A stretch of DNA of 64,000 nt. Origin: Streptomyces sp. NBC_01255. GTDB lineage: Bacteria > Actinomycetota > Actinomycetes > Streptomycetales > Streptomycetaceae. The position numbers and the translations under genes were made by a program. Below the pieces are notes generated by a model. The model was not told the DNA's origin. It made no database searches and saw only the letters and a program-made list of their open reading frames with translations. Shown here one piece after another: positions 1 to 64,000 of this stretch; position 1 is the first letter of the stretch, and each line of letters opens with the position of its first letter. The stretch lies in the NCBI RefSeq assembly GCF_036226445.1, contig NZ_CP108474.1, forward strand, positions 1 through 64,000, read 5' to 3'.

Positions 1-3
1 GGA

Positions 4-158
4 TATGCCCCGGCAAGCCGGGGCATAGAGTGCGAATTGCGCAAGCGCAATTCGAATTCCGGCGCAAGCGCCGGAATGGAATTCCGTAAACGGAATTCAG
101 AAAAGGAATGCAATTCGCGCAAGCGCGAATTGCAGGCGACCGCGCAAGCGCGATCGCC
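4..158. repeat. Telomere-like array of six hairpins
   Basis: Six perfect or near-perfect inverted repeats lie almost end to end: 4-27, 33-54, 56-77, 79-98, 109-134 and 135-158. Each has a stem of 9-12 bp and the dinucleotide AA at its centre, most with the core GCGCAAGCGC. The last has one mismatch (140 against 153). Arrays of short palindromes with tiny loops are the hallmark of Streptomyces telomeres, where the 3' overhang folds and is patched by terminal protein. These stems do not match the classical CCCGCGG-type telomere start, so this would be a non-archetypal type. The tap and tpg genes 3-5 kb inward support the reading. Whether base 1 is the exact physical end cannot be told. Confidence 0.75.
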
Positions 159-562
159 CGGGCTGGCTACAAGGGGAGGTGCATCGCGCGCGGGCCTGTG
201 TAGGGTCTGGGAATCCCAGCTACCACCCCCTGCAACGAGAGTGACGGATCATCGGCCTGACGGGGTGTCGGCCCCACCGCAGTGACGGGCTCCGCTGCGC
301 GCCACCCGAACCCCTCCCCCACTCTCGAACCCAGCCACTCACGTTTACCAATGGCCCGTCAGTATGCCAAATGAACCATGATCGCGAGGGCGAATCAGTC
401 AAGTGTCAGCCTCCAGATTGAACCTGTCGCGTGAATGATGCATCACTGATCCTAACTGTGTACAGTCTGGGATCAGACACCACTACCCCGGCCCACCACT
501 CGCCGCACCAGACTTTCTTTCTGATTGCGCCGCGCCGTATTCCGCAAAAGGAGAACATGGAA
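159..562. other. Non-coding stretch between hairpin array and helicase gene
   Basis: No gene is supported here. There is a short palindrome (ctgggaatcccag, around 208-220) and one stretch that is AT-richer than its surroundings (about 340-470), which probably holds the helicase promoter. An open frame runs from 431 into the helicase, but its first 44 codons lack the codon bias of the rest and I treat them as untranslated. Confidence 0.4.
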
Positions 563-2953
563 ATGGCCATGAAACTGCGCGACCATCAGATCGAGGCCGT
601 TTCTGCCATTGTGCGCGGTCTCGATGTCCCGCCGGGCGGTATTCCTTGGAACGGCCTGCGTGGGCAGGTACACGCCGCGTGCGGGACGGGTAAGACCATC
701 ATTGCGGCGGCGTCGGCGAGGCGGCTCGTGCCCAAGGGTCGCATTCTCGTCCTGGTGCCGACGCTGGATCTTCTGACCCAGACCGTGCAGGCGTGGCGTG
801 GGGCCGGGCATGCGGGGCCGGCGGTTGCGGTGTGCAGCCTCACCGATGACCCGGAGCTGTGGAGCCTGAAGGTGCGCTCCACGACGAATCCTGTGCAGTT
901 GGCTCTGTGGCATGGCTCCGGGCCTGTGGTCGTCTTCGGGACGTACGCCTCGCTGGGGGTCCTGGCGGAGGCTTTCGAGGGCGCTTACGGGCAGCAGTTG
1001 GATCCGATGGACCTGACGGTGGTGGATGAGGCGCACAGGACGTCCGGATCGATGGGTAAGGCGTGGGCCGATGTCCATGACCAGGGGGTCATTCCGTCGC
1101 ACCGCCGGCTGTATCTGACGGCGACGCCGCGGATCTGGGAGGAGCGGCTGGACCGGGAGGTCGCCGAGGGGGTGCGGGATCCGCTGCCGCGGGAGATGGC
1201 GGCCTCCATGGACGACGAGGCGGTCTTCGGGCCGGTTCTCTACAAGCTGTCGCTCGCGTCGGCCGTGTCGCGTGGGCTGCTGGCGCGCTACCAGATCATC
1301 GTCCTGGAACTGAAGGACCCGGTCGTCACCCCGGAGCGGCTGATGGGCGGGGACCGGCACAGCGAGAAGGTGCGCGGGGAGCGCCTGGGGGCGCTCCAGG
1401 CCGCGTTGCTGCACGCGATGGCGCAGCACGGTCTGTCGACGTGCATCACGTTCCACCATCGGACGATGGAGGCGCAGGCGTACGCGGAGGGTTTGGAGCG
1501 CGTCGCGGCGAAGCTGCACGCGGACCAGCCTGAGAGGTACCCGGCTCGGATCTGGGCGGACTGGTTGTGTGGTGAGCATGTCCCGGAGCGCCGGCGGGAG
1601 GTGCTGGGCGGCTTCGGGACCACGGCGCGGCGGGCGGTGCTTTCGAATTGTCGCGTTTTGGGGGAAGGCGTCGACATCAGAGCGGTGGACAGTGTTGCCC
1701 TTTTGGACCCCAAGGGCGCTCCGCACGACATCGTCCAGGCCATCGGCCGGGCTCTCCGTCAAAAGCCGGGAGAGGGAAAACTTGCCTCTTTGATCGTGCC
1801 GGTGTTCCTTCAGCCCGGAGAGAAGCCGGAAGACATGTTCACCTCGGGATCATATCGGCCTTTGGTGAAGGTTCTTGAGGGGTTGCGGGCTCACGATGAA
1901 GATGCCGTGGAATTGCTGGCGATCCCTCAGGAGCCACAGAAGGACGTGGCGCAGCCGTCCGAGTACATCGGCCCGCCGCCTGAGGAAGGCGAGGACGAAT
2001 CCCGTCTGCTGCTCCGTTTCGCCGTTCCGCGTGATCCGGTGATGGTCGCGGACTGGGTGTCCTTCAACGTGATCGACACGGAGCGGCAGGACTGGGCGCG
2101 CGGCTGGGCGAAACTCAAGCAGTACGTCCAGCGGGTCGGGAACGCGCGCGTGCCGTATGGGCACAAAGAGGGAGCAACTCCCCTTGGGCAGTGGGTCGCG
2201 GAGCAGCGGCGGGCATACGGGGCCGGGGAGATGAGCGGGCAGCGTGCGCAGCGGCTGGAGCGGCTCGGGATGGTGTGGTCGGTTGTGGATGAGCGGTTCC
2301 AGGAGAACCTTCAGGCCGCCAAGGCGTACTACGAGGAGCACTGGACGCTGTGCGCGCCCCGGTCGGCGACGATGCTGGACCGGCCGGTGGGGCAGTGGCT
2401 GTCCAACCTCCGCCGCCCCGGCGCACTCACCGACAAGCCGAAGTGGGAAGCCGCGCTGAAGGAGATCGACCAGGACTGGAACCCGGTATGGGCGCCCGAG
2501 TGGCAACGGCACTACGCCGTGGTACGGGAGATGCTCGCCGAAGAGAGCATCCTCGCCTACATCGAGCCAGGCGTCACCGTCCACGGCATGGACATCGGTA
2601 AATGGCTCGCCCGACAACGCCAGCCCGAGGTCTGGGCAGCGCTGACCGACGGGCAGCGGGAACGCCTGGAGACCATCGGCGTCATCCCACACTCGCTCGG
2701 TCTGGAGGCATCGGTGAAGCCGTCTACGGCGCCTGTGAGCGCCTTCGAGCGGGGCGTAGCAGCCCTGGCCCAGTACAAGGCTCGCACCGGCTCCCTGACC
2801 GTCCCCAGGGGGCACGTAGAACGGCTAGTGGATGGCACCGAAGTGAAGCTCGGAGTGTGGATCATGAATCAGAAGGGACGCCGCGCGAAGCTCACCCCCG
2901 ACAAACTCATCACACTCGCCGAGCTGGGATTGGAATGGGCACGGCAGGGTTAA
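563..2953 (+). CDS. Telomere-proximal superfamily II helicase with helicase-associated repeats
   Basis: A protein of about 796 residues with a complete SF2 helicase core near the N-terminus: Walker A (GTGKT), DEAH box (VVDEAH), motif III (LTATP) and the motif V/VI block ending QAIGRALRQ. The C-terminal third holds several tryptophan-rich helicase-associated (HA) repeats. Helicases of this build (the ttrA type) are found next to telomeres of Streptomyces chromosomes and linear plasmids, where they influence conjugal transfer or end maintenance; that role here is inference from position. The start at 563 is 9 bases after an AAGGAG site; 557 and 569 are in-frame alternatives. It reads inward from the hairpin array and is followed 56 bp later by tap. 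Confidence 0.8.
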   Translation: MAMKLRDHQIEAVSAIVRGLDVPPGGIPWNGLRGQVHAACGTGKTIIAAASARRLVPKGRILVLVPTLDLLTQTVQAWRGAGHAGPAVAVCSLTDDPELWSLKVRSTTNPVQLALWHGSGPVVVFGTYASLGVLAEAFEGAYGQQLDPMDLTVVDEAHRTSGSMGKAWADVHDQGVIPSHRRLYLTATPRIWEERLDREVAEGVRDPLPREMAASMDDEAVFGPVLYKLSLASAVSRGLLARYQIIVLELKDPVVTPERLMGGDRHSEKVRGERLGALQAALLHAMAQHGLSTCITFHHRTMEAQAYAEGLERVAAKLHADQPERYPARIWADWLCGEHVPERRREVLGGFGTTARRAVLSNCRVLGEGVDIRAVDSVALLDPKGAPHDIVQAIGRALRQKPGEGKLASLIVPVFLQPGEKPEDMFTSGSYRPLVKVLEGLRAHDEDAVELLAIPQEPQKDVAQPSEYIGPPPEEGEDESRLLLRFAVPRDPVMVADWVSFNVIDTERQDWARGWAKLKQYVQRVGNARVPYGHKEGATPLGQWVAEQRRAYGAGEMSGQRAQRLERLGMVWSVVDERFQENLQAAKAYYEEHWTLCAPRSATMLDRPVGQWLSNLRRPGALTDKPKWEAALKEIDQDWNPVWAPEWQRHYAVVREMLAEESILAYIEPGVTVHGMDIGKWLARQRQPEVWAALTDGQRERLETIGVIPHSLGLEASVKPSTAPVSAFERGVAALAQYKARTGSLTVPRGHVERLVDGTEVKLGVWIMNQKGRRAKLTPDKLITLAELGLEWARQG

Positions 2954-3009
2954 AGAGTGGGGTAATTTTTTGGTTAAGCAACACTGGGTCCTGGCGGGAA
3001 GGTACAGGG

Positions 3010-5109
3010 ATGGCGACTGAGGATGAGCTGTTCGCGTCCGTCGACGCTCTGTTGAAGGAGGAGCCTCAGCTCCCGCCTCCGGCGGAGCGTGCCCGGCTGC
3101 GTGAGGCCGCCGGCATCACGCAGGCCCGCCTTGCGACCGCGTTGAAGACGACGACCCAGTCGGTGAAGAACTGGGAGAACGGCCGGAGCGAGCCGAAGTC
3201 GCCGCGTCTGGATGCCTACCAGCGGCTGCTGAACGGGTGGGCGGCGAAGTATCCCGCCCCCGGTCCCGCCTTGGCTGTCACGTCGGCGGCAGCGGCGTCC
3301 AGTGAACCGGAAGCATCCGAGGTTGAGACGCCAGACGCCCCGCAGGCTCTCACCGTTCCAGAGACAAGGCCGGCACGTCCCGCCACCCGGCCGGCTGCGG
3401 CATCGCGGCGTCCGGCAGCGAAGAAGGCGGCTCAGCCCGTAGCCGATCCGCGGTTCCCGCACGGCACGCTTGCTGTGCTGGACGGCGACGGCTCCGCGTA
3501 CGGCGTCGACGGAATCGTGCTCGACTGCCCGGCCACCACCGTGCCGGGGCTGGTGGAGTGGACGCTGCGCGAGTCGGGCCTCGGTGCGCCGAAGCTCAAC
3601 CGGTACGGCAAGGACTCCGACCCGCTGATCGTGCTCACCGCGTCCGCGGCCGTGAGGCTCGGGCTGCCCGAGCGCCTGGAGGGCCACGAGCAGCGCCGCT
3701 CGCTGCGCCTTCCGGAGAACCACCCGGTGGTCAAGCAGGTGGCGAAGGCGAAGTGGCAGCTGACGCAGCGCGGGTTCGGCCCGTGGGCGCGGATCTACCG
3801 CAAGGCGCAGGGCCGCGACCGGCAGTGCGTGCAGATGGCGATCCTGTCGTGGGACGCCCTCGATGAGCGGTCGTGGCCCGGCGTGAGCGGGATGGAGCCT
3901 GCTGGTATCGCCCGCGTGCTCGGGGTGTACGCCCAGCGGGTCATCACCCCGCGCGGATCCACGGCCGTCTCGGGCCTGGAGCTGATGACGGCGCTGCGCC
4001 CGCCCACCCGTCCGGAGCGCGATGAGGAGACCGGCAACTGGTTCTCCGGCTACAACCCGGGCTCGCTGGGGACGGAGCCGATGGACCCGGCGCCGCCGGA
4101 GGCCACCCCGGAGCACCCGGTCGTGGTGAACTCCGGTTGGAGGGGCGGGTTCCTCAATGAGGAGGCATACCAGTGGGTGCGGTCGGTGGACTCGCTCAGC
4201 GATGAGGAGTGCATGCTGCCCTTCGCGGTCGGCCTGGACCTGAACACGGCGTTCCTCGCGGCCGCGGCCCGCCTGGTCGTCGGCCTGTCCGCCCCGGACC
4301 ACTTCCACAACGTGAAGTTCAACCCGAAGATCCCCGGGAGCTGGCTGGTCGACCTCTCCCATGTGGAGCTGGACCCGCGCCTGCCCTCGCCGTTCACGCC
4401 GGACGGCTCCCGGCCGACGGGACCTGCCTGGTACCAGACGCACACCGTCGCCTACGCCCAGGAACTCGGGCACGACATCCAGCCGATCGAGGCGTACCTG
4501 CGCCGCGAGACCGGCGCGTACCTGGACCCGTGGCACGACCGCCTCAAGAACGCTTACGTCGACACCCTCGCCGACCTCGGCGTCACGAAGGACCTGGACG
4601 ACCGCGCCTTCCTCGCTGCCATGGAGCAGCACAAGCAGGTCGACCCGGCCCTGGCCGCCGTCCTCGCGGCCATCAAGGCCACCGTGAAGGGCGGCGTCGG
4701 CAAGCTCCGCGAGCGCCCGCAGGGCCGCCACTACCAGGAAGGCGAGCGGTGGCCGGCCCTGGAGCGGCCGACCTGGCGCCCCGACATCAGGGCCGCCGTC
4801 ATCTCCAAGGCCCGGGTCAACATGCACCGCAAGCTCAACAACATGGCGAAGATGACCGGGCTGTTCCCGCTCGCCGTGCTCTCCGACTGCGTCGTCTACC
4901 CCTCGCCGAGCGCCTCGCCGCTTGACTTCCTCCCCTACGCCGCCTCGGGCAAGCCGCAGCCCGGCGGATTCCGCCTCGGGCCCACGCCCGGCCTGGCGAA
5001 GCTGGAGGGCGTCCAGCCGATGCTGTGGGCGGTCGAGCTGATGGAGAAGGGTCTGAACCCGGCCCGCCACATCAAGGGCGGCGACGCCGTCCTGGACGAA
5101 GGTGAGTAG
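3010..5109 (+). CDS. tap: Telomere-associated protein Tap
   Basis: A 699-residue protein with an N-terminal XRE-type helix-turn-helix (about residues 30-75, with the stretch ITQARLATAL and KNWENGR), an Ala/Pro-rich linker (about 80-140), and a long conserved body. Length, N-terminal HTH and position immediately upstream of a tpg-type gene match Tap, which binds the 3' telomeric overhang and recruits terminal protein for end patching in Streptomyces. The start at 3010 follows a GGGAAGG site; a long upstream open frame overlaps the helicase gene and is not used. The stop codon lies at the tpg start, so the two genes are probably translationally coupled. Confidence 0.85.
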   Translation: MATEDELFASVDALLKEEPQLPPPAERARLREAAGITQARLATALKTTTQSVKNWENGRSEPKSPRLDAYQRLLNGWAAKYPAPGPALAVTSAAAASSEPEASEVETPDAPQALTVPETRPARPATRPAAASRRPAAKKAAQPVADPRFPHGTLAVLDGDGSAYGVDGIVLDCPATTVPGLVEWTLRESGLGAPKLNRYGKDSDPLIVLTASAAVRLGLPERLEGHEQRRSLRLPENHPVVKQVAKAKWQLTQRGFGPWARIYRKAQGRDRQCVQMAILSWDALDERSWPGVSGMEPAGIARVLGVYAQRVITPRGSTAVSGLELMTALRPPTRPERDEETGNWFSGYNPGSLGTEPMDPAPPEATPEHPVVVNSGWRGGFLNEEAYQWVRSVDSLSDEECMLPFAVGLDLNTAFLAAAARLVVGLSAPDHFHNVKFNPKIPGSWLVDLSHVELDPRLPSPFTPDGSRPTGPAWYQTHTVAYAQELGHDIQPIEAYLRRETGAYLDPWHDRLKNAYVDTLADLGVTKDLDDRAFLAAMEQHKQVDPALAAVLAAIKATVKGGVGKLRERPQGRHYQEGERWPALERPTWRPDIRAAVISKARVNMHRKLNNMAKMTGLFPLAVLSDCVVYPSPSASPLDFLPYAASGKPQPGGFRLGPTPGLAKLEGVQPMLWAVELMEKGLNPARHIKGGDAVLDEGE

Positions 5110-5113
5110 GACT

Positions 5114-5671
5114 GTGGGGGAGATCGACGACGCGATCGAACGCGCCGACCGCGAAGCGTTCACCAAGGACCCGCCCAAGACCCTCAAGGGCCAGATCGGC
5201 TACCTGCTCAAGCAGCTCGGCAGCGCCAAGGCCGTGGCGTCGGAGATCGGGGTCACCGCCGACTCCGTGAACAGGTACCGGCGCGGCGCCCGCAAGCACG
5301 CCCGCGCCGACGTCGCCGCGAAGATCGACGACGCCGTACGGCAGCGGTGGCAGCCCATGGTGCGCAAGCGCCGACAGAAGAAGGCCGCCACCACCACCGG
5401 AATCACCGTGGAGACGAGGGCCCGGTTCGGCTACACCGCGCCGGTCGGCACGACCGACGACGGACGGTTCCGGCGACTCACCGTGCACCTCCCCCCGCGC
5501 TACGCACAACGCCTCTTCGACGCCCGCAACACAGGCGCCAGCGACCAGCAGATGCGCGGAATCATCGCCGAGGGACTCAAAGAGATCTACTTCCAAGACG
5601 GCGGAGGCCGCGCCACAGGACTCTCCGGCGTCACCCTCAACGACATCGACTACCTCGACCTCGACTACTGA
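5114..5671 (+). CDS. tpg: Telomeric terminal protein Tpg
   Basis: A basic protein of about 185 residues. It has a helix-turn-helix-like segment (about residues 30-65, GSAKAVASEIGVTADSVNRY), an Arg/Lys-rich middle (RKRRQKK) and a conserved C-terminal half with TRARFGY and an acidic end (DIDYLDLDY). This is the size and layout of Tpg, which is covalently attached to telomere 5' ends and primes end patching. A GTG at 5114 gives the usual family start (VGEIDDA); a GTG at 5102, overlapping the tap stop, is an alternative. Its presence with tap and the hairpins makes a self-consistent linear-replicon end. Confidence 0.85.
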   Translation: MGEIDDAIERADREAFTKDPPKTLKGQIGYLLKQLGSAKAVASEIGVTADSVNRYRRGARKHARADVAAKIDDAVRQRWQPMVRKRRQKKAATTTGITVETRARFGYTAPVGTTDDGRFRRLTVHLPPRYAQRLFDARNTGASDQQMRGIIAEGLKEIYFQDGGGRATGLSGVTLNDIDYLDLDY

Positions 5672-5860
5672 CCTGACACCGGCCGCGGGCCCGGCACCTG
5701 CTCGTGTGGCGGTGGGGATCGCCGCCTCGGTCGGCACGGTGCCCAATAGCCGACGTCTGTGGGTGTTGTCCCGAACTGCGTGGAAGGGGCGGCCAAGTAC
5801 GGAAGACATGAGGTCACCGGCCGCAGGGTGCCGCCCTGCAAGCTGCTTGAAGGGATGGAT

Positions 5861-6200
5861 GTGGGTGAGATCGCGCAGGGGCTGGAGCGTGCGTTGCGCA
5901 CTCGGTCGGTTCCCGCGAGCACCGAGGCCCGTCTGCGGTTCCTGCTCGCGGTGCACCGGGGTTCCACCCCCCGCCGGGTCCTGCGCAGATCCGGGCGATC
6001 GAGGCGGCGGTCCTGGAGCGGTGGCAGCCGCGGATCCGGGCCCGGCTGCAGGCAAGAGCGGAGGCGGAGGGCGTCATCCTGCACACCAGAGCGCGGTTCG
6101 GGTTCGCTGTGGCGGTGGGGCCTCGGACGATCCGCGGGAGCTCTCCCGCTTGCTGCTTCTCCAGCAAGCGGCGTACTACCAACGCCCTGGGCAGCCCAGC
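5861..6200 (+). pseudogene. Decayed second tpg copy
   Basis: A GTG-initiated frame begins VGEIAQGLERALRTR, like a tpg start. Near 5970 the reading frame shifts, and the helix-turn-helix part appears deleted. A second frame then reads AIEAAVLERWQPRIRARLQ and HTRARFGFAVAVG, clearly matching intact Tpg next door (DDAVRQRWQP, ETRARFGYTAPVG). Around 6115 it shifts again (DDPRELSRLL). At least two frame disruptions and a missing segment mean it cannot make a working protein. It looks like a divergent tpg paralogue, not a recent duplicate. Confidence 0.7.
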
Positions 6201-6515
6201 CCCATGGCGGCCGGCTCTTGCGTCTTGCCCCACCCCACGATCGCACCCGTGGCGCCCACCTCAACGGTTAAGAACTCTCGAACCTGAGGCAGCATCACCC
6301 TCCATGAGATGGAGCCCCGTGACAGCGATCCCGCCCCTCAATCTCTCACCTCATGACAGCAACACCCACGCCCACTCACAACCACTGACCAGCCCCGCAA
6401 CACCCCGCCCCAGAGCGTCACCACCGCTCTCACCACCACCGACACCAAACCGAGAGATCGCAGGCACCTCAGGAGCACGAGCATCCTGAACACGGCAGGC
6501 TCGGCCGGCGCCAGA
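6201..6515. other. No gene seen
   Basis: About 300 bp between the tpg remnant and the SMI1/KNR4 gene. It is rich in CCAC and ACC runs. I see no coding bias, RNA gene or clear terminator. Confidence 0.3.
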
Positions 6516-7046
6516 TCATGACGCCGACCGGATGCTGTCCGCGTCATCGAGGTCGAGCGACGCGGCCGCGGTCAGGTGCTCGACGAACGTCTGGAAGTCC
6601 GTCGCCAGCGGGAGCTCCGTGTCGCCGTCCACGTCGAACCACGTCACGGACGGCTCCCCGCGCTCTCCGCATGCCCGGTAGTCGAGAGCGACCCAGCAGT
6701 GGCCGTCACCGGAGAGCAGGACCAGGGGAGACGGAAGACCCCACTCCTCGACCAAGTAGGCCGTGTCCAGCAATGACAGCTGGCTGTCGTGACGGCCGAT
6801 GCCCATCATGTCGTCGAGTGGAACATGATTCTCGCTCCACGAAGTCGGCACGGCGGTCGGGAACGCGTTCCACAGATCCGCCACCAGGCCGCCGTTCTGG
6901 ACCCGCAGAATCTCCAGCAACGAAGCTGGCAGACGGACACCGAGCCGCAGCTCGGCATCCTGAACGACCGCGTCGGTCAACGGTGCCTGCACCCCATACA
7001 GGCCCTCGCCCCAGAACGTCGCCTTAACCTCATCAAATCGAGCCAC
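6516..7046 (-). CDS. SMI1/KNR4 (SUKH) family protein
   Basis: A 176-residue protein with the SMI1/KNR4 fold signature: an N-terminal helix followed by the loop AELRLGVRLPASLLEILRVQNGG, then a VPLDDMMGIG stretch, the strand LVLLSGDGHCWVALDYR, and a C-terminal helix with FQTFVEHL. SUKH proteins are commonly immunity proteins for polymorphic toxins or partners of cell-surface systems. No toxin gene is visible beside it, so its job is open. It starts with GTG at 7046, 9 bp after the stop of the upstream gene on the same strand, so the two are likely co-transcribed. Confidence 0.7.
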   Translation of the reverse strand: MARFDEVKATFWGEGLYGVQAPLTDAVVQDAELRLGVRLPASLLEILRVQNGGLVADLWNAFPTAVPTSWSENHVPLDDMMGIGRHDSQLSLLDTAYLVEEWGLPSPLVLLSGDGHCWVALDYRACGERGEPSVTWFDVDGDTELPLATDFQTFVEHLTAAASLDLDDADSIRSAS

Positions 7047-7055
7047 GAACGCATC

Positions 7056-8267
7056 CTATGAACTCCACGGACCGGCTTGACGATCTATAGGAGCTTCATC
7101 AGCCCCAGCCCCGGCACGGGGCGCGTTCCGGCTGATGAGGTCCTGGAGGAGCTCGCGGGTGGGCAGTGGCATCAGCCCCTCGGTGTCGAGGAGGTGCCAC
7201 TGGCAGCCGGGAACGAGGTGGTCGAGCCGCTGGAACTCCCGGAGCTGGTAGAGCAGCAGCAGGGTGTCGAGGGCATGCTGTGCCGGTGGCCAGTCACGCT
7301 CCTTCAGCGTGCTGAGCAGGGCCAGGCCGGCCATCGCATAGCGGCAGTTCTGCCATTCCCTGGCTGCCTCGCCCAGCTGCCCTGCGGCGAGTTCATCCTC
7401 GGCGCGCGTGCACAGGTCCAGGGCCCATTGCCGTACGCCCTCCGCGGTTCTCCAGGCCCGTGCGAGGTCCTCCAGCGGAGCCGTGGCGGCCAGGTCACGC
7501 AGATGGTCGCGGGCATCCCGTACGGGGCCGAGTGCCAGATGGCCGTCGTCGGTCAGGACCGCGCCGGCGACCTCGGGGACGTCCTTGCGGGTGGTCTCGA
7601 CGAGGGATGCGAGCGGGTTGGCCGTGGCGGTGGGGTTCATCGCGCGGAGCATGTCGCCGATGTCCTCCAGGGACATCGACCCGGTGATGACCGCGGCGGC
7701 CGCGGCCAGGGCGGCGTCCTTGGGGGTGGAGGGTGACGGGCCGGGGTTCTCGTCGAGGGAGGCGAGCTCGGCCGGGGGCCAGGTGTGCCCGCCGGCGCGG
7801 GCGAGGCGGGCGATGCCTTCGTCGATCCGCCGGGCCCGGGCGGGGACCAGGGTCACGGTCGGTCCTGCGTCGGCGATGTGGGCGGCGAGGTCGTCGAGCC
7901 GCTGGTCCGGGTCGCTGTCTGGTTCGTCGTCGCCGTGGACGGAGATGGTGTCCACCGCTGCCATGAAGGCGGCTCGCGCCGTCGGCTCGGGTACCGGGAG
8001 ACCCTCGTCGAAGAGCAGCAGAGCCAGGTCCGTCGGGCGCTTGCCGCGGCCGGCGTGACGGGCGAGGCCGAGAACGAGGTCGAAGCTCTCGGGCGCCGGG
8101 CTGGAGGTGCTGCCCTTGCCGCGGCCCAGGCCTCCGCCGGGGATGTTGCCCGGCAGCAGGCGGCGGCTCCTCCAGACTTCCAGGTTCTTCTCGGTCACGG
8201 AGAGCCCGTGCCGGTGCGCGTGGTCGAGCAGCAGCTGATCGGCCGCGCTCGGAGTGTCGGTGGACAT
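7056..8267 (-). CDS. Hypothetical protein with MerR-like N-terminus
   Basis: A 403-residue soluble protein of unknown function. Residues about 15-75 (LEVWRSRRLLPGNIPGGGLGRGKGS and the helix after it) look like a MerR-type winged helix with a Gly-rich wing. The rest is helical and Ala/Leu/Asp-rich with no recognisable catalytic motif, and includes a Leu-rich stretch near the end (HALDTLLLLYQLREFQRLDHL). The start is ATG 8267; the open frame extends further upstream but without coding bias. It is upstream of and close to the SMI1/KNR4 gene. A DNA-binding role is inference. Confidence 0.5.
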   Translation of the reverse strand: MSTDTPSAADQLLLDHAHRHGLSVTEKNLEVWRSRRLLPGNIPGGGLGRGKGSTSSPAPESFDLVLGLARHAGRGKRPTDLALLLFDEGLPVPEPTARAAFMAAVDTISVHGDDEPDSDPDQRLDDLAAHIADAGPTVTLVPARARRIDEGIARLARAGGHTWPPAELASLDENPGPSPSTPKDAALAAAAAVITGSMSLEDIGDMLRAMNPTATANPLASLVETTRKDVPEVAGAVLTDDGHLALGPVRDARDHLRDLAATAPLEDLARAWRTAEGVRQWALDLCTRAEDELAAGQLGEAAREWQNCRYAMAGLALLSTLKERDWPPAQHALDTLLLLYQLREFQRLDHLVPGCQWHLLDTEGLMPLPTRELLQDLISRNAPRAGAGADEAPIDRQAGPWSS

Positions 8268-8567
8268 GCCAGGGAAGGTACCGGCGCCGCTCGCGGCCGT
8301 GGCCCGGCTGTCACCCCATCCGGTGGCTCCCCTCGGAACGGCAGCCACATGGCAACCCGATGGCGTAGCGGCGGCGGACGGCCATGGCTCCGGCGCCGTT
8401 TGGAGACCCCCCACCTGGGCCGGGTCCCCGCCCGGCCAGCCCGCTCAAATGGCGTGGAAACGGCAAGCCTGTGGCGTACCTACGCCGTGGCAGGCCGACC
8501 AGATTGGAGTCCGCGGCCGTGGACGACCTGCGGCCGCCGGACGACCCGACTCGTTGAGGAGCCCGGC

Positions 8568-8795
8568 ATGCCCGCCAGCACGAACGCACCCCGCCCGGAC
8601 CGCGATAACCAGGAGCTGCGCCTGGTCGTTCTCCTCCTGGCCCTGGCAGTGGGGCTGTTGGTGACGTCAGCAGCGGTCTACGTGGCCCTGGTCCACCCGT
8701 CGGCGGCCGAGCCGCTGGCGGTAGGCGCGGCTGTCCTGGGTGCCCTGACCGGCGCCGGTGGCCTGACCGCCCGCGTGCTCAGGCGCTGGCGGTGA
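8568..8795 (+). CDS. Small membrane protein
   Basis: A 75-residue protein with a charged N-terminus (about 20 residues), a first hydrophobic segment (LRLVVLLLALAVGLLVTSA), a short loop and a second hydrophobic segment (LAVGAAVLGALTGAGG), ending in Arg/Trp residues. It is predicted to cross the membrane twice. A GAGGA site 7 bases before ATG 8568 fixes the start. It is divergent from the preceding gene. Function unknown. Confidence 0.5.
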   Translation: MPASTNAPRPDRDNQELRLVVLLLALAVGLLVTSAAVYVALVHPSAAEPLAVGAAVLGALTGAGGLTARVLRRWR

Positions 8796-8853
8796 CCGGC
8801 CCCCGAGCCGCGTTTCGTACCCGGTCCGGCGCGTGAGCAAGGAAGGTGCTTCT

Positions 8854-9060
8854 GTGGAGTTCCGTACGATCCAGCGTCCCGCCGGCTCCTTCCAGCAGGG
8901 CATGACCATCGGGGACATCCAGGCGATCGTGCGGGCCGCGTTCGGCCGCCGCGCGGTGGTGGAGTCGGCGACGCCATCTCGGCACGCTGCGCCTGGAGCG
9001 AGATCGGCTCGGCAACGAGGCCGGTGTCGAGGGCTCCTATGGGGTGGTGGCCGAGGAGCC
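8854..9060 (+). pseudogene. Broken gene fragment
   Basis: A GTG with an AAGGAAGG site opens a frame reading VEFRTIQRPAGSFQQGMTIGDIQAIVRAAFGRR, which looks coding. Near 8975 the coding signal moves to another frame (GTLRLERDRLGNEAGVEGSYGVVAEEP). The parent family is not recognised. The following bases to 9423 hold no clean gene; a minus-strand stretch near 9060-9250 (AGWLGCFTVVSPDART) may be a second fragment. Confidence 0.3.
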
Positions 9061-9423
9061 GGCCGCGCTGATCTGGCCATGGGGCAGGAGGAAGCAGCAC
9101 CCGGGCTGGGTGGCGCCATTTCCTGGTGTGTTCACGCGGGATGCGGTTCGAGTCGACCTCGTCGAGCAGTCGGGCGGCGCCGGTCTCGGTGGTGCGGGCG
9201 TCGGGGCTGACGACGGTGAAACAGCCGAGCCACCCGGCGTTGGTGTGGGCGGGCACCGGGGCGGGCGTGGAACCGTACGGGTTCGTCCGCGCACTCCCCC
9301 GGGCCGATGGCCCAGGAGCAGGCCGCCGGCCCGCTCACCGAGGGCGCCCGGGGCCGTGGCGACGATCCCGGGCGTGGACGTACGGGCGGCGACACCGAGC
9401 TGCTGGAGACCGCGGCGCGCGGC

Positions 9424-11052
9424 TCATCTCTGTGCCCGGTGCTCCCTGAACAGTCGCCGTTGTCTCCAGAGAGCGGATGCCGCGAGCGTGGTCGTGGCCA
9501 CGAGCAGGGAGCCCATGGCCCGTGTCGTGCGGCGGGCGCGGAGGGTGCGTCGGTGGGTGGCCAGTCCGGCGGCGAGGAAGTCCGTTTCGAGGGTGGTGAG
9601 TCCGCTCCGGCCGGTGCGGGAGGCGTGCGCGTCGAGCTGGGCGAGGCGGACCGGCGAGATCCGCACGCCGGGTTCCCGTCCGACCGCGTCCCAGGCGTCG
9701 GCCGCTTCGGTCAGCCACCGCTGGACGCGCATGTTCTCGCGGTCCCGCTCGATCCAGTCGCCCAGTCGGGGCCAGGCGTTGATCAGTGCCTCGTGCGCCA
9801 GTCCGACGGATGCCCCGTCGGAGGTGATCAGCCGGGCCCGGGTCAGTGATTCCAGGACCTCGTGGGTCTCCTGGTCCCCGCCGAGGGATTCGAGTTCGGC
9901 CCGCGTGACGGAGCGGCGGGTGTCGGGGGCCTTGCCGGACCCCGGGGTGATCATCCGTAGCAGGATCTGCCGTGTGATGTCCGCCCGCACGGTGTCGAGC
10001 CGGGTGTAGACGCCCTCGGCGCTCTGCGCGATGGCCCCTTGCAGGCCGCCGGCCCGCTCGTAGGCGTCCAGGGTGAGCGTACGGCCCTGCCGGCGAGTCC
10101 AGGTCTCAAGAAGGGCGTGGGACAGCAGGGGCAGTTCGAAGGTGTTGTCGGCGACGTCGGCGGTGAGCCGGGCCGTCAGCGCGCGTTCGACGACCAGTCC
10201 GTGCGCCCGAGCCGGTCCGACGATGGCCTCGCGCAGTTCGGCGGAACTCATGCGGGTCACGGTCAGGCTCGCGTCGCGTACGACCGAGGCGAGGCCTGGG
10301 TGGTCCAGGCAGCGCGGGACGAAGTCCGCGCGGATCCCGAGGACGACGCGGATCCCGCCGGACGGGCCCCGGTCCGCGAGGAGGGCCTTGACGAACTCCT
10401 CCCGTTCGACCGGGTCGTGACACAGAGTGAAGAGCTCTTCGAATTGGTCCACGATGAGGAAGACGGCGGACGGACGGGTGCCCGTGGACGACAGATGCGG
10501 GCCGTGGGTGGAGAGCGGGCGCTCGCCGGGGGTGATGATGCGGATCGTGGCGGGGCGCCGCGGGCTCTCCTCCCGCCCGCGCAGCCGGGGCACGAGTCCG
10601 GCGCGGAGGAGAGAGGACTTCCCGCTTCCCGACGGGCCGATCAGTGCGGAGACCCGCCGATCGCAGGTCAGTGTCCAGAGGTCGTCGACGAGGCGGTCCC
10701 GACCGAAGTAGAGGGCCTGGTCGGTGGGGTCGAACCGGGCCAGCCCTTTGTACGGGGGGTTCCCGCGGCCGGGGCGCTGTGCCGCGAGGGCCTTCGCCGC
10801 GTGGCGCCAGCGCGTTTCCCACGCCTCGGTGTCGCCGACGCCGCACGCCTCGACGTAAGCGAGGAGAACGGCGAGGGTGGGGAGCTGTTTCCCGGCCGCG
10901 GCCCGGGAGAGGGTGGCGACCGAGTAGGAGCAGTGCCGGGCCATCCGTTGGTACGGCGGGTTGCCGGCGGCGCGGCGGAGCCGGCGCAGGGCGTCGGCGA
11001 GCTCGGCGACCGGGCTCGCCGAGGCGTCGAGCGGATTCTCGTGTCGGCCCAT
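9424..11052 (-). CDS. XRE-nSTAND ATPase, lacking the usual C-terminal repeats
   Basis: A 542-residue protein. Residues about 10-90 form an XRE-type helix-turn-helix domain (RRAAGNPPYQRMARH, SVATLSRAAAGKQLP). It continues with the nSTAND1 signature NPPYKGLARF, Walker A (GPSGSGKSS), a Walker B-like block (FLIVDQFEELFTL), GIRADF, and the LPLLSHALLETW sensor region. A single probable transmembrane helix near the end (GSLLVATTTLAASALW) is where WD40 or similar repeats usually begin, but the frame stops about 10 residues later. The family normally runs to 1000 residues or more with beta-propeller repeats, so this copy has probably lost its sensor half. STAND ATPases are often stress or phage sensors. 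Confidence 0.7.
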   Translation of the reverse strand: MGRHENPLDASASPVAELADALRRLRRAAGNPPYQRMARHCSYSVATLSRAAAGKQLPTLAVLLAYVEACGVGDTEAWETRWRHAAKALAAQRPGRGNPPYKGLARFDPTDQALYFGRDRLVDDLWTLTCDRRVSALIGPSGSGKSSLLRAGLVPRLRGREESPRRPATIRIITPGERPLSTHGPHLSSTGTRPSAVFLIVDQFEELFTLCHDPVEREEFVKALLADRGPSGGIRVVLGIRADFVPRCLDHPGLASVVRDASLTVTRMSSAELREAIVGPARAHGLVVERALTARLTADVADNTFELPLLSHALLETWTRRQGRTLTLDAYERAGGLQGAIAQSAEGVYTRLDTVRADITRQILLRMITPGSGKAPDTRRSVTRAELESLGGDQETHEVLESLTRARLITSDGASVGLAHEALINAWPRLGDWIERDRENMRVQRWLTEAADAWDAVGREPGVRISPVRLAQLDAHASRTGRSGLTTLETDFLAAGLATHRRTLRARRTTRAMGSLLVATTTLAASALWRQRRLFREHRAQR

Positions 11053-11287
11053 GGCACTCCTGCTTTCCCCGTGGCGGCCTCCGAATCAACCGTCCCGCCG
11101 CGCCGTCCGCAAGAGGAATTCACGCCTCTGGGAGTGGCGGGGATTGTTTCGTGGCGCGAGGGGGCCTGCGCAACAAACCGTTTCAGGGCGGCAGTTGGGC
11201 ACCACGGGGGCCGGCGGGCTGGGACGGGACCGAGCGATCCGGCGGGTTCGGGAGAGTTCGGCGGTCCCGCTCAGACCTGGGGAGCCA

Positions 11288-12014
11288 GTGGATTCAGCGG
11301 ACTGGAGGAGACGGTTGAACGGGGTGGATCCGGCGTCGGCGGCGGTGGAAGCGGTGGCACGTGCCGCGCTCACCGCCGTGGGCGGAGCAGGCGGCGACAT
11401 GATCGCCGGCCTGGTGCGCGGCCGGCTGCGGGACGTGAACCAGGGAGCGACCAGGCCATCACCAAGATCCGAAAGGGCGTTCCGGCCACGCTCGCGGCCG
11501 TCGTCGCGGTGGTCGTCGTGCTGGTCCTGGCCGTGTACGGGCTGGCCCGGCTCACCACGGGCGGCGACGGGTCCTCGTCGCTCAGACCCGACGGGCGCCG
11601 GGTCAGCGTGCTCAAGGACCCCGAGACGGTGACGGCCATCGCCCCCGACCTGCACAGCATGCCGACCGGCTGGACCGCCACGTCCTCGCCGCGCGTCGAA
11701 TCGGGTGGAGACGCCTGTTCCGCGTCGACGGAGCGGCAGTGCGAAGGGGTCCTTTCGGTGGCCCGGTCGTCCTTCCGCAACGCGTACGACCAGTCCGCCT
11801 TCTTCCTGGTGACCGCCTGTGCCTCGGCCGACGCCGCCCGACGTGTCTACGAGGACCTCGCGGGACAGCCGGCGGACCCCGCCGCGCGGGCCCAGACGAC
11901 CTGACGGAAGCCGTCGGAACCTGCACGGGATCACAGGCCGACCTGAGCACATTCACACGGCGACCGGGCAGACCGACAGCGCGATGGCACCACCACGAAC
12001 CGGACGACGCCTGA
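11288..12014 (+). pseudogene. Frameshifted membrane-anchored protein gene
   Basis: A GTG at 11288 behind a GGGGAG site opens VDSADWRRRLNGVDPAS to about 11450. The coding signal then jumps frame near 11445-11460 to AITKIRKGVPATLAAVVA, a membrane helix (VVAVVVVLVLAVYGLA), and an extracellular part with paired cysteines (GGDACSASTERQCEG, LVTACASADAA) that resembles the sensor domains of PknH-type proteins. That frame stops at 11904, and a third frame (LTEAVGTCTGSQADLSTF) seems to continue it to 12014. Two disruptions make it a likely pseudogene; sequencing error is the alternative. Confidence 0.45.
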
Positions 12015-12174
12015 GCAGCCCCGGCCGAGGCGGCTCCCACCACACTTCATGAACCGTCATCGGCGAACGAGAACATTCCGCGCCCGAAGGGCCGCGCAAC
12101 ATTCGTAGAACAACCAAGGTCTGGCTTCGCCAAGGACCGTCACCACGGCTCATGGGTCTTCATGGAGGAGACCT

Positions 12175-12446
12175 GTGAACCGGTCCACGTCCGTCACGTT
12201 ACTCGCCGTTCTGGGAATCATGGGGGGGCTGGGCTCGTCAGCGCCCCGCCTGCGATCGGCGCCACCGGCCCTGTCGGCATCGCCGCGTCGGGATCGGTGG
12301 CGCTGCCCACCGCCGGGGTCCTCGGCATCGGTGCACACGTCTATACCTCGAGGAACACCGGAATCTACTCGGGACCCGGCCTGAGCACGCCCCGGATCGG
12401 CACCGCGTGGGCCGGCGACAACGTAGAATCAGCCTGGATCTCCTGA
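12175..12446 (+). pseudogene. Frameshifted small secreted protein gene
   Basis: A GTG at 12175 after a GGAGGAGA site opens a good signal peptide (VNRSTSVTLLAVLGIMGGLGS). Right at a run of seven G (about 12222-12228) the plausible coding frame changes to AGLVSAPPAIGATGPVGIAASGS and HVYTSRNTGIYSGPGL, ending at 12446. A one-base slip at the G run would join both halves into one exported protein of about 90 residues. It could be a true mutation, phase variation or an assembly error. The last bases overlap the truncated sigma gene. Confidence 0.4.
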
Positions 12447-13105
12447 GATCGCGCCGAGCCCGCCCTGAAACCGCCTACGAGCAAGAGTTCGCGAACCTCG
12501 TGGTGACACCCGACTACGGCCCCGCGCCGGACGATCAGGTGGCGCTGGCCGATTCGGTCGGCCTCGCCCTGCTCATCGTGCTGGACTCCCTCACCCCGAG
12601 CGAACGCCTGGCGTTCGTCCTGCACGACATGTTCGCGGTCCCGTTCCAGGAAATCGGCCAGATCCTGGGCAAATCCACCGACGCCGCCAAGATGGTCGCC
12701 AGCCGTGCCCGCCGCAAGGTCCAAGCCAAGGACCGGCCGGCGGGCCCCGGCGGCGAGCGCCGAGAGGTCGTCCGGGCATTCGGCGCCGCCGCCCTCAGCG
12801 GCGACTTCGAAGCGCTCCTGCGTGTCCTCGACCCGGACGTGAAGCTGACCGTCGACACTCCCGACGGCGTGGTCGTCACCCTCGGCGCCACCAAGGTCGC
12901 CGCCGGCGCCCGCATGTTCTCCGGCGAGGTCGCCCGCCAACGACCCGTACTGGTCAACGGCATCCCCGGTCACATGTCCTGGGGCCCCGACGGAACACCT
13001 CTCTCCGTCATCGCCTTCACCGTCGCCGAAGACCGGATCACCAGCATCCGCATCGTCGTCGACCCGGCCAAACTCGCCTCCGTCCATCTGCCCACCCCGC
13101 ACTGA
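12407..13105 (+). pseudogene. N-terminally truncated ECF sigma factor (SigJ/ECF41 type)
   Basis: The frame carries a complete sigma-4 region (SLTPSERLAFVLHDMFAVPFQEIG, followed by the recognition helix KSTDAAKMVASRARRK) and a SnoaL-like C-terminal domain of the kind fused to ECF41 sigma factors. It lacks sigma-2, which binds core polymerase and the -10 element. The first conserved residues are ISLDLLRSRR, from the sigma-2/4 linker, abutting the small secreted gene. A deletion or recombination has therefore fused the two. An in-frame ATG at 12407 could still yield a 232-residue product, but without sigma-2 it should not direct initiation. Confidence 0.6.
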
Positions 13106-14013
13106 GCCGGTGCCGTCAGGGTCTGCCCGTGTAGGTGCACGTCATCCCGGGCCGACCACGCCCGACGAGCAGGCGGCTCGGACGCGGGGTCGGTTCTCGG
13201 CGGAGCCGGCTCACCTCGTCGAGGCCATCGGATGGCCGACCGGCCCGCTGCCGGCGACGCAGATCCATCTGTCGAGGCCCACGGGGCGTAGGGGTTCTCG
13301 CACACCTTCTGAACCGGCTGAGGCGAAGAGATGATTCTGTTCCCGTAGCCACATGGCCGCCTGTTTCGGCGGATCAGCCGCGGTCGAGGCGCGGCAGCGA
13401 CGCACAGAGGCGCACGGGCAACTCCGGCAGGACTTTGTGGATGCCCACGCAACCCGCATCGCCGTTCGTGGCGACCGACCGCCAGCCCGAGGTCTCGGCC
13501 CGGTAGAACCAGCGCTGGGAGCCGCCTGAGGAGGAGCAGCCGTCGCCGGCGTCACCGCAAACCGGCCCCATCCGGGTCGACAGGTCCAGCGAGATCCTGG
13601 TCGTGCCGGACGCCCCCACCAGCGGCTCGCCGAGGAGCGGCTGCGGCAGGCGATGGAGCCGCCTGCCTGGCCGCCGCCGACATTGCAACGCGTGTGATCG
13701 CCGACCAGGCCGAGGCCGGGCGGTCCGGCCTCACCGGCTCTCATCGACGGCCGCGACCCGCTCGCCGAGCCCGGTGCCATGCCGTCGCTCGTCTGCCGGA
13801 TCTACCGCACCCCCGACGGCCCGGCCGGAGCACCACGAGCCGGCCACGGGCGTGCGGGGTGGCTGCCGGGAGTGCACGAGCGGGACGTCGGCCTCTGTCT
13901 GGAGGTCGACCGCTTCCGGTTCGTGATGGTGGCGCGGCACGAGGGACGGCGGTTGGTGCTCCCGCCGGCCACGGGCGCTGACGAGGCGTGAGCCGCCGGG
14001 CGTCCGGCACGCA
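13106..14013. other. Gene remnants, no intact gene
   Basis: About 900 bp without a convincing gene. A minus-strand frame at 13374-13688 looks partly coding (LVGASGTTRISLDLSTRMGP, WFYRAETSGWRSVATNGDAG, with several cysteines) and may be the end of a secreted protein. A plus-strand frame to 13991 reads RFRFVMVARHEGRRLVLPP. Neither has a proper start or a recognised family. With the broken genes to the left, this marks a decaying segment. Confidence 0.3.
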
Positions 14014-14442
14014 TCAGACGCGCAGGGCCGTCACGTAGGGCCAGCCGTGTGGGAGAGCGGTCTCGGGTTCGCCGGTCGGGCCGGATGCGGTCTCGACCCA
14101 GGCGTGGTGGACGCGCGGCGGCGGGAGGAAGCGCACGCCGAGGCACCAGGAGAGGCGGTACCCCTGGGCGACGGCCGCCAGGCTCGCGGCGAGCGAGGTC
14201 TCCAGGCAGGCCGCGCGCCCCGGCCACCAGGCACCGGCTGAGTGCGCTGCCTGGACAATGCAGGCGGCCCGGGGCTGCGCCGGTTCCCTCAGGGGCAGAC
14301 GGTGCAGCAGGCGCACGAGGGCGGTGGTTCGGTGCAGCGGGAGTCTCAGCAGGAGGACGGCGGTGAGGAAACCGAAGGATCCGCAGAGTAGCTGGGGCAA
14401 GGAGGGCTGCGGGCCGGCGGCAGGAGCGACGGGCAGGCTCAT
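14014..14442 (-). CDS. Lasso peptide leader peptidase B2
   Basis: A 142-residue protein with the transglutaminase-like fold of lasso B2 proteases. The catalytic Cys lies in AACLETSLAASLAA, and His in VHHAWVE, with the typical spacer QGYRLSWCLGVRFLPPP between them. It cleaves the leader of the precursor after the RRE protein B1 presents it, freeing the N-terminal Gly for cyclisation. It starts at ATG 14442, sharing ATGA with the B1 stop, so translation is coupled. It is the last gene of the A-C-B1-B2 operon. Confidence 0.85.
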   Translation of the reverse strand: MSLPVAPAAGPQPSLPQLLCGSFGFLTAVLLLRLPLHRTTALVRLLHRLPLREPAQPRAACIVQAAHSAGAWWPGRAACLETSLAASLAAVAQGYRLSWCLGVRFLPPPRVHHAWVETASGPTGEPETALPHGWPYVTALRV

Positions 14443-14762
14443 CGTCCGGTCCTCCCCGTGAACAGCCCGGTGAACGGCCACCGGCGGCGCGGCGGCACGT
14501 CGGGGTGCCGGATCAGGAGTCCCGCGGCGCGCAGGTCGTGGAACAGGGCCAGGAAGGCGCGGTCCGAGCGCGACGCGTCATCGCCCGGTACGGCCGCCTC
14601 GGCCGCGGCGGCCTCCGGGTCGGCGCCGGCGAGGATCGCCTTGAGGAGTGCAGCTCCTGGCCGGGACAGGTGGTACCAGCGTCCGGAGCGCTCGTCGAGC
14701 AAAGCGGCGCCCGCGGTGTCGTCATGGACGACGTGCACGGTGCGGGGCAGGACCCAGGGCAC
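14439..14762 (-). CDS. Lasso peptide RRE protein B1 (PqqD-like)
   Basis: A 107-residue protein with the PqqD-like RiPP recognition element fold: strands around TVHVVHDDTAGAALLDERSG and RWYHLSRPGAALLKAI, then helices with AFLALFHDLRAAGLL. It binds the precursor leader and delivers it to B2. The GTG start at 14762 follows a GGAG site by about 10 bases and lies inside the end of the cyclase gene (41-bp overlap). Basic and aromatic residues at the C-terminus (PPRRRWPFTGLFTGRTGR) extend past the usual domain end. Confidence 0.8.
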   Translation of the reverse strand: MPWVLPRTVHVVHDDTAGAALLDERSGRWYHLSRPGAALLKAILAGADPEAAAAEAAVPGDDASRSDRAFLALFHDLRAAGLLIRHPDVPPRRRWPFTGLFTGRTGR

Positions 14763-16620
14763 GGGATCGGTTCTCCTTCCACCACGTCGAACGGCTCTGG
14801 CTTTCCAGCTGCCGCAGCCACACCTCGACCGCGACGAGGTTGTGCACCGAGCCGAGCGGCAGCGGTAGCCCTGGCGCCGCTCGGCGCAGTACGGCGGCCA
14901 CGGGGGCAGGGTCGACGAGCCCGAGGCGGGCGAGGCGGGAGCCGGTGCCCAGCAGTTCGGTGAGTGCGGCGGAGTGTTCCGCCAGGCCCGCGTAGACGGG
15001 CCCGCCGAAGGTTCCCTTGGTACGGCGGTCCAGGACCGGGTCGGCGACGATGCCGCGCATGGCGCGGGTGAGCAGCGGCTTGTACGCGCCGGGCACGTGC
15101 CGCTCCTGCGGCGGTACGCCGAAACAGACGGCGACCACCTCGTCGTCCAGGTACGGGGCCCAGAGGGGCATGCCGAGGCTCGCGGCCAGGTGCGCATATT
15201 GGGCGACGTCGTCGCCGACCCTGGCCAGGCCGTGCGCGTCGCGCCAGGGTGCGAGGCAGTTCGGCTGTTCGCGGGACCGGCAGGTGTCGGTTACGTGGTC
15301 TGCCAGGAGGTCACGGGTCGGGCGGGGCATCCAGTCGGCGACCGTCTGGACCGGCAGCCAGGCGGCATCGGCGCCGCCGGTCCCACGGTGCGCCGTGGCG
15401 GCGGCCGGGGCCGCGGGCCCGCGCAGCCGGTCGGCGAGGTGCCCGGCCTCCACTATCAGAGTGAGCGCGGCCTTGGACCGGGCGGCCCGCCACAGGCTCC
15501 ACGCGGAGGTGTGGGTGACCCGGGCCGCCGCCCTGGCCGCCGCGGCGGCCTGGCGGCGGCGTCCGGCGCGCAGGGCGTCGGTCAGGACACCGGACGCGGT
15601 GAGCACGGTGTCGCCGCCGGTGCCCACGAAGTGGCCGCGCGAGCCGTGCGCGGCCATCGCTCCCAGGACCTTCGCCTTCATCGCCCACAGCACGACGGTG
15701 GGGCTCGGGGCGTCGGAGGCGGGGACGTCGAGGTGCTCCGGGCCGAGTCCGGTGTAGTGGAGGGTGGAGCGGTCGCCGGTCACCACGTGATGGACCGCGC
15801 CCGGCATCTCGTCGGCGGCGGCCGTCGCGTACGGGAGATCGTCGTTGCGCAGCCATTCGTCGGTGTACGTGATGGCATGGGTCTTGCCCGCTCGCGCGGA
15901 GAGGTGGGCCAGGGTCGTGGAGTCCAGTCCTCCGGACAGGTCGGCGGAGCGCAGCGGGGTCGACCGTACGCGGCGGTCGACCGCCTCGGTCAGCCGGGTG
16001 CGCAGGAGCCGGGTTCCTTCGGGCAGGGTGAGGTGCTCCGCGTGCGCCCGGGTGGTGGTGCCGGTATGGACGAGGCGGGTCGAGCCACGTTCGCAGAGCA
16101 GGGCCATGCCGGGTGGTACGCGGGCGACCTGTGGGAACAGGCCGGCGTGCGGGTCGAGCACCACGTCGGGCAGTGCGGTGCGGGCCGCGAGCGCGCGGAG
16201 TTCCGGGATCGGTGGGCCGGAGAGCGCGGCCAGCGGTGTCGCCGCGTTCGACCACCAGACTCCGCCGTCGACATCCGTACGGTAGAACACCGGCCAGACC
16301 CCGGCGCGGTCGCCGACGACCACCGTACGGTCGCGGGTCTCGGCCACCAGCAGACACGAACCCGGCCGTTCCGGCATCCGGTCCAGCTGGCCGGCCTGTA
16401 TCGCGTGGAGCGTGGCGGCGAGTTCGTCATGCGTGGGCGGGCAGTCGCCGACGGCCGCGATCCGGGACGGTCCGGGGCCGTCGCCCTCGACCGTGCGCAC
16501 CAGGACGGGTCCGACGGTCCACGCCACGGCGAAGCCGGGGATCGCCTCCCCGGCGACAGGCGTCGGGACCGGCGTCCCGCTCGTGTCCGGTCCTGCCCGG
16601 AACCCGGCCGCCCAGCGCAT
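14722..16620 (-). CDS. Lasso peptide cyclase C (asparagine synthetase-like)
   Basis: A 632-residue protein related to asparagine synthetase B. The ATP-pyrophosphatase motif SGGLDS sits near residue 230 (ADLSGGLDSTTLAHLSA). Cys-2 of true Asn synthetases is absent, as expected for lasso cyclases, which need no glutaminase. It activates the side-chain carboxylate of the acceptor Asp by adenylation and closes the macrolactam with the N-terminal amine of Gly-1. ATG 16620 overlaps the precursor stop by one base, and the gene end overlaps B1. Confidence 0.85.
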   Translation of the reverse strand: MRWAAGFRAGPDTSGTPVPTPVAGEAIPGFAVAWTVGPVLVRTVEGDGPGPSRIAAVGDCPPTHDELAATLHAIQAGQLDRMPERPGSCLLVAETRDRTVVVGDRAGVWPVFYRTDVDGGVWWSNAATPLAALSGPPIPELRALAARTALPDVVLDPHAGLFPQVARVPPGMALLCERGSTRLVHTGTTTRAHAEHLTLPEGTRLLRTRLTEAVDRRVRSTPLRSADLSGGLDSTTLAHLSARAGKTHAITYTDEWLRNDDLPYATAAADEMPGAVHHVVTGDRSTLHYTGLGPEHLDVPASDAPSPTVVLWAMKAKVLGAMAAHGSRGHFVGTGGDTVLTASGVLTDALRAGRRRQAAAAARAAARVTHTSAWSLWRAARSKAALTLIVEAGHLADRLRGPAAPAAATAHRGTGGADAAWLPVQTVADWMPRPTRDLLADHVTDTCRSREQPNCLAPWRDAHGLARVGDDVAQYAHLAASLGMPLWAPYLDDEVVAVCFGVPPQERHVPGAYKPLLTRAMRGIVADPVLDRRTKGTFGGPVYAGLAEHSAALTELLGTGSRLARLGLVDPAPVAAVLRRAAPGLPLPLGSVHNLVAVEVWLRQLESQSRSTWWKENRSRALGPAPHRARRP

Positions 16621-16799
16621 CAGTCGTGGGTCGGCGTCCAGTGCTGCGTGTCGTCGGGGTGGCCGTGCGACCAGTTCCCCAGGGTGACGTCACGCACCGA
16701 TCCGGCGTCGACGAGGAGCAGTTCGGGGTCGCGCACGTCCGCCGCGGTCGCGGGGGTGTTCTCGTGTGCGGGGTCGCGGTGCTGGTGTGCAGAGTTCAT
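16620..16799 (-). CDS. Lasso peptide precursor A
   Basis: A 59-residue peptide. The leader is about 40 residues, ending DAGSVRDVTL, with Thr at -2 as lasso proteases require. The predicted core is GNWSHGHPDDTQHWTPTHD (19 residues), giving a Gly1-Asp9 nine-membered ring and a ten-residue loop and tail; Asp10 is a less likely acceptor. The leader keeps the PEL part of the usual YxxPxL recognition motif, but the Tyr position is Val. The ring start GNW and Pro8-Asp9 resemble RES-701 peptides (GNWHGTAPD). The core lacks Cys, so it would be a class II lasso. A GGGAG site precedes ATG 16799 by 8 bases. Confidence 0.85.
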   Translation of the reverse strand: MNSAHQHRDPAHENTPATAADVRDPELLLVDAGSVRDVTLGNWSHGHPDDTQHWTPTHD

Positions 16800-17560
16800 C
16801 GCTCTCACTCCCGATGGGTCGTCAAGAAAAGTGACGGGCCGTGACAGACCGCCTGTGATGCCTTCCGCGAGGCTTTCCGAGGGTGTCAGCATGACCAGTC
16901 CGCACCGGCGAGTCCATCCCGGCGTGGTGGGGAATCGGCCCCTCCTCCCCGTACCGCGTCCAGTTGGCCGGATCGTGTTCCCGTTGCCCCATGATGGTCG
17001 GCGTGTGAATGGCATGGCCGTTCGTCACTCGTGTCGGCACCAGCCGATCACATCCGCGCGGCGAGTTGGCAGGCGAAGGGTTCCACCTGTTTCTTTCGTC
17101 CCGAGTACGGCCATGGAAGGCGCGCTCGACGTGCGCCACCACCGGCCCGGTGCCTCGCCGCCTTGGCCCGCATCCCGCTCACCCACCTGACGTGCGCCCT
17201 GCCCCGCCTCGCCGCCGACGACGACCGCCCACGGCTGCGAAGCGGCCGGCTTTGCCGGAGCCCGGCGCGAACCCCGGCATGCCGTCGCCCAGGGATCGCG
17301 ACCTCTCCCGGCTCCGGGGTCGACGAGGGTCGTATCACGGACATCAAGCTGCAGAAACGCCTGAGGGCCGCGCGCGCCGACGTGTCCCTTCTCCGCCACC
17401 GAGTGGTCCTGATCGCCCGCCGCCGCTACGCGGACCGGGCGACCGTGTCACCGCGATGATCTCCGGTTACGGGAAGCTTGCCAGAACCACTCGGACGCGT
17501 ACGCGGACAGCGGATCTGTCAGCGCATGCCCGCGCGCAACGCCGCGCCTGCCCGCTGCCG
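16800..17560. other. Boundary region between lasso and PKS-NRPS clusters
   Basis: No intact gene is supported. The part just upstream of the lasso precursor (16800-17000) should carry its promoter. Plus-strand frames across 17030-17460 include a possibly ancestral stretch (DIKLQKRLRAARADVSLLRHR) but have no recognisable family, no convincing start and overlap one another. It looks like a decayed gene. Confidence 0.3.
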
Positions 17561-18796
17561 CTAGACGATGCTCAGCGGCGCGGGCAGCGGGAAGACCAGC
17601 TTGCCGCCGCGGGAAAGGAACTCGCCTTCCCGCTCGATGAATCCGTCCCGGTAGACCCATGGGAGGACCAGCAGCTGGTCGGGTCGTTGGGCGAGGGCCT
17701 CCTTCTCGGAGACGATGGGGATGTGGGTGCCGGGGGTGAATCGGCCGGCCTTCTCCGGGCTGACCTCTCCGATGCACGGCAGACTCTCCTCTCCGATGCC
17801 GCAGTACTGGAGAATCACGTTTCCCTTGGTCGATGCGCCGTAGCCCAGGGTCAGCTTGCCGTCCTTGCGCGAGGTGTCGAGGAAGTCACGCAGGTGGTCG
17901 CGGTGTTCGCGCACACGCTTGCCGAACGACTCGAAGGGCGCCATGGTGTCGAGCCCCAGTCCGGCCTCGCGGGCGCGCAAGCGGTTCAGCGCCGCCTCGT
18001 CACGCCGGTGTCCGGAGCCCTGCTTGGCGAGCGTGACGCAGAGGCTGCCGCCGTAGACCTCGGTGATCTCCGCTCTCACGACGTCGAGGCCGACGCGCTC
18101 GGCCATCCAGTCGATCTGACGAAGTGCGTAGTACTCCAGGTGCTCGTGGCAGATCACGTCGTAGGCGGTCGCGTCGAGCATTGCCGGAAGATAGCTCATC
18201 TCCAGCATCCACACACCGTCGTCGGTGAGCGTTTCCTTCACGTCTTCCATGAACCGGAGCGGGTCGGGCAGGTCGTAGAACATGGCGATCGAGGTGACGA
18301 CCTTGGCCCGGCGGGAGCCGTAGTGCGTGGCGAAGACTTCCCGGGAGAAGAAGTCCGGGATCAGGTCGATGTGTTCGGGGTAGAACTTTCGCCACTTTTC
18401 GCCGGTCGGATCCACTCCGACGAGAGTCCGGCCATCCGCCGGGTACTGGGACAGCAAGGTCCCGTCGTTGCTTCCGATGTCCAGGACCAGGTCATCGGGT
18501 CCGATGTCGACAAGTCGGGTGATCTCGTCCACCTTGCCGCGGAGATGGTTGATCATGAATGGGCGGATGCCCGAGCGGTACCCGTATTGATCGCCGTACA
18601 TCAGGCTGAGATCGGCGGTGTGCCGGAGCTGGACGAGACCGCATCCGTCCGGCGAACACTTGACCAGCTCGAGTGGGGCGGCCGGCACAACTTCCGTGCG
18701 ACTGCGAGGGAATACGCCGGTCAGTGCCTGTTCTCCCAGATCCAGCACCTGAAGCAGTGTCCGGTTGCCGCACACACGGCACTCCGCGATGGTCAT
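17561..18796 (-). CDS. NDP-hexose C-methyltransferase
   Basis: A 411-residue SAM-dependent methyltransferase of the TylC3/TcaB9 type. It has an N-terminal zinc-binding lobe (CRVCGN with further Cys around residues 46-51), a Rossmann SAM domain (LVLDIGSNDGTLL, about residue 100), the catalytic-region signature CHEHLEYY, and the characteristic C-terminal C-methyltransferase domain (GYGASTKGN). Family members add a methyl to C3 of a 4-keto (usually deoxygenated) dTDP sugar. This predicts a C-methyl branched deoxysugar in the product. It is the left-most gene of the deoxysugar block, 214 bp downstream of the 3-dehydratase. The exact methylated carbon is inference. Confidence 0.8.
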   Translation of the reverse strand: MTIAECRVCGNRTLLQVLDLGEQALTGVFPRSRTEVVPAAPLELVKCSPDGCGLVQLRHTADLSLMYGDQYGYRSGIRPFMINHLRGKVDEITRLVDIGPDDLVLDIGSNDGTLLSQYPADGRTLVGVDPTGEKWRKFYPEHIDLIPDFFSREVFATHYGSRRAKVVTSIAMFYDLPDPLRFMEDVKETLTDDGVWMLEMSYLPAMLDATAYDVICHEHLEYYALRQIDWMAERVGLDVVRAEITEVYGGSLCVTLAKQGSGHRRDEAALNRLRAREAGLGLDTMAPFESFGKRVREHRDHLRDFLDTSRKDGKLTLGYGASTKGNVILQYCGIGEESLPCIGEVSPEKAGRFTPGTHIPIVSEKEALAQRPDQLLVLPWVYRDGFIEREGEFLSRGGKLVFPLPAPLSIV

Positions 18797-19010
18797 GAGT
18801 CCTTACCTCTCTAACCTTTCTCGTGGGCTCGTCCCGGTCATTCGTAGGATCGGGAGGCCCAGAGGTGTCGGGTGGGTCCTGGAGCTGAACCTGGTAGCCG
18901 AGCTGGTCGGGCGAGACGGCGATCGAATGCTGCGGGGCGACCGGGGGCCGCCACCACCGCTTGGCGAGGGAGTCCTCCACAAGCTGTCGGGCGGTCCGAC
19001 AGGGCCGGGT

Positions 19011-20320
<1,310 letters not shown>

Positions 20321-20324
<4 letters not shown>

Positions 20325-21331
20325 CGGGTACCTTCCGCAGGGCAGCCAGCAATGGGTTGGGCCTGACCCTCTCCGGCGGTCCGCCAGATCCAGCGCAGGG
20401 TCTCCGGTAGCGTTCGAGCAGCCGACCAGTCCAGGTGGCGCCGGGCCAGAGTCGGATCCGCGATCTGCCAGCCGGCGGCCAGAGACCGCCCGCCGCCCTC
20501 GGGCGCCGGGAGCACGTCGATCGTGAACTCCACTCCGCTGGCCGACGCAAGCCCGCGGACCAGCTCGTAGGCGCTGCTCGCCCGCCCGGTGCCGAGATTG
20601 AGCACCGGTACGCCCGTGAGCCGCCTCGACACGGTCGAGCGGAGGACCGCCTCCGCCAGATCGCGGGCATCGGCGTAGTCGCGGTGCTGTCTCAGGTCGA
20701 ACAGGGTGAGCCGCGCCGGGCGTCCGTCCCGCCGTGCTCGGTTGAGCGTCTGCAAGGTCCTGCCGAGCAGGCTCGCAGGCGACATGCTCGATCCGATGGC
20801 GTTGAAGATGCGGAGGACCACAACGTCCAGCGACGCCTCTTGGGCGATCTCGAAGATCCTCCGGGTGCCCCGCAGCTTGGTTCGCCCGTACTCCGACCGC
20901 GGTGCCTCCGGGCAGCCCTCGTCGGTCGCGTGCGGGTGGGGCAATGGTCCGTACTCCAGCGACGAGCCGAGATGCACCAACCGGGCGGTGCTGCGGAGGT
21001 CGGCCATCGCCAGCGCCAGTTGCTCCGGGAGCTCGGCATTGGCCGCCTGCAGCAGGGAAGTGTCATTCCGCCAGATCTCACCGACCGCGTTGACCACGGC
21101 ATCCGGGGCGTACCGGTTGATCATCGAGGCGAACTGAGCCCGTCGCGGAGCGCCGGCGTCCAGCTCGGCCACTCCGCACCCCGCCGGCACGGCGGCCGGC
21201 CGCCGGGTCACCACGGTGACGTCCGTGCCCGCGGTGGACAGACTGTCGAGGACATGCCGACCGAGGAATCCGGTGCCACCGATCAGGAGGACTTTGGCGG
21301 GCCGGGGCGCGACGAGGGACTCCGAGGTCAT
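20321..21331 (-). CDS. NDP-hexose 4-ketoreductase (SDR)
   Basis: A 336-residue extended short-chain dehydrogenase with the NAD(P) motif GGTGFLG, active-site Ser in LGSSLEYG and YxxxK in EYGRTK. It is expected to reduce the 4-keto group at the end of the deoxysugar pathway, setting the C4 configuration. It is first in the 21.3-17.6 kb minus-strand block and is translationally coupled to the 3-dehydratase. A 315-bp gap to the next upstream gene probably holds its promoter. Confidence 0.75.
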
Positions 21332-21646
21332 CGGTGCCCCCCATCTCGCCGTCTGCCACAGTCACGTGTGGCGAGGCGAGGACCAGTCGATCGCGCTCGG
21401 CAGCCTGTCATCGAGGGCGCGAAGGTAGGCGTTCGTCGCGGGGAATCGCATATCGTTCTGCTCCCGGAGCCCACCGTCACCTTCCCCATCCTCTTCGACT
21501 TGAAGTGGTGCCCGCTAAAGACGGCTAACACAATGAGGTACTCCGCGCGTTCGCCGGGAATTTCGGGAAAATCTCGACGAGGCCTTTCCCGAACCGGTCT
21601 GCTGCCTCATCGCTCACCGACAACTCCGGTCACTGTGTTGGTCATT
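21332..21646. promoter_or_regulatory. Intergenic region with probable promoter for the 4-ketoreductase operon
   Basis: A 315-bp gap between co-directed minus-strand genes. It contains a markedly AT-richer patch (about 21500-21640) inside GC-rich surroundings, as expected of a promoter. I cannot place -10 and -35 boxes reliably. The long repeat elements found upstream of the N-hydroxylase and NRPS genes are not present here. Confidence 0.3.
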
Positions 21647-22639
21647 CTAAGGAACCTCGATCCGTATGGCGAGGCGTTCCACGTCGTCAATCAGTCGAGC
21701 CTGACGCCGGCTTACCGCTGATTGATCGAGCATGTTCGATCCGGTCAGCACCGCATTCGCGAAATACCGCACGATGTTGCCGAACTGGTCATCCATCGGC
21801 AGTGTGATCTCCTCGCGGTGATCCTGCCGCTCGATATGCAGCACCGGCTGCAATGACGGCGGCGGCGTGAACGCCCGGTCGAGCCGCAGCAGGCCGCTGC
21901 TGCCGGCGAACGCGCAGCTGGTTCGGTAGGAGTGCTCCATTCCGAAGACCAGGTCGGCCGTCACTCCCCCGGGCGTGCACGCGAGGATGCGTCCCGAGAC
22001 CACGGCACCCGTGCGGGCACGAACCCGCAGTACGGCATGGAGCACTTCAAGAGCGGGGCCAAGGTAGTACAGCGCGGCACGGATCGGATAGACGCCCATG
22101 TCCAGCAGGGCTCCGCCGCCGATATCCGGGCGATAGCGCATGTTCTCGTCCGACAGCGGCGGAATCGTGAACACGCTCGTGAAGTCCCTCAGGTCGCCGA
22201 CTGCACCGTCGGCGAGCATCTGCCGGACACGGACGTGCTGCGAGTGATGCGGGAAAACGACGTTCTCCAAAAGCACCAGGCCCCGTGATTCGGCAAGCGC
22301 CAACAGTTCGTCCGCGCTCTTCGCATCCCCCGTCAGCGGCTTCTCGGCGAGCACGTGCTTGCCCGCCCGCAGCGCCTTCGCGACCCAGTCGGCGTGGAAC
22401 ATCGCCGGCAGCGGTATGTAGACCGCGTCGATGTCGCGGGAGGCGAGAAGCTCTTCGTAGCCCAGTACCCGGGGGTCCCCGAAGGCCGCCGCGAACCGCC
22501 TCGCCTTCGCCTCGTCGCGGCTGGCGACGGCGGCGACCTCGATGTCGGGGCAGGCAGCCATCGCCGGAAGAGTGCGGCGCCAGGCGATGTCCGCGCAGCC
22601 GAGAACGCCGACGCGCAATGGATCTTGTGCTGCGGCCAT
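21647..22639 (-). CDS. NDP-hexose 3-ketoreductase (Gfo/Idh/MocA family)
   Basis: A 330-residue Gfo/Idh/MocA oxidoreductase with an N-terminal Rossmann fold (VGVLGCADIAWRRTLPA), the conserved EKPLT at about residue 95 that carries the catalytic Lys, and an MGVYPIRAA motif later. Relatives such as SpnN and TylC1 reduce the 3-keto sugar formed by an NDP-hexose 2,3-dehydratase, giving a 2,6-dideoxy sugar. No 2,3-dehydratase gene is visible, so either it lies past the right edge or this enzyme has another ketone substrate. ATG 22639 follows GAGGA; 12 bp separate it from the N-hydroxylase stop, so the two form one transcript. Confidence 0.8.
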   Translation of the reverse strand: MAAAQDPLRVGVLGCADIAWRRTLPAMAACPDIEVAAVASRDEAKARRFAAAFGDPRVLGYEELLASRDIDAVYIPLPAMFHADWVAKALRAGKHVLAEKPLTGDAKSADELLALAESRGLVLLENVVFPHHSQHVRVRQMLADGAVGDLRDFTSVFTIPPLSDENMRYRPDIGGGALLDMGVYPIRAALYYLGPALEVLHAVLRVRARTGAVVSGRILACTPGGVTADLVFGMEHSYRTSCAFAGSSGLLRLDRAFTPPPSLQPVLHIERQDHREEITLPMDDQFGNIVRYFANAVLTGSNMLDQSAVSRRQARLIDDVERLAIRIEVP

Positions 22640-22651
22640 CACCAGTCCTCA

Positions 22652-23986
22652 TCAGGCGGGGGTGGTCAGTACGGGCGTCGCCGGCCCGTCGACGGACCGC
22701 CGCTGCAGGATGGAATCCGCGATCTCGCCGCCACGCACGGCGATGTTCGACAGGAGGGACGAGGTCAGTCCGTGGGTGTGTTCGGTGCCGCCCTGGAGGT
22801 AGATGCCGCACGACACATCCGGTGTGGTGACCAGCCGGTAGTCGCGATCGATCCGGTATCTTCCCGCACCGTCACGCAGGCAGTAGCCGTCGAGGTCGCC
22901 GAGTACGTCGCTCGGGTCCATGGCGTCGTAGCCGGTGGCGAAGACGAGCGCATCCACATCGAGGTCCTGGGAACCGCCGTCGAGCAGCGACTCCATGGAG
23001 ACGCGCGACTCGTTCCCCATCCGCTTGACATTCGTGACCCGAGCCATGTTGAGGATGTTCAGGCGCTTGGTCCCGCGCAGTTCCTCCATGTACATCCGCT
23101 GATACAGGTCCCGGATGACTTCGTCGTCGACAACCGAATAGTTCGTGTTCTTGTGGTAGCGCCAGAAGGCTTCCCGGGCGCGCTCCGTACCGAAATAGTA
23201 GTCATCGACCGCCGTGGAGTCGAACACCCGGTTGGCGAACGGGGTATCGTCCGCGATTGAATATCCGTAGGACGGGATGATCGCGTAGACCTGAGCTTGC
23301 GGAAGGTTGTCGTACATAAACCTGGCGATCTCGGCCCCGCTCTGGCCGGCCCCCACGACTGCCACCTTCTTCAGGGTGTCCGGGCGGGCCTGCTTGAACC
23401 TCTCCAGGAATTCGGAGCTGTGCCAGACCCGTTCGTCGGATGCCACGCCGTCCGGCACCTGGGGAACGAGACCTGTGGAGATCACGACATTGCGGGCGGC
23501 AACGGTCCTGGTATCGCCCGTGCCGCTGTCACGCACCCTGACCTGAAGGTACTGGGCAGTTTTGGAAGAAGTTTCAACAGGCAATTGAATTCCCGCGACT
23601 TCCGATCCGTACGAAACCCGGTCGGAAAACAGCGCCTGAGCCCAGTCAAGGTACTGATGGAACTCCTCCCGGGTCGGGAAGAACGTCTGGGTATTGATGA
23701 ACTTCTCAAGCCGGTCGGAGGCGTGAAGAAAGGAGAGAAAGCCAAACCGCGAGACTGGGTTGCGCAGGGTGGCGAGATCCTTGAGGAACGACACCTGCAT
23801 CGTCGCCGACGGCAACAGCATATTGCGATGCCAGCCGAACGAGGACTGCCGCTCGAAGAACGCGGAGGCGACCGGGCCCGCAGGGGAGCCGGCTCCGTTC
23901 TCTTCCAAAGCGATGGCGAACGCCAGATTGGACGGCCCGAATCCAACGCCCACGACGTCGTATATCTCGACTGCATTGGCATCCAT
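22652..23986 (-). CDS. L-ornithine N5-hydroxylase (KtzI-like) for piperazate
   Basis: A 444-residue flavin N-monooxygenase. It has the FAD motif GVGFGPSN near the N-terminus, an NADPH motif GAGQSGAEIA near residue 200, and the ATGYD motif near residue 360. With O2 and NADPH it converts L-ornithine to N5-hydroxyornithine. The divergent gene encodes a KtzT-type piperazate synthase, so the pair makes L-piperazic acid and not a siderophore hydroxamate. ATG 23986 is preceded by GGAGGA at good spacing; the frame is open for 24 more codons upstream, but that stretch coincides with a repeated upstream element and lacks a better ribosome site. Confidence 0.85.
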   Translation of the reverse strand: MDANAVEIYDVVGVGFGPSNLAFAIALEENGAGSPAGPVASAFFERQSSFGWHRNMLLPSATMQVSFLKDLATLRNPVSRFGFLSFLHASDRLEKFINTQTFFPTREEFHQYLDWAQALFSDRVSYGSEVAGIQLPVETSSKTAQYLQVRVRDSGTGDTRTVAARNVVISTGLVPQVPDGVASDERVWHSSEFLERFKQARPDTLKKVAVVGAGQSGAEIARFMYDNLPQAQVYAIIPSYGYSIADDTPFANRVFDSTAVDDYYFGTERAREAFWRYHKNTNYSVVDDEVIRDLYQRMYMEELRGTKRLNILNMARVTNVKRMGNESRVSMESLLDGGSQDLDVDALVFATGYDAMDPSDVLGDLDGYCLRDGAGRYRIDRDYRLVTTPDVSCGIYLQGGTEHTHGLTSSLLSNIAVRGGEIADSILQRRSVDGPATPVLTTPA

Positions 23987-24022
23987 GGACACACTTCCTC
24001 CGCTGGCGTGGCTGCGACGTGA

Positions 24023-24047
24023 CTGCTCAGATCCCTGTGCGACCTGG
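24023..24047. repeat. 25-bp element, copy 1
   Basis: A block beginning CTGCTCAGATCC and ending GACCTGG is identical, base for base over 25 bp, to 58388-58412. Here it lies 37 bp upstream of the N-hydroxylase start; the other copy lies 75 bp upstream of the NRPS start, in the same orientation. It may be an operator or core promoter for a shared regulator. Confidence 0.7.
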
Positions 24048-24112
24048 GAGTGACTCATGCGTTGCTCTGTCGGCAGATGGAGATCTCCGCCGGCGGCTGG
24101 TGCGCTCGTACC

Positions 24113-24185
24113 TCTCCACCGCCCTCCGCTACCTTTTCGACAAAGCCTCTGGCACTCACCCGCTCATACGCAATCAAGCTTCTGG
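24113..24185. repeat. Degenerate upstream element, copy 1
   Basis: This stretch aligns with 58625-58700. The best-conserved core is CTCACCCGCTCA-Y-ACGCAAT (24154-24173 here), with a second shared patch (TTCGRCAAAG) about 20 bp before it. It lies outward of the 25-bp element, as in the other copy, and is a candidate binding site for the SARP or LmbU-like regulator. Confidence 0.55.
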
Positions 24186-24412
24186 GCAATTACGCTGCGA
24201 CGGGCTGTTCCACGTGGGTCTTTCGTGTTTGACTTCGGCCCCGCATCCTTACGTAAACACGTTGCATTGAAGACCTGCGGCGCGTCAAGGTTGATAGCGT
24301 TGAGGGCGCACGCAAGAGGCCCCGTCCGCCCATCGGTTGTCCTGCCGACGGGACAGGACAACCGACCATTCCGATGCGATGGCTACTCGACTTCGAGGGG
24401 TGACATATCCAC

Positions 24413-25081
24413 ATGTTCGTTCCCCACCACTACCGCGAACCCGATGGTTCTTGGATGAGCGATCTGATCCACGGCAATCCGTTGGCGCTGGCAGTGACCA
24501 ACGGTGGCGACGACGGGCCGTTTGCCACCCATCTCCCGATTATCCCGGATCACGGCACGGCGATCGATTGGTCGGACAGCCCGAATGGCACCGTCCTGCT
24601 CGGGCACTTGAACCGGGCCAATCCCCACTGGCGTGCGCTGCGAACCGGCGATGCCGTCCTCCTGGTGTTCACTGGTCCGCACGGGTACGTATCGCCTGCG
24701 GTGTACGACGTGAAGCAGGCCGCGCCGACATGGAACTTCACTTCGGTGCACGTGCACGGTGTGATAGAGAAGGTTGACTCGCTCGAGGAGACGCTCGAAG
24801 TCGTGAAGGCAACGGCACAGATCTTCGAAAGCAGTTTCGGTTCTGGATGGGATCAGTCAGAATCGATCGACTACTTCCGCAGCATCGTTTCCGGTGTCGG
24901 GGCGTTCCGCGTCACCGTGACAGGCGCCGAGGGCATGTTCAAACTCAGCCAGGAGCAGCCCTCCGAGGTCCGCGATCGAGTAAAGCAGTCCTTCAGCGAA
25001 CGCGCTTGCAGTCGACACCAGGAAACCGCGGAGCTCATGGGGCGGCTTCCCCAAAATGGGCAGATAAAAGAGGGCAGGTAG
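24413..25081 (+). CDS. Piperazate synthase (KtzT-like)
   Basis: A 222-residue protein of the KtzT/PzbB family, which general annotation often labels PaiB-like or FMN-binding negative regulator. The family start MFVPxHYREPDGSWM and the block DLIHGNPLALAVTNGGDDGP, then LGHLNRANPHWR, are present. KtzT is a haem enzyme that closes N5-hydroxyornithine to L-piperazate by forming the N-N bond. It heads the plus-strand operon and is divergent from its partner N-hydroxylase. The C-terminal approximately 30 residues are not obviously conserved. This gene is the strongest single marker that the product contains piperazic acid. Confidence 0.85.
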   Translation: MFVPHHYREPDGSWMSDLIHGNPLALAVTNGGDDGPFATHLPIIPDHGTAIDWSDSPNGTVLLGHLNRANPHWRALRTGDAVLLVFTGPHGYVSPAVYDVKQAAPTWNFTSVHVHGVIEKVDSLEETLEVVKATAQIFESSFGSGWDQSESIDYFRSIVSGVGAFRVTVTGAEGMFKLSQEQPSEVRDRVKQSFSERACSRHQETAELMGRLPQNGQIKEGR

Positions 25082-25090
25082 AGGAGCGGC

Positions 25091-26269
25091 ATGACGCGTC
25101 CCACAAACCATAGTCCGCGGATATCGACGAGGGTTGCGGCGCTGCGGGGCAATACCCTGGGGGAAATTTTCCTCATGGCGCGCGAACGCCAGGGAATCGA
25201 TATGGCGCTCGGCACTCCCGGATACCCCGAGACCTCTGTCGACATCATCGGGGCAGCCAACGACGCGATACGTGCAGGGAAGAATCAGTACGTCTTCCCC
25301 CCGGGTCATCTGCAGCTGCGGGAGCACATCGCCGCCACCCTCCCGGTGCCGACCGACCCGGAGACCGAGCTGACCGTCACCGTCGGAGGCACCGAGGCCC
25401 TCTTCCTGGCCCTGCACGCGCTCATCGATCCCGGCGACGAGGTCGTCCTGCTGGACCCCGGCTACGAGCAGTTCAGGTCGACGATCGCCTTCGCGGGCGG
25501 CGTGCCCCGGCATGTCCCGCTGCACGCGCCCGATTGGCGGTTCGACCCCGACGAACTGGCAGCCGCCTTCAACTCCCGTACCCGTGTGGTCCTCCTGAAC
25601 TCGCCCGGCAACCCCACGGGCCGAGTGCTGACCCGCCAGGAGCTCGGCTGGATCGCCGAGTTGGCGGAGCGGTGGGACGCCACGGTCATCTGTGACGAGG
25701 TGTACAGCAGCTTCGTCTTCGACGGCCGCGAGCAGACCTCGATCGCCGAGGTGCCCGGCCTCGCGGAGCGCAGCGTGCTGGTCGGTTCGCTCTCCAAGAG
25801 CTACGCGATCAGCGGGTGGCGGCTCGGCTTCCTGCGTGCGGACGCCACGCGCACCACGGCGATGCGGCGCGTGCAGGAGCTCACCACCAACGGCGCCCCG
25901 GGCCCTCTCCAGCTGGCCGTCGGTCTCGCGGCCGGCTCCGCGGACCTGAGGGCGGCATCCGGGGAGATGAGCCGTCGCCGCGACTTCGCCCTGGAGATCT
26001 TTACGGGCATGGGCATGAAGATCTCTCCCCCGGAAGGGGGGTGCTTCCTGCTGGCGGACATCAGCCCGCTCACCGGGGGGCGCACGGACGGCCGTGCCTT
26101 CACCCTCGAACTCCTCGACGCGACCGGGGTCGTGGTCGTCCCTGCGGCTCCCTCCTTCGCCGACCCCGTCCGCGGTGCACAGTACGTGCGCATCGCGTTC
26201 AACCGGCAGTTCGAGCTGCTGCACGAGGTGGAGCGCCGAGTCCGCGGCTTCCGGCCGTCCGGCCAGTGA
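25091..26269 (+). CDS. Class I/II PLP aminotransferase
   Basis: A 392-residue fold-type I aminotransferase with NSPGNPTG (PLP region), the CDEVY motif, Schiff-base Lys in [16 protein letters not shown] and the substrate-carboxylate Arg region near the end (VRIAFNR). It would interconvert a 2-keto acid and an amino acid. It is the second gene of the operon, 9 bp after piperazate synthase with an AGAGGAG site. With the FMN 2-hydroxyacid oxidase downstream it could form a route from a 2-hydroxy acid through a 2-keto acid to a non-standard amino acid for the NRPS; that pairing is inference. Confidence 0.8.
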
Positions 26270-26279
26270 GGTATTCCCG

Positions 26280-27449
26280 ATGACCGAATCCACGATCAAC
26301 CAGCTGGGCCCGCTTCCCGGCATCCTGCGTCCTGGTCCCGAGGATGTCGTGCGTGTGGTCGCCGGCACGGGCCACCCGTTCTGGCTCGTGCGCGGCTACA
26401 CGCTGGGACGGTCGGTCCTTGCGGACAAGAGGTTCAGCCGGGCCGCCGCGCTCCAGCCGGGCGCCCCGACGTTCAATGACGCCCAGCCGGCGGCGGATTC
26501 CATGATGAGCATGGACGGCAATCGGCACGCCCGGCTGCGGCGCCTGGTCAGCGGCGCGTTCTCCACCGGTCGGATGGCCAGGATGAGCGCCTTCGTGACG
26601 GATCTGACCGACCGCCGGCTGGACGCGATCGCCGAGATCGGCAACGGTGCGGACCTGATCGAGACCCTTGCCCGGCCTCTGCCGCTGTCCGTGCTCACCA
26701 CCATGCTCGGCATTCCCGAGGAGGACACGCCCCGCTTCCGCGGCTGGGTGGACGTGCTCTTCGACCTGGAGGTCACCAGCCCTCGCGAGAAGGCCCGGCG
26801 CCGTATCGAACTCATCGAGTACATCACGGAGTTGGTGGACCACAAGCGCCGCGATCCACGTGATGACCTGCTCAGTGACCTGACCATCGCGCAGGACCAG
26901 GGCGAGCTGTCCACGAACGAACTGCTCACCCTGGGGCTCACTCTGCTGATGGCGGGCTACGAGACCACCACCGGCCAGATCGGCCTCTCGCTGCTGGCGC
27001 TGCTGACCGACCGCAGCGCCTACGAAGAGCTCCTCGCACACCCGGAACACGTCGGGAACGCGACGGAGGAGCTGATCCGGCTGACCCCTGCCACGCCGCT
27101 GACCTTTGTTCGCATCGCCACCGAACCGGTGCGGCTCGGCGACGTCACCGTACAGAAGGGCGAGGGCGTCGTGGTGGCCCTGCTCCACGGCAACCGCGAC
27201 GCCGAGGTGTTCGCCGAGCCGGCATCCATGAACCTCGAATCCGGCCACGGTTCCCCGCCTCTGACCTTCGGGCACGGGGTGCACCGCTGCCTGGGCGCAC
27301 CACTGGCGAGACTCCAGCTGCGCATCGTCCTCGAACGGCTCCCGCGGCGCTTTCCGGCGCTGCGGCTCGCTGACGTTCCGGAACCGGTTGTCTGGAAGGA
27401 CGGCCTGGGCATACGCGGCCTCTCACGGCTGCTGGTCGACTCCGAATGA
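26280..27449 (+). CDS. Cytochrome P450 (first)
   Basis: A 389-residue bacterial class I P450 with I-helix AGYETT, K-helix ExxR (TEELIRLTP) and haem loop [10 protein letters not shown] with the axial Cys. All key residues are present. It likely hydroxylates or epoxidises the product or a building block; the substrate cannot be told. ATG 26280 lies 10 bp after the aminotransferase stop; an open frame extends upstream into that gene but is not used. It reads directly into the first PKS gene. Confidence 0.85.
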
Positions 27450-27457
27450 GGGAAGAT

Positions 27458-30400
27458 ATGTCAGTCGCGGACACCCGCGGGGTCCCCGGACCGGACCCGA
27501 TGAGCGACAAGCGGCGCGAACCGATCGCGATCGTCGGGATGGCGTGCCGCTTTCCCGGAGGCGTCACGTCTCCTGACGGCCTGTGGCAGCTGGTCGCCGA
27601 CGGTACCGACGCCATCGGCCCGTTCCCGCGCGACCGCGGCTGGGATCTCGACCATCTCTTCCACCCCGACCCCGATCACCCCGGTACCTCCAGCACACGC
27701 GAGGGCGGATTCCTTTACGACGCCGCCGAGTTCGACCCCTCTCTCTTCGGAATCAGCCCCCGCGAAGCCGTCAGGATGGATCCTCAGCAGCGTCTGGTTC
27801 TCGAAACCTGCTGGGAGGCCATCGAGCACGCCGGCATCGACCCCACCGTGCTGCGCGACACGCGGACCGGCACCTACTGCGGCCTCATGTACGCCGAGTA
27901 CGGGACGCACAAGAAGGAAGCGTTCGCGATCACCGGCAGGTTGCCGAGCGTGCTGTCCGGCCGCGTCGCCCACGCGCTGGGCCTCGTGGGTCCTGCCATG
28001 ACCGTGGACACGGCCTGTTCCTCCTCGCTGGTGGCCATCCATCTGGCCGCCCAGGCGCTGCGCAACGGTGAATGCGACCTGGCGCTGTCCGGCGGCGCGA
28101 CGGTCATGGTCAATGCCGCGCCTTTCGTGGAGTTCAGTCGTCAGCACGGTCTGGCCCCCGACGGCCGCTGCAAAGCCTTCGCCGCCACCGCCGACGGCAC
28201 CGCCTGGTCCGAAGGCGTCGGCATGCTCCTCCTCGAACGCCTCACCGACGCCCAACGCCACAACCACCCCGTCCTCGCCGTCATCCGAGGCTCAGCCCTC
28301 AACCACGACGGCGCCGGCAGCGGCCTCACCGCCCCCAACGGCCCCTCCCAACAAGCCGTCATCCGCGCCGCACTCCACGACGCCCACCTCACCCCCGACG
28401 CCATCGACGCCATCGAAGCCCACGGCACCGGCACCGCCCTCGGCGACCCCATCGAGGCACACGCCCTCCTCGCCACCTACGGCACCCACCGCAACCCCCA
28501 ACACCCCCTCCACCTCGGAACCGTAAAATCCAACATCGGCCACACCCAGGCAGCAGCCGGAGTCGCCGGCATCATCAAAATGACCATGGCCATCCACCAC
28601 GGCCAACTCCCCAAAACCCTCCACACCGACCAGCCATCACCCCGCATCGACTGGTCCCAAGGACACCTCGCACTCCTCACCCACGCACAACCCTGGCCCG
28701 ACCGCGCCCGCCCCCGCCGAGCCGCCATCTCCTCCTTCGGCCTCAGCGGCACCAACGCCCACCTCATCCTCGAACAACCACCCCAACCCACCACCACCGA
28801 AGACAAGGGCACCCCCACCGACCAGGACGGCTTCTTTCCCTGGCTGCTGTCCGGTCAGACCGAACAGGCGCTGCGTTCCCGAGCCGCACAACTGCACAAC
28901 CACCTCACCGCCCACCAGGACCTGGCCGTCGCCGACATCGGCCACTCCTTGGCCACCACCCGCACCACCACACACACCCATCGCGCCGCGATCCTCGCCA
29001 CCGGGCGCGCCGAGGCCCTGCGCAGCCTCCAAGCCCTGGCCAGGGGGGAAGCAACACCGCAGGTCATGACCCGTACGAGCACCGCGGCAGCCGGCCCGAG
29101 CGCGTATCTCTTCCCCGGCCAGGGCAGCCAGTACCCGGGTGCCGGCCGCGACCTTTATGGCCGCTTTCCCGCCTTCGCCCACGCCTTCGACGAGGCCTGT
29201 GTCCGTCTCGACCCTCACCTCGAGCACGCCCTCAAGGACGTCCTGTTCGCCGCGCCCGGCACCCCCGAGTCCGCGCTGCTCGGCCAGACCGCCTACACCC
29301 AGGCCGCTCTGTTCGCCCTCGAAGTCGCGTCTTTCCGGCTCCTGGAGCACCACGGCGCCGCCCCTGACCTGCTGCTCGGCCATTCCATCGGCGAGATTGC
29401 GGCCGCCCATGTGGCGGGTGTGCTCGATCTGGCGGACGCCTGCACTCTCGTCGCCCACCGGGGCCGGCTGATGCAGGGCGCCCCGGCGGGCGGCCGTATG
29501 GTGGCCGTCGAAGCGACCGAGGAGGAGATCCGCAAGGCTCTCGCCCCCTACTCCGGCCGGCTGGATCTCGCCGCCGTCAACGGGCCGAGGGACGTGGTCG
29601 TCACGGGCGATGCCGAGGCCGCGGCGGAGCTCTCGCAGGAGTGGCGCTCCCGGGGCCGCAGAGCCACGGAGCTGAAGGTCAGCCATGCCTTCCACTCCCC
29701 CCACATGGACGGTCTGCTGGAGGAGTTCAGGGACGTCGCCGCCCGGTTGGCCTACTCCGAACCCCGCATACCGGTCGTCTCCAATCTCACCGGTCGTCTC
29801 GCCACCGGGGCGATGCTGACGGACCCGGACTACTGGGTGCGCCAGCTGCGCGGCACCGTCCGTTTCCACGACGGCGTGCGCTTCCTCGAATCCCGAGGTG
29901 TCACCGAGTACGTCGAGATGGGGCACGGGGTGCTGAGCGTCCTGGCGCGCCGCTGCCAGGACCCGGACTCCCCGGGCGTGGTGACCTCCCTGGTGCGCCG
30001 CGGTCATGACCCTGTCGGCACCGTCACCACCGCGCTCGCCCGGCTCGCCCTGAACGGCGCCCGCCTGGATCCGGGAGAGTCCTTCCCCGGGGGCCGCCGG
30101 ATCCCGCTGCCCACCTATCCCTTCCAGCGTCAGCACTACTGGCTGAACGCACCGGCCGCGCGCGAAGCCGCCGTCCGGTCCCACCCGGTACTCGACGAGG
30201 GACTGGAACCGGCCGACGGAAGCGGGCTGGTGTTCACGGGTCGTCTCGACGCCGCGGACATGCCGTGGCTGGCCGACCACAGCGTCGCCGGGACCCCGGT
30301 GCTGCCCGCCGCGGGCATCGCGGAGCTCGCGCTGAGTGCCGCCCACCGGGCCGGTGCGGAGCAGGTGGCCGAGCTCACCCTGGAACAGGTCCTGCCGGTC

Positions 30401-32857
30401 GCCCAGCCCACCGACATCCAGCTGATCGTCGGCGCTCTTGACGAGGACGGCATGCGTTCGCTCGCGGTCTACTCCCGTCCGGCGGACACCCGCGGTGCCG
30501 CGTGGACCCGGCACGCCACCGGAACGCTGTCGGCCGCGGGACCCGCAGAGGTGGCCGGACTCGCGTCCTGGCCGCCGCGCGGGGCCTCACCGGTACCGCT
30601 CGACGACCTGTACTCCCGGCTTGCGGAGCGCGGTTACACCTACGGCTACACCTTCCGGGGCTTGCGCGAGCTCTGGCGCGACGGCAGCGATCTCTACGCG
30701 GTGGTGGGGCCGCGTGCGAAGGCGAGCCGTGACGGCTTCCAGCTGCATCCCGCCGCCCTGGACGCGGCCCTGCACGCGCTGGCCGCCGCCGACGGGGGCG
30801 AGTCCCGGCTCCTCGTGCCCTTCGCATGGCGCGGCCTGACTCTCCACGGGCCCGGCAACGGCCCGCTCCGTGTCCATCTGCGGCGTGGTGCGGACGACTC
30901 CTGCTCCCTGCTCGTCGCCGACGAAACGGGTGCCCCGGTACTCAGTGCGGACAAGCTCGTCCTGCGCGAGCTCAGGCCACCCGCCCCTTCGTCGGCGGAC
31001 GGCTCCGCGCTGCTCGCTCTGGACTGGACCGATCTCGCTCCCGGCACACCGCTTCTGAGCGGCACCTGGGCCGCGGTGGGCGCGGGCGCCGAGGCGATGT
31101 CCGGCCTCGTACGGTCGGACGGAGCAGCGGCACGCGTCCACACCGGCCTCGACGGCCTGCTCCGCTGCGTCGACGACGGCGCCGCGGTCCCCGAGGTCGT
31201 CCTCGCGTTCGTCACGGCTTCCCCGCCCGGCGGGCCCGAGACCACCGGGGCCACCGGGGCCACCGGGGCCACCGGGGCCGCTGCCCGAGAGGTCCTCGGT
31301 CTTCTCCAGCAGTGGCTCTCCGACAGCCGGTCGGCCGCCGGCAGGCTCGCCCTGATCACCCGGGATGCGGTGTCCGTGCCCGGCGACACCCGTTCGGACC
31401 CGGCGCACGCCGCGGTGTGGGGTCTGGTCCGCGCCGCGCAGTCGGAGCACCCCGGGCGATTCACCCTGATCGACAGCGACGGCGCCCCGCAGTCCGTCCG
31501 CGGCCTTCTCCAGGCCGCCGCCTCGCCAGAGCCCCAGCTCGCCGTCCGGGGCGGCCGGCTCCTCTCGCCCCGCTTGCTCCCTCACCGGCCGTCCCGCTCC
31601 GGCCGCGCTCCGTTCGACAGGCACAGCCGTGTCCTGGTCACCGGCGGGCTGGGCGCCTTGGGACGACTCGTCGCCCGTCATCTGGTGGACCGGTACGGAG
31701 TCCGGCAGCTGGTGCTCGTCGGGCGGCGCGGCCTGCGCACTCCCGGCGCGGCAGAGTTCGCCTCCGACCTCGAGGCCGCCGGCGTCCGGGTGACGGTCGC
31801 GGCAGGTGATGCCGGGGACCGTGCCGCCCTGGCCGGCATCCTGGACGGCCTCGACCAGCCGCCGACCGCGGTGGTGCACGCGGCCGGTGTCCTCGACGAC
31901 ACCGTCGTGCAGCGGCTGACCCCCGAGCGTCTGGATGCCGTCCTGCGGCCGAAGGCGGACGCGGCCGTCCATCTTCACGAACTGACCCGGCATCTGGACC
32001 TGTCCGCCTTCATCCTGTTCTCTTCCTCCTCCGGCACGCTCGGTCTGCCGGGCCAGGGCAACTACGCGGCGGCCAACGCCTATCTCGACGCACTGGCTCT
32101 GAAGCGCCGTGCCGAAGGGCTGACGGCCACGTCCCTCGCCTGGGGGCTGTGGGCCGCCGGAGACGGCCTCGGCGGCGGGCTGGGCACGACGGAGCTGCGG
32201 CGCCTGGCCCGCCGCGGAGCTGCGGCGCTGTCGGTCGAGGACGGTCTTGCCCTCTTCGACACCGCTGTCGCGGACACCGCCCCCGTCCTGCTGCCCGCCC
32301 GCCTCGACACGCGGGAACTGACGGCGGATTCGGCCCCGCCGCTCCTGCGCGCGCTCGTTCCCGCCGCCGCGAAGTCTGGCCGCCCGGTGCCCGCGCCGTC
32401 GGCCGCGGGCACTGCCGCCGCGTTGCGCCGACGGCTGGCGGACGCGCCCCGTACGGCGCGGCAGCACCTCGTCCTCGAGGCCGTACGTGCCGAGGTGGCC
32501 GCCGTTCTCGAGCTCTCCGCCCCGGATCGGGTGCCGGCCGCCGCGCGCTTCCAGGACCTGGGCGTCGACTCCCTGACCGCGCTGGAGCTGCAGCAGCGGA
32601 TCGCCTCGGCGACGGGTGTTCGGCTGGCTTCGACAGCCGTCTTCGACCACCGCAGCCCCGCCGCCCTCGCGGATCACCTGGTTGCGGAGCTCGCCGCCGA
32701 GAACGGCGAGGCGCACGTCCCGGCGGAGCCCGGCCCTGAACCGCCGTCCGAGGACACCTCGCTGGAGACGATGAGCGCCGAGGAGCTGGTCCGCCTGGCT
32801 TTGGGGACGGACCGCAGTGAACGCACCCCGACAGAGATCGACGGAGAGTCCCGATGA
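27458..32857 (+). CDS. Type I PKS module: KS-AT-DH-KR-ACP
   Basis: A single module of about 1799 residues. KS (27516-28780) has DTACSSS, EAHGTGT and KSNIGH. AT (29100-30020) has GQGSQ, GHSIG and HAFH, predicting malonyl-CoA. DH (30175-31000) has [10 protein letters not shown] and DAALH, so is probably active. KR (31620-32300) has TGGLGALG, an LDD motif (B-type) and YAAANAY. ACP (32490-32710) has LGVDSL. There is no ER, so it should make a double bond. The N-terminus has no coiled-coil docking helix and no loading domain is fused; the C-terminus ([11 protein letters not shown]) looks like a docking tail for the next PKS. ATG 27458 follows GAGGGAAG; ATG 27446, coupled to the P450 stop, is the alternative. 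Confidence 0.9.
28127..28796 (+). repeat. 670-bp KS tract identical to second PKS gene, copy 1
   Basis: Bases 28127-28796 match 33580-34249 with no difference that I could find (offset 5453). The tract covers the second half of the KS domain and ends abruptly at both sides, where the two genes diverge quickly. Codon choice inside (many CAC, CCC, AAC, and AAA codons) differs from the rest of either gene, suggesting one origin followed by gene conversion. Confidence 0.9.
31244..31279 (+). repeat. Four tandem 9-bp repeats in PKS linker
   Basis: The unit ACCGGGGCC is repeated four times without change, encoding a Thr-Gly-Ala run in the linker between DH and KR. Such a tract can vary in copy number by slippage without breaking the frame. 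Confidence 0.9.
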
Positions 32858-35800
32858 CGGCATCGCACGACGAACTGGTCGACGCACTACGGGCGGCCTT
32901 GCAGACCAATCAGCAGCTTCGTGCCGCGGCCGCGAAGGCGGAGCACGATTCCGGCCCGATCGCCATCGTCGGGATGGCCTGCCGCTACCCCGGCGGGGTC
33001 GAGTCCCCGCAGGACCTGTGGCGGCTGGTGACGGACGAGCGCGACGTGATCGGGCCGTTCCCCGAGGACCGCGGCTGGGACCTGTCCTCGCTGTACGACC
33101 CGGACGCGCAGCGGCCGGGGACGTCGTATGTCAGGGAGGGCGGATTCCTCGACGACGCCACGGGCTTCGATGCCGAGTTCTTCCAGATCTCGCCGCGCGA
33201 GGCGCATGCGATGGACCCGCAGCATCGACTGCTGCTGGAGACCTCGTGGGAAGCGTTCGAGAACGCGGGAATCGTCCCGGCGGCACTGAACGGCAGCCGC
33301 ACGGGCGTCTTCATCGGCACCATGTACGACGACTACGGTTACCGGGTCCTGCCGTCGCCGGCCGAGTACGAGGGGTATATGGCCCTCGGCAGCGCGAGTG
33401 GCTTCGCCTCCGGGCGTATCGCCCACAGCTTCGGGTTCGAAGGTCCTGCCATGACGGTGGACACGGCCTGTTCCTCCTCGCTGGTGGCCATCCATCTGGC
33501 CGCCCAGGCGCTGCGTAACGGCGAGTGCTCCCTGGCCCTGGCGGGAGCCGCCACGACCATGGCGACACCGGTGTCGTTTGTGGAGTTCAGTCGTCAGCAC
33601 GGTCTGGCCCCCGACGGCCGCTGCAAAGCCTTCGCCGCCACCGCCGACGGCACCGCCTGGTCCGAAGGCGTCGGCATGCTCCTCCTCGAACGCCTCACCG
33701 ACGCCCAACGCCACAACCACCCCGTCCTCGCCGTCATCCGAGGCTCAGCCCTCAACCACGACGGCGCCGGCAGCGGCCTCACCGCCCCCAACGGCCCCTC
33801 CCAACAAGCCGTCATCCGCGCCGCACTCCACGACGCCCACCTCACCCCCGACGCCATCGACGCCATCGAAGCCCACGGCACCGGCACCGCCCTCGGCGAC
33901 CCCATCGAGGCACACGCCCTCCTCGCCACCTACGGCACCCACCGCAACCCCCAACACCCCCTCCACCTCGGAACCGTAAAATCCAACATCGGCCACACCC
34001 AGGCAGCAGCCGGAGTCGCCGGCATCATCAAAATGACCATGGCCATCCACCACGGCCAACTCCCCAAAACCCTCCACACCGACCAGCCATCACCCCGCAT
34101 CGACTGGTCCCAAGGACACCTCGCACTCCTCACCCACGCACAACCCTGGCCCGACCGCGCCCGCCCCCGCCGAGCCGCCATCTCCTCCTTCGGCCTCAGC
34201 GGCACCAACGCCCACCTCATCCTCGAACAACCACCCCAACCCACCACCAACACCGAAGACACGAGCACGGGCCCGGCACCGCTGCCCGTCGTCCCCGTCG
34301 TCCTGTCCGGGCACAATCCGGCCGCGTTGCAGGCCCAGGCCCGCCGGGTCCTCGACTCGCTGACCGGGGCGTCGGCTGCCCCCACGGACCTTCTCGACCT
34401 CGGCCTGTCCCTTGCCACCACCCGCAGCCACCTCGCGCACCGCGCGGTCCTGCTTCCCCGCGGGGAGGGCGGCCTGCTCGACGGCCTGCGCGCCCTGGCG
34501 GCGGACGCGGATGCGGATGCGGCGGTGCGCGGCCGGGCCACCGAGGGGCGCACCGCTCTCCTGTTCTCCGGGCACGGCGTCCAGCGGCCCGGTATGGGCC
34601 GGGAGCTGTACCGGACCTTCCCGGCCTTCGCCTCCGCGTTCGACGCCGTCTGCCGCGAACTCGACGCCCATCTGGACCAGCCCCTGCGCACGGTGCTCTT
34701 CGACTCCGAGACCGCGCTGCTCGACCGCTCGGAGTACTCCCCGCTCGCACTCTTCGCCTACCAAGTCGCGCTGTTCCGCCTGCTCGAGTCCTGCGGAGTC
34801 GCGCCCGCGGCGGTCATCGGTCACTCCGTCGGCGCGGTCGCCGCCGTTCATGCCGCCGGTGTGCTCTCGCTCGCCGACGCGGCCGAACTGGCCGTGGCTC
34901 ACAGCCGGTCGGTGAAGGGGCTTCCGGGAAGCGGAACCGCGGCCGTGAAGAACCTGGACTTCCGTGAGCCGGAGCTCACGGTGGTTTCGGGTCTCACCGG
35001 GCAGGCGATGAGGGAGAGCGAGTTCGCCGACCCCGACCACTGGGCCCGCCAGGCGGTCGAGTCGTTCCGCTTCGCGGACGGCGTGCACTCCCTGAGCGGC
35101 CTGGGCTGCAACCGGCTGGTGGAGGTCGGCCCGTCGGGCGAACTCACCGACATGGTCGCCGACTGCTTCGCCGGCCAGGCCGCGCCGACGGCGATCGCGG
35201 CGCAGCGCGACCAGGAGCCGGAGGCCACCACGCTGGTGACCGCGCTCGCCCGGCTGCACGCGGTCGGCGCCGACGTCGACTGGGCCGCCGTGTTCGCGGA
35301 TCGCGGAGCTCATCGGATCCCGCTGCCGACCTATGCCTTCCAGCGGCGCCGCTACTGGATCGACGCGCCGCAACGCACAGCTGCCCGTTCGGCCGGGATC
35401 ACCGGCCTCGACCATCCGGTCCTGGGGGCCGCTGCGGAGGTACCGGCGCCGGACGGAGTCATGTTCACCGGACGGCTCTCGCACGCCACGCTTCCCTGGT
35501 TGGCCGACTACCGGGTCGCCGGCGGGACGCTGCTGCCCGGCACCGCCCTGCTCGACGCAGTGGTGAGCGCCGCCCGCGTGGCGGGCGGCGACACGGTCCA
35601 GGAGCTCGTCCACGAGGAGCCCCTGGCCGTGCCGGACAGTGCGGAGCTCGATCTGCGGATCTTCATCGCGGCGGCCGACGCCGACGGCAGGAGCACCGTC
35701 ACCGTGCACGCCCGCCGGGCGGACACCGAGGAGCCGGCCTGGACCCGGTGTGCCCACGGCACCATCGCCCGGCTGGGCTGGGAGCCCGGCGCCGAGCCGC

Positions 35801-37908
35801 GGCGCGGCCTCCCCGTGGACGCCGCGCCGCTCGACATGCCGCCTCACGAGCTCTACCGCGCCCTTGCGGAGCGGGAGTTGGCGTACGGACCGGCGTTCCG
35901 CGGTGTCGGCGCGATGTGGAGCTCGGGCCCGGGGATCGTCGCCGATGTGGCCCTCCCCGGCGGACTCCTGCCCGGCACGCACGCCCTGCACCCCGTGCTC
36001 CTCGACGCCGCCCTGCACCCGCTCTCCGCCGAGGGTGCCGCGGGCCCCGGCATGCTCCCGCACATCTGGCGGGACGTGCGGGTCCGGGCCACCGCCACCG
36101 GCGCGGCCCGGGTGCGGGTCCATCTGACACCCGCGGGCCCCGACGCGGTCTCGGCCGATCTCACCGACCCCGACGGCAGGCTGCTGGCCTCGATCGGTTC
36201 TCTCGTCCTGCGGCCGGTCCCGGCCGCAGGCGCCGGTCCTTCCGGCGCGCAGGAGGCCGACGGTCTCCTGGTGCCGCGCTGGACACCGGTTTCCGAGGCT
36301 GCCGACGCCGTGGCGGACGAGCCGTGGACAGACCTCACCGAGGTGCTCGCCGCAGCTGGAGCGGTCCCGCGAACGGTCGTGCTGCCGTGCCGGACCGGCA
36401 CGGCCGAGACCCCGGCGGCCGTCCGGGAAACGTTGCTGGAGGTGCTGAACGCAGCCCAGGGCTTCCTGGGTGACGAGCGGTTGGAGGATTCCCGGCTGGT
36501 GGTGGTCACCCGCGGCGCCGTTGCCGTGGAGGACGAGCAGGACCCCGCCATCCGGCCCGCCCACCGCGCCGTGTGGGGGCTTATCCGGTCGGCGCAGGCC
36601 GAGCATCCGGGCCGGTTCGTCCTGCTCGACGAGGACGGCACCGCCGCCTCGCGCGAGGCGTTCGCCGCCGCGCTGGCCACCGGCGAGAGCCAGCTCGCGC
36701 TGCGTGAGGGGACCGTGTACCGGCCGGTCCTCGGCAGCGGCGCCGATGCTCCGGTCCCCGGGGGTTCCTGGGACCCTTCACGAGCGGTGCTGATCACCGG
36801 TGGTCTCGGCTGGCTCGGCCGGATCACGGCCCGGCACCTGGTGGAGCAGCACGGTGTGCGCCAGCTGGTCCTGATGGGGCGCGGCGCCCCCGGCGCCGAC
36901 GCGGAGCGCGTCATCGCGGATCTGCGGGATCTCGGCGCGCGGGTCCGCACGGTGGCCTGTGACGCCGCCGATCGCGAGTCTCTGGCCGGTGTTCTCGACG
37001 GGCTTGCCCGGGCCGGTGTCCGCATCGGCGGTGTCGTCCATGGCGCGGGTTTCCTCGAAGGCGGTCTGCTGACCGACTTGACGGCCGGCGACCTCGAACG
37101 GTCGCTGCGTCCCAAGGTCGACGCGGCGTTGCATCTGCACGAGCTGACCGCCGGCCTGGACCTGTCCGCGTTCGTCGTCTACTCCTCGGTCGCCAGCACG
37201 CTCAACTCGGCCGGGCAGAGCGCCTATGCCGCCGCGAACGCGTTCCTGGAAGGCCTGATGGAGCAGCGGCACGCCGCCGGCGAGCCCGGCGTGGCCATCG
37301 TGTGGGGCCAGTGGGACGTGTCGGGTGGCATGGGCAGCACCCTCACGAACGCGCAGATCGACCGTATGGCCCGGGCCGGCGTCCTGTTGATACCCATCGA
37401 ACAGGGTCTGCGCTTCCTCGACGCGGCGGTTCACGGGGATCGGCCGGTGGCCGTGGCGGGACGCTGGGATCGCGACGCGTTGGCCGCGCAGCACCGCGGC
37501 GGCACCCTCCCGCGGATCCTGGAGTCTCTCCTGCCCGCCGATGCCGGGAAGCCGCAGGGAGGGGGGTATCAGCCGTCGGCCGCGCTGCCGCTCGACCACG
37601 GGGACACCGCTGCCGCGGGAGGGGGCGACACGCTGCTGGAGTGGCTTCTGGCCGAGGTCGCCGGCGTGCTCGGCCACGCCTCCGCCGACGCGATCGACCC
37701 GGACACCGCCTTCGACCACGTCGGCATGGACTCGCTGGGAGCGGTGGAGCTGCGCAACCGGCTGATGGCCTCCATGGGGCTGCGTCTTCCGGCCACCTTC
37801 GTCTTCGACTGGCCGACCCCGCGGCTGCTGGCCGACGTGCTCGGTCAGGAGCCGCCGTCCGACGGACGGACCGCCACCGAGAACGGAAACGGAACCCCGA
37901 CGCCATGA
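32854..37908 (+). CDS. Type I PKS module with shortened AT and mutated DH: KS-AT*-DH*-KR-ACP
   Basis: A 1684-residue module with an N-terminal docking coil ([19 protein letters not shown]). KS (32955-34235) has DTACSSS. AT (34550-35180) keeps GHSVG but reads from GSGTAAV directly to [18 protein letters not shown]; about 78 residues, including the HAFH catalytic His motif, are missing. GQGxQ is changed to GHGVQ. DH (35410-36220) has [10 protein letters not shown] where the catalytic His should be, though DAALH remains. KR (36780-37470) has TGGLGWLG and SAYAAANA, but neither LDD nor the A-type Trp. ACP (37635-37840) has VGMDSL. There is no TE; the chain should pass to the NRPS. It is coupled by ATGA at both ends. 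Confidence 0.9.
33580..34249 (+). repeat. 670-bp KS tract, copy 2
   Basis: The partner of 28127-28796. As a direct repeat about 5.4 kb apart it could also recombine and delete one whole PKS module. Confidence 0.9.
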
Positions 37909-39137
37909 CCGAGCACACCCGCACCGCCGCCCCTGCCGGACCGACGAGCGCGTCCGACCTGGTGCGAGAGATATATCTGGCAGGCCCCGACGGCCGCGAA
38001 GGTCAGCTCAGCACCGATCTCACGGCGTTGGAGGAAGCGGCTCGCGCGGTCCTCCCGCCCGCGGTGTTCGGCTTTGTGGCCGGCGGCTCCGGAACGGGAG
38101 CCACGGGGCGCGCCAATCGGGACGCTTTCGACCAGTGGCGCCTGCTGCCTCGGGCGCTTTGCGGCTTCACGCGGCGCGATCTGACGGTGGACCTTCTCGG
38201 TCAGCTCCTGCCCGCACCGGTTCTGCTGGCACCGATCTCCGCGCAGACCGCCGTGCACCACGAGGGTGAGATCGCCACGGTCCGGGGCGCGGCCGACGCC
38301 GGGCTGCCGTTCGTGCTGTCCTCCTACTCCTCGCACAGCCTCGAGGAGGTCGCGGCGGCTGCCGGGCCGGGGCCCCGCTGGTTCCAGCTGTACTGGCCCT
38401 CGGACGACGAGCTGGCCGCGTCCCTGGTCCGGCGGGCCGAGGCGAGCGGCTACACGGCGCTGGTCCTCACCGTCGACAATCCCTCCGTCGGCTATCGGCC
38501 CGCGGACCTCGATCACGGCTACCTTCCGCTGATACGCGGCACCGGGCTGGCCAACTACACGAGTGATCCCGTGTTCCGGGCGGCGCTGCCGCCGGATGCC
38601 GGGCCCGAGGCGGTCGTCAGGCACTGGGCCCGGGTCAACGGCAACCCGTCGCTGACGTGGGAGCGGCTGAACCGGCTGCGCGAGTGGACCGGGCTTCCTC
38701 TTCTCGTCAAGGGGGTCCTGCACCCCGACGACGCGCTCCTCGCAGTGGCCAATGGGGCGGACGGCGTGATCGTCTCCAATCACGGGGGACGTCAGCTGGA
38801 CGGTGCGGTGGCTGCCCTGGACTGCCTGCCCGCGGTGCGCGGCGCGGTCGGCAGCGCCGTCCCTGTGCTGATGGACTCCGGTGTCCGTACCGGCACTGAC
38901 GTCGCCAAGGCTCTGGCCCTCGGTGCGGACGCCGTCCTGCTCGGCAGGCCCTATCTGTACGGGCTGGCGCTCGATGGACGGCTCGGCGTGCGGCACGTCC
39001 TGCGGTGTCTGCTCGCCGAGCTCGACGTGGCGCTGACGCAGATCGGCTGCGGCAGCGCCCGGTCCCTCGGCCCGGAGCTGCTCGCTCCGGCGGGACCTCT
39101 GGGCGGGCCGCAGCCGACTGTGCGTCCGGATCGTTAG
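37905..39137 (+). CDS. FMN-dependent 2-hydroxyacid oxidase/dehydrogenase
   Basis: A 410-residue TIM-barrel flavoprotein of the lactate/glycolate/mandelate oxidase family. The substrate-binding signature SNHGGRQLD is present near residue 290, with the early [11 protein letters not shown] and LLAPISAQ flavin contacts and a [10 protein letters not shown] phosphate loop. It oxidises an L-2-hydroxy acid to a 2-keto acid. Relatives in peptide antibiotic clusters (hydroxymandelate oxidase) feed an aminotransferase, and one is present in this operon. ATG 37905 is coupled to the PKS stop by ATGA; the open frame upstream runs inside the PKS gene in another frame. Its stop overlaps the stop of the converging glycosyltransferase gene. 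Confidence 0.8.
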
Positions 39138-40426
39138 CGGTCCGCGATCCGTTCCAGTTCCCGGACGAGCTCGGCGGGTGACGGCTGTGCGGCCAGCTCC
39201 TCGCCGAGCCGCCCGGCGGCTTCCCGGAACGACGGCTCGTCCAGCAGCCGCAGCAGCTGCTCCCTCACCCGCAGCCCGTCCAGGTCTTCCGGGGCATCTC
39301 CCCGGATCCACAGGCCGGCCCCGGACTGTTCCATGCGCGGGCCGCGTTCGGCGATGTCCGTCATGGCGCGGCCGATCACCAGTTGCGGGACGCCGTGGGC
39401 GATCGCTTCCAGGAACCCGGGTACGCCGCCGTGGTGGATGACGGCCGAGCACGACGGGACGACGGCGTGCAGGGGAACGAACTCCACCAGTCTGGTGTTG
39501 GCGGGGACCCGTTCCAGCTCTCGCTGGAACTTCTCGGGCAGCGTCATCACCAGCTCGATGTCCAGATCGGCCAGTGCGTCGAGCATTCCCTGCAGCTGCT
39601 TCAGGGAGGACGCGGCCGTCGCCGGATCCATGGCCAGGCTGAGTCCGAAGGTGGCCAGGACCCGGCGCTTGGCCGGGTCGCGTCGGGCCCAGTGCGGCAC
39701 GACCGACGGCCCGTTGTAGGGGACGTAGCGCAGGGGAAGGTGCGGGGTCGGGGACTCCAGTCGCATCGAACCGACGCTCTGTTCGATCGCGAACTGCCCG
39801 GTCACCATCTCTTCGGTGAATTCGACGCCGAACTTCTGCGCCCACTGCCCCAGCCAGTCCCCCAGCGGGTCCTCGCGGTCCTCGGGCGCCTGCTCCTCCC
39901 GTACCCGCAGGAAGTGCCGGCGGGCCCGGTCCTCGACGGCCAGCTCGGTGCGCATGCGGCCGTGCGGTACTCCGATCGCCGTGGCGGCGATCGCGCCCGC
40001 GTGGCTCAGCCAGTCCCAGAGCACCAGGTCCGGCTGCCACCAGCGGCAGTACTCCACCAGTTCCTCGACCATCGCGTCGTTGGAGGCCCGCGAGGTGGCG
40101 GCCAGGAACCGGCTCCCCCATCGCAGGCGCTCCCAGGTGAGTACTTCTTCGCGGTCCTCGCACACGTCGACGAGGATGTCGTTCTGCTCGCCGTGGGCTT
40201 CGACGAGTTTCTGGTACACCTCTCCCTGCTCGCGTGCGACTCTCCCGAAGACGGGTTCGTCGGAGCCGACGGGTACCGCCGGCAGGCCCGAGGCGGTGAC
40301 GGCGTCCGTCAGTTCCGGGCCGCTGGCGACGCGGACCTCGTGCCCCGCCGCCTGCAGCGCCCAGGCCAGGGGCACCATGTGCTGCAGGTGGGTTCGCCAG
40401 GGAAAGACTACGAACAGGACGCGCAT
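39134..40426 (-). CDS. Glycosyltransferase, EryCIII/DesVII-like (copy 1)
   Basis: A 430-residue GT-B enzyme of the macrolide glycosyltransferase family. It has an N-terminal acceptor domain (MRVLFVVFPWRTH, AWALQAAGHEVRVASGPE) and a C-terminal nucleotide-sugar domain with the HHGG motif in CSAVIHHGGVPGFLEA. It would attach the dTDP-deoxysugar to the peptide or polyketide. EryCIII/DesVII types often need a P450-like helper protein; none of obvious EryCII type is here, though a P450 is next door. AAGGAGGAAAG precedes ATG 40426. It is very similar to the glycosyltransferase at 59.9-61.2 kb. Confidence 0.85.
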   Translation of the reverse strand: MRVLFVVFPWRTHLQHMVPLAWALQAAGHEVRVASGPELTDAVTASGLPAVPVGSDEPVFGRVAREQGEVYQKLVEAHGEQNDILVDVCEDREEVLTWERLRWGSRFLAATSRASNDAMVEELVEYCRWWQPDLVLWDWLSHAGAIAATAIGVPHGRMRTELAVEDRARRHFLRVREEQAPEDREDPLGDWLGQWAQKFGVEFTEEMVTGQFAIEQSVGSMRLESPTPHLPLRYVPYNGPSVVPHWARRDPAKRRVLATFGLSLAMDPATAASSLKQLQGMLDALADLDIELVMTLPEKFQRELERVPANTRLVEFVPLHAVVPSCSAVIHHGGVPGFLEAIAHGVPQLVIGRAMTDIAERGPRMEQSGAGLWIRGDAPEDLDGLRVREQLLRLLDEPSFREAAGRLGEELAAQPSPAELVRELERIADR

Positions 40427-40486
40427 GGCGCTTTCCTCCTTCGGAGCGAACTCATCCATGGTTCGCAGGCTGGGCGGGCAACGGCG

Positions 40487-41698
40487 TCAATCGGTGAGCA
40501 TCTGGAGTTTCGACACGGCCAGCAGGTCGTCCAGGCCCAGGAATTCCGGCCGCTGATCCGGGTCCGCCCGCAGGTTGGGATACCGGTCCAGGAGGATCCG
40601 CAGGCAGATGCTGCTCTCGAGGCGGGCGAGCGGCGCGCCGATGCAGAAGTGGATTCCGCGGCCGAACCCCAGGTGCGGGTTGGGGTCGCGGCCGGGATCG
40701 AACTCGTCGGGCCGCTCGAACACCCGCTCGTCGCGGCTGCCGGCGCCGAGCCAGAGCCGGACGAGGCTCTTCTTCGGTACCTTGACGCCGGCCAGCTCGG
40801 TGTCTTCGGCGGTCGCGCGGACGGAGGCCGCGAGCGGGCCGAGGAACCGCAGGGTTTCCTCGGCGGCTCCCGGGATGAGGGCCCGGTTCGCCCGCAGCCG
40901 GGCGTACTGCTCGGGGTGGGCGTCCAGGCACAGCAGCATGTTGGCGATCGTCGCGCTGGTGGTGAGGTGTCCTGCGACCAGGAGTTCCCTGGAGAAGTTC
41001 ACCACCTGGTTGTCGCTGAGGCGCTCGCCGTCGACTTCCGCCTCGACCAGCTTGGTGAGCAGGTCCTCGCGCGGCTTGGTGCGCCGTTCGGCCGCGTGCG
41101 CGCGCAGGTACTCCATCAGTTCGGGCACTTGCCCCATGGCGGCCGCGACGTCCTCGTCGTCGAGCTGGGTGGCCGCGCCGGCCTTGACCGCGTCCTCCAC
41201 GTTCACTTCGCCCGCGGCGGAGAGGATGGTGTCCACCCACTGCTTGAAGAGGTCCCGGTCACTGCGCGGCACGCCGAGCATGTCGGCTATCACCATCACC
41301 GGCATCGGATAGGCCAGGTCCCCGACCAGTTCCAGGCGTCCCTTGCCCGGCGCCTCGTCGAGGAGCTGACCGGTGACCTCGGCGATCCGCGGTTCGAGGT
41401 CGGCGACCAGCTTCGGGGTGAACGCACGGCTGACGATCTTGCGCAGTTTCGTGTGCTTGGGCGGGTCGGCCGCGCTCAGCGCGCCCTCGCTGAGGCTTTC
41501 GCCCTCGGGCGCCCCGAACAGCAGGGCTTCCACGTTGGACGAGTACACCTGCGGGTCGCCGTAGACCTCCAGGATCTCGGCGTGGCCGTAGACATGGACC
41601 ACCCCGTTCTCGTCCACGGTGACGGGCTGCTCCGGTCGGTGGCCCCACATCCAGAAGAACGCCGGGTTCACTCCCCAGCGGTCGGCGAGCTGTGTCAT
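40487..41698 (-). CDS. Cytochrome P450 (second), atypical I-helix
   Basis: A 403-residue P450 with the K-helix ExxR (AAEETLRFLGP) and haem loop FGRGIHFCIG intact. The I-helix reads AGHLTTS where the conserved acid should follow the His (usually AGHETT), so the acid-alcohol pair that protonates the iron-oxo intermediate lacks its acid. Such variants occur in P450s with unusual chemistry or in non-catalytic partners. It lies between the glycosyltransferase and MbtH genes in the NRPS transcript. ATG 41698 is 8 bases after GGAGGG; 41704 is possible. Confidence 0.85.
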   Translation of the reverse strand: MTQLADRWGVNPAFFWMWGHRPEQPVTVDENGVVHVYGHAEILEVYGDPQVYSSNVEALLFGAPEGESLSEGALSAADPPKHTKLRKIVSRAFTPKLVADLEPRIAEVTGQLLDEAPGKGRLELVGDLAYPMPVMVIADMLGVPRSDRDLFKQWVDTILSAAGEVNVEDAVKAGAATQLDDEDVAAAMGQVPELMEYLRAHAAERRTKPREDLLTKLVEAEVDGERLSDNQVVNFSRELLVAGHLTTSATIANMLLCLDAHPEQYARLRANRALIPGAAEETLRFLGPLAASVRATAEDTELAGVKVPKKSLVRLWLGAGSRDERVFERPDEFDPGRDPNPHLGFGRGIHFCIGAPLARLESSICLRILLDRYPNLRADPDQRPEFLGLDDLLAVSKLQMLTD

Positions 41699-41738
41699 CT
41701 CCATCCCTCCTGTTTCTCGTTCTGTACGGGCGCGGGTC

Positions 41739-41951
41739 CTACTCGCCCATGGCGTGGCGCAGGCTCTTGGGCCGCAGATCGGTCCAGTTCTCCTCTACGT
41801 GGGTCAGGCACTTCGGTCGGTCCTGCGGGCCGAAGGCGATCCGCCAGCCGTCCGGGACGTGTGCGAATGCCGGCCACAGGGAGTGCTGTTCCTCGTCGTT
41901 CACCAGGACGTAGAACGTGCCGTTCTCGTCGTCGAAGGGGTTCGTGGTCAC
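41739..41951 (-). CDS. MbtH-like protein
   Basis: A 70-residue MbtH protein with the full family signature: [20 protein letters not shown], the SLWP stretch, VPDGW, and [11 protein letters not shown]. It binds adenylation domains and is often needed for their solubility and activity. It sits directly downstream of the NRPS (9 bp) and starts with GTG, so it is surely co-expressed with it. Confidence 0.95.
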
Positions 41952-41960
41952 GCGGTCTCC

Positions 41961-44900
41961 TCAATCACGGAGGTAGCGGTTGACGATGGTGCAGATCTCG
42001 GCCGCGGGCTTCGGCTCGGTGAGGCCGAAGTGCGTGGCGTCGATGTCGAAGGTGTGCAGCTCGCCGTCGACGTACGGCTCCCAGGGGGCGGGCCGTACCT
42101 CGGGGCTGTGCGTCGCGCTGAAGAACAGCACGGTGCCGCGGTAGGTGGGCTGGGGGAACTCCACGACCATCCGGGAGTGCTCGACGATGACCGTGGCGCC
42201 GTTCTCGACGATGTTCCGGCGGTCGTCGTCGTCGGCGTTGCCCGGCAGGTAGTCGTCCAGGAAGTCGCGCGCCTCCGCCCGGGTGAGGTGGGCCTCCGCC
42301 AGCTGTGTGAACCCGCTGCTGGGAACGGCGTCGAGGAGCACCACCAGGGACACCTCGTAGCCGCGCTGCTGGAGTTCGGCACCGACGGCGTGGGCCAGGG
42401 AGCCGCCCAGCGAATGCCCGGCCAGCTGGAACGGACCGTGCGGCTGCACGGCGAGGACCTGTTCGGTGTAGTCGGTGACCATGGCGGCGAAGCTGGCCGG
42501 CAGCGGCGCGCCGTCGAAGCCGCGCGCCTGGATGCCGTACACGGGGCGGTCCTCCAGCTGGGTGGCCAGCCCCAGGTAGGACCAGCACAGGCCGAATCCC
42601 GGGTGGAAGAGCCACAAGGGCGTTTTGGTCCCGCCGGTCCGCAGCGGCAGCAGGGTGTCGAAGGGGCCGCCGTCGCCGGGATCCCGGAGGCCGCCCGTCA
42701 GGTGTTCCACCAGTTTGGCGACGGTCGGCGCCTGGAACACCGTGCGGATCGGGACTTCCGCGCTCAGCACCGTGCGGATCCGGCTGATGAGCCGGGTGGC
42801 GAGGAGCGAGTGGCCGCCGAGAGCGAAGAAGTCGTCGTCGATGCCGACCCGCTCCATGCCGAGGACCTGCGCGAACACGCTTGCCAGCAGTTCTTCCTGG
42901 GCGTTGCGGGGGGCCCGGTAGGCGGTGTGGCTGAGGAACTCGGGCGCGGGCAGCTGCCTGCGGTCGACCTTCCCGGTCACGGCCAGTGGCAGACTCTCCA
43001 TGACCAGGATGGCCGAGGGCACCATGTGCTCCGGCAGTCGTTGTCCGGTGAAGGACCGCAGGGTGTCCGGGTCGGGCCGCTCGCTCTCGGCCGGTGTGAC
43101 GTAGGCGACGAGGTGCCTGCCGATGCCCGGCTGGTCCCGGGTGATCACGACGGCCTGCGCGACCTGCGGATGGTCGGCGAGTACCGCCTCCACCTCGCCG
43201 AGTTCGATCCGGAAGCCCCGGACCTTGACCTGGTTGTCGACGCGGCCCCGGAACAGGAGGCGGCCCTCCGGTGTCCAGGCGGCCAGGTCGCCGGTGCGGT
43301 ACATCCGCTCGCCCGGCCCGCCGAAGGGGCAGGCCACGAAGCGCTCCGCGGTGAGGCCGTACCGGTCCAGATAGCCGCGGGCCAGTCGTTCGCCGGCGAC
43401 GTACAGGTCTCCGACGACCCCGACCGGCGCCGGTCGCAGCGCCGCGTCCAGCACGTACAGGCGGGTGTTGTCCATCGGGCGCCCGATCGGTACGGCCTCG
43501 CCGAGGTCGTCCGTGCCGGTGATGACGTGCATGGTGGTGGCCGCGGTGGTCTCGGTCGGGCCGTAGCCGTTCACGATGGTCAGGTCGGCGCATGCGCGGA
43601 GCACCCGTTCCAGGGCGGCCGGGGTCACCACGTCACCGACCGTCCACACCTCACGGGCGCCGCGGAACGCCTCGGGTGCCTCATCGGCGAAGGCCATGAA
43701 CTGGCCCGCCGGCATGATGAGTCCGGTGACTCCTTGTTCGGCGATCATCCGTGTGAGTCCCGCCGGATCCAGTCGGCCGGGCGGAAGGATGACGACTGCG
43801 CCGCCGCGGAGCAGGCCGGCCCACAGCTCGTAGGTGAAGGTGTCGAAGGCCTGGGTGTGGTGCATGAGAACGCGCTCCAGGCGGCTCTCGTCGTAGCCGC
43901 GGTCCGCCGACAGGACTGCCAGCGACCGGTGGGAGATGCCGACGGCCTTGGGCCGGCCCGTGGAGCCGGAGGTGTACACCACGTAGCAGAGCTGGTCCGG
44001 GTGCGCGGCGGAGTCTGCGGCGAGCGGGTCGGCCGGGGCCGCCGCGATCTCCCGGGCGGTCCGGGGCGCGTCGATGACCAGGAGCGGGCAGTCGCTTGCG
44101 GGCAGCGTGGCCGAGGTCTGTGTGTCGGTCACCACGAGAGCGGGGTCGGCGTCGCTCAGCATGAAGGTGATCCGCTCGGCGGGGTAGGCAGGGTCGATGG
44201 GCAGGTAGATGCCACCCGCCTTCGCGATGGCCAGTACGGCGACGATGTACTGCGGTGAGCGCGGGAGGGCGAGTGCGACGGGCGATTCCTGGCCCACGCC
44301 GCTGGCCGCCAGGACCCGTGCGAGCCGGTTGGCCCGTTCGTCGAGCTCGCGGTAGGTGAGAGTGGTGTCACCGCACAGCACGGCGTGGGCGTCGGGGCGG
44401 TGGGCGGCGCGCTGTTCGAACAGTGCGGCCACGCCGGTCCCGGGGACCTCGGCGGTGGTGTCGTTGAAGCCGGTCAGCACGAGTTCGCGCTCGGCCGGTG
44501 CCAGGGGGTCGATTCCGCTCAGCGGGGTGTCGGGGTCCGCCGCGATGTCGCCGAGGATCCGTGTGAGGCGGTGCGCGAGGCGCTGTACGGTCTCGGAGTC
44601 GAAGGCGTGGTCGCGGTGGCCCAGCATCAGCTGGAGGTCCGGGTCGGCGGTGGCGAACAGGGCGAGCGGGTAGTGCACCGCCGCTTCCCAGTCCATTCCG
44701 GTGATGGCGATGCCGGCCGCGCTCAGCGTCTCGTCGAGGTCGTCCCCGCCGGCGGGGTAGGACTCGTAGACCACCACCGAGTCGAAGAGCACGGGGAGGT
44801 CGACGGCCCGGTGGATCTCGGCGAGGCCGAGGTGGTGGTGGTCCATCAGCGCGGCCTGGCGCTCCTGAAGGTCGAGGAGCAGTTCGGCCGCGCTCTGTCC

Positions 44901-47900
44901 GGCCGTCGTGCGTACCCGGACCGGGAGGGTGTTGATGAACAGGCCCACCATCTCGTCCATGCCTGCCACCTGCGGCGGGCGCCCGGAGACCGTGGCGCCG
45001 AACACGACGTCCTGGCGGCCCGTGTGGCCGGCGAGGAGCAGTGCCCAGGCGCCCTGCACCAGATTGTTGAGGGTGATGCCGAGTTCGGCGGCGCGCTGCG
45101 ACAGGCGGCGTGCCAGGTCGCGGTCCAGGTCGACCGGTGTCCTGCGGTGGCCGCCTCCCGCCTGCTGCTGACTGCGGGGGGCGACCAGTGTCGGCTCGTC
45201 CAGCCCGTCCAGTTCGGTCCGCCACGCCTGTGCCGCACTTTCGTGGTCCTGTTGCGACAGCCAGTCGAGGAAGTCGCGGTACGGGCGTACCCGGTTCAGT
45301 CGTCCGGCGTCCCCGAAGGTGGCGTACAGGTGCAGCAGGCTGTGCAGCACGAGGGGCGAGGACCAGCCGTCGTACACGATGTGGTGGACGGTCATCACCA
45401 GTTCGTGGTGCTCGGGTGCCCGCTGGACGAGGGTCAGGCGCAGCAGGGGCGGGGTGGCCGGGTCGAAGGGGGTGGCCCGGTCCCGGTCCCGCAGGTCCCG
45501 CAGTTTCTCCTCCTGTTCCCGTTCGGGCAGGCCGCTCCAGTCCATGGTCTGCCAGGGGAGCTCGACACGGTCGAGGAGGACCTGTACGGGTTCGCCGGCG
45601 GCTGTGGCCACGAATGCGGTGCGCAGGCTGTCGTAGCGGTCGAGCAGGGCCTGGCCGGCCGTCCTCATCCGTTCCGGGTCCACGTGTCCGGTCAGGTGGA
45701 AGACCAGTTGCACCTGGTAGGCGTCGAATTCGGCGCCGTCCAGCCGGCTCTGGAACAGCAGGCCGGACTGCAGCGAGGTCAGCGGCCATACGTCGACCAC
45801 GTCCGGGTAGCGCTCCTCCCAGACTTCCAGGTCCCGCTGTCGTACGCGGACCAGGGGCACGTCCGACGGTGTCAGGCCGCCCGCCCCGGGAGCGGTGGCG
45901 TGTCGGGCCAGGCCTTCCAGGGCGGTGCGCCACAGGTCCGCGAGTTCCTGTACTTCTTCCCGGGTGAGCAGCCCGGTGGGGAAGGCGAAGTCGGCGGTCA
46001 GCTGCGGGCCGTGCGCGGTCTCGGCGGAGAAGGCGGTGATGTCCACGGCGGTCAGGGCGGGTGCGTTCGGTTCGGGTACGAGGTCGTCCAGGTCGCCGGA
46101 CATCGTCCAGCCCGTGCCGTTGTCCTCCTGCGCCGAGGCGACCGGGCCCAGCCGGCCGAGGTAGTTGAAGGCGACCTGTCCGTCGCCGTATGCCGTGAGG
46201 ATCTCGGCGGTCTTGGGGTTGAGGTGGCGCAGCAGGCCGTAGCCGATGCCCTTGTCCGGGATCGCGTGGAGCTGTTCCTTGATGGTCTTCATCGCGTAGC
46301 CGGCTGTGCGGCCACCCGCGACGGCGTCCTGCAGATCGATGCCGCTGACGTCGAGGCGGACGGGGTAGATGCTGGTGAACCAGCCGATGGTGCGGGTGAG
46401 GTCGGCGCCGGGTACCGCGGCTTCCTCGCGGCCGTGTCCTTCGAGGCGGATCAGCGTCGAGGGTTCGTCGATGTCCCGTGCCCTGTACCACCCGGCGAGG
46501 GCCAGTGCGAGTGCGGTGAGCAGGCCGTCGTCGACGCCGCTGTGGAAGGCGGCGGGCAGTGTGGTCAGGAGCGCTTCGGTGGTCGGGTGGTCCAGCGTGA
46601 TCCGCACCGTGTCCATGGTCGCGCGCACGTCGATGGCGGGGTCGAGGGCCCGGGCGCCGAGCTGTGGCTCGGGCCGGTCCAGCAGGTCCCGCCAGTGGTC
46701 GAGTTCGGCGACCCGGTCGGGTGCCCCGGCTGCCTGCAGCAGGCCGTACGACCAGCTGCGCATCGTGGTGGGCACCGTGGCCAGCCGCGGGGAGCGGCCC
46801 TGTCGCACGGCGTCCCAGGCCTGTGCGAGGTCGGACAGCAGGATGTGCCAGGAGACCCCGTCGGTCACCAGGTGGTGCAGGACGATGATCAGTTGGCCGG
46901 CGGTGTCCGGGCCTGCGTCGCACCAGATGAAGCGGGCCATCCGGCCTGCTTCCGCGTCCAGTTCACGGGCGGCGGCGACGACGTCGGCCTTGGTCTCCTG
47001 CCGCCAGGCGGGGTTGTCCCAGTCGCCGGTGCAGGGCCTGCGGCGGATGAGCGACGCCACGTCGAGGGTGCCGGGTGCGGCCGCGTCCAGGCCCTGCTCC
47101 CCGGCGTGGACGCGGAGGCGGGAGCGCAGCATGTCGTGATGGTCGACGACCGCGGCGAGGGTCGCGGTCAATCCGGTCTCGTCGATGCCGGTCGGCAGCT
47201 CCACCACCGTCGACATCGTGAATCCGTCGTGGTTTCCGACGTGCTCGGCGATCTGTCGCATCACGGGAAGCAGTGGCATCCAGCCGAGTCCGCTCCCGGC
47301 GGGTTCCCGGCGGTCCGTGCCGGGCTGCCCGCCGGCCGTGGCGGCCGCGGCGAGGGCGGCCACGGTCCGGTGCTTGAACATGAGCCGTGGCGTGATCGCC
47401 ACGCCCTTCTCGCGGGCTCGGGAGACGACCTGGATGGAGCGGATGCTGTCGCCGCCGGCCACGAAGAAGTCGTCGTCGATGCCGACCCGGTCCCGCCCCA
47501 GGATGTCGGCGAAGATCGCGGCGAGTGTCGTCTCCGCCTCGGTCTGGGGAGCCCGGTAGCTGGTGGCCGCCGTGGTCGGCGGCGCGGGCAGGGCGGACTT
47601 GTCGAGCTTGCCGTTGGCCGTCAACGGCAGAGTGTCGAGCAGCAGGAACACCGAAGGCACCATGAATTCCGGCAGCCTCTCGGACAGGAAGGCGCGCAGG
47701 TCGTCGGCGTCCGGGCCGCGGCTTGTCGACGGGGCGGGGGTTCCGGCCGGTGCGGGCGCGGGCACCGCGTAGCCCACCAGGCGCTGCCGGCCGTCCTTGC
47801 CCCGGTGGGCGGTCACCACGGCCTGTCCGATGCCCGGGTGCTGTTGCATGACGGCGGTGATCTCGCCGGGTTCGATGCGCAGCCCGTTGATCTTGACCTG

Positions 47901-50900
47901 GTCGTCGCTGCGGCCGAGATAGTCGAGTTGCCCGTCCGCGCCCTGGCGCACGATGTCCCCGGTCCGGTACATGCGGGTGCCGGCGGGTCCGTACGGGTCG
48001 GTGACGAAGCGCTCGGCGGTGAGCCCGGGGCGGTTCAGGTAGCCCCGGGCCAGGCTGGGCCCCGCGATGTACAGCTCGCCGGCGACGCCTGGTTCGACGG
48101 GGGCGAGCCGCTCGTCGAGCACCCGCAGCCGGTTTCCGTCCACGGCGGTGCCGATGGGTGTGCGGCCGGTGCCGAGGGGGGCGCTGACCGTGCCGCACAC
48201 GGTGGTCTCGGCGGGACCGTAGGCGTTGACGAAGCGGCGGCCCGGCGTCCAGGCGGCGGCCAGCGCCGGTGGGCACGCCTCGCCTCCGACGGTGACGGTG
48301 CGCAGTGCGGTCAGGGTGCGGGACGCGTCGGCCGGGAGCGCGGCGAGCACGCTGGGCGGCAGCATGACGTGGGTGATGTCGAGTTCGGTCAGGTTGCGGG
48401 CCAGGTCTTCGCCGACGAGGCGCTGTTCACGCGGGACCACCAGGGTGGCGCCGGTCGTGAGGGTCTGGACGTACTCCCAGATGGCGGCGTCGAAGCTGGG
48501 CGCCGCGACCTGGAGGACTCGGGAGTCCGGGCTCAGCGCGAGGCGGTCCTGTGTGGTGCGGCTGAGGGCCGCGATGCCGGCGTGGGTGACGACGACGCCC
48601 TTGGGCCGTCCGGTCGAGCCGGAGGTGAAGATGAGGTAGGCGGGATGCGCGGGGGTCAGGGCGACGTCCGGGTCCGTGGCCGGGCCGTCCTGCCAGGCCT
48701 GCGTCACTTCGGGGGCGTCGACGGCCACGACATCGGTGCCCGGGCCTGCCGGCAGCCCCGTCGCGATGCCGGCCGTGGCCAGAAGGACGGCGGGGGCGGC
48801 GTCGTCGAGCATGAACCGGATGCGATCGGTGGGATAGTCGGGATCGATCGGCAGGTATGCCGCGCCCGCCTTGAAGATGCCCAGGACGACGGCGACCTGG
48901 TCGGCGCCGCGTGGCATGGCGACGCCGACCGACTGCTCGGGGCCGATGCCCCGGGCGATCAGCCAGTGCGCGACTCGGTTGGCCCGCTGGTTCAGTTCCC
49001 GGTACGACCACACCCGGCCGCCGGATTCCACGGCCGGTGCCTGCGGGGCTCGCAGGAGCTGTTGCCGGAACAGGTCCGGGAAGGTGGCCGTTGCGACCTC
49101 GCGTCCGGTCCGCTGCTCGGCCGCGAGCAGTGTGCCGCGTTCTTCGGCGGTGGGTTCGCCTGCCCCGCCGATGTGCTGTGCGGGGTCCTGGACGGCGGCG
49201 GCGAGGAGCCGTTCCCAGTGGGCGATCACCGTCTCGATCGTCGAGGCGTCGAAGAGCTCCGTGGAGTACTCGACGGCGATGTGTATGCCGTTCGGCGCGG
49301 TGCGGTCGCGGAACGTCTCGGTCAGGCTCAGTGTCACGTCGTAGCGGGAGGTGCCTGTGCCCACGCCCTCGCTCGCGACGCGTACACCGGGCAGTTCGAA
49401 GTCCGCGTCCTCGGTGTTCTGCAGGATCAGGGCGACCTGGAAGAGCGGGTTGAGCGATGCCGAGCGTTCCGGGTTGAGCTTCTCCACCAGGGCTTCGAAG
49501 GGAATGTCCTGGTGGGTGTACGCGGCCAGGCTCGTCCGGCGTGTCTGGTTGAGCAGTTCGACGAAGGTCGGGTCGCCCGAGGTGTCGATGCGCATGACCT
49601 GCACGTTGACGAAGAGGCCGATCAAGTCGTTGAGGTTCTGGTCGATCCGGCCCGCGATGCCGCTGCCGAGCGCGATGTCGGTGCCTGCGCCGAGCCGGGT
49701 GAACAGGGCGGCCATGGTCGCCTGGAGCACCATGAAGGGGGTGGTGCCGGTGGCGCGGGCGAGCGAGACGATTCCCTCGTGGAGCGTCGTGTCCAGGGTG
49801 AACTCGAGCAGATCGCCGCTGCGGTCGAGCTCCGCGGGGCGCGGTCGGTCCGTCGGGAAGGTGACGGTCTCGGGCAGCCCCGCCAGCTGCCGGGACCAGT
49901 AGAGGCACTGCCGGCTGAACAGGCTGTCCGGGTCGTCGTCGCCTCCCAGGAGCTCCCGCTGCCACAGGGCGTAGTGCGCGTACTGCAGCGGCAGTGGTGT
50001 CCAGCGGGGTGCCTGGCCTCGGGTGCGGGCCGTGTAGGCGGTGGCCAGGTCCTTGGCGAGGGGTGTCGCGGACCATCCGTCGGCCGCGATGTGGTGGATC
50101 ACGAGGACCAGGGCGAACTCGTCCGGGTCGGTGCGCAGCAGCACGGCCTTGAGCGGAATCTCGGTGGCGATGTCGAAGGGGTGGCGGGCGGCCGCGGCGA
50201 TGGCGCCGGCCAGGTTGTCCGCGTCCGCGACCGGGCGCACGGGGAGGGCGATGCGGGCCTCCTCCGGCCCCAGGATGTGCTGGTACGGCCGCCCGTCGAC
50301 CTCGCGGTAGACGGTGCGCAGGATCTCGTGCCTGGTCACGAGGTCGTTGACGGTCTCTTCCAGGGCCCGCACGTTCAGGTCCCCGCTGAGGCGGAGGACG
50401 ATGGGCATGTTGTAGGTCGCCGCGCGGCCCTCGAACTTGTGCAGGAACCACAGCCGTTGCTGGGAGAAGGACAGCGGGAGCCGCTCGGGGAGCTTCTCGG
50501 GGGGAGCCAGGGGTGCGCGGGCCGCCCCGGCCCGGTCCAGATGCGGGACGAGTTCGGCCACGGTCGGAGCGGCGAAGAGGGTACGCAGCTCCACTTCGGT
50601 GCGCAGCGCGGACCGGATGCGGTTGACGAGCTTGATGGCCATGATCGAGTGGCCGCCGAGAGCGAAGAAGTCGTCGTCGACGCCGACCCGGTCGACATGC
50701 AGGACTTCGGCGAACAGCTCGCACAGCAGCTCTTCCTGAGGAGTGCGCGGGTCACCGCCCGCGGCCGCCGCGGCGAAGTGCGGTGCGGGCAGCGCTTCCC
50801 GGTCCAGCTTGCCGTTGACGGACAGCGGAACCGAGTCGAGGGCGACGACGGCGGCGGGCACCAGGTGTGCGGGCAGCCGCTCGCGCAGATAGCCGCGCAG

Positions 50901-53900
50901 GGTGCCGGCCAGGTCCGTGCCGTCAGCTTGCGGGGCGGCGGGCACGACGTAGGCGACGAGCTGCTGGTCGCCCTCCTCGGCTGTGCTGCGGGCGATGACG
51001 ACGGCCTGCGTGACATCGGGGTGGGTGGCCAACGCCCGCTCGATCTCGGCGGGTTCGACGCGGACACCGCGGATCTTCACCTGGTTGTCGTCGCGGCCGA
51101 CGTACTCGAGTTGTCCGTCGGCCGTCCAGCGGGCCAGGTCTCCGGTGCGGTACATCCGCGCACCCGCGGGGCCGTGGAGGTCGGCGACGAAGCGCTCGGC
51201 GGTCAGGGCGGCTCGGCCGGCGTAGCCGCGTGCGATGTTCCCGGCGACGTACAGCTCGCCGGTCACGCCGGGCGGGACGGGCGCGAGGGCGGGCCCGAGG
51301 ACGTAGGTGCGGAGGTTGCCGATCGGCGTCCCGATGGGGACGCTGCCGGTGTCTTGCCGGGTCTGCTGCGCCGGGACGCTGAACGTCGTGGCGTAGAACG
51401 ACTCGGTCTGCCCGTAGGCGTTGACGATGCGTACTTCGGGCTGTTCCTGCCGGATGCGGTTGACCAGCCCGGTCGGCAGTTTCTCGCCTGCGAAGACGAG
51501 GGTCGCCCGGTCCGGAAGGGCCGGGATCCGGCCGCCGAGCGCGGCGAAGACCGACGGGACGGTGCTGATCACGTTCGCCGTCATCGTCTCGCGTTCGGCG
51601 AGCACGAGGGCGTCTCCGGCGACCTCGACACGGCCGCCGTGAACCAGCGTGGTGACGGTCTCGAAGACGGACACGTCGAAGTTGATCGAGGCGCCCGCGA
51701 GCATGCGGGTGTCCGCGTCGATCCCCACCCGTTCGGCGAGCCGCGTGACGCCGTTGACGACGTTGGCGTGGCTGACCACGACTCCCTTGGGGACGCCCGT
51801 GGAGCCGGAGGTGAACATCACGTAGGCGGCGTGCTGCGGTTGCCGTGCCTTCGCCCGGCCCGTGACCGGGGCGGCGGTGGCGAGTTCCACGTCGTCGAGG
51901 AGCAGCGTCGGGATGTCGGTGCCCGGCAGCCCGTCGGCGGTGCCGGACTGGGTGAGCAGCAGGTGGGGCCGGGCGACGCTCAGCATGTGGTCCACCCGGG
52001 AACCGGGGTTCTCCGGGTCGATGGGCAGATACGCGCCGCCGGCCTTCCAGATGCCGAGCATGGCGGTGACGAGGTCGGCCGAGCGAGGCATCGCCAGGCC
52101 GACGACGGTTTCCGGTCCGACGCCGCGTGCGGCCAGTGCGGTCGCGAGACGATCGGCGCGGGTGTTCAGCTGCGCATAGGTCAGCGTGACGTCGCCGCAG
52201 GTCACCGCGGGCCGGTCCGGTGTCTTGGCGGCCTGTCGCTCGAACAGGTCGGGGATGGTCGCTTCGGGGGTCTCGGCGGCGGTTTGGTTGACGTCGAGGA
52301 GGATGCGGTCGCGCTCGGCGGGCTCCAGCAGGTCCACGCTGCTGAACGGCAGCTCCGGGTCCTCGGCCAGCCGGGCGAGGACGCTTCCCAGGCGCCGGGC
52401 GAACACAGCGGCCTGGTCCGGGGACACGAGGTGGTGCTGGTACTGGAGGGCGATGGTCAGATGCGGCTCGGCGGACGCCATCACCACCAGCGGGTAGTGG
52501 GTACTGCTGAGAGGGCTCAGCCCGGTCACCCGGATTCCGGCAGCCGCATAGGCGTCGTCCAGGGCCGCGCTGTCGATGGGGTAGGACTCGTAGACGACCA
52601 GGGTGTCGAAGAGCGCGCGCACGCCGGTGAGCCGGTGCATCTCCGGGAGGCCGAAATGGTGGTGGTCCAGGAGTGCGCTCTGCCGCTCCTGGAGTCCGGT
52701 GAGGAGGGTGCGCAGGGAGTCGCCGGGGGCGCAGTCCATCCGGACCGCGAGGGTGTTGATGAACGTGCCGACCATCTCGGCCACGCCGTCGACCTGCGGC
52801 GGGCGACCCGAGACGGTGGCGCCGAAGGTGACGTCCCGGCGTCCGGTCAGGCCGGACAGGAACATGCCCCACGCGCCTTGGACCAGCGTGTTGAGGGTCA
52901 GGCCCAGCTCACTGGCGCGGCGGGCGAGCCGATCGGACTGCTCCGGGGTGAGTGGCACGTCCACCTGGCCGACTCCGACGGATTCGCCGTTGCCTGCGGG
53001 AACGTCGGGTACCAGCAGCGTGGGCTCGTCGACGCCCTCCAGCTCCCGTTCCCAGGCTCGGGCTGTCGCCGTGCGGTCCTGGTGGGAGAGCCAGGTCAGG
53101 AACTCGCGGTAGGCGGGCGCCCTGCCAAGGTCGGAGTCGTCGCCGTGCGAACGGTACAGACGCAGCAGGTCCAGCATCAGGAGGGGAACCGACCAGCCGT
53201 CGAAGAGGACGTGGTGGGCGGTGAGGACCAGGTCCCAGCGGTCGGCTGCCAGCTTGACGAGGGAGAACCTCACCAGTGGCGCGCGGGCCGGGTCGAAGTG
53301 GGTGCTGTGCTCCGCGGCGAGGAAGCGCCTGCGGTGCTCGGCCTGTTGGTGTTCGGGCAGGGAGGACAGGTCCAGCTCCTGCCAGGGCAGTTCGATTCCG
53401 TCCTGGACGATCTGGACCCGGTCGCCTGCGGTGTCGGTGACGAACGCGGTGCGCAGGTTGGGATAGCGGTCGAGCAGCGCCTGTCCGGCCGCCCGCATCC
53501 TGCGCGGTTCGACCTCACCGGTCAGGTGGAAGGCGAACTGCATCTGGTAGACGTCGACGGCCGTGCCGGCCAGTTCCGCGTGGAAGAGCAGCCCGTCCTG
53601 CATCGCGGTCACGGGCCATACGTCGGCCATGCCCGGGTACTGCTCCTGCCAGCGGTCCAGCTCGCCCTGGCCCGCTGTGACCAGGGGGACGTCGGAGGGT
53701 GTGAGGCCGCCCGCTTCCGTCTGTCCGGCATGCCGGGCCACGCCTGTCAGGGCGGTCCGCCACAGGTCGGCGAGCTCGCGGACATCGGCCTCGGCCAGCA
53801 GCCCGGCCGGGTAGTCCAGACTCGCCTCCAGTCGCGGGCCCTGCTCGGTGTCGACGACATGCGCGTTGACGGACAGGGAGGCGAGGGCGGCCATGTCCGC

Positions 53901-56900
53901 GTCCAGCGGGGGTGTCAGCGTGACGGTGTCCTCGACCTGGGTGAAGCCCAGACCGTGCAGGTCCTGGGGCATGTTGGCCGATCCTGTGTAGCGGCCCAGG
54001 TAGTTGAAGATGATCTGCCCGGATCCGTACCGCTGCAGAACGGCTCCGGTCTCGGCGTTCAGGTAGCGCAGCATGCCGTAGCCGATGCCCTTGTCCGGGA
54101 CGGCGAGCAGCTGTTCCTTGACGGCCTTGACCGCGGCGCCTGTCGCCGTGCCGCCCGCGAGCGCCTGGTCCAGGTCGACCCCGGAGACGTCGAGGCGGAC
54201 GGGGTACATGCTGGTGAACCAGCCCATCGTGCGGGTGAGGTCGGCGCCGGGGACGATGTCCTCCTGGCGCCCGTGGCCCTCCAGGCGGACCAGCGTGGAG
54301 GGCGCGTCGACACCGCGGCGCCTGCGCCAGACGGCGACGGCGAGGGCCAGTCCCGTCAGCAGGCCGTCGTTGACGCCGCCGCGGTAGGCGGCGGGCAGGG
54401 TGGTCAGCAGGACCCGGGTGGTCTCGATCGGCAGGTCCAGTCGGACTCGCTCGACGGTGGCGATGGTGTCGACGGCCGGGTCGAACGGCCTGGTGCCGAG
54501 CATCGGATCGGGTCCGGAGACCGTCCGGCGCCACAGTCCGAGTTCCGCCGCCCGCTCTCCGGTCGCGGCGTCGGCGAGGGCGTGCGTCCAGCGGCGGAAC
54601 GAGGTGGCGGTCTCGGGCAGCCGGGGGGTGTTGCCGTCGCGGATCTGCCGCCAGGCCGAGGCGAGGTCGGGCAGCAGGATGCGCCAGGACACTCCGTCCA
54701 CGACCAGGTGGTGCAGCAGGATGCTGAGGCGTCCGGGGGTCCCGGTGCCCGCGTCGAACCACACGAACTGCGCCATCACTCCGTTCGCGGGGTCCAGCCG
54801 GCTTGCTGCGGCGTCCAGTTCGCTCTGTGCCCGTTGCCGCCAGGCGTCGTCCCACGTGCCGTCGCTCGCCACTGTGTGGACGAGCGGCTGTACGTCGGTG
54901 GTTCCGGGCGCGGCCACCTCCAGCCCGGCCTCCCGGCCGGCGGTGCGCCGGGAGCGCAGGATGTCGTGCCGGTCGAAGGCCGCTGTCAGCGTCCCCACCA
55001 AGCCGTCCCGGTCCATCCCCTGCGGGAGATCCACCGTCATCGCCATGGTGAACCGGTCGGCGTTCCCGCCCAGTTCCTGCAGATAGTGGCCGACGGGCGG
55101 CAGGGGCACGAAGCCCACGCCGCCGCCCGGCAGCTCCTCCAGCTGCGGCTCCGTTCGGCTCCCGCTTGCGGCGACGCGAGCGAGTTCCGCCACGGTGCGG
55201 CACTCGAAGATCTGCCGGGGAGTGACCTCGATGCCCTGGGCCCTGGCCCGCGCGACGACTTGGATGGAACGGATGCTGTCGCCGCCGAGCGCGAAGAAGT
55301 CGTCGTCCGTCCCGACCCGGTCCAGGCCGACGACATCGGCGTAGACACGGGCGAGTATCTCTTCGCCCGGCGTGCCGGGGGCGCGGTAGGCCGAGCCGGT
55401 GAACTCCGGTTTCGGCAGCGCCTTGCGGTCCACCTTGCCGTTGGGGGCAAGCGGCAGCCGGTCCAGCATGACGAAGAGCGACGGCACCATGAACTCGGGG
55501 AGTTTGGCGGAGACGAACGTGCGCAGGTCGCGAGGTGAGAGGGTGGCCGTGAGGTCGATGTCGAGGTCTCCCAGGCTCTCCACCGCCGAGCGCCCCGGTT
55601 CCCTCCTGGCGGTCGGCACCACATAGCCCACCAGATGGTCGCGGCCTTCGTGCCGGCAGGTGGTCACCAGGGCCTGTGCCACCGCGGGGTGGGCGGTCAG
55701 CGCGGACTCCACCTCGCCCGGCTCGATGCGGAAGCCGCGTACCTTCATCTGCTCGTCGTCACGGCCGACGCACTCCAGTTGGCCGTCGGCCCCCCAGCGG
55801 GCGAGGTCACCGGTGCGGTACATGCGCGCGCCGGCCGGGCCGAAGGGATCGGCCGTGAACCGTTCGGCGGTCAGCCGGGCCCTGCCGAGGTACCCGCGCG
55901 CCACGTTTCCCGCCACGTACAGCTCACCGACGACGCCGGGGGCGAGGGGCTGGAGACCGGGGCCGAGAACATACGCGCCCATATTGGCCAGCGGGGTGCC
56001 GATGGGTGCTGTGGCCGCCGTGGCCGTCCACGCCTCGCCGGCGGTGAAGGCGGTGGCGTAGAACGACTCCGTCTGGCCGTAGGCGTTGATCACCCGCACG
56101 CCCGGAATGGTGTCCTGGACCCGCTTGACCAGCGAGGCGGGCAGGGCCTCGCCGGCGAAGACCACCGTCTCGGCGCGGATCGTCCCTCCTGTCTGGTCGA
56201 GGAGTTCGGTGAAGACCGAGGGAACCGTGCTGATGACGCCGCCGGACCAGCCGCCCCGCTCGCCGATGACGAGGACGTCGCGGACCACTTCGAGGACGCC
56301 GCCGCTCGCCAGGGTGGTCACGGTCTCGAAGACGGACACGTCGAAGTTGACCGACGTGCCGGCGAGAACGCGCGTGCCTGCATTGATGCCGACGATGTCG
56401 GCGAGCCGCAGCACGCCGTTGACGACATCCCGGTGAGTGATCACCACGCCCTTCGGCGTGCCGGTCGACCCCGAGGTGTACATCACGTATGCGGCGTGCG
56501 CGGCCAGGCAGGCGGCCGGTTCCGCCGCCGGGCCGGCGGCGTCGAAGTCGACCTCGTCGACGCACAGGCGGGGGATGTCCGATGCCGGAAGCGCTTTCGC
56601 GTGGGCGGTGTCGGTCAGCACCAGGTCCGGGCCCGCGTCGGACAGGATGTGGCCCAGTCGCGCACCGGGGTAGCGGGGGTCGATCGGCAGGTAGGCGGCT
56701 CCGGCCTTCCAGATCGCGAGCATGCCCGTGATCAGGGCGGCCGAGCGCGGCAGCGCCAGGCCCACCAGGTGTTCCGGGCCGATCCCGCGGGCGGTCAGTT
56801 CCCGTGCCAGTCGCTCGGCCCGCGCGTCCAGCTCGGCGAAACTGAGCTCGTCCTCGCCGTCGATCACGGCCGTCGCGTCCGGGGTCGCCGCCACCTGACG

Positions 56901-58313
56901 CTCGATCAGTCCGGCGGCGGTCAGATCGGGAGTGTCGGCGGCCGTGCCCTCGAAGGTGCGCCGGGCCCATTCCCGTTCGCTCTCCGTCAGCACGTCGGCC
57001 AGTGCGACGGCGCGGGACGGCGCGTCGAGCAGGTCGCCGGCCAGGCGCACCAGTCGGTCGACGAATCCCTGCGCCGTGGCGCGGTCGAAGTGGTCTGTCG
57101 CGTACTCGAGGTAGATGGAAAGGCCCGGCGTGCCGGGCTCGTTGAAGAAGCTGAACTCCAGGTCGAACTTGGCCATCGACGTCCACAGCGGGGCGATGTT
57201 CGCCTGCACGCCGCCCGGCAGGCCGAACTCCAGGCGGGCGCCGGTCGACCAGGTGAACATCACCTGGAACAGCGGGTGGTAGGCGCTGGAGCGCTCCGGG
57301 TTGAGTGCCTCGACCACGCGCTCGAACGGCGCGTCCTGGTTGTCGTACGCGGTCAGCGCCTTGTGCCGTACTTGCGCGAGGAGTTGGTCGAAGGTCGGCC
57401 GGTCCGACAGATCGGTGCGCAGGACCCAGGTGTTGGCGAAGAAGCCCACCAGGTCGGCGAGATCCGGGTCCTGGCGGCCGGCGACGGTGGAACCGAGGGC
57501 GATGTCCTCCCCCGCGCCCAGCTGGTGCAGCAGTACGGCAAGGGCGGTCTGGAACACCATCGGCACCGAGGAGCCGGTGCGCTTGGCGGCCGCCTCCGCC
57601 CTGGCCAGCAGCTCCTCGTCGACGGTGCCTTCGACGACATCGCCGCGGCGGCTCGGCTTCGGGCGGCGCGGCCGGTCCATGGGCAGACGCGTCTGCTGCG
57701 ACAGTCCCGCCAGCGCGCCGCGCCAGTAGTCGAGTTGGGTGGCGAGGAGGCTGTCCGGGTCGTTCTCGTCACCGAGGAGGTCGCGCTGCCAGAGCGTGTA
57801 GTCGGCGTACTGGACCGCCAGTTCGGGCCAGTCCGGGGCGCGGCCGTCGACCTGTGCGGTGTAGGCGGCGCTCAGGTCCCGGACCAGCGGGGCGATGGAC
57901 TCGCCGTCGCAGGCCATGTGGTGGATCAGCAGCAGCAGGTGGTGTTCCTGGGCGCCCGTGCGGAACAGGACGGCGCGTACCGGGATCTCCTCGAACGGTG
58001 TGATCGTGACCGCGGAGGCCTCCCGCACCGCTTCGTCCAGCTCGTCCGGAGCGATGTCGACCAGCCCGATGTCCAGCCGCACTTCGTCGGCCGGCACGAT
58101 CTGCTGGGCGGGGACGCCTTCGGCGTTCTCCACGATCAGGGTCCGCAGGCTCTCGTGGCGGGCGACCACATCGCGTACCGCGGCGGTGAGCGCCGCAGTG
58201 TCGACCTTTCCCGTAAGCCGGATGAGGAAGGGCACGGTGTATATCGCCGACGGCCCCTCGATCCTGTCGACGAACCACAGGCGCCGCTGTGCGAAAGACA
58301 AGGGGATCATCAC
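41961..58313 (-). CDS. Four-module NRPS: C-A-T-E, C-A-T, C-A-T-E, C-A-T-TE
   Basis: A 5450-residue synthetase. Landmarks by residue: C1 HHMACDG 134, A1 core 618, T1 GGDS 1009, E1 HHLVVDG 1203; C2 HHVLFDG 1704, A2 2171, T2 GGHS 2553; C3 HHIAADG 2741, A3 3231, T3 GGDS 3621, E2 HHLVTDG 3816; C4 HHIVYDG 4314, A4 4784, T4 GGHS 5167; TE GHSLGG 5300. By GrsA alignment A1 and A2 both read D-V-F-T-V-A-A-Y-A, fitting piperazic acid. A3 reads D-A-W-M-T-G-A-V-C, probably hydrophobic. A4 reads D-T-Y-I-W-V-G-A-A, for which I know no match. E domains give D residues 1 and 3; C2 and C4 are the D-accepting type. C1 at residue 1 implies acylation by the polyketide. AGGAG precedes ATG 58313. Confidence 0.95.
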
Positions 58314-58387
58314 TCAGCACTCCTGTTTATCTTGTCCACGGGCATGGTCGACCCATCGCCTGTTGCGCATGCAAACATTTTCTGTGG

Positions 58388-58412
58388 CTGCTCAGATCCC
58401 TGTGCGACCTGG
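58388..58412. repeat. 25-bp element, copy 2
   Basis: Identical to 24023-24047. It lies 75 bp upstream of the NRPS start and points the same way relative to the minus-strand gene. The flanking bases differ at once on the outer side, so the match is a defined block. Confidence 0.7.
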
Positions 58413-58624
58413 TGCGGTTCGTTCGTCGGTCTGTCCGCGGGCCTCGCCGGGCGTCGTCCGCGGTACGACGTCCTGGGCGTCTGGTTGCCGGGCAGGCCCG
58501 GGTGATCAGGCGGCGGCTGGTTCAGGACTCCGTAGGCGGCGGCAGGCGCGCGGCACACGATGCCGGCCTGGTGCCGTTCACCGGCCGGCGGGCCGGAGAT
58601 GACCCGCGGAAGGTGGAGGCACAA

Positions 58625-58700
58625 CTCCGGCCTCCTCCGCAACCGGTTCGGCAAAGAAACGCCGGCTCTCACCCGCTCACACGCAATTGATCTCCTGAGT
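58625..58700. repeat. Degenerate upstream element, copy 2
   Basis: It aligns with 24113-24185, sharing CTCACCCGCTCA-Y-ACGCAAT and TTCGRCAAAG. It lies about 260 bp outward of the 25-bp element, compared with about 105 bp in the other copy. Confidence 0.55.
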
Positions 58701-58980
58701 GGTCGGCATTCCCTCACGCCGGTTCTGCCGGGCGCCCGTTTGCGAGCCAATGGAACACGCATTAGGTAACCACGTCGACCTAATATCGTGTCAACCATGG
58801 CCGGACTGGCCGCTGGACGGCGAAGGTGTCCCGCCAACAGGACACCGGAGACGGGTTTCCATTGACTCACCGACCGGGGATGTGAGGTATGTTCAGGCAC
58901 ATCCACAGTTCATTCCGCCGCACCGCCTTCCACCTATCTTTATACTCCTTTCACCGCTCCAAGAAATAGGAGTTCACAGC

Positions 58981-59727
58981 ATGCGGCTTGAGATCCTAGG
59001 GCCGGTCCGTGTCGCTGACGGAAATGCCATCAAGGCTATAGGGGCCCAGAAAGTCGAGATTCTGCTGGCGACTCTCGCCATCCGCTCCGGTCAGGTCGTC
59101 AGCGTCGACCAGCTCATCACCGAAATCTGGGGCGACGAACCGCCGCGCAGCGCCATCGGGGGCCTGTACGTGTATGTCTCCCAGGTCCGCAAACTTCTCC
59201 GCCGCCCCGGGGCGGCGGCAAGCCCCGTCGTCACCAATCCCTCCGGATACATGCTGACGCTGGGTCCGGGCGAACTCGACCTCCACGACCTCAACCGCCT
59301 GGTGAAGGAAGGCCGGGTCCAGCTCAGGAACGGTGAGCACGAGGATGCGGTCCGCAGTTTCGAGGAGGCGCTCGCGCTGTGTCGGGGGCCATTGCCCACT
59401 GCGGCACGCGGCCCGATCCTGCAGGGGTTCCAAGCCTGGTTCGACGAGATCCAGCTGGAGTGCCGGGAGGGCCAGATGGAGGCGCACATGGCCCTCGGGC
59501 ACCACCGCGAGCTCGTCAGTGACCTCTACCTCCTCAGCACCGAGCACCCCCTGCGGGAGGTGTTCCACCGGCAGCTCATGCTGGCGCTTCATCGAAGCGA
59601 CTGCCGGGGCGACGCCCTGCTCGCCTACCGTCAGGCCTGCCGGACCCTGCGGGAACAGCTGGGCGTGGAACCCGGCCCGGCGCTGAAGGACATCCAGCGT
59701 TCGATCCTGATGGACAACGGCCGCTGA
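58981..59727 (+). CDS. SARP-family transcriptional activator
   Basis: A 248-residue protein with an OmpR-type winged helix N-terminus (MRLEILGPVRV, VVSVDQLITEIWGDEPPRSA, YVSQVRKLLRR) followed by a bacterial transcriptional activation domain ending EQLGVEPGPALKDIQ. This is the minimal SARP layout of about 250-280 residues. Such proteins switch on antibiotic clusters in Streptomyces. ATG 58981 has AGGAG 8 bases upstream; the longer open frame (from 58699) covers the regulatory region. It is divergent from the NRPS and is the likely pathway-specific activator, perhaps acting on the two duplicated upstream elements. Confidence 0.9.
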   Translation: MRLEILGPVRVADGNAIKAIGAQKVEILLATLAIRSGQVVSVDQLITEIWGDEPPRSAIGGLYVYVSQVRKLLRRPGAAASPVVTNPSGYMLTLGPGELDLHDLNRLVKEGRVQLRNGEHEDAVRSFEEALALCRGPLPTAARGPILQGFQAWFDEIQLECREGQMEAHMALGHHRELVSDLYLLSTEHPLREVFHRQLMLALHRSDCRGDALLAYRQACRTLREQLGVEPGPALKDIQRSILMDNGR

Positions 59728-59914
59728 CCGGCCCCGGACGGCCTTGCCGGCCAAGGGGCGCCCCGCAGCGCCCGACCGGCGACCACCCCGGCACCGGCCC
59801 GGCATTGCCGCACCGCCACGCGAAGGGCCAGGCCGAACCCCTCGGCCGAAAGCTCCTGCGCGGCTGCCGCCTCGGTACCGGCGGTGGGGACACCTCTCAG
59901 CTACGGGAGACCTC

Positions 59915-61237
59915 TCAGCGCGGTCCGGAGCGGTCCACGATCCGCTCCAGTTCCCCGACGAGCTCGGCGGGTGACGGCTGTGCGGCCAGCTCCTCGCCGA
60001 GCCGCCCGGCGGCTTCCCGGAACGACGGCTCGTCCAGCAGCCGCAGCAGCTGCTCCCTCACCCGCAGCCCGTCCAGGTCCTCCGGGGCATCTCCCCGGAT
60101 CCACAGGCCGGCCCCGGACTGCTCCAGCCGCGGGCCGCGCTCCCCGATATCGGGAATGGCGCTGCCGATCACCAGCTGCGGCACCCCCTGGGCGATCGCC
60201 TCCAGGAACCCGGGTACGCCGCCGTGGTGGATGACGGCCGAGCACGACGGGACGACGGCGTGCAGGGGAACGAACTCCACCAGCCTGGTGTTGGCGGGAA
60301 CCCGTTCCAGCTCCCGCTGGAACTTCTCGGGCAGCGTCACCACCAGCTCGATGTCCAGATCGGCCAGCGAGTCCAGCATTCCCTGCAGCTGCTCCATGGA
60401 AATGGCTTGATGCCTCGCCGCCTGCTCCAGACTGAGTCCGAAGGTGGCCAGGACCCGCGGCTTGGCCGGTTCGCGTCGGGCCCAGTGCGGCACGACCGAC
60501 GGCCCGTTGTAGGGGACGTAGCGCAGGGGAAGGTGCGGGGACGGGGACTCCAGCCGCATCGAACCGACCATCTGCTCGATCGCGAACTGCCCGGTCACCA
60601 TCTCCTCGGAGAACTCGACGCCGAACTTCTGCGCCCACTCCCCCAGCCAGTCCGCCAACGGGTCCTCGCGGTCCTCGGGCGCCTGCTCCTCCCGTACCCG
60701 CAGGAAATGCCGGCGCATCCGGCCCACCACGTCGAGTTCGGTCAGCATGCGGCCGTGCGGCACTCCGACCGCCGTGGCGGCGATCGCGCCCGCGTGGCTC
60801 AGCCAGTCCCAGAGCACCAGGTCCGGCTGCCACCAGCGGCAGTACTCCACCAGTTCCTCGACCATCGCGTCGTTCATGGCCGCCTGGGTCCGCTGCGTCA
60901 TCTGGTATCCCCACCGCAGGCGCTCCCAGGTGAGCTCCTCCTCGCGGTTCTCCGACAGGTCGGTCAGGAGGTCGCCCCGTTCCGCGAGTTCCTGGACCTT
61001 CGCCATCACTTCCGGAACCAGCAGCGCATCGAGTTTCTCCACGACCGGCTCGTCGGAGCCGACGGGTACCGCCGGCAGGCCCGAGGCGGTGACGGCGTCC
61101 GTCAGCTCCGGGCCGCTCACGACGCGGACCTCGTGCCCCGCCGACTGCAGCGCCCAGGCCAGCGGCACAAGGGCCTGGAAGTGGGACCGCCAAGGAATAC
61201 AGGTGAACAGGATTCTCAAGCCGATCAGCCCCTTCAT
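59915..61237 (-). CDS. Glycosyltransferase, EryCIII/DesVII-like (copy 2)
   Basis: A 440-residue GT-B enzyme with HHGG in CSAVIHHGGVPGFLEA. It is near-identical to copy 1 over the C-terminal half and much of the middle. It differs mainly in residues about 60-120 and in a short stretch before the nucleotide-sugar domain (EQAARHQAISMEQ). The differing acceptor-side region suggests another acceptor position or substrate, with the same sugar donor. Start: ATG 61237 has a close GGAG; a TTG at 61219 with AAGGGG 9 bases upstream aligns better with copy 1. Confidence 0.85.
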   Translation of the reverse strand: MKGLIGLRILFTCIPWRSHFQALVPLAWALQSAGHEVRVVSGPELTDAVTASGLPAVPVGSDEPVVEKLDALLVPEVMAKVQELAERGDLLTDLSENREEELTWERLRWGYQMTQRTQAAMNDAMVEELVEYCRWWQPDLVLWDWLSHAGAIAATAVGVPHGRMLTELDVVGRMRRHFLRVREEQAPEDREDPLADWLGEWAQKFGVEFSEEMVTGQFAIEQMVGSMRLESPSPHLPLRYVPYNGPSVVPHWARREPAKPRVLATFGLSLEQAARHQAISMEQLQGMLDSLADLDIELVVTLPEKFQRELERVPANTRLVEFVPLHAVVPSCSAVIHHGGVPGFLEAIAQGVPQLVIGSAIPDIGERGPRLEQSGAGLWIRGDAPEDLDGLRVREQLLRLLDEPSFREAAGRLGEELAAQPSPAELVGELERIVDRSGPR

Positions 61238-61474
61238 GAACTCCGCACCCACCTGGACACCGGAGACCCTCACCCGGCCACCTTGGGCCGATCTTGGCCC
61301 TCTCTTGGTGTCCCGGATCCGGGTGGCACACCCGAAGTCCCCTGCGCAGGCCCCGCCCGACTCCCGGTGCCCATCGCACTCCTCATCGGGTCAGCCCTTC
61401 CAAGACGCGCATTAGACCGGCTTTGGACGGTCCCCCGAAGATGCGGGAAACCGATCACGGGGGGCGCGGAGCGA

Positions 61475-62383
61475 ATGAAAGGCATCATTCTCGCGGGCGG
61501 CAACGGCACTCGTCTGCAGCCCCTCACGTTCACGGCTTCCAAACAGCTCGCCCCGATCTACGACAAGCCGATGATCTACTATCCGCTCTCCGTGCTCATG
61601 CTGGCGGGCATCCGGGACATCCTCATCATCACGCGTCCGACCGACCTCCCCGCATTCCAAGCGCTTCTGGGCGACGGCCGGCGTCTGGGGCTGTCCATCG
61701 ACTACGCCACGCAGGACAAGCCGCGCGGCATCGCCGACGCCTTCCTCGTGGGCGAGGACCATATTCGCGGCGAACAGTGCGCGCTGATCCTCGGGGACAA
61801 TCTCTTCCACGGCGCCAACCTGCCCACTCTGCTGCGGCGCACCGCGCTCAAGATGGGTGGCTGCGTGCTGTTCGGCCATGAGGTGGCCGACCCGGAGCGG
61901 TTCGGTGTCGCCGAGATCGATTCGCGGGGCGAACTCGTCTCCATCGAGGAGAAGCCTCGCCGGCCGCGCTCGAACCTCGCCATCCCGGGGATCTACTTCT
62001 TCGACGCCCAGGTCACGGACATCGCCAGAGACCTGGAGCCGTCGGCCCGGGGCGAGCTGGAAATCACGGACCTGCTGCGCGTCTATCTGACGATGGGCAC
62101 CGCCGAGCTGGTGTGGCTGGGCCGGGGCGTGACCTGGCTGGACACCGGCACCCATGAGTCCCTGCTCGAAGCAGGCACATTCGTGAGGGACACACAGCGT
62201 CGGCAGGGCACCCGGCTGGGCTGCATCGAGGAGATCGCCATGCACATGGGGTACATCGACCCGGACGACTGCCAAGCCCTGGGGGCGAGCATGGGCAACT
62301 CGCCCTACGGCGAATACGTCATGGAGCGGGCCCGCCTCGCCCGTGCGGGCATGCTGCCCCCGCTTCCTTCGGAGGAGCTGTGA
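61475..62383 (+). CDS. rmlA: Glucose-1-phosphate thymidylyltransferase
   Basis: A 302-residue nucleotidyltransferase with the signature GGNGTRLQPLT at the N-terminus, KPMIYYPL, the product-binding EEKP and LGDNLFHG. It joins glucose 1-phosphate and dTTP to dTDP-glucose, the first step of the deoxysugar pathway. ATG 61475 follows GCGGAGCGA; the open frame runs far upstream through the antisense of the glycosyltransferase and is not used. It is coupled to rmlB by a GTGA overlap. Confidence 0.9.
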   Translation: MKGIILAGGNGTRLQPLTFTASKQLAPIYDKPMIYYPLSVLMLAGIRDILIITRPTDLPAFQALLGDGRRLGLSIDYATQDKPRGIADAFLVGEDHIRGEQCALILGDNLFHGANLPTLLRRTALKMGGCVLFGHEVADPERFGVAEIDSRGELVSIEEKPRRPRSNLAIPGIYFFDAQVTDIARDLEPSARGELEITDLLRVYLTMGTAELVWLGRGVTWLDTGTHESLLEAGTFVRDTQRRQGTRLGCIEEIAMHMGYIDPDDCQALGASMGNSPYGEYVMERARLARAGMLPPLPSEEL

Positions 62384-63360
62384 ATCTGCTGGTCACCGGC
62401 GCTGCCGGATTCATTGGCTCCGCTTATGTGCGGATGCTGCTCGCGGCCGACGCGACGCAGGGCTCCGGCGTGTCCCGGGTCACGGTGCTGGACAGCCTGA
62501 CCTACGCCGGCAGCCTGGACAACCTCGATCTCGGCGATCCCCGGCTGACGTTCGTCCGGGGCGACATCTGCGATGCCCGCCTCGTCGACAAGCTGATGGA
62601 ACAGGCCGACCAAGTGGTGCACTTCGCCGCCGAGTCCCACGTGGACCGCTCGATCGCCTCCGCCGACGCCTTCGTCCGAACCAATGTCACGGGCACCCAG
62701 ACCCTGCTGGACGCCGCGCTGCGACACGACGTCGACCGCTTCGTGCACGTGTCCACGGACGAGGTCTACGGCTCGGTGGAGAGCGGCTCGCGCACCGAGC
62801 AGGACCCCCTCGACCCCAATTCGCCCTACGCCGCTTCCAAGGCGGCCTCGGATCTTCTGGCCCTGTCGTACCACCGCACCCACGGCCTGGACGTGCGGGT
62901 CACCCGGTGCAGCAACAACTACGGGCCGCGGCAGTTCCCCGAGAAGATCATCCCGCTGTTCCTCACGAGCCTGCTCGACGGTGGCGACGTCCCGCTCTAC
63001 GGCGACGGACTGAACCGGCGCGACTGGCTGCACGTCGACGATCACTGCGCGGCTGTCGAGCTGGTCCGCACCGGCGGCGCTCCGGGCCGTGTCTACAACA
63101 TCAGCGGCGGCATCGAACTGAGCAACCGTGAACTGACCGGCCTGCTGCTCGCGGCCTGCGGCGCGGACTGGGCACGGGTGCTCCATGTTCCGGACCGCAA
63201 GGGCCACGACAGGCGCTACTCGATCGACTGCACCAGGATCCGGACCGAGCTGGGCTACAGCCCGCGCCGCGACTTCACCTCCGGGCTGGCCGAGACCTTC
63301 GCCTGGTACCGCGACAACCGGGACTGGTGGGAACCGCTCAAGCGCCGGCAGACCACGTGA
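62380..63360 (+). CDS. rmlB: dTDP-glucose 4,6-dehydratase
   Basis: A 326-residue extended SDR with GAAGFIGS, the active-site pair Asp-Glu in STDEVYG, and YxxxK in PYAASKAAS. It makes dTDP-4-keto-6-deoxyglucose, the branch point of all the deoxysugar enzymes at 17.6-22.6 kb. It starts with GTG overlapping the rmlA stop. No rmlC or rmlD follows, so the sugar is not simply rhamnose. Confidence 0.92.
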   Translation: MNLLVTGAAGFIGSAYVRMLLAADATQGSGVSRVTVLDSLTYAGSLDNLDLGDPRLTFVRGDICDARLVDKLMEQADQVVHFAAESHVDRSIASADAFVRTNVTGTQTLLDAALRHDVDRFVHVSTDEVYGSVESGSRTEQDPLDPNSPYAASKAASDLLALSYHRTHGLDVRVTRCSNNYGPRQFPEKIIPLFLTSLLDGGDVPLYGDGLNRRDWLHVDDHCAAVELVRTGGAPGRVYNISGGIELSNRELTGLLLAACGADWARVLHVPDRKGHDRRYSIDCTRIRTELGYSPRRDFTSGLAETFAWYRDNRDWWEPLKRRQTT

Positions 63361-63527
63361 GAACGCGGGCCGGGAAGGCCGGGGCGGCGGTCGCAGGCCC
63401 CCTCGGCGGCCTACCCGCGTAGATGTCCACGACGACCACCGGCCCCGTGCCGGCTCCGGTGCGGCGTCCGTTCCTGTGCGGATGGAGACGATCCACTCGA
63501 TCCCGGAACGTGAAGCCGCACCGGCGT

Positions 63528-64000
63528 CTACCCCGCCAAGATCTCTTCGGCCGCGCTGTCGAGCGTGACGAGCACCCACTCCTCGAGATCGATCCCCGCG
63601 TGCGATGCGGCACTGTGCCACCGCCGCATGTGGCCGACCGGAACGGCGAGCCGCTCGGTCGGTTCGGCGTCCTGGCCCTCGCCCGCGATCTCGTTCTCCT
63701 GCGCAAGACGCACGGCCTTGCGCAGCTGCTTGGTGCTCCACTCGTGCGCCTCGCACTGGTCGAGCCAGTGCTCCTGCTCCGCTATCGACAGCGAGGCCAC
63801 CTCGGCATGGTGCTGAAAGCTGAGCGAGGCCCGTCGCCGGTCTATGGCGAAACGCCGGGCCACCCAAGCATAGTTACGCAGCGTCTGATACCGGAGACCG
63901 ACAGTACGAATTCCCCGCTCGTAGCGATCGCTGTAGTGGTCCTTGCCGTATATGAGCCAGTCACCGAGCCACCAGGAAGAGGAATTTATGATTCCAGAAA
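63528..64000 (-). CDS. LmbU-like transcriptional regulator, 5' end cut by window edge
   Basis: The last 157 or so codons of a minus-strand gene, open to the window edge. The translated start of the visible part (SSSWWLGDWLIYGKDHYSDR) and the following YERGIRTVGLRYQTLRNYAWV and FQHHAEVASL match the LmbU/NovE/HrmB family, regulators of antibiotic clusters in Streptomyces. LmbU-type proteins bind DNA near cluster promoters. An internal ATG at 63863 is not the true start because strong family sequence continues upstream of it. It is probably a second pathway regulator beside the SARP. Confidence 0.75.
   Translation of the reverse strand, partial: SGIINSSSWWLGDWLIYGKDHYSDRYERGIRTVGLRYQTLRNYAWVARRFAIDRRRASLSFQHHAEVASLSIAEQEHWLDQCEAHEWSTKQLRKAVRLAQENEIAGEGQDAEPTERLAVPVGHMRRWHSAASHAGIDLEEWVLVTLDSAAEEILAG

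Follow-up and report, generated by a model that had tools for sequence, protein, structure and literature searches.

The second PKS module of a PKS-NRPS cluster in Streptomyces sp. NBC_01255 carries an acyltransferase (AT2) from which an in-frame deletion has removed the small subdomain together with the catalytic His, and the same loss is shared by all six PKS2 orthologues found to retain AT2. We propose a model, to which we assign a probability of about 0.6, in which AT2 is catalytically dead and serves as a structural spacer, the carrier protein of its module (ACP2) receives malonyl in trans, AT1 on the partner protein PKS1 being the most likely loader, KS2 elongates and KR2 reduces. The window analyzed here, a stretch of 64,000 nucleotides, is the start of an 8.43-Mb contig in a genome of two contigs, and the features discussed below are collected in Table 1.

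Table 1. Positions of the features discussed (window coordinates unless a locus is named).
Feature	Position	Strand	Basis or remark
KtzI-like ornithine N-hydroxylase	22652-24058	-	best PDB match KtzI, E 1e-166
KtzT-like piperazate synthase	24413-25081	+	best PDB match piperazate synthase, E 1e-104
PKS1: KS1-AT1-DH1-KR1-ACP1	27446..32857	+	Pfam, translation
KS1 copy of the 670-bp tract identical to KS2	28127..28796	+	apparent gene conversion, GRINS-like
PKS2: KS2-AT2 (remnant)-DH2-KR2-ACP2	32854..37908	+	Pfam, translation
Intact Cys-His-His of the KS2 active site (DTACSSS, EAHGTGT, SNIGHTQ)	33460..34002	+	
KS2 copy of the 670-bp tract	33580..34249	+	
AT2 remnant, large subdomain only (residues 567-772)	34552..35169	+	profile hits, AF2 model
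GHSVG nucleophile motif kept in AT2	34819..34833	+	GHGIG in P0007, SHSVG in P0006
Deletion junction (residues about 695-697)	34936..34944	+	78 profile positions absent, including small subdomain and HAFH
DH2 active-site motif, His to Tyr (DYRVAG)	35506..35523	+	
KR2 catalytic Ser/Tyr/Asn region, intact	37180..37239	+	
ACP2 phosphopantetheine site GMDSLG	37723..37740	+	
NRPS, four A domains, 5450 residues	41961..58313	-	translation, A-domain motifs
S. orinoci PKS2	L009 8330-13384		AT2 deletion carried

Using an AT profile built here, positions 1-130 were assigned to AT2 residues 567-696 and positions 209-284 to residues 697-772, leaving 78 profile positions absent between two adjacent residues (the ten residues across the junction are encoded at 34927-34956). 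The place and size of the deletion agree with the earlier note, which had described about 78 missing residues, as do the absence of the small subdomain and of HAFH, the retention of GHSVG and the reading frame, which is open across the junction. AT1 retains the region lost from AT2, with SHAFHSP. The Pfam profile PF00698 matched AT2 at positions 3-141 of 319 only, compared to at least 253 positions for each of the genome's 21 other matches, and the same 3-141 match was obtained in the genome G247, which was taken as that of S. alboniger, the organism of orthologue P0007; one of the 21 other G247 matches is a fragment, below the cut-off. Structure prediction, which had been proposed as a check on the shortened domain, gave a model in which the AT fold is short of about 80 residues; the model used comprised the linker plus AT2 and an alignment of 83 rows (2 DNA slices, P0006, P0007 and 79 of the 120 listed proteins), and a model of the KS-LD-AT2 block (residues 32-860, 10-row alignment) was discarded at a pLDDT of 41.3.

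The deletion lies at the same place in six of six PKS2 orthologues retaining AT2, namely those of NBC_01255, P0004 (NBC_00878), P0005, P0006 (NBC_01283), P0007 (S. alboniger, with a gap of 77 positions) and S. orinoci, the protein relatives P0004-P0007 having been drawn from the best 120 of 6494 matches. Because the orthologues share the deletion, a sequencing or assembly error at the junction, which the earlier note had named as a possible refutation, can be dismissed. Among 241 proteins with 367 AT hits, a set gathered by similarity to PKS2 and hence not random, a gap of 77-78 positions was encountered solely in the five orthologues included, and P0215 lacks the C-terminal part of its AT. 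In an AT of P0038 (Saccharothrix syringae, residues 2177-2419) the small subdomain has an internal gap of 41 profile positions, with HAFH kept. P0009, P0035, P0098 and P0116 had appeared to be further gapped ATs owing to pattern misses in a motif survey, and alignment shows a full-length AT in each; P0096, left out of the alignment, was likewise rejected, the survey having shown only a spacing of 132.

The S. orinoci locus was the sole orthologue (91%) among eight loci, the other seven (34-58%) being left out of the alignment. PKS2 orthologues are rare in other genomes of the genus (1/391, 1/392 and 0/394 in overlapping samples), the one found being that of G247. PKS1 stands beside PKS2 in NBC_01255, S. 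orinoci and G247, and P0004-P0006 are known from the PKS2 protein alone. In the G247 copy (L029 9749-16537) the reading frame changes within KS1 and in each of the two KS-AT linkers, which reflects either gene decay or assembly indel errors. The annotation of P0006 begins inside AT2, and its record has no KS. Loss of KS2 from P0006 and P0007, suggested by their N-terminal truncations, was rejected: KS2 is present in another G247 frame (L018) and G247 PKS1 also shifts frame, and the truncated proteins were therefore not counted as KS losses.

To place AT2 among its relatives, ten non-orthologous proteins were aligned, selected by high identity or by a length of one module from the best 120 of 5281 KR-ACP matches. 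In nine of these (62-68% identical over the shared length) the AT is full-length and retains the motifs GQG and GHSVGA as well as both the Arg and the catalytic His, the latter within HAFH in eight and RAFH in P0267; P0246 has no KS. AT2 therefore derives from an intact AT of malonyl type by motif. The tenth protein is the S. monashensis fusion P0243, described below.

AT1 is intact and of malonyl type by motif (FPGQGSQ, GHSIG, AHRGRL, SHAFH), and these motifs are also intact in S. orinoci and G247. The corresponding AT2 residues were read from the printed aligned rows, as the orthologue rows are split in two and the per-column print shows '-'. The Gln of GQG is replaced by His in NBC_01255, P0004, P0005 and S. 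orinoci and by Asp in P0007 (P0006 starts too late), the malonate-binding Arg (AHRGR in AT1) is replaced by His in all six orthologues, and the nucleophile Ser is kept in five of them, with Gly in P0007. Among 234 other AT rows, Gln was found in 229 and Arg, Ser and His in 232 each, the remainder being gaps (two in the case of Arg). Compared to an active malonyl AT (PF00698), AT2 thus has the Ser of GHSxG and is devoid of the catalytic His, the Arg and the full two-subdomain fold; nor does it resemble a PksD-like acyl hydrolase, characterized by a Ser-His dyad and a replaced Arg, since the His is absent too. According to an excerpt of PMC11775670, the Arg is essential for AT acyl transfer, and Ser and His are essential in the AT-like hydrolase PksD.

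Judged by these residues, AT2 looks catalytically dead. That it still functions with the Ser alone, as the GHSVG of NBC_01255 might suggest, is scarcely credible given that His, Arg, Gln and the small subdomain are gone, that P0007 has lost even the Ser, and that both H201N and S99A abolish PksD activity (PMC11775670, excerpt). Between S. orinoci and G247, dN/dS is 0.53 for AT2 compared to 0.33 for KR2, and selection on AT2 is therefore partly relaxed. The KS-AT linker gave values of 0.82 in PKS2 and 1.20 in PKS1, where the AT is intact (NBC_01255/S. orinoci).

The domains surrounding AT2 are differently preserved. The Cys-His-His triad of KS2 is kept in NBC_01255, P0004, P0005, S. orinoci and G247, by which KS2 does not classify as a KS0 domain. 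The downstream domains had also been described in the earlier note as looking functional; this holds for KR2 and ACP2, whose active residues are kept and whose dN/dS is at most 0.33 (0.18-0.33 for KR2), and fails for DH2, the active-site His of which is replaced by Tyr in three of six orthologues (NBC_01255, P0004 and S. orinoci; His in P0005-P0007). Loss of the DH2 His seems to recur, because Tyr is also present in the outgroups P0244 and P0246. For NBC_01255/S. orinoci, dN/dS is 0.67 (0.41-1.24) for DH2 versus 0.31 (0.16-0.56) for DH1, although the intervals overlap; for NBC_01255/G247 no relaxation of DH2 was seen (0.49 versus 0.46 for DH1). No PF08990 docking domain was found on NBC_01255 PKS2; one is annotated in P0004 and P0005. 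As it is hard to see why KR2 should be conserved if module 2 did not elongate, elongation is favoured, and the module probably elongates and reduces, without dehydration in NBC_01255.

KS1 and KS2 further share a tract of 670 identical bases in NBC_01255, 680 in S. orinoci and 99.6% identity over 679 in G247, whereas their N-terminal parts are 69% alike and the tract itself differs by 3.7% between NBC_01255 and S. orinoci. The tract has a GC skew of -0.43 and an AT skew of 0.35, and among 946 segments of 670 bases, each of the six most negative in skew overlaps one of its two copies. Such a pattern suggests GRINS-type gene conversion (PMC9899208, excerpt), proceeding separately in each lineage.

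With AT2 apparently disabled and the active sites of KS, KR and ACP kept, module 2 has the sequence features of a cis-AT module with an inactive AT, and the best-supported reading of these features is that ACP2 would be loaded by another AT, either AT1 or one from outside. PF00698 has 22 matches in the genome, of which only AT1 and AT2 lie within the 64-kb window, the next on the contig being at 873,875; no discrete cluster-encoded AT, as expected of a trans-AT PKS, was found in the window with this profile. AT matches in short frames outside the cluster occur at C1:6047190 (359-aa frame) and C1:6187168 (419-aa frame).

The strongest hint as to the loader comes from P0243, a protein of 1758 aa with three member sequences, known here from protein alone. 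Its residues 1-1140 resemble PKS1 (73-95% in 60-residue windows), residues 1141-1260 resemble PKS1 less closely (60-65%) and residues 1261-1758 resemble PKS2 (66-95%). P0243 thus joins KS1-AT1-DH1 to KR2-ACP2, changing over within the KR structural subdomain, and combines AT1 and ACP2 in one module. In a KR-ACP tree it groups with the six deletion carriers (branch support 100/100); its position inside them, beside P0005, is not strongly supported (82/80), and 2% of 200 bootstrap trees set the six carriers apart by a branch of their own. From this tree position, P0243 probably arose from a deletion carrier. The fusion would fit AT1 already serving ACP2 before the joining, and fits equally well a module 2 that was already idle and added nothing.

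We therefore weighed loading by AT1 against other explanations. A stand-alone malonyl transacylase, of the FabD type or another discrete AT of the genome, would be the main alternative loader of ACP2, with an appreciable though minor chance of being correct. The two short AT frames outside the cluster are candidates, the S. coelicolor malonyl transacylase restores an AT-null DEBS module 6 (PMC6164871, excerpt), and for pepstatin PepC, which is reported to carry a truncated AT and has no other PKS beside it in its cluster, incorporation of malonyl units is proposed (PMC12081711, excerpt). However, this alternative leaves the pairing of AT1 with ACP2 in the sole natural fusion unexplained, the PF00698 matches in the window include no discrete AT, and PepC is classed as cis-AT by its authors and may hence be active (same excerpt). 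It is unlikely that module 2 does not elongate at all, with KS2 merely passing the chain from ACP1 to ACP2 and no extender needed: such a bypass would accord with the dead appearance of AT2, the DH2 His loss in half of the orthologues and the S. monashensis fusion lacking KS2, AT2 and DH2, whose product would stay unchanged, but it is at odds with the retained KS2 triad, and the kept catalytic residues and low dN/dS of KR2 are hard to explain without a beta-ketone substrate.

Decay of the whole cluster, with PKS2 as a non-functional pseudogene, appears very unlikely. Damage to AT2 and DH2, the G247 frame changes and the late annotated start of P0006 would agree with it; yet the frames are open in NBC_01255 and S. 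orinoci, KR2 and ACP2 are under selection as given above, neighbouring genes are 85-95% identical, and several breaks within 10 kb of one genome, G247, may be assembly indel errors. Returning to the preferred model, AT2 would be a dead acyltransferase retained as a spacer between KS2 and DH2, generated by one in-frame deletion in an ancestor of the cluster family, with the GQG Gln and the malonate-binding Arg changed as well. ACP2 would be charged by AT1, which would then serve both ACPs, and DH2 would have been lost in the NBC_01255 clade. Counting against this model are the retention of the Ser in five of six orthologues, the relaxed selection on AT2, the PKS2 linker dN/dS of 0.82 (tempered by the higher PKS1 value), the docking domain not found on NBC_01255 PKS2, the equal fit of P0243 to an idle module 2 and the adjacency of PKS1 in three genomes only. 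We also consider, as a rather improbable elaboration, that the AT2 remnant acts as a docking surface letting AT1 (or FabD) reach ACP2, an intermediate between cis-AT and trans-AT, and that S. monashensis later excised the idle KS2-AT2-DH2 and joined AT1 to KR2-ACP2, yielding one module working twice.

Modules of trans-AT PKSs have no working AT and are loaded in trans. Those with an AT docking region resemble module 2, as proposed here, in both respects (PMC9899208 and PMC6164871, excerpts), unlike which the PKS2 cluster has no discrete AT found in the window, the large subdomain of AT2 is nearly complete and its AT relatives reside in PKSs with built-in ATs. A closer parallel is irumamycin module 12, a cis-AT module whose AT12 has lost the Ser (GHS to GHG, with degenerate motifs) and is held to be structural; AT sharing is proposed, with the AT of the module before it serving its carrier, and stuttering of module 11 is also considered (PMC11672594, excerpt). 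Modules 11 and 12 are, however, on one protein, whereas PKS2 has lost a whole subdomain, its partner AT is on another protein and six orthologues share the loss. In the aureothin PKS, as stated in an excerpt of PMC9899208, one AT is used iteratively across modules, so that successive modules are served by one AT as proposed here, yet within an intact PKS protein and not between two proteins as for PKS1/PKS2. PepC is alike in being a PKS protein whose AT is reported as truncated and which belongs to a functioning Streptomyces NRPS-PKS cluster, and differs in being the only PKS of that cluster and of cis-AT class in the excerpt of PMC12081711. The case described here differs from known or proposed AT sharing in its excision of a single subdomain, its family-wide occurrence, its distribution over two proteins and the accompanying fusion.

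As KS2 would elongate, KR2 reduce and DH2 be lost, the chain probably exits ACP2 as a beta-hydroxyacyl unit to the NRPS, the likely recipient of the ACP2-bound chain, whose domain order by eye is C-A-T-E-C-A-T-C-A-T-E-C-A-T-TE. The peptide probably contains piperazate, because the KtzI-like and KtzT-like genes adjoin. The cluster also encodes a class I/II aminotransferase, two P450s, an FMN-dependent 2-hydroxyacid oxidase, MbtH, sugar genes and a glycosyltransferase of the activator-dependent family; this gene content points to a glycosylated acyl peptide with piperazate as the probable product. For the 5' part of the ORF at 60224-62383, matches (60-64%) were obtained to the opposite strand of the glycosyltransferase genes in L009 and G247, by which a second glycosyltransferase gene is probable at 59915-61273 (-). 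Outside the cluster, near the contig start, 9424-11052 (-) encodes an nSTAND1 NTPase with a helix-turn-helix (Pfam E 1.4e-118). Among open-access papers matched for the cluster, its chemistry and inactive or trans-served ATs, no title or abstract names this cluster, published piperazate clusters being left uncompared.

The loss and sharing of ATs in cis-AT assembly lines bears on open questions in both PKS evolution and engineering. Here, one family presents three states: in some homologues the AT is intact, in six orthologues one subdomain has been precisely excised, and in one fusion the idle domains are absent. The AT2 junction marks a natural boundary for gutting an AT while keeping its module, and AT1 and ACP2 constitute a ready pair for studying AT sharing between two proteins.
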